From Procambarus clarkii (taxonomy: Eukaryota; Arthropoda; Malacostraca; Decapoda; Cambaridae): a stretch of 64,000 nt of DNA. Shown here one piece after another: positions 1 through 64,000 of the stretch. Position numbers and translations under genes: made by a program. Location of the stretch: positions 18,125,468 through 18,189,467 of the forward strand of contig NC_091156.1 in assembly GCF_040958095.1 (NCBI RefSeq), written 5' to 3'. The notes under the pieces were generated by a model. That model ran no database searches, was not told where the DNA came from, and saw only the letters and a list, made by a program, of their open reading frames with translations. Within the stretch, counting starts at the first letter, position 1. Every line of letters starts with the position of its first letter.

Positions 1-270
1 CAGCTGGCAACCTCGCCCCTGACTAACTCTCTGTGTTCCGTCCTTCAGGTATTCCCTCTCCCAGTTTAGTATCTTCACAATTATCCCAGCCTGCTTCTCT
101 ATCTTGTACACCAGCCTCTTGCGAGGATCATTATTAAACGCCTTTTGTGTCAACGAAAATGCAATCTACCCAGCCTTCTTTTTCCTGTTGTATTCTAGTA
201 ACCTTCTCATAGAACTAGGTCAAGTTTGTCAGGCAGGACTTTCCCTCTCTTAAGCCACGCTGCCAGTCTG
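1..270 (-). pseudogene. LINE-1-family reverse transcriptase fragment
   Basis: On the minus strand this reads as an interrupted RT segment with the order G(L)[35 protein letters not shown], then EYLKDGTQRV. This is the fingers/palm part of a non-LTR retrotransposon RT, before the catalytic FADD box. The same stretch occurs at 28.3 kb and in eroded form at 19.6 kb. Stops and a frameshift break it, and the window edge cuts its downstream part. It is a dead fragment. Confidence 0.7.
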
Positions 271-284
271 TTACATAGTTTACT

Positions 285-504
<220 letters not shown>

Positions 505-544
505 TGTCTATCATAGCTCCACGACCACTGACCATGCCCAGGAG

Positions 545-704
545 GACGCCCACAGCAGCCTACAGTAAGTAGGTACCTACTGCATGCTCACTTAAACATC
601 ACATGAAAGGAAACGTTGTCCAGACGCTTCTGTCCAGCCTCGAGGATCGAACCTATGATCCTCGGTTTTCAGCCAACGACTTAGCCTACTGCGCTACAGG
701 ACTC
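545..704 (-). mobile_element. tRNA-derived SINE, Phe-like head
   Basis: The minus strand starts with a tRNA-like head: box A-like TAGCGCAGTAGGC, an anticodon loop CTGAAAA (anticodon GAA, as in tRNA-Phe) and box B-like GGTTCGATCC. A SINE body with GTCTGGACAACG follows. No intact acceptor stem is visible, so this is a SINE rather than a tRNA gene. Confidence 0.6.
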
Positions 705-711
705 TTCAGGC

Positions 712-873
712 CCGTGACAACTGACTAACTCCCAGGTACCTATTTACTGCTAGGTAACAGTGGCATTCAGGGTGAAAGAAACTTTGCCCATTTGTTTCTG
801 CCTGGTGCGGGAATCGAACCCGCCCTACAGAATTACGAGTGCTGCGCGCTATCCACCAGGCTACCAGGCCCCC
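712..873 (-). mobile_element. tRNA-derived SINE, Thr-like head (truncated)
   Basis: Same family as the copies near 14.0 and 32.3 kb. On the minus strand there is a tRNA-like head with box B GGTTCGATTCCCGC, then a body with AAACTTTGCCC (as seen on +), TACCTAGCAG and GGTACCTGGGAGTTAGTC. The distal part with the GGCCGCGGGG block is missing. Confidence 0.8.
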
Positions 874-949
874 ATAAATGTGTGGGAGAAGGTGAAGCTC
901 AACCCGCTCCACTAACATTTATGGCAAGGTCTAAAGGTCACAGAACCCA

Positions 950-1060
950 CCACGGTCACTACAGGCTGGGTCAGTCAAGGTCACTACAGGCTGGGTCAGT
1001 CAAGGTCAATACAGGCTGGGTCACTCAGGGTCAGTACAGACTGGATCAGTACATTATCAG
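950..1060. repeat. Minisatellite, ~24 bp unit, about 4-5 copies
   Basis: Repeats of ACAGGCTGGGTCAGTCAAGG with substitutions, more eroded at the right end. Confidence 0.75.
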
Positions 1061-1750
1061 GATGAGCAAATTACGTGAAGTCGAAACGTTTGTGCTGTGG
1101 CTGTAATCTCCCGTGGTCCATATATATAACAGTTGTAATAGATCAATTATCCCACCTGGGACACCTGGTGCCTGGAGCCCCCCCCCCCAACCCTCCCCCC
1201 CCCCTCACACACACTGTACAGAAACTTTACTCGAGAATATTGGTGAAGAAAGTGTTATACTTTGCACGAGTCATATTACCAGTAGTGAGGCTCAGGTGAA
1301 CCCCGCTCCAGGTATGTCTAGAACCTTACTTTTAGTAGTCTATGGATTACGGGCTCACCATAGCCCGTGCTACATGCACAATTCGTTCTAAGTAGATCAA
1401 TCTAAAACAACAACATAGTCTATGGAACTTATATTTGTCAACATCGTCTCCCCGCTCTGTATAGCAGTGTTGGCGAGGTTGTCAGAGCCGTACACAAGGG
1501 GCTCAGTCACCAACCTAACATCTTGCAAGAAATCCAGCCATTACTTCCTCGTTGTAAGACGTGAATTGAACCAACAGGAGAACTGTTGACAAAAACAAAA
1601 TGTCTATAATCTAAGTTGTAATCAATATTTAAGTGTTGGGGAGGTTTACGTGTTAACGAGCCTCGCCTCGTACTGAAGGTCTCAACTGTGGACACAGGTA
1701 ACTATATCAAAGGGACGTAAACATACAAATTACAATAACGTGATATATAT
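1060..1750. other. No gene recognised
   Basis: There are C-rich runs near 1180-1205 and nothing else I can classify. ORFs of 60-100 codons show no recognisable motif. Confidence 0.5.
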
Positions 1751-1759
1751 CAAATAAAC

Positions 1760-1850
1760 AAATCCACAGGGGTCTTAAAGAGGGTTCGAACCTGTGCGCG
1801 GAGTATTCCCAGACGCGCTCTAGTCAGTTATAGCCAATGTGGGAAGCTGG
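1760..1850 (-). mobile_element. tRNA-like SINE fragment
   Basis: Contains AGGGTTCGAACC (box B-like on this strand) and the context AAATCCACAGG...CTCTAGTC shared with the tRNA-like copies at 43.4-43.8 kb. Fragment only. Confidence 0.45.
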
Positions 1851-2149
1851 TTGTTGAGTTATGATGGGTAACTGTGTCAAGTGCAGAGGACACAAGACAT
1901 CATGTCCCAGGGTCTTCAAGACCTGTCGTTGCTATATGTATTACATGTGTTGCTTGGACTGCCGTAGAGGTAATACAAAGGGATTTTTAGCAATGTCATT
2001 CGGAGGATGGTTGATCAAGCTGGCCGTTGTGGTGGGTAATGAGTAGCGCCAGGAGGAAGGTGAGTGATGAGGTGGTACATGCTAGAGCTAGACGGAACCT
2101 GGCCCCTGGTACATACTTGCTGAGTAAGTGGTACCTTACCTTACCTTAG

Positions 2150-3290
2150 CTTACCTTACCGACCGCGGCCCGGTCGTCGACCAGGCCTCCTGGTTGCTGG
2201 ACTGGTCAACCAGGCTGTTGGACGCGGCTTCTCGCAGCCCGACGTATGAGTCACAGCCTGGTTGATCAGGTATCCTTTGGAGGTGTTTATCCAGTTCTCT
2301 TGAACACTGTGAGGGGTCGGCCAGTTATGCCCCTTATGTGTAGTGGAAGCGTGTTGAACAGTCTCGAGCATCTGATGTTGATAGTTCTCTCTTGAACACT
2401 GTGAGGGGTCGGCCAGTTATGTCCCTTATGTGTAGTGGAAGCGTGTTGAACAGTCTCGGGCCTCTGATGTTGATAGTTCTCTCTCTTGAACACTGTGAGG
2501 GGTCGGCCAGTTATGTCCCTTATGTGAAGTGGAAGCGTGTTGAACAGTCTCGGGCCTCTGATGTTGATAGAGTTCTCTCTCAGAGTACCTGTTGCACCTC
2601 TGCTCTTCAACGGGGGTAATCTGCACAACCTGCCATGCCTTCTGGTCTCATGTGATGTTATTTCTGTGTGCAGGTTAGGGACCAGCCCCTCTATTATTTT
2701 CCACGTGTAAATTATTATGTATCTCTCCCGCCTGCGCTCAAGGGAGTACAGATTTAGGCTCTTTAGTCGGTCCCAATAGTTTAGATGTTTTACTGAGTGG
2801 ATTCTAGCAGTAAAGGATCTCTGCACGCTCTCCAGGTCAGCAATTTCTCCAGCTTTGAAAGGGGCTGTCATTGTGCAGCAGTACTCCACTCTAGAGAGCA
2901 CAAGCGTTTTGAAAAGTATCATCATCGGTATAGCATCTCTAGTGTGAAAAGTTCTTGTTATCCAACCTGTCATTTTTCTTGCAGTTGTGATGGCTACTTT
3001 ATTGTGTTCTTTAAAGGTAAGGTCTTCCGACATGAGTACACCCAGATCCTTTACATTGCCTTTTCGTTCTATGTCATGATTTGCCTGAGTTTTGTACGTG
3101 GTTTCCGTTTTTATATTTTCATTTTTTCCGTAGCGCATGAGCTGGAACTTATCTTCGTTAAACACCACATTATTTTCTGTAGCCCATTGAAAGACCTGAT
3201 TTACATCTGATAAGAGGTTTGCCGTGTCCTCTATGTTATCTACTCTCATGATGTCACGTGATGCACACACTGAAAAACATCATAAGTCTT
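2150..3290 (-). pseudogene. LINE-2-family RT C-terminal half with triplicated tail
   Basis: The minus strand encodes a near-open 327-codon stretch: NQVFQWATENN, EDKFQLMRYGKNE, VKDLGVLMSEDLTF, ARKMTGWITRTF, LSRVEYCCTMTAPFKAGE, HLNYWDRLKSLNLYSLERRRERY. This is the thumb and C-terminal region of a non-LTR (jockey-like) RT; the palm motifs are absent. The last part, INIRGPRLFNTLPLHIR followed by PLTVFKR, occurs three times in tandem at about 2293-2564. A 3' tail with GGCCGCGGCCCGGTCG-type sequence follows. It is 5' truncated and inactive. Confidence 0.8.
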
Positions 3291-3398
3291 CCCTATTTAA
3301 GACTATAATTAGAGACTTTGTGAGGCAGAGACGTATCGTTCTTCCAGGAAGTCATACTATTCATATGTATTTGGCGACCCATTGTTGTGGGTTGTTTA

Positions 3399-3812
3399 GC
3401 TGCTCGTATAGTCTGCCAGCGTCCGCATGCTGGCCCCCAGCCTTGCGTCACCTGCAAGCACTGACGCGCTGCTCGTATAGTCTGCCAGCGTCCGCGTGCT
3501 GGCCCCCAGCCTTGCATCACCTGCAAGCACTGACGCGCTGCTCGTATAGTCTGCCAGCGTCCGCATGCTGGCCCCCAGCCTTGCATCACTTGCAAGCACT
3601 GACGCGCTGCTCGTATAGTCTGCCAGCGTCCGCATGCTGGCCCCCAGCCTTGCGTCACCTGCAAGCACTGACGCGCTGCTCGTATAGTCTGCCAGCGTCC
3701 GCGTGCTGGCCCCCAGCCTTGCGTCACCTGCAAGCACTGACGCGCTGCTCGTATAGTCTGCCAGCGTCCGCATGCTGGCCCCCAGCCTTGCATCACCTGC
3801 AAGCACTGACGC
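3399..3812. repeat. Minisatellite, 69 bp unit, 6 copies
   Basis: The spacing between successive GCTGCTCGTATAG starts is 69 bp. Units differ mainly at CpG sites (GCATGC/GCGTGC, TTGCGTCA/TTGCATCA), consistent with CpG decay. Because 69 is a multiple of three, both strands show long repetitive ORFs that are not genes. Confidence 0.95.
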
Positions 3813-3969
3813 GCAGGAGTCTACTCGCTCGGATATTTTTAAACTTAGATCAGGAGAGGGAGAGGACCAAGGACAGCTTCACAGGCATCCTCTCCTCGGT
3901 GCTTCCTCCCTTAATTATATCTCTCACAAGGACGGCAAGAAATATCAAAGCAATAACCATACCGATCCC

Positions 3970-4696
3970 CTCTACGATACTACGGCGGTATCATAGTGTG
4001 TATGTGACGATGCTACGGCGGTATCGTAGTGTATATGTGACGATACTACGGTGGTATCGTAGTGTATGTGACGATACTACGGCGGTATCGTAGTGTATGT
4101 GACGATACTACGGTGGTATCGTAGTATGCATGTGACGATACTAAGGTGGTATCGTAGTGTATATGTGACGATACTACGACGGTATCGTAGTGTATGTGAC
4201 GATACTACGGTAGTATCGTAGTATGTATGTGACGATACAACGGTGGTATCGTAGTGTTTGTGACGATACTACGGCGGTATCGTACTGTGTATGTGACGAT
4301 ACTACGGTGGTATCGTAGTGTTTGTGACGATACTACGGCGGTATCGTAGTGTATGTGACGATACTACGGTGGTATCGTAGTGTTTGTGACGATACTACGG
4401 CGGTATCGTAGTGTATGTGACGATACTACGGTGGTATCGTAGTGTGTTGGTGACGATACTACGGCGGTATCGTAGTGTATGTGACGATACTACGGTGGTA
4501 ACGTAGTGTGTTTGTAACGATACTACGGCGGTATCGTAGTGTTTGTGACGATACTACGGTGGTATCGTAGTGTTTGTGACGATACTACGGCGGTATCGTA
4601 GTGTATGTGACGATACTACGGTGGTATCGTAGTGTTTGTGACGATACTACGGTGGTATCGTAGTGTGTATGTGACGATACTACGGCGGTATCGTAG
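3970..4696. repeat. Dyad-symmetric minisatellite, ~31 bp unit (block 1)
   Basis: The unit contains ACGATAC-TACGGYG-GTATCGT, a 7 bp inverted repeat around a 7-nt loop, followed by AGTGTATGTG. Units alternate between CGGCGG and CGGTGG centres and the linker varies by a few bases. About 25 units are present. The array continues after a SINE insertion. Confidence 0.95.
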
Positions 4697-4950
4697 GGAG
4701 CCGGTCGGCCGAGCGGACATCACACTGGACTTGTGATCCTATGGTCCCGGGTTCGATCCCGGGCGCCGGCGAGAAACAATGAGCAGAGTTTCTTTCACCC
4801 TATGCCCCTGTTACCTAGCAGTACAATAGGTACCTGGGTGTTAGTCAGCTGTCACGGGCTGCTTCCTGGGGGTGGAGGCCTGGTCGAGGACCGGGCCGCG
4901 GGGACACTAAAGCCCCGAAATCATCTCAAATCAAGATAATCAAGATAACC
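4697..4950 (+). mobile_element. tRNA-derived SINE, Thr(TGT)-like, full length
   Basis: The head reads GCCGGTCGGCCGAGCGGACA, with anticodon loop CTTGTGA and box B GGTTCGATCCCGGG. The body follows (AGCAGTACAATAGGTACCTG, GGTCGAGGACCGGGCCGCGG) and the end is an AATCAAGATAA repeat, the family's usual 3' terminus. It sits inside the dyad minisatellite and separates its two blocks. Confidence 0.85.
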
Positions 4951-5033
4951 CATATCTAGCAAAGCGATGGACACTAACGCAGAAGTTCCAGTTTCCTGTT
5001 TTTCATGAATTCAGACCACACAAAAACTCGGAG

Positions 5034-5482
5034 CATATTTCATCACCCGCAGGATGATGAAATATGCTGACGATACTACGACGGTATCGTAGTGTGTATG
5101 TGACGATACTACGGTGGTATCGTAGTGTATGTGACGATACTACGGTGGTATCGTAGTGTATGTGACGATACTACGGTGGTATCGTAGTGTATGTGACGAT
5201 ACTACGGTGGTATCGTAGTGTATGTGACGATACTACGGTGGTATCGTAGTGTATGTGACGATACTACGGTGGTATCGTAGTGTATGTGACGATACTACGG
5301 TGGTATCGTAGTGTATGTGACGATACTACGGTGGTATCGTAGTGTATGTGACGATACTACGGTGGTATCGTAGTGTGTATGTGACGATACTACGGTGGTA
5401 TCGTAGTGTGTATGTGACGATACTACGGTGGTAGTATGTATTTGGTATTTCATCACCCGCGGGATGATGAAATATGCTGAAT
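5034..5482. repeat. Dyad-symmetric minisatellite (block 2) with flanking inverted motifs
   Basis: About twelve 31-33 bp units, nearly all with the CGGTGG centre and so more homogeneous than block 1. A motif TTTCATCACCCGC followed by GGATGATGAAAT, itself an inverted repeat, lies at both edges of the block (about 5040 and 5450). This suggests the block expanded inside a duplicated palindromic element. Confidence 0.85.
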
Positions 5483-5724
5483 GTGTGATGAAATATACCT
5501 TTACAGTTGCCAAGAGTGGCCACATTTTCTTTGAATTCTTATGGGAAAACATTTAGTCTTTGTCCACTTTGTACATGTCTGAGTGTGCTGTTGTGTAGCA
5601 GTGAGGTCTCTGCTACTCCCTCTTTCTTCTGCTCTGCAGCTGCCTCTGTTATGTTAAGTTCACCCGTCATAATGACCCATATTCTATATGCCGGCGATGA
5701 GTCACAATAACGGGGCTAAAGTAT

Positions 5725-5835
5725 GTTGACCAGACCACACACTAGAAGGTGAAGGGACGACGACGTTTCGGTCCGTCGTGGACCATTCTCAAGTCGTCGT
5801 CGTCCCTTCACCTTCTAATGTGTGGTCTGGTCAAC
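5725..5835. mobile_element. Foldback MITE, 111 bp
   Basis: The 41-nt arms GTTGACCAGACCACACACTA... and ...GTGTGGTCTGGTCAAC pair with one mismatch around a GTTTCGGTCCGTCGTGGACC centre. A single-arm copy lies at 13458-13522. Confidence 0.85.
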
Positions 5836-5839
5836 ACCC

Positions 5840-6215
5840 ATATTCTACTTCTATGACCACATCGGCTCTGCTCCTGCCATTGGCCGAGTTGGTAATTGGT
5901 CTGTATTATTTCAAGTCACCTAGAATATCTACCCAGGTATATCTAATATTTGTGGAGTATTCCATATTGAGTGACGTGTGGCTCCCCGACATACATTATG
6001 GAGTGCTTGGCATCTTACATACTGTGCACAGATATAGTATATCATAAATATTTACACCTGACTGACGTAGGGTGAGGTAGGCTGTATGACTCGTTGAGCA
6101 CCATAATGGCTTGGTACAATAACAACAGGCTTTGTAGTCTGTAATTATACTTGTGTTTATTTAACAGGGGGAAAGTTAAGATAATGTCACTAGATATATT
6201 ATTACTAGATATCAC
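5840..6215. other. No gene recognised
   Basis: AT-rich unique-looking sequence. I see no domain or repeat family in it. Confidence 0.5.
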
Positions 6216-6218
6216 TAG

Positions 6219-6342
6219 ATATGTGGCCCTGCGGGCCGCTCCAAGCAACAGCCTGGTGGACCAAACTCTCACAAGTCAAGCCTGACCTCGGGCCGGGCTT
6301 GGGGAGTAGAAGAACTCCCAGAACCCCATCAAGCAGGTATTG
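6219..6342 (+). repeat. LINE-2 3'-tail fragment
   Basis: Matches the terminal 120 bases of the LINE-2 copies near 7.3 and 22.1 kb (GGCCGCTCCAAGCAACAGCC, GGGCCGGGCTTGGGGAGTAG, AAGAACTCCCAGAACCCC). A second piece of the same tail lies in opposite orientation at 6640-6712. Confidence 0.8.
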
Positions 6343-6639
6343 CTGGCCTGGTCTTGTGACTGTGATAGACACAGCCTTGGCTCCATTACCAAGTTCCTCC
6401 GGCTTTACACACATTATACTCTCAATGCCCAGACCCCTACTGGCCTCCCACCTAGGCCCCTCAGAACTTACAATTCTTCCCACCTCCCCCACACCCCCAC
6501 ACCTCGTGCACCTGTGTACGTGCACCAGCAGTGTACAGAGAGGTGCAGGAGGTGGCACCCCTCCCTCGCTCCCCACCACTCAGGTGCACTCGGCCCACTG
6601 CTGGCAGCTGTTGGCAGGGAGGGAACCTGCTTGATACCT

Positions 6640-6712
6640 GTTTGATGGGGTTCTGAGAGTTCTTCTACTCCCCGAAGCCCGGCCCGAGGCCAGGCTCGAC
6701 TTGTGCGAGTTT
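6640..6712 (-). repeat. LINE-2 3'-tail fragment, inverted
   Basis: GATGGGGTTCTGAGAGTTCT and the following ~50 bases are the LINE-2 tail on the minus strand. A SINE inserts directly at its right end. Confidence 0.8.
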
Positions 6713-6952
6713 GGTTATCTTGAGATGATTTCGGGGCTTTAGTGTCCCCGCGGCTCGGTCCTCGACCAGGTCTCCACCCCCAGGAAGCAGCTCGTGACAG
6801 CTGACTAACACCCAGGTACCTATTTTACTGCTAGGTAACAGGGGCATAGGGTGAGAGAAACTCTGCCCAATGTTTCTCGTCGGTGCCCGGGATTAAACCC
6901 GGGACCACAGGATCACAAGTCCAGCGTGCTGTCCGCTCGGCCGACCGGCTCC
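6713..6952 (-). mobile_element. tRNA-derived SINE, Thr(TGT)-like, full length
   Basis: Full-length minus-strand copy: GGTTATCTTGAGATGATTTC at one end and the tRNA-like head (ACCGGTCGGCCGAGCGGACA on the minus strand) at the other. It is inserted in a LINE-2 tail. Confidence 0.85.
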
Positions 6953-7224
6953 CCACTGGGTCCACTAGGTCAAAACTCTCCTTCCATACCTACGTTGGCA
7001 GGTCGCTCTTCATCCGGTAAATGAACCTTATTAATATTATTGCTTAAGACTTCATAAAGTTAATTGTTTAACTCTGTAGGAAGAAGGATCAGTAGTACAT
7101 TGTCCTCAGCATCTGTGCATTTTCCAGATGATTCATTCCTCTATGATCAGACCGTTATGCCCGCGGCTTGGTCAAAGACCGGGCCGCGGGCATACCGATC
7201 TCCGCAACCAACCTCCCAAGGTTG

Positions 7225-7690
7225 ATTCCAGGTATACCTGGTTGATACCTGGTTGATGGGGTTCTGGGAGTTCTTCTACTCCCCAAGCCCGGCCCGAGGC
7301 CAGGCTTGACTTGTGAGAGTTTGGTCCACCAGGCTGTTGCTTGGAGCGGCTCGCAGGCCCACATACCCACCACAGCCCGGTTGGTCCGGCACTCCTTGGA
7401 GGAATAAATCTAGTTTCCTCTTGAAAATGTCCACGGTTGTTCCGGCAATATTTCTTATGCTTGCTGGGAGGACGTTGAACAACCGCGGACCTCTGATGTT
7501 TATACAGTGTTCTCTGATTGTGCCTATGGCACCTCTGCTCTTCACTGGTTCTATTCTACATTTTCTTTCATATCGTTTACTCCAGTACGTTGTTATTTTA
7601 CTGTGTAGATTTGGTACTTGGCCCTCCAGTATCTTCCAGGTGTATATTATTTGATATCTCGTCTTCTTTCTAGTGATGTTAATTGTATGT
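7225..7690 (-). pseudogene. LINE-2 3' end (reference-like copy)
   Basis: The minus strand encodes the last ~90 residues of the LINE-2 RT protein: KSRGAIGTIREHCINIRGPR, LFNVLPASIRNIAGTTVDIF, GCGGYVGLRAAPSNSLVDQ. The GC-rich tail follows. It is 5' truncated. This clean copy was the template for the alignment with 47107-47419. Confidence 0.85.
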
Positions 7691-8060
7691 TATGGTATGG
7701 TATGAAATTTTGCCATTAGCTTTCAGGTTGACGAGGTATTGGAAGACCAGTGTGGTCAGTGGCTCCTTGTGGGACTCTGTCGTGGTGTTTGTGTCTGCCA
7801 CCGTCTAAGTCAGGACCACATTTGTCTTGGCAGATTCATCGTATTCCCTCGTCCGTGGTGTTTCCTTGACCGGAGACATATCCGGCCAAGGAAATCTGAC
7901 CGGATATGATTTCCGGTCAAAAATATCTGAATTTTTTACCTTCTTTTCCTGTCAATATCTGAAAATATTGATATCTGAAAATATTTTCAGACATCTGAAA
8001 ATATTTTCTACGGCGTTGACAAGTTTTTCTCTCCTAGTCTCTTCTCAGGGAGGCCTCTCA
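7690..8060. other. No gene; short ATCTGAAAATATT repeats
   Basis: 7950-8010 carries three imperfect ATCTGAAAATATT units, and 7865-7915 several TCCGG-type short inverted motifs. Nothing else is recognised. Confidence 0.5.
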
Positions 8061-10137
8061 GTTCAAAGTGTCTGTGTGTGTGTATTCACCGAGTTGTGTT
8101 TGTGGGGGTTGAGCTCTGGCTCTTTAAGAACATAAGAATAAAGGTAACTGCAGAAGGCCAATTGGCCCATACGAAACAGCTCCAATATATATCCACCCAA
8201 TCTCATTCATATATATGTCTAACCTATGCTTGAAACAATCAAGGGATCCTTCTTCTATTACCTTATGCGGTAACTGCTTTCACTAATCAATAACCCTGTT
8301 ACCGAATCAGTATTTATCCAGGTCTTTCCTAAATCTAAACTTATCCAATTTATACCCATTGTTTCGTGTTGTCTTGTGTTGATACTTTTAATACCCTATT
8401 AATATCCCCTTTGTTATGACCATTCATCCACTTGTACACCTCTATCATGTCACCCTTAACTCTTCACCTTTCTAGAGAATTTAAGCTTTGTCAATTTTTC
8501 TTCATATGACAGGTTTCTAATTTGGGAGATTAACTTTGTCATCCTATGCCGGACGCGTTCTAGTGATTTTATATCCATTCTATAATACGGCGACCAAAAC
8601 TGAACTGCATAATCTAAATGGGGCCTAACCAGAGCAAGATTTAGCTGAAGAACAACACCAGGTGTCTTGTTACTAACGGTTCGATTAATAAATCCCAGTG
8701 TCCTATTTGCCTTACTACGAACATTTATGTATTGATTTTTTGTTTTAAATTCTTACTAATCATAACTCCCATCTTGTATCTTGAGTTAATCTCCCATCAG
8801 CTCGTATCTTGTAACTCTATCATCATTACCTAGCCTCAAAACCTTACATTTGTCAGCATTAAACTGCATCTGTCAGTCTTTTGACCATTTATAAACCTAA
8901 TTTAGATCGTCTTGAAGTGATAGCGAGTCTTTTTCCTTGTTTATTAATTTCCCCGATGCCTAATATTACCCTTTGGTCCCGCCTCCCAACCGTCAATCAA
9001 CAGGTGTACAGGTTCCTGAGCCTACTGGGCTCTATCATATCTACACTTGAAACTGTGTATGGAGTCAGCCTCCACCACATCACTGCCTAATGCATTCCAT
9101 CTGTTAACTACTCTGACACTAAAAAAAATCTTTCTAATGGCTCTGCGGCTCCTTTGGGTACAAAGTTTCCACCTGTGTCCCCTAGTGCATGTTCCACCCA
9201 TGCTAAATAGTTTGTCTTTGTCCACCCTGTCAATTCCCCTGAGAATTTTGTAGGTGGTTATCATGTCTCTCCTTACTCTTCTGTCTTTCAGGGACGTGAG
9301 GTTTAGCTCCCGTACCGTTTCCTCGTAGCTCATACCTCTCAGTTGTGGGACTAGCCTGGTGGCATACCCCTGAATCTTCTCTAACGTTGTCTTGTGTTTA
9401 ACTAGGTATGGACTCCAGGCTGGAGCTGCATACTCGAGGATTGGTCTCACATAAGTGGTATACAAGGTCCTGACCGATTCCTTACACAAGTTTCTAAAGG
9501 CAGTTTTTATGTTGGCCAATCTAGCATATGCCGCTGATGATATCATTTTGATGTGGGCCTTCTGGGGACAGGTTCGGTGTGATATCAACCCCCAGATCTT
9601 TCTCTCTATTTGACTCTTGCAGGATTTCACCTCCCAGATAGTAGCTTGTGTTCAGCCTCCTGCTCCCTTCGCCTAATTTCATTATTTTACACTTTCCTGA
9701 GTTATTCTTATAGCCATTTTCTAGACCATTCCTCGAGTTTGTCCAGGTCGTCCTGTAGTCTCTGTCTGTCTTCATCTGTCTTGATTGTTCTCAGAATTTT
9801 TGCATCATCAGCAAACATTAAGAGGGATGAGTCTATACCCTCTGGAAGATCATTTACGTATATTAGAAACAGGATGGGTCCAAGTACAGAGCCCTGTGAG
9901 ACTCCGCTGGTGACATCTCGTCACTTTGATGTCTCCCCCTCACAGTTACTCGCTGTTTCCTGTTGCTTAGATACTCCCTTATCCACTGGAGCACCTTACC
10001 TTTTACTCTTGTCTGTTTCTCCGACTTTTGTAACAGACTTTTATTTGGTTCTGTGTCAAAGGCTTTCTGACAGTCAAGAAAATGCAGTTTACCTACCCTT
10101 CTCTTTCTTGCCTAATTTTTGTCGCTGGTCATAGAAT
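8060..10137 (-). pseudogene. LINE-1-family RT C-terminal half, split by another LINE
   Basis: Minus-strand reading: KMKLGEGSRR-type segment, REKDLGVDITPNLSPEG, SAAYARLANIKTAFRNLCKE, VRPILEYAAPAWSPYLVK, LRGMSYEETVRELNLTSLKD, MITTYKILRGIDRVDKDKLF, VVNRWNALGSDVVEADSIHS, ending CRYDRAQ-stop. This is the post-catalytic part of a non-LTR RT. Frameshifts break the upstream portion (9500-10130). The 3' tail is cut in two: GAGCTCTGGCTCTT is near 8100 and the continuation TGGTCCCGCCTCCCAACCG near 8975, with about 865 bases of LINE-5 inserted between them. Confidence 0.8.
8108..8972 (-). pseudogene. LINE-5 fragment nested in LINE-1 tail
   Basis: The minus strand carries an eroded non-LTR RT C-terminus: WSKDCQMQFNADKCKVLRLG, RSKANRTLGFINRTVSNKTP, ALVRPHLDYAVQFWSPYYRM, RHRMTKLISQIRNLSYEEKL. 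Several stops are present. It ends in a 3' region containing GCCAATTGGCCTTCTGCAG (minus). A further 3'-end copy lies near 53.8 kb. The family differs clearly from LINE-1 and LINE-2. Confidence 0.75.
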
Positions 10138-10141
10138 TCTA

Positions 10142-12415
10142 TTAAACCTTTGGCGCACACAGGCTTTGTAGCGCTGCTTTTGAATCAGTGCAGATCACTG
10201 CACTGTTAATGTTTCGTTCAAGGAATCTTAACTCCATAACAATGGCAGTTAGTTCCGCTTGTGTTGAAAAGGCATAGTTCTCAATACGTGCTTTTTCTTC
10301 ATTTCCGCGTTGAAAGGCATTATTCCTATCAACACTGTATGCTGCACCAGCCCTGCCACTGACAGGATTAGATGACCCATCAGTGTAGATTTGATCTAAT
10401 TCATTTCCAGCTTCTTTATAAATTTCTTCATGATACTTGTGCCTCATTTCTTGTGGTATCATATTGAACTTTTTCATTGTCATCTCATTGATGATAATCT
10501 TGCATGGGTCATCCTCCCAGGGAGGTGACCTCTCTACAGGCAGGAGCTCACGGGCTTGCTCAAGCAGGTGAAGTTCTTCCAGGTAGCAGACTGATCTGTG
10601 ATGCCATTTTTATCTTCTCCTGTTTCCTTCTGTAAGTAACACAGAACTCAGTTTTTTCTTGGCAATTTTATTGTAATGGGGATCTCTGGCTATCTTAATT
10701 GCAAACGTAACATTCAGTTCCTTAATTCTGCTTTTAACACTGGGGAGGGACAACTCCTCTCGTAGATTTGATGTTTTGGTAGTTCTTGGAACTCCAAGAA
10801 TGATTGTCATGGCTTCATTTTGAATGCTTTCAAGTTTTTTTCATATCGTTTTGGGAATAAGACTGTGTACATTATTTTACGGACGGCAATAGAGGCTCCA
10901 TGCCCTTTCCAGGTCATGGCTTTCAGTGCCCTGAGTCAACTTTTGCATGTTCCTATGAGTTGGTTGAGTTCCTCTTTCCTCCCCCTTGTTAGAGGGGAAG
11001 AAAGGTACCGATAGTGGTCAACCCATTCAAGTGTTACACCATTAATTTATAGTTCTTCATTGTCTCTCCGCTTGTGATGTGAGTATGCTTTTGTCTTGTT
11101 GTGGAGAGAGTGAAACAGAGCTCAATACATTTCCTTCCGAGGAGTTCAGTGGACTGTTTAATTTTTCCCAAGGTGGGAGCTTGTATTAACACATCATCTG
11201 CATATCCCACTTGTTGTGTTCCTTCCGGAAATTCAATATTTACAATGGCGTTCAAAAGTATGTTAAATAGTATAGGGCTTAAGACTCCGCCTTGGGGGGT
11301 CCCGAGTTCCATATTCATTGTTCTTGAGACTGCTGCGTTGAAGCAGACCTTGGCTTTCCTTCCTGTGAGGTAGTCTTCAACCCATTTCATGAGTCTCCCC
11401 CTTGACACCCATGCATGCAAGCTCGTCCAGGATCGCAATCCCCTGTGCTTTGTCGAAGACTCCTTTGATAACCCATCCTCCTCTTTAGATAGTAGTTCTT
11501 GTAACTATGTTCACCATAGTACAAAGATTGCCGTTCTAAGCAACTAGATAGTGGTAACTTTGTACTATTCACTTTATAGAATCGGAAAAAAATGAAGCTA
11601 AAAACAAACTTAAGTATCCCTAGGCCTAGTATAGCACACACATATGTACTATATTAGGCCTCATATATCGTGTATTAGGCCTAGGAAGGTTAGGTTAGGT
11701 TAGTCTAGTTTGTCTTTGCAACATAGTAGTAGAAAATAGTTTACCGGTTTCTCTAACTCAATAGTGTCGATTTCTACTTTCTAATTGAGTTGTAGGTGGG
11801 TATATGTACTATGGTCCTCATCGTTACTATAAGTACTCCCAAGACAGGTGGATGAGATGCCTTTGATGTCAACAAATACTTAGTATTTAGCTGTGTCATT
11901 AGCCAAGTAATTAACTATATAATTTGTTGTGCTCCGTCCTTTAACAATATCCATTGACCCCCTCCTCTAACCTGCCTATTTTGTGCAACAGTCGGTTTAG
12001 GACTGTCGGCAACAGTCTTTCAAGCATTTTGCAAGTGCATGACACGAGACTGATAGGTCTGTAATTGCCAGGGTCATTGGGCTTGGGTATGGGGACAAAT
12101 TATTGCGTGTTTCCATCGTGTGGGCAACACTCCACTTAGGAATGACTTGTTAAACAGGTGGAGTAGTGGATTCCCAGACACTTCACACAGTGCATTGAGT
12201 ATGTTGTAGATGACGCCATCTTCACCAGGTGGCGTACTTTTACCCTGTCTCATAGCCTCCTTTACTTCATGTGCTGTGATCGGTTCCCCATACTCGTCAT
12301 CACTAGACAGTGCTCCTGTTATCCAAATTCTTGTGTCATTGTGTCGCAGGAGCTGTTCCCTGCTTACTTTCTGCAGGGAGGGAGGAGGAGGATGCTGCAT
12401 CACTCCACTTGCGGA
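10142..12415 (-). pseudogene. LINE-4: I-like retrotransposon with RT and RNase H, broken
   Basis: In minus-strand order: an RT N-terminal part (HEVKEAMRQGKSTPPGEDGV, LHLFNKSFLSGVLPTRWKHA, then IVPIPKPNDPGNYRPISLV), FDKAQGIAILDEL, an RT palm with GTPQGGVLSPILFNILLNAI and the catalytic box GYADDV, and finally an RNase H domain with YTDGSSNPVSGRAGAAY, STQAELTAI and CTDSKAALQSL. An RNase H downstream of the RT is typical of I-type LINEs. The element is broken by frameshifts and by roughly 475 bases of unrelated insert (about 11470-11945), and the RNase H is cut off at 10142. Confidence 0.8.
11470..11945. other. Unclassified insertion in LINE-4, with TTAGG-like repeats
   Basis: The LINE-4 RT reading stops at about 11470 and resumes near 11945. 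The intervening sequence is AT-rich and includes AGGTTAGGTTAGGTTAG (11691-11707) and TAGGCCTAG repeats. No ends or target duplication could be fixed. Confidence 0.45.
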
Positions 12416-12419
12416 TTAG

Positions 12420-12780
12420 TTCTTCAGCCTTACCCTGGGGGTCTTTGTGAGCCGCAGGCCGGGTTCTGCCCCCCATTAGCTATGTGAATTACCGCTCTAG
12501 TCTAACAGGACGAGTATTGAGCAAGGTGTTATGTTTCTGGAAGGGTTGTGAAGCCCTGCAACATGGCCCAAGTGTCCGGAGCACCCACGCTGTCTCTCCT
12601 GAGTCTCTCTCTATACTGTATGTTCTCGCATAAATGTGCTTCAGGTGTAGAGGGTGACCCTTTCACCCGCACCTTACTAACAGTTATCTACTACAGGGAC
12701 TTTCCCTTAGGCTAAACAGGTTCTTAATGGCATCTCTTAGAGTCGGGGTCAAGGACCCGTTTTGGCGGTATATATATTTA
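12420..12780. other. No gene recognised
   Basis: Unclassified sequence between two LINE remnants. Confidence 0.4.
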
Positions 12781-13170
12781 GTATGCTGGTAGAAGCCTCG
12801 AGTCGTGGACCTCAATTTTGCACTTCCTGTCCATATCTTTCTCTCGAGTATGTTGTAATATTATTGTACAGGTTCGGAACGTGACCTTCGAGTATCTTAC
12901 ATATGTATATTATGATATCTTGAGTCTACCTTTCAGGGAGTACAGCTTGAGAGTTTTGAGACGGAGTCTGTGTGGGTAGTATAGGTTGTTTCAGTTTGGA
13001 TATCAGTCCTACCTTGAAGGGTTAAGTAAACCGAATAATATTCTATTTGAGATAGCACGAGAGCTTTGAAGAGTACCATGAGTGGTGCGGCATCCTTTGT
13101 GGTGACGGTTCTCATTATCACCTCTATCATCTTCCTGGATGATGCAATGTTTACTTGGTTATGCTTCCTA
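12780..13170 (-). pseudogene. Eroded LINE-2 C-terminal fragment
   Basis: The minus strand has TTKDAAPLMVLFKALVLSQI and EYYSVYLTLQGR, aligning with TRDAIPMMILFKTLVLSRVE of the copy at 2.3-3.3 kb. Heavily mutated. Confidence 0.6.
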
Positions 13171-13204
13171 AGCGTAATAATATTATACTGAGGCTTTACA
13201 ATAA

Positions 13205-13285
13205 ACGGAGTGAGAATAGCTTGAGCTACCTCATCCCTTTGTGTCTATTTATACCTCAATAAACTTATTTCAATCTCTAATGTGT
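13205..13285 (+). repeat. Retroelement 3' UTR end with AATAAA
   Basis: GAATAGCTTGAGCTACCTCA, then CCCTTTGTGT and CAATAAACTTATTTCAAT. A near-identical stretch lies at 20614-20692. The repeated AATAAA end suggests a shared retrotransposon 3' terminus. Confidence 0.6.
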
Positions 13286-13457
13286 CTAATTTCGCGGCAG
13301 TGATCAAATGAGACAATATCTTCGTGCACTAAACCCTGTGTTGAGCTGCGTTGCTTAGCTCATTACTTACTATAAAGTGGCAAGTTGTGTTTTTACCACT
13401 GTATAAACCTTAATGATGTGTGCAGACGAGGAGTCACAATAACGTGGCTGAAAGTAT

Positions 13458-13522
13458 GTTGACCAAACCACACACCTAGAAAGTGAAGGGACGACGACGT
13501 TTCGCTCCGTCCTGGACCATTC
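13458..13522. mobile_element. Half of the foldback MITE
   Basis: Left arm and centre of the element at 5725-5835; the right arm is missing. Confidence 0.7.
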
Positions 13523-13645
13523 ATACACCTTAATGATATGTACTCACCCACCTAATTGTACTCGGTATATATATGTGTGATGTAAGTGCGACGGGTGTGT
13601 GACGTTGATCACTGTTGCTGTGTTCCCTCCCTGGTGAGGTGGAGC

Positions 13646-13649
<4 letters not shown>

Positions 13650-13681
<32 letters not shown>

Positions 13682-13804
13682 TGTGTGTGTGTGTGTAATT
13701 ACCTAAGTGTAGTTACAGGATGAGAGCTACGCTCGTGGTGTCCCGTCTTCCCAGCACTCTTTGTCATATAACGCTTTGAAACTACTGACGGTCTTGGCCT
13801 CCAC

Positions 13805-13877
<73 letters not shown>

Positions 13878-13945
13878 TTACTAGTTGTGTTTTTACGGGG
13901 GTTGAGCTTTGCTCTTTCGGCCCGCCTCTCAACTGTCAATCAACT
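13650..13945 (-). repeat. LINE-3 and LINE-1 3' tails embedded in (GT)n
   Basis: Order on +: (GT)n, LINE-3 3' end (minus strand: the TVSSFKALYDKE coding end plus the GTAACTACACTTAGGTAATT tail), (GT)n, then a LINE-1 tail (GGGGTTGAGCTTTGCTCTTT). The CA/GT tracts sit exactly at the LINE 3' ends. Confidence 0.75.
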
Positions 13946-13993
13946 GTTTACTAACTACTTTTTTTTTCCCCCACTCCACACACACACACCCCA

Positions 13994-14162
13994 GGAAGCA
14001 GCCCGTGACAGCTGACTAACTCCCAGGTACCTATTTACTGCTAGGTAACAGGGGCATTCAGGGTGAAAGAAACTTTGCCCATTTGTTTCTGCCTCGCGCG
14101 GGAATCGAACCCGCGCCACAGAATTACGAGTCCTGCGCGCTATCCACCAGGCTACGAGGCCC
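13994..14162 (-). mobile_element. tRNA-derived SINE, Thr(CGT)-like, truncated
   Basis: Minus-strand head with anticodon loop CTCGTAA and box B GGTTCGATTCCCGC; acceptor-like halves GCCTCGT and ACGAGGC would pair. The body is lost after GGCTGCTTCC. A (GT)n tract follows its 5' side on +. Confidence 0.8.
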
Positions 14163-14623
14163 GTGTGTGTGTGTGTGTGTGTGTGTGGGTGTGTGTGTGT
14201 GTGTGTGGGTGTGGGTGTGTGTGTATTTACTATTTGTGCCAGCGGAATGTGTGCCAGATGTGCTACTGTCTGCTATGTGAGTTTGTGTGGGTTGAGAGCA
14301 CGACCACCGTCTCAGGAGGTCTTGTACTGTCCTCGTGCCCGTCACATTGTTAACTAGGGATTCATACTGTTGTTTCACGGCTTCGCTAAATAGTTATCGC
14401 GAAGGGTGTTTGAACCTTCACTGAAAGACACGTGTCATATTTATATCTATATAATAAGATATCTATATAAGATATCTATATAAGATATCTACCTGTAGAT
14501 ATTTGATAGGGAATACTGGTGATTGTTGTTGTTTTAGATTCAGGTACTCGGGCGAAGGGAACTATCAGGAGAAAGCGCTAAACCATTACGACTATACAGC
14601 ACTGGGAAGGGGTGAGGATAAGG

Positions 14624-14773
14624 ATTTGGGATGGGACGGGGGGGGGGAAGGAATGGTGCCCAACCACTTGGACGGTCGGGGATTGAAAGCCGGCCTGCAT
14701 GAAGCGAGACAGTTGCTCTACCGTCCAGACCAAGTGGTTGGGCACCATTCCTTTCCCCCGTCCCATCCCAAAT
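14624..14773. mobile_element. tRNA-like foldback element, 150 bp
   Basis: Arms of about 50 nt pair across the element (ATTTGGGATGGGACGGG..., AATGGTGCCCAACCACTTGG on both strands). The centre, ATTGAAAGCCGGCCTGCATG...GTTGCTCTACCGTCCAG, looks like an inverted tRNA D/anticodon region. It is probably a SINE-derived foldback. Confidence 0.65.
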
Positions 14774-14894
14774 CCATACTCAGAACAAAATGTCCATGTA
14801 GCATAAGCTATAGTGAGCCCGTAAATATAGAAGAGTATGCTTAACTTCTTCTTAACTCCTAAAGTATGCTCTAACTTCATACGCAAGTTACGCA

Positions 14895-15048
14895 AGGGGG
14901 CGGCCGGTCGTTAATGGGGGCGGCCGGTTGGTTGATTGACGGGGGCGGTCGGTCGTTAATGGGGGCGGCCGGTTGGTTGATTGACGGGGGCGGTCGGTCG
15001 TTAATGGGGGCGGCCGGTTGGTTGATTGACGGGGGCGGACGGCTAGTT
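14895..15048. repeat. Minisatellite, 45 bp unit, ~3.5 copies
   Basis: The unit joins two similar halves, GGGGGCGGTCGGTCGTTAAT and GGGGGCGGCCGGTTGGTTGA, so it is itself a duplicated ~22 bp motif. Confidence 0.85.
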
Positions 15049-15330
15049 GGTGTGTGGGGGGGGGCGGTTGACAGGGAAAGGAATAGAGAGAATGGAAGTG
15101 GAGGGAAGAGGGAAGATGCAGTGTAAAATTATGAGTGAGGGAGGGTGAGGCATTAATGAGTTGACGGATAGGAAGGAAGACAGGCAGGTGGGAGAGGCAG
15201 AGGGGAAGGGTGGTGGGAGGGGAGCGCTGGAGAAGGGAAGGCACACAGGGGAAGGGGGCAGGGGGCCACAATTTACACACTTACCTTCCCTACCATCCAG
15301 GGAGGAGTTCCACACTGCTTCTGGTTATCT

Positions 15331-15570
15331 GGTTATCTTGAGATGATTTCGGGGCTTTAGTGTCCCCGCGGCCCGGTCCTCGACCAGGCCTCCACCCCCA
15401 GGAAGAAGCCCGTGACAGCTGACTAACACCCAGGTACCTATTTTACTGCTAGGTAACAGGGGCATAGGGTGAAAGAAACTCTGCCCATTGTTTCTCGCCG
15501 GCGCCCGGGATTGAAACCAGGACCACAGGATCACAAGTCCAGCGTGCTGTCCGCTCGTCCGACCAGCTCC
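15331..15570 (-). mobile_element. tRNA-derived SINE, Thr(TGT)-like, full length
   Basis: Full-length copy with GGTTATCTTGAGATGATTTC at its 3' end and the GAGCTGGTCGGACGAGCGGA head on the minus strand. It lies between two minisatellites. Confidence 0.85.
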
Positions 15571-15654
15571 AAAGAAGACTATTGCTATGAAGACTTGTAA
15601 CATTAAAATGGGTTATAGTTCTCCTAGGTGATGAGGCAGCCTGTTGTGTCGTGT

Positions 15655-16093
15655 AAAGTGTAGAGGAGAAGTGCGCAGGTCAGTAACACTGTAGAGGAGA
15701 GGTGCGCAGGTCAGTAACATTGTTGAGGAGAGGTGCGCAGGTCAGTAACACTGTAGAGGAGAGGTGCGTAGGTCAGTAACACTGTTGAGGAGAGGTGCGC
15801 AGGTCAGTAACACTGTAGAGGAGAGGTGCGCAGGTCAGTAACACTGTAGAGGAGAGGTGCGCAGGTCAGTAACACTGTAGAGGAGAGGTGCGCAGGCCAG
15901 TAACACTGTAGAGGAGAGGTGCGCAGGTCAGTAACACTGTAGAGGAGAGGTGCGCAGGTCAGTAACACTGTTGAGGAGAGGTGCGCAGGTCAGTAACACT
16001 GTTGAGGAGAGGTGTGCAGGTCAGTAACACTGTAGAGGAGAGGTGCGCAGGTCAGTAACACTGTTGAGAGGTGCGCAGGCCAGTAACACTGTG
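15655..16093. repeat. Minisatellite, 31 bp unit, ~14 copies
   Basis: Unit GTAGAGGAGAGGTGCGCAGG followed by TCAGTAACACT. The main variants are GTTGAGG for GTAGAGG and GCCAG for GTCAG, shared between non-adjacent units. Confidence 0.95.
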
Positions 16094-16377
16094 TTGAGCG
16101 CGGGAGATGGCAGCGACATCTGGCCGGCCTCTCCCTACCTACTCCACTGCCAGGGGACACTGTATGCAATTGTTCATCAATATGGAATTCCAGGAGAGAG
16201 AGGGAGGCGGGAGGGTAGTGGTGGAAAGGAAAGGAGGGACAGGCGGGGGGAAAAGGGGAAGATAGGGAGGCACCGTAGGTGGGAGGGGGAAGGTGGGAAG
16301 GGGAGGTAACTTCCTGCCTGGGTTCCCGCGTCAAGGCGTCATGGTGGTGGCTCACCTGGCGCCACACCCATACTGTT

Positions 16378-17655
16378 CCTCCCAGCTCCTCACCCCATAC
16401 TCTCCTACCCCTTACCCAGCTCCTCACTCATACTCTCCTACCCCTTACCCAGCTCCTCACCCCATACTCTCCTACCCCTTACCCAGCTCCTCACTCATAC
16501 TCTCCTACCCCTTACCCAGCTCCTCACCCCATACTCTCCTACCCCTTACCCAGCTCCTCACCCCATACTCTCCTACCCCTTACCCAGCTCCTCACCCCAT
16601 ACTCTCCTACCCCTTACCCAGCTCCTCACCCCATACTCTCCTACCCCTTACCCAGCTCCTCACCCCATACTCTCCTACCCCTTACCCAGCTCCTCACTCA
16701 TACTCTCCTACCCCTTACCCAGCACCTCACCCCATACTCTCCTACCCCTTACCCAGCTCCTCACTCATACTCTCCTACTCCTTACCCAGCTCCTCGCCCC
16801 ATACTCTCCTACCCCTTACCCAGCTCCTCGCCCCATACTCTCCTACCCCTTACCCAGCTCCTCGTCCCATACTCTCCTACCCCTTACCCAGCTCCTCACC
16901 CCATACTCTCCTACCCCTTACCCAGCTCCTCGCCCCATACTCTCCTACCCCTTACCCAGCTCCTCACTCATACTCTCCTACACCTTACCCAGCTCCTCAC
17001 TCATACTCTCCTACACCTTACCCAGCTCCTCACCCCATACTCTCCTACCCCTTACCCAGCTCCTCACTCATACTCTCCTACCCCTTACCCAGCTCCTCGC
17101 CCCATACTCTCCTACCCCTTACCCAGCTCCTCACCCCATACTCTCCTACCCCTTACCCAGCTCCTCACCCCATACTCTCCTACCCCTTACCCAGCTCCTC
17201 ACTCATACTCTCCTACACCTTACCCAGCTCCTCACCCCATACTCTCCTACCCCTTACCCAGCTCCTCACCCCATACTCTCCTACCCCTTACCCAGCTCCT
17301 CACCCCATACTCTCCTCACCCCATACTCTCCTACCCCTTACCCAGCTCCTCACTCATACTCTCCTACCCCTTACCCAGCTCCTCACCCCATACTCTCCTA
17401 TCCCTTACCCAGCTCCTCACTCATACTCTCCTACCCCTTACCCAGCTCCTCACCCCATACTCTCCTACCCCTTACCCAGCTCCTCACCTCATACTCTCCT
17501 ACCCCTTACCCAGCTCCTCACCCCATACTCTCCTATCCCTTACCCAGCTCCTCACCCCATACTCTCCTATCCCTTACCCAGCTCCTCACTCATACTCTCC
17601 TACCCCTTACCCAGCTCCTCACCCCATACTCTCCTACCCCTTACCCAGCTACTCA
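16378..17655. repeat. Minisatellite, 33/34 bp units, ~37 copies
   Basis: Unit ATACTCTCCTACCCCTTACC, CAGCTCCTCA, then CCCC (34 bp) or CTC (33 bp). The + strand has almost no G. Mixed unit lengths shift the frame, yet long Pro/Ser/Leu-rich ORFs run through. These are artefacts. Confidence 0.95.
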
Positions 17656-17980
17656 CCAGCTGGACCCTCACCCACCTGCGTGTTTACCTTCTGGCGAGGG
17701 AGCTGGACCCTCACCCACCTGCGTGTTTACCTTCTGGCGAGGGAGCTGGACCCTCACCCACCTGCGTGTTTACCTTCTGGCGAGGGAGCTGGACCCTCAC
17801 CCACCTGCGTGTTTACCTTCTGGCGAGGGAGCTGGACCCTCACCCACCTGCGTGTTTACCTTCTGGCGAGGGAGCTGGACCCTCACCCACCTGCGTGTTT
17901 ACCTTCTGGCGAGGGAGCTGGACCCTCACCCACCTGCGTGTTTACCTTCTGGCGAGGGAGCTGGACCCTCACCCACCTGT
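17656..17980. repeat. Minisatellite, 43 bp unit, ~7.5 copies
   Basis: Unit AGCTGGACCCTCACCCACCT, GCGTGTTTACCTTCTGGCGA, GGG. Copies are almost identical, pointing to recent expansion. It starts directly where the previous array ends. Confidence 0.95.
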
Positions 17981-18056
17981 CAAAATGTCCCAGAGTCACT
18001 GTCGGCACCACACACGCACTCCCACGGGTGTCTCATGTCCCCGGGTGAGAACAGCC

Positions 18057-18298
18057 ATGTGGTGGTGGCCTCGTGGTGGTGGCCTCGTGGTGGTGGCCTC
18101 GTGGTTGTGGCCTCGTGGTGGTGGCCTCGTGGTGGTGGCCTCGTGGTGGTGGCCTCGTGGTGGTGGCCTCGTGGTGGTGGCCTCGTGGTGGTGGCCTCGT
18201 GGTGGTGGCCTCGTGGTTGTGGCCTCGTGGTTGTGGCCTCGTGGTGGTGGCCTCGTGGTGGTGGCCTCGTGGTGGTGGCCTCGTGGTGGTGGCCTCGT
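18057..18298. repeat. Minisatellite, 14 bp unit, ~17 copies
   Basis: Unit TCGTGGTGGTGGCC, with a TCGTGGTTGTGGCC variant at three places. One strand is G/T-rich. Confidence 0.95.
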
Positions 18299-18334
18299 GA
18301 CTTTAAAGTAGCCAAGACAGCATGCCTATGCACT

Positions 18335-19540
18335 CTGCACCCGGCTCAGACTCCTGGAACTCAATATTTATAAAAAATTGCAAAACACCACTATCATCTT
18401 TTGGAGACAGAGCCAAGATACTGGTGTTATCCCTGATATACTTAAAACAGCTGAATATCGCGCCACATCACAAAGGAGGTAGTAAAGCAGATTAAAAATA
18501 TTATAGACGCTAAAATCAAACATCATAAAAATCTTTGAAAGACTGCTAAGAAGTAAGGTCACAAAACACATGGACTCACAGCGTCTACGTAACCCTCGGG
18601 CCAGATTCACGAAGGCACTTAGGCAAGCACTTACGAACGTGTGCATCTTTCCTCAATCTTTGACGGCTTTGGTTACATTTATTAAACAGTTTACAAGCAT
18701 GAAAACTTCCCAATCAACTGTTGTTATTGTTATAAACAGCCTCCTGGTGCTTCGGAGCTCATTAACGGTTTAATAATTGTAAACAAAGCCGCCAAAGATT
18801 GAGAAAATTTGTACAGGTTCGTAAGTGCTTGCGTAACTGCTTCGTGAATCTGGCCCTTGGTCAACATGGGTTCAAAACAGGGCGTTCCTGCCTCGCATTT
18901 GCTTGACCGCTCGTATTGGCATCCTTAGTGATATTAGCGCCTCTTGAATATCCTGCGACTTTGATGGTGCTACATAGCCTCCCCGGCTTGGCGCTTTATT
19001 TTAATACTTACTTACTTGACTACTATGACCTGGCCTGAGATGACGTGGAAGACAAGTAAAACGGTGTTAATAATATACACAGATTTCGCAAAATCTTTCG
19101 ACACGTGTAACCATTGTGTTATTGCACACAAAATACACACAAAAGGAATTACTAGCAAAGTAGGGAGGAATATTAAATAATATTAGAGGAACTGGTTCCA
19201 AATCTGCGCACGGAAGTAACACCACATGAGACCAGAGGTGGAATAGGTGACCAGAGGTGCAATAGGTACGCTGAGAGAGAGAACTGTCTCAGCATCAGAG
19301 GCCCGAGACTGTTCAACACGCTCACACCACACATAAGGGACATAACTGATCTCACGGTGTTCAAGAGTATCTCGACATCCTCCAATAGATACCTGATCAA
19401 CCAAACCGTGATTCATTCATCAGGCTGCGAGCAGCCACATCCAACAGTCTGGTTGACCAGACGACCAACCAAGAGGCCTCCTCAAAGACCGGGCCGTGGA
19501 GACGTTGATCCTTGGAATGACAGCAATATATCTTGATTAT
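18335..19540 (+). pseudogene. LINE-2 copy, eroded and interrupted by a MITE
   Basis: The + strand aligns with the LINE-2 RT N-terminus at 42.85-43.14 kb (SWNSIFIKNCK, PHHKGGSKA) up to 18597 and resumes at 18857 with GQHGFKTGRSCLAF. It ends near 19500 with the C-terminal and tail regions. Many stops and deletions are present. Confidence 0.7.
18598..18856. mobile_element. MITE with TIRs GGGCCAGATTCACGAA
   Basis: 259 bp. The left end GGGCCAGATTCACGAAGGCA and the right end TGCTTCGTGAATCTGGCCC form the terminal inverted repeat. Internal motifs are also mirrored (CAATCTTTGACGGCTTTG near the left, CAAAGCCGCCAAAGATTG near the right), so the element folds over most of its length. It interrupts a LINE-2 copy. 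A one-ended relative lies at 25083-25140. Confidence 0.85.
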
Positions 19541-20320
19541 CTCAATGTAAGAAAGAACACAGTCCTAATATTCCAAAATGAGAACATACATGAGCCACTG
19601 ACAAATATTACAAATAAAGTGCTGGAAAGTTTTTAATGAAAGGGCAGCATGAGTTTAGCAGGGGGAGTCATGCCTGACAAACTTGATCAACTACTGTGAC
19701 ACGGTTAGTAAAATACGATAGGAAAAGGAAGGCTGGGTAGACTGTTTTCGTAGCTTGTCAAACAGCATTTATGTTCCTCATAACAGAGTGTATAACTGAG
19801 AAGACACTCTAGATAAGGAAGTACCTGGAAATAGAGACACGAGAGAGAGAGGCAGAGAGTGAGAGAGGTGGTGGAGGTGGAGGAATGTGACCAGCAGGCT
19901 CTACCTTCATTATCGACCTTGTGATCGTTCCTGGGGGCAACGTCCCCGGGGCTCTGGCAGTCACCTCGTACATGTTAATTTAATATTTACAGACGATACA
20001 AAGCTAATGAGGAACATACATGACAAGGAGAACTGTAGAAAGTCACACAGAGACCTTGATAAACTCCAGGAGTGGCCAAACACATGCTTACTAGATTTCA
20101 ATCCCATGGACACCCTCTTTAAACTGAGAGCAAGCAGGACGAGAGGACATAAGTGGAAGCTGGAAACGCAAATAAGAAATAAGAAGAAATAAAGGAAATA
20201 CTCGAACCCTGTATGAGTGGTCAACAAGTGGAATGGACTAAAGGAAGTTTCAGAAGCCACGTCCATCCACAAACTTAAGAACAGTTTGAACAAAGAATTC
20301 GAACGTTAGAATTCTTAGAA
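19540..20320 (+). pseudogene. LINE-1-family copy, eroded
   Basis: Residues recognisable on +: a CLTNLIN-like RT segment near 19670, LIFTDDTKLMRNI (the FADD box changed to FTDDT), LDKLQEWPNTCLLDFNP, SRTRGHKWKLETQIRN and VNKWNGLKEVSEATSIHKL. Frameshifts and deletions are throughout. Confidence 0.7.
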
Positions 20321-20613
20321 TACTTAAATTTTAGCGCTACGGATACAAGACCAGTAGGCGGGGAATAAAGAACTCCACTTCACTCCCAATAGTCAGTAAG
20401 AGGCAAGTACTGATAGATACGTACGAGTCAATTATGGGTCGATAGACGGGACCATAGCGTCGTAGCCATCCCCCCCCCCCCACATATACATGTAGGTGAA
20501 TACGCACATACCTACTCACATTGAGGAAATGTATGTGTTTATCTCTCAGAATGTTTGGTAATATGTTTATTGTTTGTGATGTGTGTCTATGTATGTATTA
20601 ACACGATGTACTG

Positions 20614-20692
20614 AACGGGGTGAAAATAGCTTGAGCTACCTCATCCCTTTGTGTGTATTTTACCTCAATAAACTTATTTCAATTTCAATTAC
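20614..20692 (+). repeat. Retroelement 3' UTR end with AATAAA
   Basis: Second copy of the sequence at 13205-13285. Confidence 0.6.
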
Positions 20693-21245
20693 TCACATTG
20701 TGACGGCTTCTTTATTGTGTTCTTTACATGTAAGGTCTTCCCACATGAGTACATCCAAATCCTTTACATTACTTTTTCGTTCTATGTTATGATTTGATTG
20801 TATTTTGTACGTGGTTTCCGTTTTTATATTTTAATTTTTTCCGTAGCGCATGAGCTGAAACTTATCTTCATAAAACACCATATTATTTTCTGTAGCCCAT
20901 TGAAAGACCTGATTGACATCTGATTGGAGGTTTGCCGTGTCCTCTATGTTGTCTACTTTCATAAAAATCCTAGTGTCATCTGCAAATGATGATACAGTAC
21001 TGTAGGTTGTGCCCTTGTCTATGTCAGATATGAGGATGAGAAAAAGTACTGGCGCAAGCACAGTACCCTGGGAGACTGAGCTCTCCACGGTTGATGGATC
21101 GGATTTTATTTTGTTGACTATTACACATTGGGTTCTGTTAGTCAGAATATTGTAAATCCATCTGCCTATTTTTCCGGTAATTCCTTTTGAACGCATTTTG
21201 TGTGCAATAACACCATGGTCACATTTGTCAAAGGCTTTTGCGAAA
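20692..21245 (-). pseudogene. LINE-2 RT palm domain fragment
   Basis: Open on the minus strand for about 140 codons: DFAKAFDKCDHGVIAHKM, GITGKIGRWIYNILTNRTQ, VSQGTVLAPVLFLILISDID and the catalytic box SSFADDTRIF, then NQVFQWATENNMVF. This is the part missing from the copy at 2.3-3.3 kb, and the two overlap near the YGKN motif. Truncated at both ends. Confidence 0.8.
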
Positions 21246-21326
21246 TCACACACACACACACACACACGCACACCACACTCTCATATGTGCACACCCATAC
21301 ATATACGCACACACACTCATACACAG

Positions 21327-21480
21327 AGTTAAGTGGTCAGCATTTGCGTTTCACAATACCGGGACCCGGGTTCGATTCCCGGCCGAGGCAAACAGTTAGG
21401 CAGCCTTTTTCATCTAATGCCTTCTTTCACGTACCAGTATACCTGCGAGTTAATGTGGGCAGCATCCTGGGGATGTGTGT
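21327..21480 (+). mobile_element. tRNA-like SINE, possible Val head
   Basis: Head AGTTAAGTGGTCAGCATTTG, anticodon-loop region TTTCACAA, box B GGGTTCGATTCCCGGCC, then a non-tRNA body. The Val assignment rests on the CAC triplet only. Confidence 0.5.
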
Positions 21481-21631
21481 GAGCAAGATCTGGTAGATAT
21501 GACAGAGGAAATAGGTCAAGAGTCAATAGAGTCGACAAGAGACGGTTAGAAAGGCGGGGTCCAAGAGCTAATAGCTCGAACATGGACATACTCTGCAGGA
21601 AACACTTTATTAAAGTTTCCCATACGGTCAG

Positions 21632-21830
21632 GTGGGGGGGGGGGTAAGTGTTTCTGTGGGGCCGGGGGGGGGGGGGTGTTTCTAGAAGGGGGGGCCGGGG
21701 GGGGGGGTGTTTCTAGGGGGGGGGGCGAGGGGTTGTTTCTTGGGGGGGGGCCAGGGGGGTGTTTCTGGGGGGCCGGGGGGTGTAGCTGTGACACACACTC
21801 CACACATGTCCCCCCCCCCCCCCCAGGCTT
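21632..21830. repeat. G-run-rich imperfect minisatellite
   Basis: Repeats of GTGTTTCTAGG/GGGGGGG with runs of up to 12 G, then a C run at about 21811-21824. Several four-run clusters could form G-quadruplexes. Run lengths in such tracts are often wrong in assemblies. Confidence 0.8.
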
Positions 21831-22079
21831 GTCCACTGCGTCCATAGTATCGTATTGAGCATTTAAGGCGATGTTTGTGGCCCGCATTAACTAAGTGTCC
21901 GTTATCAACCAGCCCATATTGAGGCACACCCTCTGGTTATATGTGTAAATGACCCTTAGTCTCAGAGAAGAGAATATAGAACATTCTAGGAATCCATTTT
22001 AAACCCTTTGAATTTTGTCTCCTACAACCCCCACTTTTGTATTTGTGCTTTATTATACAAAGTTACACGGTTGTAATTT

Positions 22080-22295
22080 TAGACGCTGTAGAGTTGTTAC
22101 CTGGTTGATGGGGTTCTGGGAGTTCTTCTACTCCCCAAGCCCGGCCCGAGGCCAGGCTTGACTTGTGAGAGTTTGGTCCACCAGTCTGTTGCTTGGAGCG
22201 GCCCCCAGGCCCACATACCAACCACAGCCCGGTTGGTCCGGCACTCCTTGGAGGAAAAAATCTAGTTTCCTCATGAAGATGTCCACGGTTGATCC
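22080..22295 (-). repeat. LINE-2 3' end fragment
   Basis: Near-identical to 7240-7440 (GATGGGGTTCTGGGAGTTCT ... GGAGGAAAAAATCTAGTTTC). It is an unmutated control for the hypermutated copy at 47.1 kb. Confidence 0.85.
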
Positions 22296-22299
22296 GGTT

Positions 22300-23030
22300 C
22301 ATATTCCATGGACGCTGGGAAGCAATAGAGGATGCAGTGGAAATTTACCCTCTGGATCGCCTCATTGTCGCGCTGGAAAAGGAGAGTAACTGCTGTAGTC
22401 TCTTGTTGTTTTGATGATTCACCAGCCTGTCACCCAGATACCTGAACAAGCTGCTGACACTTCCAATAGACCCAACGTCACCAGTCCAATAAGAACACAG
22501 TTGTGGCAGTGGTCTATTTCCCAGCACTTATTGGAGTTAACAGTTTCCCTGTGGCCGGGCAGTACTTAGGTACACACATCTATATTTATATATTGATCTG
22601 TCCGAGGTGGGAGGCCAGACGCTTGGGAATAGTCTCAACAAACTTTGCACCCTGATTCCTGTGAGGTGTATGCTCAACATGGCCAGGTCAGGAACAACAG
22701 ATTTTAGCAGGGGCACCGGCGCTCAGTTCCCTAAATACTTTGAAAAATAAATATATAATTGTTATTATAGTATTTTCATACATGAACTCGTATCAGGAAA
22801 AATGAACTAATATTTAATTTATCATACTATGACCGTAAAGTGTGAAAGCATGTAAAATCGAGCCTCTACCATCTTCCAGGCCCCTTCTCTTCCTTAAACC
22901 AAGGTGAAACTATTTGATTATGTGTATATTTTATTAATTATAAGACACGTGTTGATATTATAGCGTAGAGAGAGACAGAAAACAAACTCCTTTGGGTTCC
23001 CCGGACCGACCCAGGCATCGCCGGTTATCC
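22300..23030. other. No gene recognised
   Basis: Apparently unique AT-rich sequence. No exon of the egl-like gene could be identified in it. Confidence 0.4.
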
Positions 23031-23044
23031 TATCATATATATAA

Positions 23045-23607
<563 letters not shown>

Positions 23608-23959
23608 CGCGCATACCTATATTATACATGTCTGTACATTTATACATGTTTTAACAATATTTTATAGTATTGTTTTAGAGTACATTAAAACTATATATTG
23701 ATTACATTAACACTACATATTGATATATATATCCACATCATTTGTTTACCTATGCCATTACACATAAAAATCCGCGCACGTATACATTATTTAGTGTCGA
23801 TTTCACATGAATGTATGGAAACATATCCATTATTTGGCGCGAGTGAATGGTGCGCGGGGCGGGAACATTGTTATTCCCGCCACCCGCCCACCCTCCTTCA
23901 AGGGTAATGGCCTCTCCTTACCTCCTTCCCTTCCTACCCTACGTCTCTGTCTTCCTCAG

Positions 23960-23993
23960 AGCTAAGGCAGAGCTCCAGGATGGCGGGAATATG
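23960..23993 (+). CDS. egl: Tentative short exon of egl-like gene
   Basis: A pyrimidine-rich acceptor (TCTGTCTTCCTCAG) precedes 34 bases ending in ATG, followed by a good donor (GTAAGA). Reading ends on a codon boundary, as the next exon needs, and gives (R)AKAELQDGGNM before VAHDCRGD. In the family this place holds a helix that ends just before the conserved HDCR motif, so the residues are plausible but not diagnostic. The intron to the next exon would be only 61 nt, very short compared with the others here. It may instead be chance splice-like sequence, and earlier exons lie outside the window or were not recognised. Confidence 0.35.
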
Positions 23994-24054
23994 GTAAGAC
24001 CATGTAGTGTGTTGTCTTGGGATGTGACTGACCAAGTTGCTTTGGTTGCCGCAG

Positions 24055-24135
24055 GTGGCGCATGACTGCCGGGGCGACGCTGGCGCCCTCTACCACCAGT
24101 TCGGCGTGACGCTCAACAATGTCTTCGACACCCAG
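24055..24135 (+). CDS. egl: egl-like exon: exonuclease domain, HDCR motif
   Basis: A TTTGGTTGCCGCAG acceptor and GTGAGT donor bracket 27 codons, phase 0 at both ends. The peptide contains VAHDCRGDAGALYHQFG and LNNVFDTQ. HDCR...LNNVFDTQ is characteristic of the DEDD-type 3'-5' exonuclease (RNase D-like) domain of the Egalitarian/EXD1 group, and the Asp of HDC corresponds to the second DEDD motif. Egalitarian in Drosophila is an mRNA adaptor acting with BicD and dynein in oocyte and embryo RNA transport; EXD1 acts in piRNA biogenesis. I choose Egalitarian because of the downstream exons and C-terminus. A minisatellite begins about 25 bases after the donor. Confidence 0.85.
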
Positions 24136-24159
24136 GTGAGTACTGCCTCTCCACCGTCA

Positions 24160-24775
24160 CTATAGATACACATTAGGTACCCCGAATACGCATTAGGTAC
24201 CCCGAATACACTTTAGGTACCCCGGATACAATGTATACAAATTAGGTACCCCGGATACAGTGGATACACATTAGGTACTCCGGATACAGTAGATACAAAT
24301 TAGGTACCCAGGATACACTGGATACACATAAGGTACCCTGGATACAGTGGATACACATTAGGTACTCCAGATACAATGGATACACAGTAGGTACCCCGGA
24401 TACAGTGGATACACATTAGGTACCCCGGATACAGTGGATACACATTAGGTACTCCGGATACACATTAGGTACTCCGGATACACATTAGGTACTCCGGATA
24501 CACATTAGGTACCCCGGATACACTGGATACACATTAGGTACCCTGGATACAGTGGATACACATTAGGTACTCCGGATACACATTAGGTACCCCGGATACA
24601 CTGGATACACATTAGGTACCCTGGATACAGTGGATACACATTAGGTACTCCGGATACACATTAGGTACTCCGGATATACATTATGTACCCCGGATACACT
24701 GGATACACATTAGGTACCCTGGGTACAGTGGATACACATTAGGTACCCCGGATACAATGTATACCAATTAGGTCT
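24160..24775. repeat. Intronic minisatellite, ~20/29 bp units
   Basis: Units of GGATACACATTAGGTACCCC with an optional GGATACAGT insert give 20 or 29 bp periods, about 25 copies. Both period types are intermixed, so higher-order units have been duplicated. Confidence 0.9.
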
Positions 24776-25082
24776 TCTTATTTCCATCTCACATGAATAA
24801 CCTTCATAGTCCATGGAGACATTTGCCAATTAATTCACTCTTTCATTCTAATCTTTATAACGTTTGTTGCAACTGCTGAGTAAACTCCTGAAGTAAGTGA
24901 CTTGTTGTTGCTGGAAAGAGTCCAAAATGATGGTTTGAGCGATGAAGAGACAGTGTTCTCAGTTTACGAGACTATGAAAAGTTTAAGTTTGGTTAACTTG
25001 AGTGTAGCCAGACGCGTGTGCCCAGGAGGGCGGCAGTACCCTGGAGGGCTCCTCGCCCCAGGTCCTCGTAACTTGTGGCAGA

Positions 25083-25140
25083 CCTGGGGCCACATTCACG
25101 AAACACTTACGCAAGCTCTGTTAGTTCTTGGACCCCGCCT
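25083..25140. mobile_element. One-ended copy of the GGGCCA MITE
   Basis: GGGGCCACATTCACGAAACAC followed by TTACGCAAGC matches the TIR of the element at 18598; no second end is seen. Confidence 0.55.
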
Positions 25141-25211
25141 TTCTAACCATCGGTTGCTTATGTACCGACTCCTGACCTATTTTCCTCTGTCATAACTACT
25201 ACATATATTTT

Positions 25212-25408
<197 letters not shown>

Positions 25409-25425
25409 GAAAAAAACATGGCAGA

Positions 25426-26640
25426 TAGGCCAACTCGGGAAAACAAATGCAGGAGGACAAACATGACAGGAACAATCTCAGAGGAAAGGGAGGGACAGGA
25501 AGCCTGAATTAAGGATTTAATCTAACAAATAAGGACAGAATTCAGTGGAGGAATGAGGGTAATGAGGGAGACAGTAACCAACCTGCAGGATGAGCTGAAG
25601 GCAGCAAAGAAGGAAATAAAAAGCCTGAGAGAGAATCCTACTCAATACCAGACACAAACCACCGCTCAGGGAGGCGGTAATGTTCTTGTAGAGGGGACTT
25701 CTACAATACAACCCTTCATTTGCAGAATTGTTTAAAAAGAGCCCTAAACCTAGGTCTGCAGTAAGGAAAGTTGCCATGGAAGTGGCCTCTTCTCAGGAAG
25801 CAGCTAGATGTACTAACCGGCTGATAGAGAGAAAAAGAGCAGTAGTAGTAGCAGGCGTTAAGGAGCAAACAGGGACCAGCCCATCAGAGAGGAGTGACAA
25901 GGACAAAAATGCAGTTACTGAGATCCTTAAAGACATAAGGATTGAGAGGGCTGACCAGAATATTGAAAAGGTTTTCAGGTTATGAAAGTACAGCAAGGAC
26001 AAAGACCGACTGATAAAGGTGGTATTCATGAGCACAAACACGAAAGAGGACTTGTTAGCAAAGAAAAGTGGACTAGCAACTGTACCAAAGTTCAGAAAAG
26101 TATTCCTGCAGAGGGATATGACAAGGGACAAGAGAATGAGGGCAGCAGATGCGAGGAAGGAGCGCAGGGAGAAAGAAAGGAGTCAGGGAACCACAACCCC
26201 AAACCCTACAATCCCAGAGGGGAGTGGGGAACCCTCCACAAGAAGGTCAACAGCCACAGGGAGAGGAGCACCACCCCCAGCCTTCTGCCCAATAGACAGC
26301 CTTCCTGCCCCAACCCCTGCCAGCCCCCCATTAAGTGCCGACCTAGGGCATCCTCCCCCCACTCACACCCCCCCTCCCCAGGACCTCCCTTCTCCCCCAA
26401 CCCCTCCCTTCTCCCCCCCATGCCCTCCCATCTCCCCCACCCCCAAGCCCTCTGTTCTCCCCCACCCCCCTAAGCCCGCCCTTCTCCCCCACTCCCCTAA
26501 GCTCTCCTTCCTCACCCCCTCAGCTCTCCCCTTCCACCCCCCTCCATTCTCCCCCACCCCCTAAGCCCGCCCTTCTCCCCCACTCCCCTATGCCCTCCCT
26601 TCTTCCTCACCCCCCTCAGCTCTCTCTTACCTAAGGACGT
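25426..26640 (+). pseudogene. LINE-1 ORF1-like region
   Basis: Joined by eye across frame changes, the + strand shows a coiled-coil start (TVTNLQDELKAAKKEIKSLR), then AVRKVAMEVASSQEAARCTN, then a conserved ORF1 segment: RAVVVAGVKEQTG, KNAVTEILKDIRIERADQNI, EKVFRLGKYSKDKDR, KVVFMSTNTKEDLLAKKSGL, FRKVFLQRDMTRDKRMRAAD. The hydrophobic-strand/helix pattern and the KVVF and FLQRDMT boxes resemble RNA-binding ORF1 proteins of non-LTR elements. The C-terminal third (26250-26640) is a Pro-rich low-complexity stretch coded by C-runs. It would package LINE RNA. Frame breaks make it inactive. Confidence 0.7.
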
Positions 26641-26699
26641 CCCCCTCCTTAGGCCCTCCAATCCCGAACCCTCCCAGTTTCCCTGCTTCATGGGAGTCA

Positions 26700-27350
26700 A
26701 CAGAAACTGAGGAAGGACAGAAGAGAGTCAGTTTCAGGGTGATGTACTTGAACATAGATGGGATTACAAGCAAGGCAAGTGAACTTAGGGAAAGAGCACA
26801 AGAAGTGAACCCAGATATAATCGAACTCACAGAAACAAAACTCTCAGCATTCATAACGAATGCGGTGTTTCCCCAGGACTACACAGTTGTAAGGAAAGAG
26901 AGGGAAGGTAGGGGAGGAGGCAGAGTGGCCCTACTAATGAGAGTTTCAAGGAGATGGCTATCCCTGGCTAAGAGGGATTCAGTGACTACATAACAGGCAC
27001 CATGACAATGGGAGGACCAAAAGTAGTAGTAGCAGTGATATACGTAAATATGATAAATATGATAACCCTCCACCAAATGACAGAAGACCCAGGCAAGAAT
27101 ATGACAACAACAACATGGCAGTTAACACTATAATTGAGAGGGCACCCTCTGCTGCTTGTAGAAATAGATCTCATCTGCTCATCATGCGGAACTTCAATCA
27201 TGGACGGATAGACTGGGAGAACAAGGAACCGCATGGAGGTGAGGGTACATGGACTACATCATGCAGAAGACATGATGGACTTCATCACACAGAAGTGTAA
27301 GGAGGCAGCAGACAAGTTTGTCCCGGTCCAAAAAGAAAAGAACGAAATGC
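26700..27350 (+). pseudogene. LINE-1 APE-type endonuclease domain
   Basis: MYLNIDGITSKASELRERAQ, NPDIIELTETKL and YTVVRKEREGRGGGRVALL form the N-terminal half of an apurinic-type endonuclease, with the N..I..K and ETKL catalytic boxes. It continues as VVAVIYVNM-like and MRNFNHGRIDWE (the usual GDFN box altered to RNFN). This domain nicks target DNA for target-primed reverse transcription. Frameshifts at about 26990 and 27300 break it. Confidence 0.75.
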
Positions 27351-27639
27351 AGATGAGAAACCCATGGTTTAACTAGAGATGTCAGCTAGTTAAGCGGCAA
27401 AGTGAAAGAGCGTGGAGAAACTATAGAAATAACAGGACACTCGAGAGCAGAGAAAGATACCAGAGTGCCAGGAATGAATGTCAGGTTGAGAAGAGAGGCA
27501 GAAAGGCAATACGAAAATGACATCGCAAGCAAGGCAAAGACTCAGCCTAAATTGCTGCACAGCCACATCAGGAGAAAAACAACAGTAAAGGACAGGTAAT
27601 AAAATTAAGGATAAGGGCAGAAGAATTCACTACAAACGA

Positions 27640-28980
27640 CAAGGAAGTGTGTGAGGAACTGAATAAGACATTCCAGGAGGTCTTCACATTAGAGCAAGGG
27701 GAAGTTCCAAAGATAAGAGAGGGAACAGAAAACCAGGAACCATTAGAAGAGTTTGAGATTACCAGCGGGGATGTAAGGAAGTTCTTGCTAGAGTTGGATG
27801 TGACAAAGGCTATAGGCCCGGATGGAATCTCCCCATGGCTACTAAAGAAAGGAGCAGAAGCACTGTGCCTGCCACTCTCCATAGTGTATAATAAATCACT
27901 GGTAACAGGGGAATTGCCAAAAATTTGGAAGACTGTTAATGTAGTCCCGATATACAAAAAGGGGGATAGACAGGAAGCACTGAACACTGGCCAGTGTCCC
28001 TAACTTGCATACCATTAAATCTTGTTATCTTGAGATGATTTTGGGGCTTTAGTGTCCCGGCAACCCGGTCCTCGACCAGGCTTCCACCCCCAGGAAGCAG
28101 CCCGTGACAGCTGACTAACACCCAGGTACCTATTTACTGCTAGGTAACAGGGGCATAGGGTGAAAGAAACTCTGCCCATTGTTTCTCGCCGACGCCCGGG
28201 ATCGAACCCGGGACCACGGGATCACAGTCCAGCGTGCTGTCCGCTCGACCGATCGGCTCCATGCAAGCTGATGGAGAAGATTGTGCGAAAAAAGCTAGTG
28301 GAACATCTGGAGCGATAGAACTTTATGACACAACATGAACATGGGTTCAAGGATGGCAAGCTCTACCTCACAGGATTAATTGAATTCTATGACCAGGCAA
28401 CAAAAATCAGGCAAGAAAGAGAGGAGTGCACAGACTGCATATCTTTGGATTGCCAGAAAGCCTTTGACACAGTACCACACAAGAGGCTAGTGAAAAAGTT
28501 GGAGATGCAGGCAAGAGTGAAAGGGAAGGTACTCCATTGGATAAGGGAGTACCTAAGCAACAGAAGACAGCGAGTCATTGTGAGAGGTGAGGCCTCAGAT
28601 TGGCGAGACGTTACAAGTGGAGTCCCGCAGGGTTCAGTCCTTGGACCTATACTGTTTCTGATATTTGTAAATGATCTCCCAGAGGGTATAGAATCGTTCC
28701 TCTCATTGTTTGCTGATGATGCAAAAATTATGAGGAGGATTAAAACAGGTGATGATAGTAGGAGGCTACAAGAACACCTAGACAGACTGAATGAATGGTC
28801 CAACAAATGGCTACTAAAGTTCAACCCGAGTAAATGCAAGGTCATGAAACTAGGCGGTGGAAACAGGAGGCCAGACACAGAATACCGAATGGGAAATGAA
28901 GTACTTCATGAAACGGACAGAGAGAAAGATCTAGGAGTTGATATCATACCAAACCTGTCTCCTGAAGCCCACATATAAAG
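27640..28980 (+). pseudogene. LINE-1 reverse transcriptase, interrupted by a SINE
   Basis: First part: FLLELDVTKAIGPDGISPWL, LPLSIVYNKSLVTGELPKIW, VVPIYKKGDRQEALN, ending at a SINE (28023-28260). Second part: KLMEKIVRKKLVEHLE, stop, HGFKDGKLYLTGLIEFYDQA, ISLDCQKAFDTVPHKRLVKK, VTSGVPQGSVLGPILFLIFV, and the catalytic FADDAKIMRRI (YADD-type box). REKDLGVDIIPNLSPEAHI follows, then a stop at 28976. The palm residues (D in SLDCQKAFD, ADD) are present. The SINE and stops make it inactive. It is the most complete LINE here, about 4.1 kb with the flanking parts. Confidence 0.85.
28023..28260 (-). mobile_element. tRNA-derived SINE, Thr-like, full length, in LINE-1 RT
   Basis: GTTATCTTGAGATGATTTTG at its 3' end and a GAGCCGATCGGTCGAGCGGA head on the minus strand. 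The LINE-1 reading frame stops on one side and resumes on the other, so the insertion is younger than the LINE. Confidence 0.85.
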
Positions 28981-28989
28981 AACTACATC

Positions 28990-29545
28990 TGCGGCATACG
29001 CGAAGCTGGCTAACATCAGAACAGCCTTCAGGAACTTGTGTAAGGAATCATTCAGAACCTTGTATATGGCATATGTAAGACCAATCCTGGAGTATGCGGC
29101 CCCAGCATGGAGCCTGTACCTAGTCAAGCGCAAGGCGAAGCTTGAAAAAGTTCAGAGGTATGCCACTAGGCTAGTCCCAGAACTAAGAGGCATGAGTTAC
29201 GAGGAAAGGCTGCGTGAAATGCACGTCACGACACTGGAAGACAGAAGAGTAAGAGGAGACATGATCACTAGCTACAAAATTCTCAGAGGAATTGACAAGG
29301 TAGATAAGGATAAACTTTTTAACACAGGTGGTATGCGAACAAGGGGACAGTTGGAAACTGAGTACCCAAATGAGCCACAGGGATGTTAGAAAGAACATTT
29401 TTTCAGTGTCAGAGTAGTTAACAAGTGAAATGCATTAGGAAGTGATCTGGTGGAGGCTGACTCCATACACAGCTTCAAGTATAGATATGATAGAGCCCAA
29501 TAGGCTCAGGAACCTGTACATTAGGCGATTGAAAGTACAATTAGG
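28990..29545 (+). pseudogene. LINE-1 RT C-terminal region
   Basis: SAAYAKLANIRTAFRNLCKE, YVRPILEYAAPAWSLYLVKR, LEKVQRYATRLVPELRGMSY, MITSYKILRGIDKVDKDKLF, then a frameshift before EADSIHSFKYRYDRAQ. It continues the preceding domain after the stop at 28976 and ends in a (CA)n tail. Confidence 0.8.
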
Positions 29546-29564
29546 TAAGTATACACACACACAC

Positions 29565-30337
<773 letters not shown>

Positions 30338-30339
30338 CT

Positions 30340-31099
30340 GGCAAATGGAATTTAATGTTAATAAATGTCATGTTATGGAATGTGGAATAGGAGAACATAG
30401 ACCCCATACAACCTATATATTATGTGATAAATCTTTAAAGAATTCTGATAAAGAAAGAGATCTAGGGGTGGTTCTAGATAGAAAACTATCACCTGAGGAC
30501 CACATAAAGAATATTGTGCAAGGAGCCTATGCGATGCTTTCTAACTTCAGAATTGCATTTAAATACATGGATGGCGATATACTAAAGAAATTGTTCATGA
30601 CTTTTGTTAGGCCAAAGCTAGAATATGCAGTTGTTGTGTGGTGCCCATATCTTAAGAAGCACATCAACAAACTGGAAAAGGTGCAAAGACATGCTACGAA
30701 GTGGCTCCCAGAACTGAAGGGCAAGAGCTACGAGGAGAGGTTGGAAGCATTAAACATGCCAAAACTAGAAGACAGAAGAAAAAGAGGTGATATGATCACT
30801 ACATACAAAATAGTAACAGGAATTGATAAAATCGACAGGGAAGATTTCCTGAGACCTGGCACTTCAAGAACAAGAGGTCATAGATTTAAACTAGCTAAAC
30901 ACAGATGCCGAAGAAATATAAGAAAATTCACCTTCGCAAATAGAGTGGTAGACGGTTGGAACAAGTTAAGTGAGAAGGTGGTGGAGGCCAAGACCGTCAG
31001 TAGTTTCAAAGCGTTATATGACAAAGAGTACTGGGAAGACGGGACACCACGAGCGTAGCTCTCATCCTGTAACTACACTTAGGTAATTACACTTAGGTA

Positions 31100-31105
<6 letters not shown>
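30340..31105 (+). pseudogene. Truncated LINE-3 copy with open C-terminal ORF
   Basis: Open for 237 codons: MEFNVNKCHVMECGIGEHRP, KERDLGVVLDRKLSPEDHIK, YAMLSNFRIAFKYMDGDILK, PKLEYAVVVWCPYLKKHINK, LEKVQRHATKWLPELKGKSY, ANRVVDGWNKLSEKVVEAKT, ending DGTPRA-stop. This is the RT C-terminus of a third LINE family. The tail GTAACTACACTTAGGTAATT leads into (CA)n. It starts right at the CA tail of the previous LINE. Confidence 0.85.
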
Positions 31106-31545
<440 letters not shown>

Positions 31546-31559
31546 CTCAACCCCCGCAA

Positions 31560-32045
31560 GCACAATTAGGTGAGTATACACACACAGAGGGATGGGGTAT
31601 GAAGAGCGCCTGAGGGAACTGAACCTGACGACACTAAACAAAAGAAGGGAGAAGAGATATATGATAGAAACATATAAAATACTCAGGGGATTGACAGAGT
31701 GGAAATAAACGAAATGTTCACACTGAATACAAACAGAACAAGGGGACATGGGTGGAAGCTGGAAACTCATATGTGTTACAGGGATGTAGGATTTTTTCTT
31801 TTAGTGCGAGAGTAGTGGGAAAATGGAATGAACTTAAAGAGCAGGTTGTGGAAGCCAACTCTATTCATAATTTTAAAACTAGATATGATAGGGAAATGGG
31901 ACAGGAGTCATTGCTATAAACAACCGATGGCTAGAAAGGCGGGATCCAAGAGTCAATTCTCTATCCTGCAGGCACAAATAGGTGAGTACACACTCAATCC
32001 TTTCAATGCTTGCTGATGATGCGAAAATTGTGAAGAGGATTGTAA
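31560..32045 (+). pseudogene. Eroded LINE-1-like tails
   Basis: GYEERLRELNLTTLNKRREK, IETYKILRG, TRGHGWKLETHMCYRDVGF and VVGKWNELKEQVVEANSIHN on + with frameshifts, then a CAACCGATGGCTAGAAAGGC tail variant. A short ADDAKIVKRI fragment lies at 32010-32045. Confidence 0.65.
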
Positions 32046-32270
32046 TGATCTGTACAAACCATGGCTTCTCCCCTCTCCCTTCTCCCTTTTCTCCTCTCCC
32101 TCCTTCTCCCTTTTCTCTTCTCCTTGTTCATTGGCCCCTTTCCTGTTGTCTCATTCCCCTTCCCTTTTCCCCTGCCTGTTGTCCAGCCATTCCCTTGCCA
32201 TAAAACTTTTGGGGTCAGGTGTCCTTCCTGGGAGACCACCCCAATCCAATCCTCTTCCAATCTACGAGGG

Positions 32271-32524
32271 GGCCTCGTAGCCTGGTGGATAGCGCGCAGG
32301 ACTCGTAATTCTGTGGCGCGGGTTCGATTCCCGCACGAGGCAGAAACAAATGGGCAAAGTTTCTTTCACCCTGAATGCCTCTGTTACCTAGCAGTAAATA
32401 GGTACCTGGGAGTTAGTCAGCTGTCACGGGCTGCTTCCTGGGGGTGGAGGCCGGGTCGAGGACCGGGCCGCGGGGACACTGAAAAAGCCCCGAAATCATC
32501 TCAAGATAACCTCAAGATAACCTC
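32271..32524 (+). mobile_element. tRNA-derived SINE, Thr(CGT)-like, full length
   Basis: The best copy in the window. The head folds as a tRNA: GCCTCGT pairs with ACGAGGC, D-arm AGCCTGGTGGATAGCG, anticodon stem-loop CAGGA-CTCGTAA-TTCTG, T-arm GCGGGTTCGATTCCCGC. The body runs to a duplicated CTCAAGATAACC end. It would be transcribed by Pol III from boxes A and B. I call it a SINE, not a gene, because the same head and body recur at least seven times here. Confidence 0.9.
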
Positions 32525-33252
32525 TCCTATTCCCTAATCACTCCCTCCAATCCTATTCCCTAATCCCTCCCTCAATCCTATTCCTAATCCCTCCCAATCC
32601 ATCCGTCCCAACCATTTCCTCTCCTTCTCGGTCCTCTCTGTAACCAGTAAGGCATTGTGGGGTTCCCTAGGTGCCATAAACTCGGAGTCAGCCAGGGTCT
32701 GGGACCTCTGGCGCCAATTCCGAGCATTTGAGCGTGGGAACAGGTGAGTACTCTGTCAAGGGGAATTGACCCCTTATGGTCAAGCCTGGATCTGATTGGT
32801 TGAAAATCAGGGAGGTCTAGAGGAGGAGTCCCCCAGGGTAGGGCCTGACAATTCCATTGGCCAGGCTTCCAGAGTACCCAGTTTTCTTTAAATCCATTGG
32901 CTACAGTCTTGGAAAGGCGCGGTTAATTGGGCCTAGGAACTAAGTAGGTGGAACCTGTTCCCACTGGTAAGAGTTTAAGAAAATATTAAAGTTAGAGTGT
33001 CTTGGGGATTCAACTGGGGTACAGATCTCCTGATCTGTAGGGCAAGCCATTCAACATCGTTGGCAGATTGCAGCATTTAAGGTAAAGTGTGCTGGAGTAT
33101 TATGTCAATCATTAGTCATACTATTACCTCGTAGGAGATTTTATTCGAGTAGGATATATTTTGTTTACTTTTGATAAATACTTGTTTACTATATATTAAT
33201 GTTTTGGTGGTGATTTAAATACTGTAGTGGTAAAGAAGAGTGTATGTTGCAG
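32525..33252. other. Intron sequence, pyrimidine repeats then unclassified
   Basis: 32530-32640 has imperfect CCTATTCCCTAATCCCTCC repeats. The rest up to the acceptor shows nothing I can classify. Confidence 0.5.
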
Positions 33253-33372
33253 GCGGCCCATGCTGTATTGCAGCAGCAGGAGACTGGGAAGCCGGTATAC
33301 AAGGTGAAGAATGTCTCCCTCAACACCCTCTGTCGCTCCTACAATGCTCCAGTGAACCCTCGTAAAGACCAG
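33253..33372 (+). CDS. egl: egl-like exon: exonuclease domain, middle
   Basis: Forty codons in phase 0 with acceptor TTGCAG and donor GTTAGT. The peptide has AAHAVLQQQETGKPVYKVKN, VSLNTLCRSYNAP, VNPRKDQ. It follows directly on ...VFDTQ of the previous exon: the helix after the second DEDD motif, then the KNVSLNTL segment typical of the Egalitarian group. The intron before it is 9.1 kb and filled with LINE copies. No frame damage is seen. Confidence 0.9.
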
Positions 33373-33776
33373 GTTAGTGCCGTCTTCTCTTCTGCCTCCT
33401 TGGTCATACTCAGTTCATCCAACAGTACTAACATTATTCATTATTATGTATAATGCTTGCATCTGTATATTATGCTCATCTGTTGCTTAATTGTTTCATA
33501 TCTTATCCATATACTGTACATTACAGTATATAAAATCTTCTCTTGTGTACAACAAGTTTTTATTGCTGAAATGTTTCAAATTTTTTGAAGTCATTTAATT
33601 GTCCTTTAAAAATTAGGGTTACAGTATCTGTTATTATTCATATACAGTATATGTGAAATTATGTATTTAGCTGAATATGTGTAAACCGTTAACACCCTCT
33701 CAGCAACAAAATGTAGTTTTTTCCATCCCATAACACATCCCACACAGCCTGCATTGAAACAGCAGGACATACAGTA

Positions 33777-33824
<48 letters not shown>

Positions 33825-33849
33825 CAGTATATATATATTAATATATATT

Positions 33850-34420
33850 TTAATATGTATATGAGAAAGGTTACAAGAATACGCAACCCATAGATCACTA
33901 AGAACTCTAAATGACCTGACCAGGATTCGTATCTATGACATGATGCCCAGAATCACCCCCAAACATACACAGTACTGTGACCACCTCGCCATTAATCGTC
34001 TATAAGGATTTGTTAGTCCTGGTGCTTATTAACTCCATGACTAACCAACCCCCCGACGACACTCATGGTTCAATTTGGGTACGGTTTTTTATCAAATTCT
34101 GGCACATGCACAGGTTACATTAAGTCTACAAATGTGAGAAAGGCTGCAAGACTGCAAGTCTGCAAGCCATAGATCACTACATACAGGAATCCACAAAATT
34201 GACAAAAAGGAATTCTTGAAACCTGCACCTTCAAGATTCACACTAAGGAAACAAAGGTGCCAAACTAAATATTAGAATGTTCTCTTTTGCAAACAGGGTT
34301 GAAGAAGGTTGGAAAAACTTTACTGAGAAGGTGGTGAATGCCAAAATCTATAGTAGTTTAAAAGTGTCATATGGCAAAGAGTACTGGGAATATGGGCACA
34401 AACTCACATGCATGCATGTA
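33850..34420 (+). pseudogene. Heavily eroded LINE-3 fragment in intron
   Basis: FSFANRVEEGWKNFTEKVVN, AKIYSSLKVSYGKEYWEYG aligns with ANRVVDGWNKLSEKVVEAKT...SFKALYDKEYWEDG of the copy at 31.0 kb. Upstream parts are barely recognisable. This is an older insertion than the copies at 25-31 kb. Confidence 0.65.
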
Positions 34421-34503
34421 TATGCATGCAAATTTTACAAAAACCTTATGCTTTCTTTCAAAATTAAAAATATGCATTCTATCGAAAATTATCCTTGATG
34501 CAG

Positions 34504-34628
34504 ATGAAGAATGTTTACCGTCGTGACCAGAGGTTCTGGGCACGGAGGCCATTGACAGAGGACATGATTGTGTATGCAGCTTATGATGTTGTGGCCCTTG
34601 TTCCAACAGTTTATGATGCCATGAAGAG
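34504..34628 (+). CDS. egl: egl-like exon: exonuclease domain, YxxxD motif
   Basis: 125 bases, phase 0 in and phase 2 out, acceptor GATGCAG, donor GTAAAT. The peptide includes MKNVYRRDQRFWARRPLTED, MIVYAAYDVVALVPTVYDAM. YAAYD fits the third motif of DEDDy exonucleases (Y-x3-D). FWxRRPLT and the following helix match the family. So the two DEDD motifs visible in this window keep their acidic residues; the first (DxE) lies upstream. Whether the protein degrades RNA is unknown. For the Drosophila protein the RNA-transport role is the established one. Confidence 0.9.
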
Positions 34629-34844
34629 GTAAATATATCAATCCTGCTTGTAGCTATCGTTATTTTTTTCTGAGAAAGTAGGACTATTTAATACAAAAAA
34701 AGAATAAATATCAAGAGAATGTGCCTCTGTGCAGTGTACATGTTTCATCTTAAACATTGCAATTATGGTATACAATACTACAATTACCTAAATTTACCTG
34801 AGGGTCACCATCTCTACTGCCTTCAACAAGAACAGGAATACATT

Positions 34845-34986
34845 AGGAAATCAGAATAGCATGATATATCTTAGTGCCCGAAACGCATTGCGTAATAGTG
34901 GCTTTAGGCATTGTATGTACTAGCTCTATCTATATATCAATCCATTAATGTAACATCACTTGTATGTATGTATGTACCTTACCTGA

Positions 34987-35020
<34 letters not shown>

Positions 35021-35021
35021 T
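34845..35021 (+). repeat. Retroelement 3' end with (ATTT)n tail
   Basis: Contains CTTACCTGAATAAACA followed by five to six TTTA units. An AATAAA plus short tandem tail is typical of a LINE 3' terminus. The family was not determined. Confidence 0.45.
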
Positions 35022-35030
35022 GGAAATCAT

Positions 35031-35131
35031 TGAAGCAGGATGGGGGTCGAACCAGCATCTTGGGGTCATACTGAGTTAAGGTACACATCTGGGGCAACCC
35101 AGGATGCTGGCTCAATCCCCATCCTGCCTCA
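35031..35131. mobile_element. tRNA-like foldback hairpin, 101 bp
   Basis: TGAAGCAGGATGGGGGTCGA and TCAATCCCCATCCTGCCTCA pair, as do ACCAGCATCT and AGGATGCTGG inside. The GGTCGAACCAGC/GGCTCAATCCCC parts resemble a box B region on both strands. Confidence 0.6.
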
Positions 35132-35498
35132 AAGATTTTTGCAAGGATAGGAAATCTGTCACCTTGTCAAAGGTACCCTCATTTTTTCTGAAGATTTTAG
35201 AATTTTCCTGAAGTTATTCAGAATTACAGACATAAATGCTTAACATTTCCAGATTTTTTCTTTACCTGAATTGTTATTGCACTTATCTATACGGTACAGT
35301 ACTTATTTTGCACTGTACTGTATGAGTGTAGATTACCCTTTATTTTTATGATTGTATTCAGTACTATACTGTACAGTATTAATATACTGTGTTTAAATTA
35401 CAGCATGAAAAGTAATTTACAGATTTTATGGCATATATTTTGTACAATAGCTGAAATTGAAGTCTGTAATGCCTCCAATATAAATATTTGGCTATTAG

Positions 35499-35696
35499 AC
35501 AGCTGGACCCTGGATTACTGCCGCTATTTGAAGAATTGTGCCGAGAACAAGTGGAGGCGTTGATACAACCTGAAGAAGTCAAACAGAAGAAAAAACAAAG
35601 AAAAATTGAAACTGAAGTGGCTGAGTTGAAAAACAAGCTAGCAACTACTCAAGCTAGAGCGATTGTGTTGTCTAATAGAGAAATTAGACTTCTTAG
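35499..35696 (+). CDS. egl: egl-like exon: post-exonuclease helix and basic coiled coil
   Basis: 198 bases. The first base completes the Arg codon split with the previous exon (AG|A), and the exon again ends in phase 2 (AG). The peptide starts QLDPGLLPLFEELCREQVEA, closing the exonuclease fold. A basic stretch (EEVKQKKKQRKIETEVAELK) and a heptad-like helix (NKLATTQARAIVLSNREIRL) follow. LSNREIRLLRYLELS across the junction is the segment I associate most with Egalitarian. The donor is GTAAGT. The 5' 78 bases of this exon, with its acceptor and ~150 bases of intron, occur again 1.2 kb downstream. Confidence 0.88.
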
Positions 35697-35761
35697 GTAA
35701 GTAAAATACAAACTTTATATTGTACATTTTACATTATCATAGAAATTTGCTAATACAGTAA

Positions 35762-38632
35762 TTTCTGAGGAAGCCTGTTGGTGGCTCCCTGAAGCTATCT
35801 CACTGAGATGACTTTCTGCTACTGGGTCACATCAATCATAGGAGTTCTGCTTGATCTACTGGGGACCAAAGCCAGAATCTGGCCTGCCCTCAGGCAGGCA
35901 GAGGCACAGAGGTGGGATTTATTATTGTGATCACTCACACCAAGGAAGCATTCAGCAAGTAAGCAAAATACTACAGACAACTGCGTGGTTCATCAAAACG
36001 AAGCACCAAAAGCAACATGTTCTTGACTCAAGTCCATTACATCCAGTGGTTGACCCCACAAACGCATTCATAAACTTTTATATGCTGTTAATTCAAAACA
36101 GGAATTTTCTCAAATAAAAATTAATATTCTAATATATTAGCATATTGTGCATATATAGGCATAGGCTAGGTTAGATTAGGTGTTTAGGTTCTGTTGGCGA
36201 TTATTTATACTTGTAGCACATGGGTGAAGCATTTATAGTGTTGTGGTTCGAACAAAATTCATCAGTGAAGCACTTGTTCCGGAAGTGTTCGAACGAAATC
36301 AGTTGTGAGTCGTGTGTAAACCGTTTTTCATTCATAAACAGGGGGTTTGGCAAGTGCATGGAATCACTTTTGGGTCTTTGTTTGGAGGACGGGCTGCCAA
36401 AACTGACTAATGGTTCTGCAAATGATTCATTCAAACCAATTGGTTCACTCAAAACAAGCTTGAACCCTTGGTCAAGGGGTTCAAAACTGTTTCAGTGTTC
36501 TAGTTCTTTTTGTCCCAGTTGTTTGTTGATTGTCATCTGATGCCCAAGATGACAAAGATGGGCACAAAATGGGACTGTTTATATGATTGTATTCAGTACT
36601 ATACTGTACAGTATTAATATACTGTACAGTATTTAAATTACAGCATGAAAGTAATTTACAGATTTTATGGCATATATTTTGTACAATACCTGAAATTGAA
36701 GTCTGTAATGCCTCCAATATAAATATTTGGTTATTAGACAGCTGGACCCTGGATTACTGCCGCTATTTGAAGAATTGTGCCGAGAACAAGTGGAGGCGTT
36801 GATACAACCTGTATCAACGTTACTTCTTAACATAACACAGGTAAATACAGGGCTCCTGTACTTCAACGTAAAAACCTGTTACTGTCACTTCATATTGCTT
36901 GGCTTTGGCAGAGCTACTGTTACTTGCATCTGGCATCGCTACATCTTTGGGGCTCTTTTACTAGTTGTCTTGGGCATTCTTTCATCTCCAGCCAGCTCAT
37001 GTTCCTCCTCAGCCTTCTTGGTCCCTTGATAGGGTTTTAGTGTTTCTTTCCTCCACCTGGTTCACGGTTGCCCTTTCTGTCTGGGTTATCTTTTAAGGGG
37101 GTGTTTTTGTTAAGATTTTAATTACTTAGCTAAATGAACTGTGGGTTCAGTTCCTGAATCCATTATATGCCCCTGTAACCCTATTCACCATTACTCATGG
37201 AATATGTATGAGGTGCATAAAAAATGACTAAATTAAACTAACTCACCTCAGGTTCCAGGGTTTGGGAGCTTCATGCTCTTCTCTGGAGGCAGGAGGAGGG
37301 GTTCTGTTCTTTTGATCCTGGTGGATGGTGTCTTCATTTTCAGCTTTCTCCTTTTTGTTCTGGCGAAGAATGAATTGGTTGGCTTCGGGGGAAAAGGGAT
37401 TTGTCCTTCAGTGATTGATAATTTGTTTTGGCAAGTGGCCGTCCTCATAAACAAAGGCTAAAGCCCATTCAATGCACATGCCAAACCACCAGTTTATGAA
37501 TGAAAAACGGTTTACACATTACTCACAACTGATGATGTTTGAACACTTCTCGAACAGATGTTTCACGGATAACTTTTGTTTGAACCACAACACAGTAAAT
37601 GCTTCACCCATGTACTACAAATACAAATGATCACCACCAGAACCTAAAATCCTAACCTATCCAGTGCCTAAACATGCATAATATGCTAATATATAGCAAT
37701 ATTAATTTATATTTGAAAAAATCCCAATTTTAAATGAACAGCATGTTAAAATTGATGAATGCATTTTTGGGGGTCAACTGCTGGATGGAATGGACTTGTT
37801 CTGAGGACGGGTTGGGGTAAGGGTGCTTCATTTGTTGTGGCCAGTAGCAGTAATTTGCCGCGACCTGCTAGCCACCAGTTCTGCCTTGATGGATGCCTTG
37901 CTCATTGATCCAGTTTCCTCAGTCCCCCTGTTTCAAGATGCATATTTCTCAGGTTGTCCATAGTGTCATTAAAGCTAACTAGTTGGCAGTCTTTCCCCAA
38001 GTGCACTTTGTTCGCAAGTTCATGTCTTTGCCTGGATCTTGTGGGGCTGCTTTTCGAACTTGGGAGTTTGTGAGGCCACTCTGGGGCCTGTTGACTCGTT
38101 CTGCTCCTCCCTGGTTTGTCCTAAGTTTACTGTCTTCTCCATCATTAGATAGCTTCAGGGAACCACCAAGACACTCCCCAGAAAACCAGAATGTCATGAA
38201 AAGCTTCTTTCTGTTTAGGTGCCTTGGTTCATGATTATACAGCTCTAGATTAGTTATTATCCAAAGCAGAAGGCTGGAGCACCCAAGGTGCCACCTAATG
38301 GTAGCTATTTGCACTATGGAATTCAATCTTGTCTCAAGTGAACCATTGGCTTTGAATTAATCATTTGCAGAGTTGTTTGGTAGTTTTGTTTCATTTATAT
38401 GAACCATGCTGTAGTTGTCTGTATTGCTTTGCTTACTTTCCTGATGCTGTCTCCCTGTGGGTGATAAAAATACAGTAATAAAAATACCCATTTCTTTGTG
38501 CCTCTGAGAGAGATCAGATTATGGTTCTGGTCCCCAGTAGGCCAAACAGGACTCCTATGATTGCTAGGACTCAGTAGCAGAAAGCCATCTTTGTGAGATA
38601 ACTTCAGAGTGCCACCGAGGTTCTACCAGAAA
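35762..38632. mobile_element. TIR element carrying an egl exon copy
   Basis: The left end TTTCTGAGGAAGCC...GGTGGCTCCCTGAAGC and the right end (read inverted) TTTCTGGTAGAACCTCGGTG...AAGTTATCTC are related, and the arms continue: 35765-35880 mirrors 38520-38630, and 36005-36360 mirrors 37470-37815 (about 75-85% by eye). The termini resemble those of the elements at 44080 and 49251, so they form one family. No transposase is visible. A second terminus-like motif (CACTCCCCAGAAAACCAG) at about 38175 suggests a nested copy. It lies 66 bases after the exon donor. Confidence 0.7.
36583..36811 (+). pseudogene. egl: Duplicate of egl intron end, acceptor and exon start
   Basis: About 229 bases match 35346-35576 with a handful of differences (a few substitutions and short indels, roughly 97% by eye). 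The copied acceptor (TTGGTTATTAG) is intact, and 74 exon bases encode QLDPGLLPLFEELCREQVEA and LIQP before the match ends. A CAG|GTAAAT donor at 36840/36841 would define a 103-nt exon. Splicing it in place of the true exon breaks the frame to the next exon, so it would act as a poison exon. It sits inside the TIR element. Confidence 0.85.
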
Positions 38633-38952
38633 GAGGCATTTTATTGCAGTGTTGGTTTTATTTTATTACCTGTGAAGTTTATTCACATAATATGCCTTTG
38701 TTGTACAGTATTTCTGTTGACCAGAGATTCAAAAGTTTTTTGTCTTATTTAATTCATAATAGAGCTATTTTTTTCTGGACTCCAAACATTCTTACAAACA
38801 TGAAAGCTATCTGACATATGGAAAAGTCATAGTTCCAATCTATAAAAACAAAAACATAGAAAGACCCCTTTAATTATTCACTTGGGCAGAATACCTGAAA
38901 AGAAATAACATAACAGACAGTTATTTTTTGTTTTCAAAAGGGAAGGTCTTGC

Positions 38953-40473
38953 TTAACCATTAAACCGCGCAAATCATATATATATATGCTTTCAGTGACA
39001 AAACCGGAACCGCGCATGTCATATATATATAATTTCGTGTCTAGCGCTATAATTTAAACACCCCGCCTGGGATAGGGGCAGCTATAGTGCAGCCATGGCA
39101 ACTGGGGAGCAACCAAAGCTGACGCACACAGCACGAGCTCACAGCACCGCTGTTCAGCTTATGACCACAGCATCGCCTACAAATGCCATAATATATATGT
39201 TCATGCTATTATTTTGCGATGATAGTATTACAGAAGACCCCTGACTGTGATAAAACTGACCAGGATTCTGATAATAGCAGGATTGTGGTGATATTAAGCG
39301 CTGTGCTCCATGGAGGGAGGAGTAATGCTGTGGGAGGGAGGGTGGTGGAGTTGTCTTCTGACTGTGTGTGGCCACCTTTTATTGATTGCACTCACCATAC
39401 CAGCTTAGTGGTTCGTTATGGTGAACACAAATGTAGATACTTATATATAATGTGTGTATAGAGTGTAATAACAGTAATAGGAGTAGGTTGGGAGCCGCCA
39501 TTTTGGTGAGGGAGGTGCATTGTCTGCACGACTTATCACGTTGTTTACTGGTGGCCACTATGGTCTTTTGGCACCATACCAGCTTATTTGTACAGGTATG
39601 GTGAATAAAACAGTTAGATATTTATATATAATGTGTGTATATAGCGTAATAACACCACAAACAGTATTGTTGTAGGAGAAATATTAGTGCGTCTGGCCTT
39701 GAGGGCGGCCACCACCAGCTGACTGTGTGAGTAACTACGTCTTTGTGCCTTTACTCACCATACAAGCTTAGATGTACAGTTATGATGAACAAAACATGTA
39801 AATACTTATATATAACATCTGTGGATAGTGAATAAATGCAAAAACAGTATTGTGAGAGGAGAATGAGGGCGAGTGAGGTGTTGTTGAGGGAGGGAGTGGC
39901 AGCGAGTGGCTGGCTGGTGTGTGGCGGTTACTCCTCATTGCATTTTGACTCACAATACCAACTTAGTGGTTCGTTATGGTGAGCAAAACATGCAGATACT
40001 TATATATAACCTGTGTATATAGTGTAATAACAGCAAAACTATTTGTTTATTGTTTTATGAACATAATTGAATCACTAACATGCACACCATAATTTTAAAT
40101 ACAGCAATGGTTCACACATTTTATTATATAAATATATCACAATTCACTGTATTGAATAATATTACTGCAAAAAAACTAAGAAAAAATCAGAGACATTGAA
40201 ATAAATGGGTAATAACATATTTGTGGCAACTGCCGCCTGACAGCTCGAGCAGAGTAGACCTCGTCTGGCGAAGGCTCTGTTAATGCCCCTTTTTTGCCAG
40301 ACTTCCCTACCCTATTGCAGCTAAAATAGGCACCTGCGATTTTTTTGTTATTTTTTCCGTGATCATGGAACAAAAATGAACACTTTTATAAGATGAAAGA
40401 ATTTTTTGGATTTTTTGTTGTTGCACCTGTGGGTGTTAAAGCCATTTGGACCCCCTAGCGGTTTGAGGGTTAA
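38953..40473. mobile_element. piggyBac-like non-autonomous element with TTAA ends
   Basis: TTAA at both ends, with terminal repeats CCATTAAACCGC (left) and CCCTCAAACCGC (right, inverted). No transposase ORF. The interior is an imperfect tandem repeat of ~200 bp, four to five units, each with CATACCAGCTTA, GTTATGGTGAACA and ACTTATATATAA. It splits a LINE-6 reading frame. Confidence 0.7.
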
Positions 40474-40719
40474 CAAATGTTTTTAGTTTTTACTATAGTT
40501 AGAGATCTTGCCAGAAAGGGAAGGTTTGACCAAATGTTTATACCTGGATCTATATAAAAGCTTTTGATAGTGCTACACAAGAGTTTCTGAAAGTTAGAAC
40601 AAATTGGAGGGGTGTGACAGGCAGACTATTAACTTGGATGAACATTTTTGTAATGAACATACAAATGAGAGCAGTGAGAAGAGGCAGTGTATCTGACTGG
40701 AGAAATATCTCTAGTGGAG

Positions 40720-40865
40720 CAAGCCGTGGAGCAAGCCGAGCAGCGGTGTCTAACAGCCTGGTTGACCAGTCCAGCAACCAGGAGGCCTGGTCGACGACTG
40801 GGCCGCGGGGACCCTAAGCCCCGGAAGCACCTCAAGGTAACCTCAAGGTAACCTCAAGGAGTACC
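40720..40865 (+). mobile_element. Retroelement tail/SINE-like insertion in LINE-6
   Basis: AACAGCCTGGTTGACCAGTC, GGCCTGGTCGACGACTGGGC and the ending CCTCAAGGTAACCTCAAGG resemble the LINE-2 tail at 2150-2260 and the SINE 3' ends. Confidence 0.6.
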
Positions 40866-42163
40866 TCAAGATTCAGTTCTTGCACCAGTAATGTTAATTA
40901 TTTACATTAGTGATCTGCCAGAGGAGATACAGAGTTATGTGAGTATGTTTACAGGTGATAAATTGCTAAGGAGAGTCAAGGACTTAGGTGACTACCCTGC
41001 CCTACAAAATGACCTACACAAAATAAGTGAATGTAGCAACACATAGCTTACCAGAATCACAGATAAAATTACACCCCATAAGAGAGCTACAATTATGACA
41101 GGCAACAACCCTACAACAATCAGTACGGGTCAGAACAAATCAGATATAGACCAGCCAAATCCACGCATAATGGACCTGCCAGAAAAGTCTTCCTGTCAAA
41201 CTACCCTAAATAGTATCATAGAAACATGAAGGAGTAGGTCTGTACATTAGAGAAGACCTTGTATGTTTGGAGCTCCTTAACTCTACAAATGAGGTGGTAG
41301 AAGTACTGGGAGTAAAAATAGAGAAAATAAACTTAGTTATTATTCAAACTGCCAGATGCAACGGCTGAGAAATTCACAGAACAGATAAAGAAAATAGAGA
41401 ATAGCCTTGATAATTTGGCAAAGCCAATACAGTACCTGATATTATCTTCCTTGATGACTTCAATCTGCCTAGTCTAAGATGGAGAATAGCAAACAATAAT
41501 GTTTTACCAGGAAATCTATCTGGACATAACCAACCACAGATTAGAGAACTACTTAGATTATGTGACAAATTTTCACTCAACCAGCAGATAACAGAGCCAG
41601 CTAGGAACGAAAATATTCTAGATCTGGTCTTCACAAACAATGACGACATAATCAGGAACTCAGTATGGGGTATCTCAGATACCACATACTCAGATTACAA
41701 GCTCACTGAAGTGTAAACTAACATCAATACTCATATTAGACCTAAAACAATGATCAAACGAGAAGGATTATTCAGTAAATTAAATTTTAATAATAAAAGG
41801 ATAGGCTGGGAAAAAATAAACAGGGACCTTACAAGCATTCAATGGGAAACTGTTCTAGGTAATAAAAACCCTACACAGGGAATAGAAAAACTGACTACTG
41901 AAGCATATAAAGTCTGTCTGAAACACGTTCCTTTGAGAAAAGTCAGAAAGAGATCCAACGTAGAAAGAGAACGCAGACGACACTACAAAAGAAGAAAAAA
42001 TAATGAAAATGGTTAAGCAGTCACGACTTTCCAGACAAAGAAGGAATGATTTAATCAGGGAGATTGAAGCAATCGAGTAGAGACTGAAGCATTCATATCA
42101 GATTGAAGAAATGCAACTAGAACAGAAAGCAGTACAAGAGATAAAGAAAAACCCAAAATATTT

Positions 42164-42552
42164 GAACAAATCTGAATGCTACGCCTGAATGCTTTCAGAC
42201 GTAGGTTCGAACCCTCGTTACGGCCCTTATGGATTTCTTCATTTGATGCATCATGCTATTGTGATTTCTGTGTGTAATGAAGTAAGGGTGAAGAGGTAGA
42301 ACGGCTTATTGACAGAGCTCGAGTGCATGGGAAAATTGTGTAAAATCATGGTTTGTGTCTCGGAGAGGCTGCAGGGTCCAAGTAAGGTCAGTAGAACTTC
42401 TGATTGCAATTCTTTTAATCATGTCGTAGCTCAGTCATTTAAGGCAGCATCTGGGGTGCTCTTGGACGTAGGTTCGAACCCTTGTCACGGCCCTTGTGGA
42501 TTTGTTCATTTGATGCATCACGCTACTGTATTGTGATTTCTGTGTGTAATGG
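42164..42552 (+). mobile_element. Tandem tRNA-like SINE pair with 12 bp target duplication
   Basis: CCCAAAATATTT flanks both sides (42152-42163 and 42553-42564). Inside are two similar units with GACGTAGGTTCGAACCCT (box B) and a shared body TTCATTTGATGCATCA...TGTGATTTCTGTGTGTAATG. The LINE-2 frame reads KNPKYF on the left and FTYAKSK on the right. Confidence 0.85.
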
Positions 42553-43225
42553 CCCAAAATATTTCTTCACATAATGCAAAATCAAAAACAAAACCCACTG
42601 CCAGTATTGGACCTATTCGTGCAAGTGAAGGTTCATACACAGAGGATAACAAAAAAAATTATGAAATCCTAAAACAGCAGTACAGTATGAGGACATGTTT
42701 AGCACCCCAATAAACAACTTGAAAGTGGAAGATTTGGACAACTTCTTTATGCATGATATCCAAACCCCTGAAAATATAACTGATATCAACACAAGCATGA
42801 CAGTTTTTAAAAAAGTAATTAACAACATGCCCATGCACTGAGCCCCAGGTCCAGACTCATGGAATTCAATATTTATAAAGAAATGCAAAGCACAGGCACT
42901 CAGTATAGTGTGGAGGAAGAGCTTGGACACAGGGAAGATACCAAATGCACTTAAAGCAGCAGACATAGCCCCTCTACACAAGGGAGGGAGCAAAGCATTA
43001 GCAAAGAATTATAGACCAGTTGCACTAATGTCCCACATAAGAAAAGTATTTGAGAGAGTGATCAGGAGTCAGGTCACAAGTTTCATGGAGACCAGTGACC
43101 TTCACAACCCAGGCCAACATGGATTTAAAGCAGGAAGATAATGCCTCTCACAGCTACTTGACCACTAACACAAAATCACTGAGGCATTAGAAGAAAAACA
43201 AAATGCAGATGTGGAATACACAGAT

Positions 43226-43282
43226 TTTTTTTTTTTTTTTTTTTTTTGAGATATATACAAGAGTTGTTACATTCTTGTTACA
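43226..43282 (-). mobile_element. Poly(A) retroposon 3' end, inverted
   Basis: A T23-type run, then GAGATATATACAAGAGTTGT on +, the reverse complement of the element ending in poly(A) at 59.8 kb. It interrupts the LINE-2 codons YTDF/FAKAF. Confidence 0.75.
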
Positions 43283-43394
43283 TTTCGCAAAGGCATTTGA
43301 TAAATGTGAGACCATGGATTGATAGCACACAAAATGAAATCAGTGGGAATAACAGGTAAAGTAAGACAGTGGATATTAAATTGTTTACGAAGAG

Positions 43395-43800
43395 AAATCA
43401 CATTATCATGATACTGTATATCAATGAGAAAATCCACATGAGCCGCGATGAGGATTCGAACCTATGGACTGGGTGTTCTTGGATGCATGCTCTAGTCGGC
43501 TATGCCACAACATGGTAAAAGAATTGCAACCTGGGGGTGCTACTGCACCCTCGAGGATTCCCGAGGATTCCACTGAAACCGATCCAGGGTATCACACAAT
43601 TCCCTCCATGCTCTCTGGCTCTGTCGTCCAGTAATTCTACCTCTGACACCCCTCTTTCAATGCACAGAGAAATCACATTATCATGATATATCAATGAGAA
43701 AATCCACAGGAGCCATGTCGTGGCATAGTTGTCTAGAGCGTGCATCTGGGAACACCCAGTGCATAAGTTCAAATCCTCATCACGGCTCCTGTGGATTTTC
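43395..43800. mobile_element. Inverted pair of tRNA-like SINEs in LINE-2
   Basis: A minus-strand copy (about 43425-43510) and a plus-strand copy (43690-43800) share AATCCACAKGAGCC, TCTAGAGCGTGCATC and a box B-like CAAATCCTCATC / GATGAGGATTCGAAC. Both carry an ATCACATTATCATGATA lead. The LINE frame resumes at INLLSNRSQRV. Confidence 0.7.
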
Positions 43801-46109
43801 TCAATTAATTTGTTGTCAAACAGATCACAAAGAGTAACAGTCAACAAAATAAAATTGAGTGCAACCACAGTTAAACTCTCTCTACCTCAGGGTACAGTCC
43901 TTGCACCACTGCTTTTCCTTATTCTCGTATCAGATATAGACAAAATTACAAGTCACAGCTTCGTATCATCCTTTGCAGATGAAACAAAATTCAGCATGAA
44001 AATTACCTCTGCTGCAGACATTGAAAAACTACATGCAGATATTAATAAAGTTTTTGACTGGCATCAGAAAATAACATGATTTCTGGGGGGAGCCCCGTCG
44101 GCTCCCCGGAGCTGATATGCTAATGTCAGACTTTGGCATCAGTCATGTGTATGGAGTTCTAGGGCCTACCGGGGACCACGAGCCAGAACCTGGCCCCCTC
44201 AGAGAGGCAAGGGGAGCAATGGCCTATAGAAACCCCCGTGTGGTTGGAAGCATTCTATGTCTGCCATCGACCGGGTCAAGCATCCAGAAAGGTAAGCATT
44301 CCAAAACAAACCCCTATTCTGGTGAAAATTGCTACCTAAGCCGAACTAGTGAATAGAACTCTTCAACAGAAAACACGGAAACTAGTATGACGTCATACGT
44401 CACCGCGCCGCTGTCTGCGCAGCTCCCCCCTCCCCGGGAGGGGGAAGGGGGAGCCCCAGACCTCCCACGCCGGCTATCCACCCATCAGTTCTTCGGCTGA
44501 TGCTATAGGCAATGGTTATGTGCTCCGGCTCCAGTGGTTGTTTCAGCACTGTACCTAGAGTGTGGTGTCTGTTTTCTAGGTGGTGCGTGAGCCGGGTGTG
44601 ATTCTTCAGTACTCGGGCTGCATGCGCCTAGGGTTCCCTTCCCTAGGTGCCCTGTAAGTACTGCCCTTGGGGCTTGGGGCCACCTTCCACAAGTTCCTTG
44701 GGTCCTGCCCCTGCTTGGCCGTTTACCGCTTGGTTTTCGGCCGCTCTTTGTGTGCTCGGGTGTTCTGTCTCCCTTGTTCGCCTTAGAGTAAGGGGCAGTG
44801 TTTGCACTGGTGGGGCGCGGGGTACTGTGCAGCTTGTCTTTACCAATCATAGCGGCCGGCTCTGTTCCGCTTGGGTACGCTGTCCTCTTGCGGGGTTTTC
44901 TTTTTCTTTTGTTTATATACCTGGTGGGGGGGTCTGCCTTCGTTCTTGCCCCTTGTGTCCCTTGTGTTCTGAGTATTTCTGGTGGTACCCCCTGCTAGGT
45001 CCCCGTGAGTGTACACGTCCCGGGGGTTCAGCTCTTAGAAAGTTGTTTGGTAGCTTGGGTGCCGGTTAGCAGTACCCTGCCTGGGATTACCTGAGCGCGA
45101 TCGAGTCCTCTTAAAGTAAACGCTCGGGACCCTGGGAAACCCCTGGGGGCGCGCGGGTCCGATGGATGTGACCCCAGAGCCCCCCCCTCGCTTCCAGCGA
45201 GTTTGAGGGTTGCTCTCACCTTTTGTCTCTGGGTGACTCTCTGTTTTGCCTCCGTCTGCTGCCTGTGGGGTCGGTGACACCTTCGACCCGGTGTCCTGCG
45301 AGTTTGGTTGCTCGTTGTGGCTCGGTTACCCAGTTGTGCTAACAAAGCGGGTGCGGGCAGCAGGGGCGTTGCACTTGAGCCTTGGTGGTGGCAACGTTCT
45401 CGTGGTTTCCTCCCCGGGAGCCCCGGGGCTGCCCCGTTGTATTTCGTTTTTCCCCTGGTTCACCCTTCCTGCCTGCATCCGGTTCCTTACCGTCTGTAGG
45501 TTCGGGCGGGGTGTTTGGTGGTGTTGAGACTCGGGCAGTCTCGGGGAATTCCCCTTCCGGGGTAGTGACGGGGGCATTTGGGCCTGTTCCTCCAGCCGTG
45601 TTGTATGAGTCTGCCAGTGGGCTCCCTTCCTTAGTGTTTTCACGGCTGCCCCGGTTTTCTGGTACGGCCGGGGCTTTGGGGGAACGGCTCGGCCCCGGGG
45701 CCTGTCGTGTAGGTTCCCGGGGCTGGGGAGGGGCTGACTTGGGGGGCCTTGGCCCCGTTAGACCCCGTGGGGGGTTTTATCCCCCTCTAGGCGGGGCTTG
45801 TGGTTACGCGGAGTGGGGTTTTTCCTCCCCACTCGCCGTACGTGCTGTTGGACGTCGGCCCCTCCCCGGGCTCGGTTCCTTGGCCTTTGAGTCGGTTGGT
45901 TCCGTCCTGTGGGTGGATGTTTCCTCCCCCGCTTTTTGGGACGGTGTTTTTGTCATGTTTCCCCGTTCGATGGGGTTCTGCGTGACTTTTGATCTCGGGT
46001 GCGCCTGCGCCTTCGTGTGCCTTCGGGACTAGTGTTGGCTTCTGTGTTCTCGAGGGTACGGGAGGTTTTTCGCTACTTCCCGCATTATTGGAACGTCTGT
46101 CGGCTCCTA

Positions 46110-46350
46110 GTACTTGTCGCCCTGTTGGGCTACTTGTCGCCCTGTTGGGCTACTTGTCGCCCTGTTGGGCTACTTGTCGCCCTGTTGGGCTACTTGTCGC
46201 CCTGTTGGGCTACTTGTCGCCCTGTTGGGCTACTTGTCGCCCGGTTGGGCTACTTGTCGCCCGGTTGGGCTACTTGTCGCCCGGTTGGGCTACTTGTCGC
46301 CCGGTTGGGCTACTTGTCGGCCGTTTGGGCTACTTGTCGCCCGTTTGGGT
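46110..46350. repeat. Minisatellite, 20 bp unit, ~12 copies
   Basis: Unit TACTTGTCGCCCTGTTGGGC. The first six copies have CCTGTT, the next four CCGGTT, and the last two CCGTTT, so variants are sorted along the array. Confidence 0.95.
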
Positions 46351-47029
46351 TCCCTTTTTTTTTGGGCTCTTTGCTTCTTTGGCCGGTTTTCTTGTTCCTG
46401 CTTCCTCTTTTGGCTCTTTTTCTCGTGCAATAGTCCTGGCTGGCGCCTTCCCGCAGGGAGGGTGTGCGGTTCGGCCGGCGTGTTATGCGCATGCGCCGTG
46501 GAGTTTGTTTTGGTCTGGGCGATGGTTCAGTGCTGGGGTTTTGCGCCCTTTTTTGCTACAGTGCTTCGCCTCTCGTTCTTCTCCCTGGCTGCGGTATGTG
46601 CCCCTTTGCGCCAGGGGTGTCCTGGTTCCCAGTTGTGGGGAGGGCACCGCGGTTTTCTGTGTCATGGGTGTGGACCGCCTCCTTCGCCTCTCCCTGTTCT
46701 CCTGCGGGTCCGGCTCTGGCGTCTTCACCTGGCGGTGCTCCCAAGTTCTTCTGGGCACGGTTGAGTCGTGTCAAGTTCGAGCCACCATTCGCCAGGTGAG
46801 TTTCTGCGGTCTGGCGTCTTTTGGCCGGGCGCTGGATGCGGCGGTGTTCATATACCTGTCTTTATTTAGGTATAATTTTGTACGACTGAGACCGTTCGCA
46901 CACCAGTGACTGTCCCTTTATCACCCCTTCCTGTCCCCCTCCTGTGCATGTCCAACCCATGCTACAGTCGTTCAGGGGACCCTCCTTTTTTAATGTTGTG
47001 AGGTGTGGGGGTTGTAGGGTTGGTTCTGT

Positions 47030-47419
47030 ACTCACCTGGTGAGGCTCCTGGCTGTGCTTGCAGGATTTGAGCTCTGGCTCTTGGGTCCCGCCTATCTGGT
47101 AGAACTTGCGGGATAGTACCAGTGGAGTGCAGTGGTGCTATTGGCACTTTTGGGGAACACTGTATTACCATCAGTGGTCTGTGCTTGTTACACGACCTAC
47201 TTGCGAGCATAAGCCTTCTTGCTGGTTCGTCCGTGGACTTCCAGGGCGCACTGGCCTGTTTTCGTATGGCAGTTCCGGCCCGTCCTGGTTGTGGGGGTAT
47301 GTGGGCCAGTGGACTGCTCCTAGCAGCTGCCTGGTGGGCCATCCTCTGGCCGGTCTGGCCTGACCTTGGGCCGGGCTTGGGGTGTAAAAGAGCTCCCAGT
47401 ACCTCATCCAGCAGGTATC
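47030..47419 (+). pseudogene. Captured LINE 3' ends with adenine-targeted substitutions
   Basis: 47107-47419 aligns along its length with the LINE-2 3' end at 7244-7560 (minus). In the same frame it still reads SGAIGTFGEHCITISG, LLASISLLAGSSVDF, ARPGCGG. By hand, A of the reference is changed at 49 of 85 aligned sites (22 to T, 17 to G, 10 to C), other bases at 31 of 216. 47030-47106 resembles a LINE-1 tail in the opposite orientation (TTGAGCTCTGGCTCTT). Confidence 0.8.
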
Positions 47420-49250
47420 GAGCGGGGTTTCTCCGCCGTCGGTCGCCTGGTGCAGGTTTCTGGGCCTGCAGGGTTTTGTCGTGTCTCCGTTGGCCCTGTC
47501 TGGGGTCTGCCTGCTCCGTTCTCTGCCTTTGCAGAGGGGAGTTGCTATTTACATGTTGCATGTTGCAGTGGTGCCTGTTGCTGCTGCTGCTGCACGTGAG
47601 CATTGGTACCGTGTTTCACGGTGGCGTGTCCTTGTTCCTGTGTCCGGTTGTGGAGTGGCGCTTTGCTGCCGTTTTGTGCCTGGGGATTGCGTGGGGTTTT
47701 TGTCCCTGCCTGATTGTCCACCCCTGGTTGTTCTCCTGGTTTTTTTTTTTTTTTTTTTTTTTTTTGTGCTTCTGCTCTTTCTTCCTGCCTCTTCTGCAGC
47801 AGGAATGTTCTGCGTGTGTTCTTAGGCGTTGGTCAGCCTGTGTCCTGTGATGTGCTTCTTTGTCTCGGTCTGTTGCAGTTGTTCGGGCCCCTTGGTTCGG
47901 GTCCTGTTCTGGCGGCGACCCTTCCGCCTTCTTTGGTTTTCCTAGCTTGCCCTGCCGGTTTTTGTTGTTGTTTTATTTTTTTTGGGGGGGTTCTTGCGAT
48001 GTCTCGCGTCGGACCCGTCGTTTCTGAACTCCTGGCGGGCTTGCATGCTTCGGAGTTTTTCTGTTCGGCAGACGTTCCATCTCCTTGTGCTGCCTGGGTT
48101 TCGGTGGTCGCGCCCGAGATCTTCTCGCGGCTCCGCCTTTTTCCTGGGCTCGGGGGGGGCCTTGTCGGGGCTGCTTATGTTCTGCCTCGTGGTCTCGCCT
48201 CCGGTTGGTGGTCGGGTGGCTTCGTGGTAGGTGTCCCACCTGCGTGCTTCTTGGCGGCAGTATGGGGTATTTTGGCGGTCCTTCCTTTTCCTGTCCCTTC
48301 TTCGGTGGGTCCTTCTTGTTGGCTTGGTTTACTCTCGGCTTGGTTTTCTAGTGGGGGTTGGGGGCCGTCGTCTTGCCACATACTGTCGCCTCTTTTCGTG
48401 CGGCGCAGGCGGAGCCGCTTCAGCTTGCTTTCGGTCTTGGTGTTGCTTCTGCACCGTTAGTCAGCTGTCTTGTGCGTCATTTCACCTCCGGCCTGTTCGT
48501 GCGCCGCTTGCACCATCCTGGTCTCTGGTCAGCGTGCTCTGTCTTCTCCTCGGTTGGTAGTGCCCCTTCGGTTCCGGTGTGTTTTTTCGTCGGCTCTTTC
48601 CTTTGGGCCTTTGCCTCTGGGGGTCGGTTCGCTGTGTTTTCTTGCTCCTTCGGTTTTAGCGTTTTGGTTGTTTGATGGCAGCAGTCTCCATCTTTTCTGG
48701 CGCGGGGTGGGGCTGCTGCATTCTGGAGGGGTCCAGGGTTTGTTGGTGCTTTGTTGGTCGGGCCGGGGGTGTGTCGTTTTTGTGTTCAGTGGCGGCCCTC
48801 TGCTGTTGTTTGCGTGCCACGGCGTTTGGGTCCGGAGCGCGTTTTGCGTTGATCCGGTTCTGTTCTTCCCGGTTCGCGGGTGATGGTGTCCCGGGTGGTC
48901 AGCCGTGTTCTTGTGGCTAAGCTGCCTGTGTTCTTCCCTCATGCCTGTGGCGTTCGTGGCTTCGCTGCTCTCGCTGCCGTCTGGGCGACGTGGCCTTGCA
49001 GTCTTTCGGGCATGGATTTTTGGTGTTCGTGCAGGGGCGTTGCTGCTCGTGGTTCTCGTGTTGTTCCCGGGATTTTCGGGGCTGTGGCGCCTTGGGTTGG
49101 CGTTTGCTGCCGGTTGTCTCGCCTCCTTGGGGGGTGCGTGGTGTCCGCCTCCCGGTTTTGTCCCTTTGACCTTCCTCTGTGGGTAGTTAGCTCCGGGGAG
49201 CCGACGGGGCTCCCCCCAGAAAACCAGCGTTGAATGTAATGAAACGCCAT

Positions 49251-49744
49251 TTTCTGGGTGAGACCCGGAGGCTCCCCGGCAACCCTCCCTCCCTCCGGTC
49301 GGCGTTTTTCGCGTGTTTTGACATCCAGCCTCAGAACTGATGGGTGGATAGCCGGCGTGGGAGGTCTGGGGCTCCCCCTTCCCCCTCCCGGGGAGGGGGG
49401 AGCTGCGCAGACAGCGGCGCGGTGACGTATGACGTCATACTAGTTTCCGTGTTTTCTGTTGAAGAGTTCTATTCACTAGTTCGGCTTAGGTAGCAATTTT
49501 CACCAGAATAGGGGTTTGTTTTGGAATGCTTACCTTTCTGGATGCTTGACCCGGTCGATGGCAGACATAGAATGCTTCCAACCACACGGGGGTTTCTATA
49601 GGCCATTGCTCCCCTTGCCTCTCTGAGGGGGCCAGGTTCTGGCTCGTGGTCCCCGGTAGGCCCTAGAACTCCATACACATGACTGATGCCAAAGTCTGAC
49701 ATTAGCATATCAGCTCCGGGGAGCCTCCGGGTCTCACCCAGAAA
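49251..49744. mobile_element. Small TIR element (B), MITE of the same family
   Basis: 494 bp with TTTCTGGGTGAGACCCGGAG-GCTCCCCGG ends. Outside these, AAACCAGCGTTGAATGTAAT and its inverse extend the symmetry on both sides. Its interior equals the left end of element A in inverted orientation, so B is probably a deletion derivative of an A-type element. Confidence 0.8.
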
Positions 49745-49774
49745 ATGGCGTTTCATTACATTCAACGCTGGTTT

Positions 49775-50400
49775 TTTAACATTGATAAATTCAAGGTACT
49801 CAGGTATGGTAAAAATGAGGACCTTAAACAAAATACAGGGTACAAAACACAATCAAATGTGCCCATAGTAGGAAAACAGTATGTCAAGGATTTGGGAATA
49901 ATGATGTCTGACGACTTAGCGTTTAGGGAGCATAACCAAGCAAATATTGTGCAAACCAGAAAAATGATAGGATGGATTACGAGAACCTTCAAATCCAGGG
50001 ATCCCATCACAATGGTTGTAAGTACAGTTCTATTAAAATCAGTTGTACTGTCCCATCTTAGGTATTGCTCGATACTTACTTCCCCCTTCAGAGCAGGAGA
50101 GGTTACTGAAATAGAGGGAATACAGAGAACACATACAGCATACATAGACACGGTAAAACACCTAAATTATTGGGATCATCTCAAAGCTCTCCAAATGTAC
50201 TCCCTAGAAAGGAGATGAGTGAGATATCAAATAATTATACAAGAAAAATACTGGAGGGCCAGGTCCCAAATCTGCACAGTAAAATAACAACATACTGGAG
50301 TGAATGATATGGAAGAAAATGCAGAATAGAACCAGTGAAGAGCAGGGGTCCCATAGGCACAATCAGAGAACATTGTTTGAACATCAGAGGTCCACGGTTG
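49775..50400 (+). pseudogene. LINE-2 RT, second part after the TIR elements
   Basis: Open for about 145 codons: FNIDKFKVLRYGKNEDLKQN, VKDLGIMMSDDLAFREHNQA, RKMIGWITRTFKSRDPITMV, LSHLRYCSILTSPFRAGEVT, LNYWDHLKALQMYSLERR. It continues the frame left at 44079 (DWHQKIT), showing that elements A and B inserted into one LINE. Confidence 0.85.
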
Positions 50401-51640
50401 AAGTATGGTGGAAACGAGGAACTTAAATGAAACACAGGGTACAGGATACAATCAGACCTACTCATAGAAAGAACATGTAAGACTCATATCATGACATGTA
50501 AGAGACATCAGTTATGATGTCTGACGACCTGACATATAGTGAACATAACCAAGTAAATATAGTGGCAGCCAGGAAAATGATAGGATGGATTATGAGAACG
50601 TTCAAATCCATGGACCCTACAGCAATACTAATACTATTTAAATCACTGGTGTTGTCCAGCTTGAGTATTGCTTGGTACTTGCTTCCCCTTTCAGAGCAGG
50701 AGAGATCTCTGAATTAGAGGAAATACAGAAATACAGAGAACATATATGGCATGCATAGAAACGATAAAACATCTAAATTATTAGGTCTCAAAGCTCTCAA
50801 AGTGTACTCTTTGGAAAGGAGTACATACTTTGTACCTATACATACTTTGGAAAGGGAGATGAGAGAGAGAGAGACAAATAATATATACTGTACATGGAAG
50901 ATACTTGAAGGCCAGGTCTCAAATTTGCACAGTAGAATAACAACATACTGGAACGAAAGATACAGAAGGAAATGCAGAATAGAACCAGTGAAGAGTAGAG
51001 ATGCCATAGGCACAATCAGAGAACACTGAGCCTGGCCTTAGGCAGACCTTGGGGGACTAGAAGAAATCTCCAGGTATCCAGGTATGCTCCAGGTTGTTCA
51101 ACATACTCCCAGCAAGTATAAGAAATATTGCTGGAACAAATGTAGACATCTTGAGGTTATCTTGAGATGATTTCGGGGCTTTAGTGTCCCCGCGGCCCAG
51201 TCCTCGACCAGGCCTCCACCCCCAGGAAGCAGCCCATGACAGCTGACTAACTCCCAGGTACCTATTTACTGTTAGGTAACAGGGGCATCAGGGTGAAAGA
51301 AACTCTGCCCATTGTTTCTCGCCAGTGCCCGGGATCGAACCCAGGACCACAGGATTACGCATCCAGTGTTCTGTCCGCTCAGCCGCCGGTTCCCTCATCT
51401 TCTTCAAGATGAAAAAGAGAAAGAGAAAAAGAGAAAAAAGTCTTCAAGAGAAAACTAGATATTGTACTGTAGTTTTCTTTTAAGAAGTGCTGGACCAATT
51501 GGGATGTGGTGGATTTGTGGGCCTGCGGGCCGCTCCAAACAACAGCTTGTTGGACCAAACTCTTACAAGTCAAACCTGGTTTTGGGCCGGGCTTGACGAG
51601 TAGAAGAACTCCCAGTACCCATCCGAGTACAAACCAGGTA
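50400..51640 (+). pseudogene. Second LINE-2 3' copy, with SINE insertion
   Basis: Repeats the C-terminal region (SDDLTYSEHNQVNIVAARKM, GWIMRTFKSMDPTAILILFK) and the 3' tail to about 51140, where a SINE splits it. The tail continues at 51440-51640 (GGCCTGCGGGCCGCTCCAAA). It is eroded by indels but not biased against A. Confidence 0.75.
51156..51394 (-). mobile_element. tRNA-derived SINE, Thr-like, full length
   Basis: GGTTATCTTGAGATGATTTC at the 3' end and a GAACCGGCGGCTGAGCGGAC head on the minus strand, with an (AAAAAGAG)n stretch beside it. The LINE-2 tail resumes with GTCTTCAAGAGAAAACTAG. Confidence 0.85.
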
Positions 51641-52390
51641 TACAGGTACATATGGAATTTAAATGTAAACAAATGCCATTTAATAGAATGTGGAGTAGAG
51701 AGAAACAGGCCCAGATTTAAATTACAAAGTTTATAAAACGACATTGAAAACCTCAGAAAAGGAAATGCATCTAGAAGTGGTTCTGGCTAGTAATCTGTCA
51801 TCAAAGGACAACATAAGGCTTCTATGTGAGAGAAGCCTACCATGTTTAAATATACAGACTGAGAAATATTAAAGAAACTGTTCACAACATCCAAGAGACA
51901 AAAAATTAGATAATGCAGCAGTGGTGTGGTGTCCGTATATCAAGAGACACATTAATAAACTTGAAAGGATGTAAAGACATGCTACTAAATAGTTTCAGGA
52001 ACTTTAGAGCATGAGCTATGAGGAGAAGTTGGTGACTTTAAAAATGCCAAGGTTGGAAGATAGGAGGAAAAGAAGCAGTTTGATTGTTATGTACAAAATA
52101 GTAATAGGAATTGACAAAAATAGGTAAGACGAAAATTTGCAACCCACAACTTCAAGAACAAGAAATCATAGATTCAAGCTAATGAAACAAAGGTGCCAAC
52201 AAAATGTATGAAAGTTTTCTTTTGCAAACAGAGTTGTGGATGGTCAGAACAATTCATGTGAGAAGATGTTGGATATCCAAACTATCAGTAGTTTCAAGGC
52301 ATCATATGACTAAGATTAATGGGAAGATGGGACACCACGAGCATAGCTCTCATCCTGTAACTATTCTTAGGTAATTACACACACATACAT
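51640..52390 (+). pseudogene. Eroded LINE-3 copy
   Basis: Aligns with the 30.3-31.1 kb copy (YGMEFKCKQMPF-like start, YEEKLVTLKMPRLEDRRK, then the tail GTAACTATTCTTAGGTAATT). Many frameshifts. Confidence 0.7.
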
Positions 52391-52469
52391 ATACTGTGCA
52401 TAATCTGTACATATATTCATACATGCATTCATTCATTCCTAATGTTACTGTTGAACTTGAATCCTACAG

Positions 52470-52562
52470 ATATCTTGAACTGAGTGATGAAGAACGTGAG
52501 AAGTTAGAAGGATCGTACAAAGTTGCAAAGAAGTTGGAGCGTCTTCAGAGCAAAAAAGAGAG
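52470..52562 (+). CDS. egl: egl-like exon: linker helix
   Basis: 93 bases. The first base completes the split Arg codon, and the exon ends in phase 2 (AG|gtatgt). The peptide has YLELSDEEREKLEGSYKVAK and KLERLQSKKE, a charged amphipathic helix that continues the basic coiled coil of the previous exon. RYLxLxDEEREKLxGSYKVA is the pattern expected after the NREIRLLR box in this family. It is separated from the previous exon by 16.8 kb of nested mobile elements, yet phase and reading frame agree. Confidence 0.85.
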
Positions 52563-52639
52563 GTATGTAGATTTATTTTTTCTAAGTGCCAATTGAATAT
52601 CTTAAGATATTCATTGCTTCTTTTACTGCACAATTAATA

Positions 52640-53770
52640 TCTCTCTTCAATATTTACTGTGTATGGGTATATACATTATTTAAAAATGGGAATACAGGAC
52701 AAATGTAATATACTGTAATAAAAATATACTTCAAATACAAGATGGGACACCACATAAATGACACAACTATTTTGAATTTGCAGACTTTAACCTACCAAAA
52801 TGTGTACATTACATTTATAACAAAAAAACAGGATATTGGAAATATACATGGGAAAACAATTACTTTTGAGTACACAGATATCAATACCAATTAGAGAAAA
52901 ACCAGACAAGAATACAATAGTTAAAATCAGCATATGATGATAACTGCATTTCCCCATGAATCAATATACTGTATAACAATACTCACACTTTAAGAGTTAA
53001 GTAAAGTGCTTGATAATAAATAATACAATTGTAGTGTGACTATGTGCTTGTTGAGAGTAGTATATTATAGCATGTGTGTGTGTGTGAGATACAAGAGTAG
53101 TGAGAGAGGAATATCTGGGAGTTGGCCTCACTAGATGTTACTACATGTTAGTAATGACTAGACCAAATAAAGTAGTGAAAGAGGAGTCATACTTCACAAG
53201 GATCCAAGAGGTAAAAAATGCCTAATTTTTATTGTTATTATTCTGAATATTTAGTTTTATTGAAATATCAGTGTGTTTTATTTTTATCAAAGTTATTTTG
53301 CATGTTTCATTTGATAATGTTTGCAAGTATGTTAAGGTGTGTATGAGAGAATGTTTGTGCGTAAAGTAGGTTCCCCACACATTTTCATGACGAGTAGCAT
53401 CAACACCTCCACCACACTCAGAGGATATCTGGACCTAACCAACTGTGGGTGTGTGTATTGGAGGTGGTGCTGTGTGTGTTGGGTGTGTTGGCGTGAGGTG
53501 CTATCTTCCATAGAGAGGTGTTTGTCTCAGTTTTATACAGTGATGTTAATATGGAGGTAATTGGTCTGTATGGCTCCAGTTATCGTTTCATGATTACTTA
53601 CTATGCAAATGCTGTTACTGTTGCAAATGTTACTATGCCAATGCAGTAGTCATCATAGTAAAATTTCATTATAATTACCATACATGATATGTATACGTAC
53701 CAATTATGATCATATGGTTTTCACAGCTCTATTTGGTTGTAATGAAATATACCAGGTCAACAAATTATTA
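52640..53770. other. Intron sequence, no feature recognised
   Basis: AT-rich. Short GT tract near 53073. No transposon family or exon identified. Confidence 0.5.
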
Positions 53771-53960
53771 TTTGAACATAATAATAAGGAACTGCAGAAA
53801 GCATATTGGCCCATACTAGGCAACTCCTATTTATATCCACCCAAGCTCACTCATACTAACATACAAACTAAGGAAATTACATAATGCCTATTGGTCCAGA
53901 AGAGGCAGCTTCTATTTATATCCACCCAAACTCATTCATATAAATAATGTGATGGGTCTT
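53770..53960 (-). repeat. LINE-5 3' end, two tandem pieces
   Basis: AAGGAACTGCAGAAAGCATA-TTGGCCCATACT and a second TTGGTCCAGAAGAGGCAGCT...CCACCCAAACTCATTCATAT match the 8.1-8.2 kb sequence. Confidence 0.65.
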
Positions 53961-56150
53961 TGTCCCCCAACCAGTCAGCCCGACAGAATAACCAATTCCC
54001 ACTCCGGCGTTCCCTGCCTTAAGAGGTGTCACTATTCCTCTAGAAACTGCTGGGGCCTTACTTCCCCTCCCCTCCCTAAGTGCCACTGTTCACCCCTGGG
54101 AAGCACCTCAGTTGACCTGCGGGGCAGAGTTCCCCACTGAACCCAGTCTTGAACCCTGAAGGGAGTGAAGTAACCCGACCACACCCTAGTTTCTTCACTG
54201 GGGTATCCGTGGACACAGAAACTCAAGGTTTACCTAGGTCGGGTTGCCCGTCCATAAGGTCTCTCTTCTGTGTCGCCCACTTGACTCGCTGTACTTCACG
54301 GCCAAGTAATACTACTTCAAACTCAGTGGTGCATTAACTCTCCCAGTCTAGTACTCTCACAATAACAGTGTGGTGCCCAGTAACTTCTCACAACAACACA
54401 CCAGGAATGAAGGGGTGGAAGGAAACACTAGTAAAATCTAATTGATTTGCTCAATAAGAGGCTACACTATGCCATCTGCAAAATTCTCTCTTCATCAGTA
54501 GATGACAAAATTGTCCATTATGAGGCTCTAAACCAAATCTCATATCAACTGCACATGAATATAAATATATTACATCAACTCTGCAATAGTTTGTAGCCTT
54601 TAATTCACTGTTCACTCCACTCTTGAAGATATTCTCTGTTACACAATAATTAATATGATACTGTTTATGTCCGCTGTCACACCACATTCAATTCCTGATA
54701 CTGTAATGTGTTCACAACAAATGTTCATTGGTGCAATATTACCTGTTCAATATTCAATATATTTACAATATGTACACTTTCACATACTATTTATAAAGTC
54801 ACACACTGTGTTACACTCTCAGTACTTCGGAAGTGAGTGATAATCAAAGAAGCAGTCCATGGTACACAGCGCAACTTCGCACTCGATGCACCAGGTACAA
54901 GCAGATTTTTGCTTCCTGTTTCTTTGTTCTGTATGCTTGCAAATAGCGCACTCACGTACACCCTTGGCTTTATTATCTGTAGGTTTTATGTAGCCAAGCT
55001 TGTAAAGTGTAAGGTAGTCTTGAAAAGATTATAGGATAAGATCAGTTTGTAAGGTAGTCTTGAAAAGATCACTTTGTAAGGTATGATTGAAAAGATTCAG
55101 GTATTCTTGAGATGATCCCTTTGCTAGGTAGGACTGAGAAAATCCAGGTATTCTTGGAAATATCTAGGAAAAGTTCAGTGACAAAATTCTGTCCTGATAT
55201 CACTCATATCTTCACCTGTATATGGGAAAGTGGGTGCAACACCAACATCAGAATCATCAAATTGTGGTTATTGTTACAAAATTATCACAGTCCTCCCTCG
55301 CGAATTCACCCATGCTCCTTGTATTGCCGACACCACCACCACTGGCAATAAACACCACCATGGAAGCTGCTAACACCCTGTTCATTTATACTACTTGTAT
55401 CAGTCGCATCATCATTGAACCTAGAAAACGATTCATCTACAGTATCATCTATAAAAATTGGAGATGACATGGGTGGGCATGCATGGCGCTCAGCCACTAC
55501 TGGATATGCTCGCTGTATCGTTCTCATTGGTACTGTATCACTTTTATCTGACCCTTGTGTCAGGTCCTTATTGTGCCGAGCTTCATCAATATCATGACCC
55601 CTATGTTCTTTAAACAATAAGGTCTGAATTTCACCAACGGAGAGCGATCTTTCAACACCACATCTGACAGGGGGTTGGGAGCCAGAAGCGCGTGCGGCAG
55701 ACAAGGCCAACCATGGTGACGGCTGAAGGTGTGCACAGCATCTCTCCTTGCGACATTCCAGATACCTTTGAAGGTTTTCCAAACCCACTGTTACATGGCA
55801 CACAATCCGATCATGATGCTCTTCTGGTCTTAGAGGGTGATCCTGAGGGGGTTTTCCTGGACAGTTCACATACCACAGTAAGGTGAACAGATTGGAGGCA
55901 AAATGCTACCAGCATCCTGGGGTACCCCATGATTGCCCCTGCCCTACTTGGCCTCAGTATTAACATCCTCCGCTCACTCGGCAAATTCACTCACTCACAA
56001 GTAGGGCAAATTCTCCTAGTTTACAAACGTTTATCATTGCCTTTGATGACAATACGTCCATTGATAGGAGTGTTTTTGGAAATGGCAGAGCACAAAGTCT
56101 CCTCTATCATGCTATTTCCAAGTTCTCTAAGATCTAGGTGCACTATATCG
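53960..56150. other. Intron sequence, mostly unclassified
   Basis: 55000-55130 has imperfect repeats of GTAAGGTAGTCTTGAAAAGA. Otherwise no domain or repeat family was recognised. The longest ORF (minus, 55306-55869) shows no known motif. Confidence 0.45.
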
Positions 56151-56159
56151 ACTGAATAA

Positions 56160-57330
56160 ATGAAGGAATTTAATTGCAAAGGACAACAATCACAGCGAGG
56201 ACCTAGTGCTTTCGGATGTTACTGAAATCCGTGGTTACAAAGTCAGACGCTACAAACTACTGGGTGACCAGTTGGCAAGATATGTGGTTTGACATGTTGA
56301 CATTAGTGCAGACGACATCAAGGCACACCTTCAGGCTGCTGACATTCCAATCTTCAGTGTCAGGAAATTTATGAGTAGGACAAATGGAGAACTGAGTGAT
56401 ACCGGCACTCCCCTACTTACTTTTCTAGACTACTTTCTCCCTGATCAGGTCTGGATTGATGGCTTCCTCCATAAACTAAAGGTGTACATTCCCAGTACCA
56501 CTCAGTGCTTTTGATGTAAAGGTTATCACCATACAGTACCTCAAAAGGCTGCACCAATGACATCAAATGTGGGAAATGCTCTGGGTCCCATTACACACGT
56601 GACTGTACATCAGATATACTCTGCTGCTCAAACTGTGGTGATGCTCATGACATTACATTCAAACAATGTCCTTTGTACATCACGGCACAAACTCGGGCTC
56701 TTCCCGGCATCAACCTGCAATACAATCGTGTTCTGAAATGACCCAACAATGTCCGTCATCAGCCACTACATTACACTCCGCCGGCCCCCCTTTGCTTGTG
56801 CCTGATCTGTCACTGACATTCCTATAACCCCAGAGTCCAATCCTCTCCCACGAACTGTGCAACTGAGTCCCGATCTTGACACACTTGTCATTCGCATTGT
56901 GGATGCACTCGAGAAGATGTTGGCTTGATTCCTGACTAAATTCTTTTCTCAGTCTGTCCATCCCATTCCTGAGGCCGACCCACCACACCCTTCCTCCGCA
57001 TCTACTCTGCCTGACATACAACCTCCCACAGCTACCCTTGCTGTCTCCAAAATGTTTCAACTGATGCTGGAAACCGCCCTTGATAACATCTTGGCACTTG
57101 CCCGAGTCACTTCCCAGGCTGACTTGTCGCAAACCCCGACCCCCGGCACTAAGCAGAAGCAATCCTCTGCTGTCCCAACTTCCAAGCACCCTGCCATTTT
57201 GCCTGACAAACTACATATGTCTCGCACTCCTGCGACGTATCATCACCCCACTCCCAGGTCTTCCTCACGCTGTCCTACTGGCATGTCTAGGAAGACCGAT
57301 GCGATTGTGTCCCAGACATAAAGTTCCGGA
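56160..57330 (+). pseudogene. Eroded LINE ORF1 (gag-like) with CCHC knuckles
   Basis: Across frame changes the + strand has VTEIRGYKVRRYKLLG, DDIKAHLQAADIPIFSVRKF, FLPDQVWIDGFLHKLKVYIP, then CKGYHHTVPQ, KCGKCSGSHYTRDC and CSNCGDAHDITFKQCPLY. The last two are zinc-knuckle-like (C-x2-C-x3-H-x4-C and C-x2-C-x3-H-x6-C), as in ORF1 of jockey-type LINEs. A Pro/Thr-rich stretch follows. Stops break it. Confidence 0.65.
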
Positions 57331-59190
57331 ATCTGTCAACATGTCTTACCCTGTCCTCACCTACCCTGTCCTAACCTGACTTACTCTAACCTACTCGTTC
57401 ATCCTGTGTTCCTTCATGTGCTCGCACTTCCCTTCCTTTCTCATAACTAATTAGTGACTGCCTCCCAAATATCCTTCACCTCCCCACTGCCGTCTCTTGC
57501 CTACATCCCACACTTTCTATAGTTCGGTGACATTTTGCTTTCACCTTTCATGCAACTCCTCCTCTTTCCTGTCCTGAGTCCCTTTCCTCCCGTCTGTTTA
57601 TTTTGTCTTTGTCCTTGCCCACATAGAAGACGTTGATATCTTCCCGCCTCTACTACATCTTGACCATTGATGTGCTGCTGTGCGTGCTGCATCTTGCTAT
57701 ATTATCACTCGTGCTGTCATCGGGAAGAAGAACCTTCATGCATACTGCACATATAGCGAAGAAGAAGAAGCACGTGTGCCACTCATGGTTACTCATTCAG
57801 AATTGATCCAGCCAGCAGCGCTAGGGAAATCTGGGAATTTTTTTTTAGATGGCTACCTCTTACTGGAGGTCCCAGGAGTCCATTCGCACCCAACCTACCG
57901 ATGGCACATTTTGAATGGGTACGAAATCTTAAATTGGTGTTTTCTCAGTCTGCACCATTTTTGGTAAATGAATTTACTCGGCCAGTGCAGTCCAGTGGTT
58001 AAAAGGGGCTTACATAATTAGACTGTGCCCCAGAAAGTAGCTGCCTAAACAATGAATGGCTCTAATAAAGGGACTCGTTAAAGACTGGCTCCCATGGGAA
58101 CTGGCCTGTAGAGAGCTGCTTAATAAGTGCTGCATAGTAAAGAAGTCAGTAGTAAATGACATAAACTACCACTGACAATAAGAGCTGATGGGGGCTGCAA
58201 ATGAGAATGTTTGCATAATAGAGAGCGGCAGAGGCAGAGTTGACTAGTATATGGAGCTGTCCATAATGGAGAACAGGCCTGTAGGGAAAGCTGGCTTTAA
58301 TAAAGGCTAACATGCTACTAAACCAGGACATAGACACAATGGGACAAAAATAGAAATTGAGCAGACCAAAGCAAGCAGAATAATACCCAGCAGGGAGAAT
58401 TGCTTGCATTAAGGAAGAAGGAGGCAGTGCAGGAAAGCAAAGTAGAGCATGGACATTAAGTGAAAGATAAGTAACCATAAAAAGGAGAGGAGTTGTGCAG
58501 GCTTTCCCTTGCTTGAGTGGGAAGGAAGAAAGCAGTAAACACCAGATGAAAGTATACCAAAGAGGAAGAACATAATGACATAAGGATAATATAAATTGTT
58601 GAATAGAATAATACAAATAAATACAGATAAAAACATTTATCTTCACTGATCTCACAAAAGAACTGCAAATGGCATTTAAGGGCTAATGAAAAAAAGCCTG
58701 GCCCCATGAACCCAGTAATAAATATAATAATAATGCCAGGAACTGTAAACATGGCAGAGCTGATAAAAATAGATAAGATCTGAAAATGCCACCATGATCC
58801 TCCACCGTCTAGTATAGTGGCCGAAAGCAAGGAGATGCGTGGCCACTAAGGGGCACAGCCATGGAGTAGGTGGCAGGAAGGCCAGAGGAGACTGACAGTG
58901 GTGGCCGGATAACAGGGGGTTGAGTGGCCAGTGAACGTGCTGGCGGTGATGTCTTGGAGCAGAGAGTGATGTCCTCTTTTGTGGGGAAGAAGGGTGGCTG
59001 AGAGGCAGCAGGCAGAGGCAGCCATATAACAGGCTAGTAGAACAGCCAGCAGGGCCTGAAGCAAGAAAGAAGAAAAGCGAAGTAACAGTGTAGCAGAACA
59101 GCCACATAACAGGCAGGCAGAAAGAAAGGAGGACGACAGTGGTGAATCCAGCTGATTAAAAGGACAAGGAAGTAAGGAGAGTAGCATGGC
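57330..59190. other. Intron sequence, unclassified
   Basis: Pyrimidine-rich to about 57680, then purine-rich repetitive-looking text (GGCAGAGGCAGCCA motifs after 58950). No gene recognised. Confidence 0.4.
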
Positions 59191-59199
59191 AGAGAAAGC

Positions 59200-59665
59200 C
59201 ATAGACAGGAAGGTGAAGAGGCCAGATAACAGGGTTTTTTATTGCCAGTGAATCCAAACAAAAGTTTAGTGGAGACGGCCAGATAACAGGATGATGAGGC
59301 AGCCAGAAAATGAGGCAGAGGCAGCCACGTATGAACAGACTGTCAGAGATGGCCAGATAACAGGGTGGCAGGATGCCACATATCACATATATCCTGTTAT
59401 CATAAAGCCAGATAACAGGGTATCTACATAACAGATTGGTGGAGCTGGCCAGATAACAGGCTAAGGATGCCACATATCACATATATCCTGTTATCATAAA
59501 GCCAGATAACAGGGTATCTACATAACAGATTAGTGGAGCTGGCCAGATAACAGGCTAGTGAAGAAGGCCAGATAACAAGGTGGCAAAATACCACATACTA
59601 CATATATATCCTGTTATCAAACAGCCAGATAACAGAGTATCCACATAACAGAGTAAACGATTCTT
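59200..59665. repeat. Irregular tandem repeat around GCCAGATAACAGG
   Basis: About ten GCCAGATAACAGG occurrences. A longer unit of ~100 bp (ACATATATCCTGTTATCATA ... TAACAGATTGGTGGAGCTGG) occurs two to three times. CCTGTTATC and GATAACAGG are reverse complements, so each unit can pair with itself. Confidence 0.75.
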
Positions 59666-59687
59666 CGCGGCAGGGGATCCTATTCCA

Positions 59688-59754
59688 GGGACCTGCCCGA
59701 AACACTACGCGTACTAGTGGCCGTACAAGAATGTAACAACTCTTGTATATATCT

Positions 59755-59810
<56 letters not shown>
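59688..59810 (+). mobile_element. Poly(A)-ending retroposon
   Basis: GGGACCTGCCCGAAACACTA, AAGAATGTAACAACTCTTGT, ATATATCTC, then 53 A. An inverted piece of the same 3' end lies at 43226. The uninterrupted poly(A) suggests a recent insertion. Confidence 0.75.
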
Positions 59811-59811
<1 letters not shown>

Positions 59812-60537
59812 AGGCTGGTGGAGACAGCCAGGTAACAGGGTGGAAGGACAGTCAACCAGGTGATGAGGGCTCATCTTGCGAGGTCCTGAACTGACCAGGG
59901 GACTAGGAGGCTCCTTCTTGTAAAGCCCCCAACCACCCAGGGCCTGGCCTTCCATGGAGTAACAGGGCCTCGCCATTGAACACCAGGGGGCCTGCTGGCG
60001 AGGCATAAAGCATGGCCTGTGTGGGGCATCACCGAGTTGTTGAAGTGGACCTTGACCACCTCAGGGACCTCGCATGTTCCCCAGGGACTGCCCAGGTGGG
60101 GGATGGGCCAAGACAGGGTTGGGAATCAGGAGGGAAGGTAGGGTGGGAAAGGCATGCAGAGGGCTTTGTGTGGCACAGCAAAGGCAGACAAGAAAAATGT
60201 GGGCACAGCATAGGCATTGGCATGAGGTGGCATGTGAGGGCCACACAGGCAACATGGGATGGGGAGAACAGAGCCTTATGAGCATGGAGTCAGGGAAGGA
60301 GACAAAGAATAAAAAAAGATACTAGAGATGGATTATTTAGGTTAGAAAGTAACAGTTAGTAGCACAAGATTGTGTTGTATAGTATTATGATGTTGGGGCC
60401 AGGTAACAAGTATTTTAGTACTTTAGATTGCATAATGAGGAGAAAGAGAGTAGGGTGAATTGCTACAAGAATGGCAGTTAGATACTTTTAGCTTCAGTTG
60501 TTGCAGCATATAATATTTAAATAATCTATCTTTCCAG

Positions 60538-61102
60538 AGACGAATCTCCTGACAAAAATGGCGAGGATGAGGATGAAAATAGTGACGATGATGACGATGA
60601 TGAACGTGACGGTGTAGAGGAAGGAGAATATCCTAGTTTGAGCAGCATAGGTTCTGGAGGATCTGGCGGATCAGGAGGTGTTTTATCTCCACGTTGTGAT
60701 GGTGATGGTGATGGTGATAGCTATGGTGGGTCACCATCCCTCACTACCAGTATGAACATGGTGGAACAAGTATTAAGTAATGGAGCAATGGACCGCTTTG
60801 AAAAGATTGATCGTTTAGAAGCCATTTTGGCTGCAGCTACCCAGGTTTCCGGTGCCTCATCTCCTGTGGCCATTAATGCTAACAGTCCTCCTGCTTCATG
60901 TTGTTGCCATTGTCATGGATACTCTCAAGGGCTAATTATATCCCCACAGACCTCACCACCTCACTCTCTGAACAATGTGACCTCTATGTCAACCTTCACC
61001 AGTAAGGCTGATGCTCAGTGCCAGACTCTCAGTACCGGCGACATTGTCATCACCAAAGTGTTCTTCCCAGATAGTCCTGATAATGCAAAGGACAAGAAAT
61101 GA
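60538..61102 (+). CDS. egl: egl-like terminal exon with acidic tract and LC8-like motif
   Basis: Acceptor CTTTCCAG. The first base completes the split Arg, then 187 codons to TGA. Order: DESPDKNGEDEDENSDDDDD (acidic tract), GVEEGEYPSLSSIG, a Gly/Ser linker, DGDGDGDSYGG, a helix NGAMDRFEKIDRLEAILAAA, a Cys/His cluster SCCCHCHGY, and near the end TSKADAQCQTLSTGDIVITK. AQCQTL resembles the core of a dynein light chain (LC8) binding motif (usually xTQT), and Drosophila Egalitarian is known to bind LC8 near its C-terminus. The Cys in place of Thr makes this an inference. The alternative acceptor two bases downstream leads to an early stop, which fixes this one. Confidence 0.85.
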
Positions 61103-61500
61103 TGTGTACAGTATTGTATATAGTTTTGTATATTTTTAATTATTCTTGACAAAGTGGTTATGACCACAGTGTGATAGTTAGATGGTGCCGTATGCTGGCA
61201 CCCGTGATAGCGAACCCATGGGTTCATGCAGCTAGCTAGGGTAACTCACCTGCCTCAGGTATTTTTAGCATAAGACGGGCATTTTATGCCGTTATCTGGG
61301 AGTGTTACGTCTTATTGAAAATACCTTTAAATGGTAAGTATCCTACCCACCAGGTATGCTGGTGCAGGACTAACTCAAGCTTTAATATCCAACACAAGTG
61401 ACACTACCAAAGTCTTTTTATCATTTTCCAGGTACTTATTTTGCCAGATAATTGTTCATTTTGTTCTTTTATTATTAGACAAATAAATTCAGCTTACTTC
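61103..61500 (+). other. egl: 3' UTR of egl-like gene (minimum extent)
   Basis: Follows the TGA directly. It contains GCATAAGACGGGCATTTTATGCC (written here as two overlapping inverted halves, GCATAAGACG and CATTTTATGC), a possible small stem. The end is set by the first AATAAA and is uncertain. Confidence 0.5.
61482..61487 (+). promoter_or_regulatory. Candidate poly(A) signal AATAAA
   Basis: First AATAAA after the stop codon, 380 bases into the 3' UTR. Further AATAAA at 61696 and 61941 could give longer UTRs. Only transcripts can show which is used. Confidence 0.5.
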
Positions 61501-62378
61501 TGTGCTGAAGTACTGCTAGAGTTGGGATGCTTTTAGGGTTGGGAACATATCGTTAAATGCCTTCCTAGGTACATTAGGTTTTATTTTAACTTACTCAATG
61601 GTATTTCTGGTGAAATATATCATTGAGTGCAGCAGATGAGGCCAGGTAAGGCCCAGACTTACCTGAAAACCCCAAGAGCCTTCACTGCTCACAATAATAA
61701 ACCTCTGTTGAGCTATGTTTGTGTGTTTCCCTCAGCTGTTACCCTAATTCATGCACTGGTAACATTCCAACCTCTTGATAGTTTGAAACATTACAATTTG
61801 AAATTTGAACATTAATTAAACAAAAGCTTACCTAAGCCACTGAACTACTGTCTCTGGGAGTATATGTTCATATCCTACAAATGTTGTGAGAGGATGGACG
61901 TTTCTTACTCAACCAATAGGACCATTCATAATTTGTTGCTAATAAAATACTTTCAACTGTATTTTATATTCATTTGCCATTACATAAAAATGATGTTTTG
62001 TTGCTACTTCCCTCTTCTTATTGTGTAATTTGTCCTCAATCCTTTAACAGAAAATGACTTAAAGGTCAAGGACATTTAATTAAACAAATATAACATGTAC
62101 ATTTCCAGTTATTCCAAATAGAGGACCTTAAGAGACACGACTTGATAATGGAGTCTAGGATGGACTCATTTAGTCCAGGATGGACTAAAATGTCATCGCT
62201 TCTCCATCTTCTGAGTTGTGGTTTGGTCATCATGCTTCCAGACGCTGTAGAAACAGACAAAAATGTCTGGACTGTCAAGGTGACAACTTTAAAGGTTTCC
62301 TTATTAATAATGTGTGAATTCAAAACAACAACATCATAAAAATAAATTGTCATCCACACTTCTGGGTAAATAAACACT

Positions 62379-62511
62379 CCATTTACCTGGGCTGTATGAG
62401 TCTAGAACCATGGACCCCATGCATGTGAGGGCGACACGCTCTATAGTCGATAGTGTCAGCCTAACACACATGGGGTTCACGGTTTGAGACCCATACAGCC
62501 CAGGTAAATGG
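62379..62511. mobile_element. Foldback element, 133 bp, tRNA-like
   Basis: Arms of ~52 nt (CCATTTACCTGGGCTGTATG ... and its inverse) with about 83% identity. The inner parts (GACACGCTCTATAGTCGATA) look like a mirrored tRNA D/anticodon arm. Confidence 0.7.
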
Positions 62512-62514
62512 AAC

Positions 62515-63735
62515 AACATCCTAAGTTATGCCAGAGAACACTTAAATAATACATCATATTCTTTTACTTTTATCTCCTAAAATGCAGGTTTTTTGCCATT
62601 ATGAAGCCCTTTTTCCATTTACAGTATGTACTGTATTTATCCCCTATTTCTCTGAACCATTGCAAAGTAACTTTCATAGCTCAGATTGTAGCTACTGTAT
62701 ATATCTTGTATCAATAGGTTTGTAGTGTCATCTGCTGTGATTACCCTTGCATCACAGAGTAACTTAGGAGACGACCCAAGAACTCCAAACAAAGACTAAC
62801 CTGGTCTCACCCTCTGAGCATGTAGCAACATTGTCTGTGCCTCTCACTCCCTGCTTAGGCCTGTACAGTACATACTCTAATATTATACTTATTGTGATTG
62901 AAGTGCTTAGCCCTGGTCTGGTGGATGTATAAGACATTAAATTTGTAATCGCAGAGTTGATTCCACACCCAGCCTATTCCCAGGTCACTGGTCACAATAA
63001 TTATACAATATTGTTAAGTACTATGTGCGAACCTATGGAGGGAACAAAAGGCACAAAGTTGTTACATGCTCAAGGAGTGAGACCAGACTAGCCTTTGATA
63101 TGACTTGCTGGAGCATCTCCCTGAGTCATGCTGTCTTGTGAGGTTGGCTGTATCAGACAACACTCATTTATTTTTTCTTAAATGTATGTGACAAACTCTG
63201 CCTTTAGTAGACATGAAACCTGTTACATGTGTAGGGCACTCCTCAAACTATCTGCATTGTCTGAAGAGTATTACCCAGATATGTTTTCAAGTTTACTGCT
63301 GTTCTTGCTGCATCATCTTCAGGAGATAATGTTCCATTGATATTTATGAATTTGAGAGAAGTAATTCCTGTAGTATATTCTGCCTTTTATGTCATTTGAC
63401 ATCTAAGCTGGTGTTTATTATCTAATTTGTTTGGAATCTTGAATGTTTCTAAGAACTGAGAAGTACCCCTTCAAGCTTAGCTATGGTACCACTAAGCCTT
63501 AGCAGCGCAAGAGTTCTCAGAGACCAACCCATTGCCTACTGGAAGCTAGGACTTGGCTCACTATATGAAGTGATGGAAGAAAGAAATCAGAGATCAACCA
63601 CAAAAAATTGGGAAAACCTGTCAGAAAATAATGGTGGTACAAAATAAGCAATTGACAGAAAGAAATTAGTCACCTCTAGATAAACAATGCAAATGATCAT
63701 TGCTGTGAAGCCTATGTTTTCTATTTCCATTCCAT
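62515..63735. other. No gene recognised
   Basis: AT-rich downstream flank. Short ORFs only, without motifs. Confidence 0.45.
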
Positions 63736-63743
63736 AAATACCA

Positions 63744-63932
63744 TACCACTTGGCCATGGTATGGCCAACGGCCATACCATGGCCAAGTGGTATGGTATGA
63801 TAAGTGGTATGGTATGATAAGTGGTATGGTATGATATGGTATGGTATGGTATGATAAGTGGTATGGAGAACATCCAGCCATAATATTTGAGAACACTATA
63901 TTTGCACACAAACAAGTTCTCAACGTGGTATG
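63744..63932. repeat. 5S-derived palindromes and GTATGGTATGATA repeats
   Basis: CACTTGGCCATGGTATGGCC-AACGGCCATACCATGGCCAA is a near-perfect palindrome centred on the 5S rRNA 5' end (GCCAACGGCCATACCA). About five AAGTGGTATGGTATGAT units follow. A second palindrome, GTTCTCAACGTGGTATGGCC plus inverse, spans the start of the 5S sequence at 63915-63958. Confidence 0.8.
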
Positions 63933-64000
63933 GCCAACGGCCATACCACGTTGAGAACACCGCTTCTCGTCCGATCTGCGAAGTTAAGCAACGTTGGGTT
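63933..64000 (+). rRNA. 5S rRNA, 5' part (cut by window edge)
   Basis: GCCAACGGCCATACCACGTT, GAGAACACCGCTTCTCGTCC, GATCTGCGAAGTTAAGCAAC, GTTGGGTT follows the animal 5S rRNA sequence (loop A CCAUACCA, helix III CUUCUCGUCCGAUC, box A-like AAGTTAAGC). About 68 of ~120 bases are inside the window. It may be a functional Pol III gene or a 5S-derived SINE; the mirrored duplication of its first ~20 bases just upstream favours a pseudogene or mobile copy. Confidence 0.75.

Follow-up and report, generated by a model that had tools for sequence, protein, structure and literature searches.

The window is a stretch of 64,000 nucleotides from Procambarus clarkii (contig NC_091156.1). It contains a mobile unit that reaches from 44080 to about 49777 on the + strand. 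This extent is identical in 22 of the 22 copies compared first, while their flanks are different, and 8 further copies carry both ends as well. The window copy is a member of a high-copy family in one 4.0 Gb genome, and the other 29 of the 30 full-length copies are 99.2-99.8% identical to it. The preliminary description had delimited the interior of a TIR element at 44493..49190. This segment corresponds to the A-poor interior, but the mobile unit is larger and includes arms of 420 bases and the region 49220-49775. Its parts are as follows:

44080..49777, + strand, entire mobile unit, running 5' to 3' from left to right; sits in a LINE reverse-transcriptase frame, with LINE frames on either side
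44080..44113, + strand, 5' terminal inverted repeat with a hairpin (8-bp stem); 34/34 complementary to 49189-49222
44080..44499, + strand, left arm, not A-poor; 98% complementary to 49326-49746, about 393 consecutive bases being identical
44500..49188, + strand, A-poor interior (8.0% A)
46111..46349, + strand, 20-bp tandem array, 3 to 13 units across 30 copies
46864..47004, + strand, captured repeat resembling 8130-8271; asymmetric score, core 46948-47004 also with symmetric score
47027..47096, - strand, captured LINE-B 3' part, first piece; matches 30184-30241; family coding sense from translation
47100..47429, + strand, captured LINE-A (LINE-2-like) ORF end in sense orientation between two LINE-B pieces; from alignment and translation
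47430..47533, - strand, captured LINE-B, continued; from alignment and translation
49189..49222, + strand, internal terminal-repeat copy, putative 3' repeat of the first unit; complement of 44080-44113
49223..49249, - strand, flipped copy (reverse complement) of the 3' terminal hairpin; 49220-49279 and 49716-49775 are 100% complementary
49250..49745, + strand, short second unit; holds the outer 3' inverted repeat and, at 49326-49746, the right arm; from self-comparison and copy comparison
49746..49771, + strand, 3' terminal hairpin common to 22 copies; fold -4.4 kcal/mol
49772..49777, + strand, T run at the 3' junction, T-rich target; across 30 copies the T run measures 3-11 on the right and 3-9 on the left

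The 5' inverted repeat folds at -9.9 kcal/mol (z -2.2; 5 of 200 shuffles were equal or better), and its internal copy folds with the adjoining 49223-49249 at -19.3 kcal/mol, which none of 200 shuffles matched. Taken alone, the 3' terminal hairpin is weak, since 15 of 200 shuffles fold equally well or better. The arms co-vary in most copies: a 9-bp insertion is found in both arms of 25 copies, in neither arm of 2 and in one arm of 3 (n = 30). Exact head-to-tail junctions occur twice in the genome. Inspected by eye, the ORF list of the interior holds incidental overlapping frames only. The sole protein-database match of one interior ORF was another copy of the same interior, on a 2175-base contig from another source, and the search with a second interior ORF gave no match; the LINE flank matched five unnamed proteins. 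Viral contigs scanned for two motifs yielded 0 matches, and strings of the printed sequence searched in paper texts were not found there.

The one-strand depletion of A described earlier holds and is larger than claimed. Positions 44500-49189 contain 377 A in 4690 bases (8.0%), next to 26.5% C, 31.9% G and 33.6% T, and the poorest 1000-base stretch has 4.6% A. Outside the interior, the minimum fraction of A or T per 1000 bases is 13.1%, in tandem repeats at 17.3 kb; at the 200-base scale, the interior is equalled or undercut by a tandem repeat at 18.06 kb. The 30 loci with the same termini are equally A-poor (8.0-8.3% in the interiors of the full copies) and their singletons hit A more often per site than the other bases, which answers the preliminary description's question about such copies. 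Coding constraint was rejected as the cause of the low A content, as the ORFs overlap and the three codon phases are alike (9.0, 7.4 and 7.7% A). Along the element, A declines rightward (Spearman -0.51, 100-base bins). A mutation gradient was considered as well, but the number of A singletons per A site in successive parts (7/111, 5/57, 19/115, 7/45 and 4/42) follows no steady trend, which weakens this idea. Our guess is that the rightward fall is tied to the age of capture.

Captured repeats display the substitutions directly. If compared to the majority of eight window copies, the LINE-A segment (47100-47429) has 58 of 99 A changed (12 to C, 20 to G, 26 to T) and 35 of 231 other bases (C 19/85, including 13 C>T; G 8/90; T 8/56), with Fisher values of 6e-15 for A against the others and 4e-8 for A against T. 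The A-to-any excess in this LINE-2 tail, previously given as 49/85 against 31/216, is thus borne out by a proper table. So is the statement that other window copies lack it: leave-one-out tables of the eight LINE-A copies do not single out A. Within 47430-47533, the LINE-B stretch of opposite coding orientation, 25 of 27 A and 6 of 77 other bases are changed, with C, G and T as products. However, this piece was detected only with an A-change-tolerant score (44.8, where reversed-sequence controls reach 30.5 at most; 55.2 with looser gap costs, a value without a control of its own), so the 25/27 leans towards A changes. Against a consensus requiring at least 4 copies, the figures are 20/22 for A and 10/80 for the others. 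The first LINE-B piece (47027-47096) has just 4 A, 1 of them changed, and 6 of 54 other bases changed, while 46864-47004 displays a weaker bias (A 28/48, C 9/32, G 3/18, T 13/39; others 25/89). In the captured segments C>T amounts to 17/117 and G>A to 3/109. Among the 13 matches listed, those scoring little better than the control, for example 48463-48526, do not enter the counts. Since LINE-A lies in sense and LINE-B in antisense, yet both lose A from the + strand, it is the element that determines which strand is affected, as the preliminary description had suspected for the locus rather than the captured sequence.

The same bias, with the same strand and all three products, is present in the newest copies. 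Among the 30 full-length copies, interior singletons affect 49 of 367 A sites (13 to C, 25 to G, 11 to T), 29 of 1453 T, 69 of 1166 C and 55 of 1408 G, the 20-bp array, poly-T and gap-rich columns being excluded. A strict filter removed 19 more singletons and left 43/358 for A and 23/1346 for T (p 3e-15). Relative to the strand partner, A>G is raised 8.3-fold, A>C 7.4-fold, A>T 4.4-fold and C>T 1.9-fold (p 0.004), with C>A at 0.86 and C>G at 1.06, and copies on both contig strands feed the bias. Isolated 1-bp deletions follow suit (A 4/358, C 1/1098, G 0/1328, T 0/1346). The rate per copy is about 0.45% of A sites (49 events in 30 copies x 367 sites). In the right part of the unit the singletons are borderline (A 7/113, T 2/144, p 0.05), and the left arm is nearly unchanged but uninformative, because it served as search query. 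Since the newest mutations carry the A bias, it does not stem from one old burst. The sequence context of changed A is only slightly uneven. Pol-eta-type hypermutation, formerly invoked in part, was rejected, as A preceded by A or T is not changed preferentially (WA 13/137, SA 36/230), and ADAR-type editing was rejected because A>C and A>T accompany A>G.

Diverged relatives share the bias in the interior: of the 125 columns in which A occurs, 1 retains it throughout the four, whereas T is retained in 125/315, G in 100/257 and C in 70/223. Two control LINE families are without bias (A 13/435, T 28/548), and a third control repeat, with 3 copies, had no usable site. Arm copies of old age do not simply follow the A rule. 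Six matches read as right arm give A 85/387 and T 56/532; if they are read as left arm, T consequently exceeds A. The L027 match, a left arm (T 10/81, A 2/101), is contrary to the rule unless the arms copy one another. If the copies are divided into thirds by their C+G changes (11, 42, 81), A changes number 15, 20 and 21 and T changes 7, 7 and 17. T changes track C+G (rho 0.56) and A changes hardly do (rho 0.23, p 0.23), but the age test, with p 0.06 and 0.09 in two forms and 0.42 in a third, is not decisive, and constant and age-proportional models of A change fit equally well. The equilibrium A content of the present spectrum, 7.7% (4.8-11.7%), resembles the observed 8.0%, while the control LINE spectrum gives 35%. 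However, the same equilibrium predicts 55% T and 14.5% C, where 34% and 26.5% are observed; thus it agrees for A only. With A matched, model runs (expm) overestimate how much C and G have changed in the captured LINE-A.

To which class does the element belong? The plain TIR element proposed at first had to be given up: in 22 copies the right end lies about 30 bases past the inverted repeat, and such asymmetric ends without visible duplication led us to reject a TIR cut-and-paste transposon. Passages of PMC3627910, PMC4067079 and PMC5148889 describe for Helitron2/Helentron (HINE) elements a 5' inverted repeat with a hairpin near the 5' end, a 3' repeat copy about 20-60 bp inside the 3' end with a hairpin downstream, and a T-rich target without target-site duplication. 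A 5' inverted repeat with hairpin of this type is present at 44080-44113. The outer 3' repeat extends to 49745, which leaves about 30 bases to the 3' end; it lies upstream of the weak hairpin 49746-49771 and shares with the outer 5' end the short perfect match TTTCTGGG; for a related copy the match is 77% over 31 bases. Nine paralogous empty-site comparisons for 7 insertions, some too diverged to judge, revealed no target duplication beyond T. In one copy, L034, the string GGGTTGGTAA occurs in both flanks, away from the ends. A search of the genome with the PF14214 profile located two Helitron Rep loci; the one examined, over 9.9 kb, is broken by stops, has a Pif1-type helicase domain in one piece and bears no similarity to the element within these 9.9 kb, and no autonomous partner was found there. 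Judged by their sequence, the ends, the T-rich targets and the lack of a visible duplication fit a non-autonomous Helitron2/Helentron-type element, whose transposon strand would be the A-poor one.

We favor, with a probability of roughly 45%, a young, high-copy, non-autonomous Helitron2/Helentron-type element in which a mutation process acting during transposition converts A of the transposon strand to C, G or T. This strand (5' to 3', + here) would lose A, with C>T mildly raised on it, as A may be misread or lost while the strand is copied or single-stranded in transposition, at a low rate per round. Ends and arms needed for transposition would keep their A through selection or arm-to-arm copying, while captured filler in the interior would drift to an A-poor equilibrium. 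If A on one strand is repeatedly mutated to the other three bases, the interior would thereby become almost A-free. The flipped 3' hairpin at the internal unit end may permit replication read-through to the end of the second unit. More tentatively, one might speculate that rolling-circle transposition in this animal includes a mutagenic step that is specific to adenines of the transferred strand and rewrites about half a percent of the remaining A per round.

Mutagenesis of resident copies, with germ-line transcription or R-loops exposing one strand and A being mutated year by year, appears unlikely to us. The share of A is similar in variants common to several copies and in private ones (variants common to 2-10 copies: A 11/370, T 11/1468; the A share is not higher), and the age-proportional model fits as well as the constant one. 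However, A changes are hardly more numerous in older copies, unlike T and C/G changes, a difference that is not significant, and with 30 copies scattered over many sites, the element itself would have to cause the exposure. Slightly less credible still is a host defence, in which an adenine deaminase or glycosylase attacks a single-stranded intermediate, gap repair yields A>G together with A>C and A>T, and C>T is contributed by a cytidine deaminase. A>G makes up roughly half of all changes at A (25/49), and both the same-strand C>T excess of singletons and captured segments and the deletions at A would suit such enzymes, but the context is only slightly uneven and the rate per round is low for a defence.

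An A-to-any spectrum is associated with bacterial retroelements, and in bacterial DGRs each event alters a large fraction of the adenines in the template. The DGR-like burst of reverse transcription put forward earlier, with an A-misreading reverse transcriptase copying the element via RNA, would account for changes of A to all three bases with the rest largely spared. Nevertheless we regard it as improbable: the low rate per round argues against a DGR-like retroelement, no reverse transcriptase was seen by eye in the ORF list of the element, its ends and targets resemble a rolling-circle element, and the bias is continuing. Very improbable is a replicon akin to single-stranded DNA viruses or rolling-hairpin replication that moves the unit, its long arms copying each other. 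The co-varying arms and the hairpins at ends and junction speak for it, but the end layout agrees with Helitron2/Helentron anatomy as described in the passages cited. The slightest probability of all is left for one ancient founder hypermutation with subsequent amplification, for selection or gene conversion towards low A, or for an assembly artefact. Near-identical copies with a common A-poor interior might result from an ancient burst, yet single-copy changes and diverged relatives carry the same bias. The bias of gene conversion is not strand-specific, and against an artefact stand the biased copies on both contig strands and the 2175-base contig from another source, which encodes the same interior.

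Taken together, the A bias points to an unusual mutation process linked to the element. No burst is needed for an A-to-any spectrum to accumulate in a DNA element of a eukaryote. To our knowledge, an adenine-specific mutagenic signature is known from no eukaryotic mobile element, and in the portion of the open-licence literature covered we recognised no report of A-biased mutation of Helitrons. The copying mode of Helitron-type elements in animals is largely inferred, and a one-strand bias across a very large family would record the strand that undergoes exposure or resynthesis, as well as the kind of polymerase or lesion involved. If the more tentative reading with an adenine-specific step is true, adenine loss would be a molecular clock of transposition rounds and captured DNA would be driven A-poor. 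Age, strand and rate of the A-biased family are all testable with existing assemblies.

ADAR editing, AID/APOBEC deamination, Pol-eta hypermutation and fungal RIP likewise mutate nucleic acids or mobile elements with a bias for a strand or target. Unlike those of ADAR and AID/APOBEC, the changes in this element are neither A>G only nor C>T alone. It shares with bacterial DGRs the one-strand change of A to all three other bases, others being largely spared, but differs in its low per-copy rate, the whole interior being hit, no reverse transcriptase being seen, and the anatomy of a DNA element. Co-varying 420-base arms, the combination of one long unit with a short one and the A-to-any bias distinguish it from Helitron2/Helentron elements as portrayed in the passages cited, and no Rep-helicase partner was found for it (2 Rep loci, one examined). 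In accordance with the same passages, it resembles Helitron2/Helentron/HINE (DINE-1-like) elements in its 5' TIR hairpin and its subterminal 3' repeat followed by a hairpin, in T-rich targets with a variable number of T and no target duplication, in head-to-tail copies and in the capture of foreign DNA.

The interior of the element (44500-49189) holds 377 A against 1575 T in 4690 bases; its poverty in A is real and extreme. The parts of the window that matter here are, in + strand coordinates:

44080-44499 and 49326-49746: left and right arm of the element, inverted, 420 bases
46111-46349: tandem array within the element, 20-bp unit, repeated 3 to 13 times depending on the copy (30 copies)
47100-47429: captured LINE-2-like segment, sense on the + strand
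47430-47533: second piece of another captured LINE tail, antisense on the + strand
3974-4696 and 5063-5433: tandem arrays elsewhere in the window, 31-base unit holding the inverted repeat ACGATACTAC...GGTATCGTAG

The LINE-2-like segment sits between two pieces of the other LINE tail. Measured against the majority of eight window copies of its family, it has changed A at 58/99 sites (to C 12, G 20 and T 26), compared with 19/85 for C, 8/90 for G and 8/56 for T, which bears out the A excess claimed for this segment in the preliminary description. The accompanying statement that further LINE-2-like copies lack such an excess held as well: A is not singled out in the eight other window copies, and a control including a second LINE family gave changes at 13/435 A and 28/548 T. 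In the second piece of the other LINE tail, A changed at 25/27 sites and the other bases at 6/77. Based on translation, the two tails lie in opposite coding orientation while both are depleted of A on the + strand. Thus it is the element and not the captured DNA that sets which strand is affected, as had been hinted.

The host genome measures 4.03 Gb and, to judge by the repeats, is probably that of a decapod crustacean. Searching it with the left arm gave 1103 first-look candidates; scoring 40 of these produced 41 matches, including the window's own copy, and all but one had 98-100% identity. One and the same unit is found in 22 copies with differing flanks, starting with TTTCTGGGGGG (44080) and ending with CAACGCTGG and a T run that closes at 49777, and both ends are also present in eight further copies. 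The units measure 5.42 to 5.74 kb, and 29 copies are 99.2-99.8% identical to the window copy. Among these 30, a 9-bp insertion occurs in both arms of 25, in neither arm of 2 and in one arm of 3. The arms vary jointly, as if one had been copied from the other.

An A-biased process is present in the newest mutations. Changes confined to a single copy (singletons) hit 42/370 interior A sites versus 19/1468 T sites among 22 copies and 49/367 versus 29/1453 among 30 copies; strict filtering leaves 43/358 versus 23/1346 (p 3e-15). Each A change is 4 to 8 times as frequent as its strand partner and C>T 1.9 times as frequent as G>A, and the two remaining strand-partner pairs are balanced. The 14 forward-oriented copies contribute 21 A and 13 T singletons, the 16 reverse-oriented ones 28 and 16. 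To the right of the interior (49189-49775) the bias is borderline (A 7/113 vs T 2/144, p 0.05). The singleton spectrum predicts an equilibrium of 7.7% A (4.8-11.7%), near the observed 8.0%, while the control spectrum predicts 35%. However, the same equilibrium gives 55% T and 14.5% C where 34% and 26.5% are observed, so that the agreement holds for A only.

Judged from aligned relatives, the bias is old as well. Relatives adjoining some copies have an interior that is A-poor on the same strand, and in 7/8 comparisons (71-84% identity) A is the element's least conserved base, clearly so in L007 (A 6/26 vs T 138/178) and L028, by a narrow margin in L022, L030 and L010. The eighth, L027, matches the left arm, and there A is the most conserved base. 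A four-way alignment of 574 columns kept A in all four sequences in 1/125 A-holding columns, versus 125/315 for T, 100/257 for G and 70/223 for C. With one relative as query there were 6850 first-look candidates, and the 40 that were scored lie at 77-88%, the query's own locus aside. Old copies of the arms make the picture less simple: six matches show more A than T change if read as right arms and the reverse if read as left arms, which copying between arms could explain.

Several other explanations were considered. A single founder burst is contradicted by the A-biased singletons and by the loss of A in relatives, A-to-G-only editing by the three products found among A singletons, and a WA-motif signature by the singleton contexts. 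An assembly artefact is unlikely, since the same interior occurs in both copy orientations and in a contig of another source. The A-to-any changes on one strand had been likened to reverse transcription in diversity-generating retroelements; such an enzyme is unlikely to lie behind them, because each copy has changed at only about half a percent of its A sites.

Changes that arise at transposition should not become more numerous as a copy ages. Sorted into thirds by C and G changes (11, 42, 81), the copies carry 15, 20 and 21 A changes and 7, 7 and 17 T changes, which points that way. However, age tests gave p values of 0.06, 0.09 and 0.42, constant and age-proportional models fared evenly, and the A share among shared variants is no higher. 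We give an origin at transposition slightly less than an even chance.

A database protein of 246 aa (P0001) is encoded by a 2175-base contig (source 'lgn') with the same A-poor interior; low-stop, A-poor DNA thus reaches protein databases as spurious genes.

Among open-licence titles and abstract openings, we recognised no report that describes such a bias, whether for Helitrons or for any other element of eukaryotes, and the A-to-any mutation process appears to be new. The Helitron Rep profile PF14214 matches only two loci in the genome. The one that was read (L061, 5887-9818) is a broken Rep-helicase locus with stops that is not A-poor; a Pif1-type helicase domain lies in one of three pieces scanned, and no similarity to the element occurs within 9.9 kb. 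Reading this locus revealed no autonomous partner.

Folding gives the element's ends a clear 5' and a weak 3' hairpin. Its targets are T runs, no duplication is visible, and two exact head-to-tail junctions exist in the genome. The internal end at 49189-49249 consists of the same parts as the unit end with the 3' hairpin flipped (reverse complement), an arrangement suggestive of replication passing from a long unit on into a short one; none of 200 shuffles of this junction of two units (49189-49262) folds as well as the native sequence. End hairpins, T-run targets, lack of visible duplication and head-to-tail junctions match the published layout of Helitron2, Helentron and HINE elements (PMC3627910, PMC4067079, PMC5148889). 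The element is a variant of this known kind.
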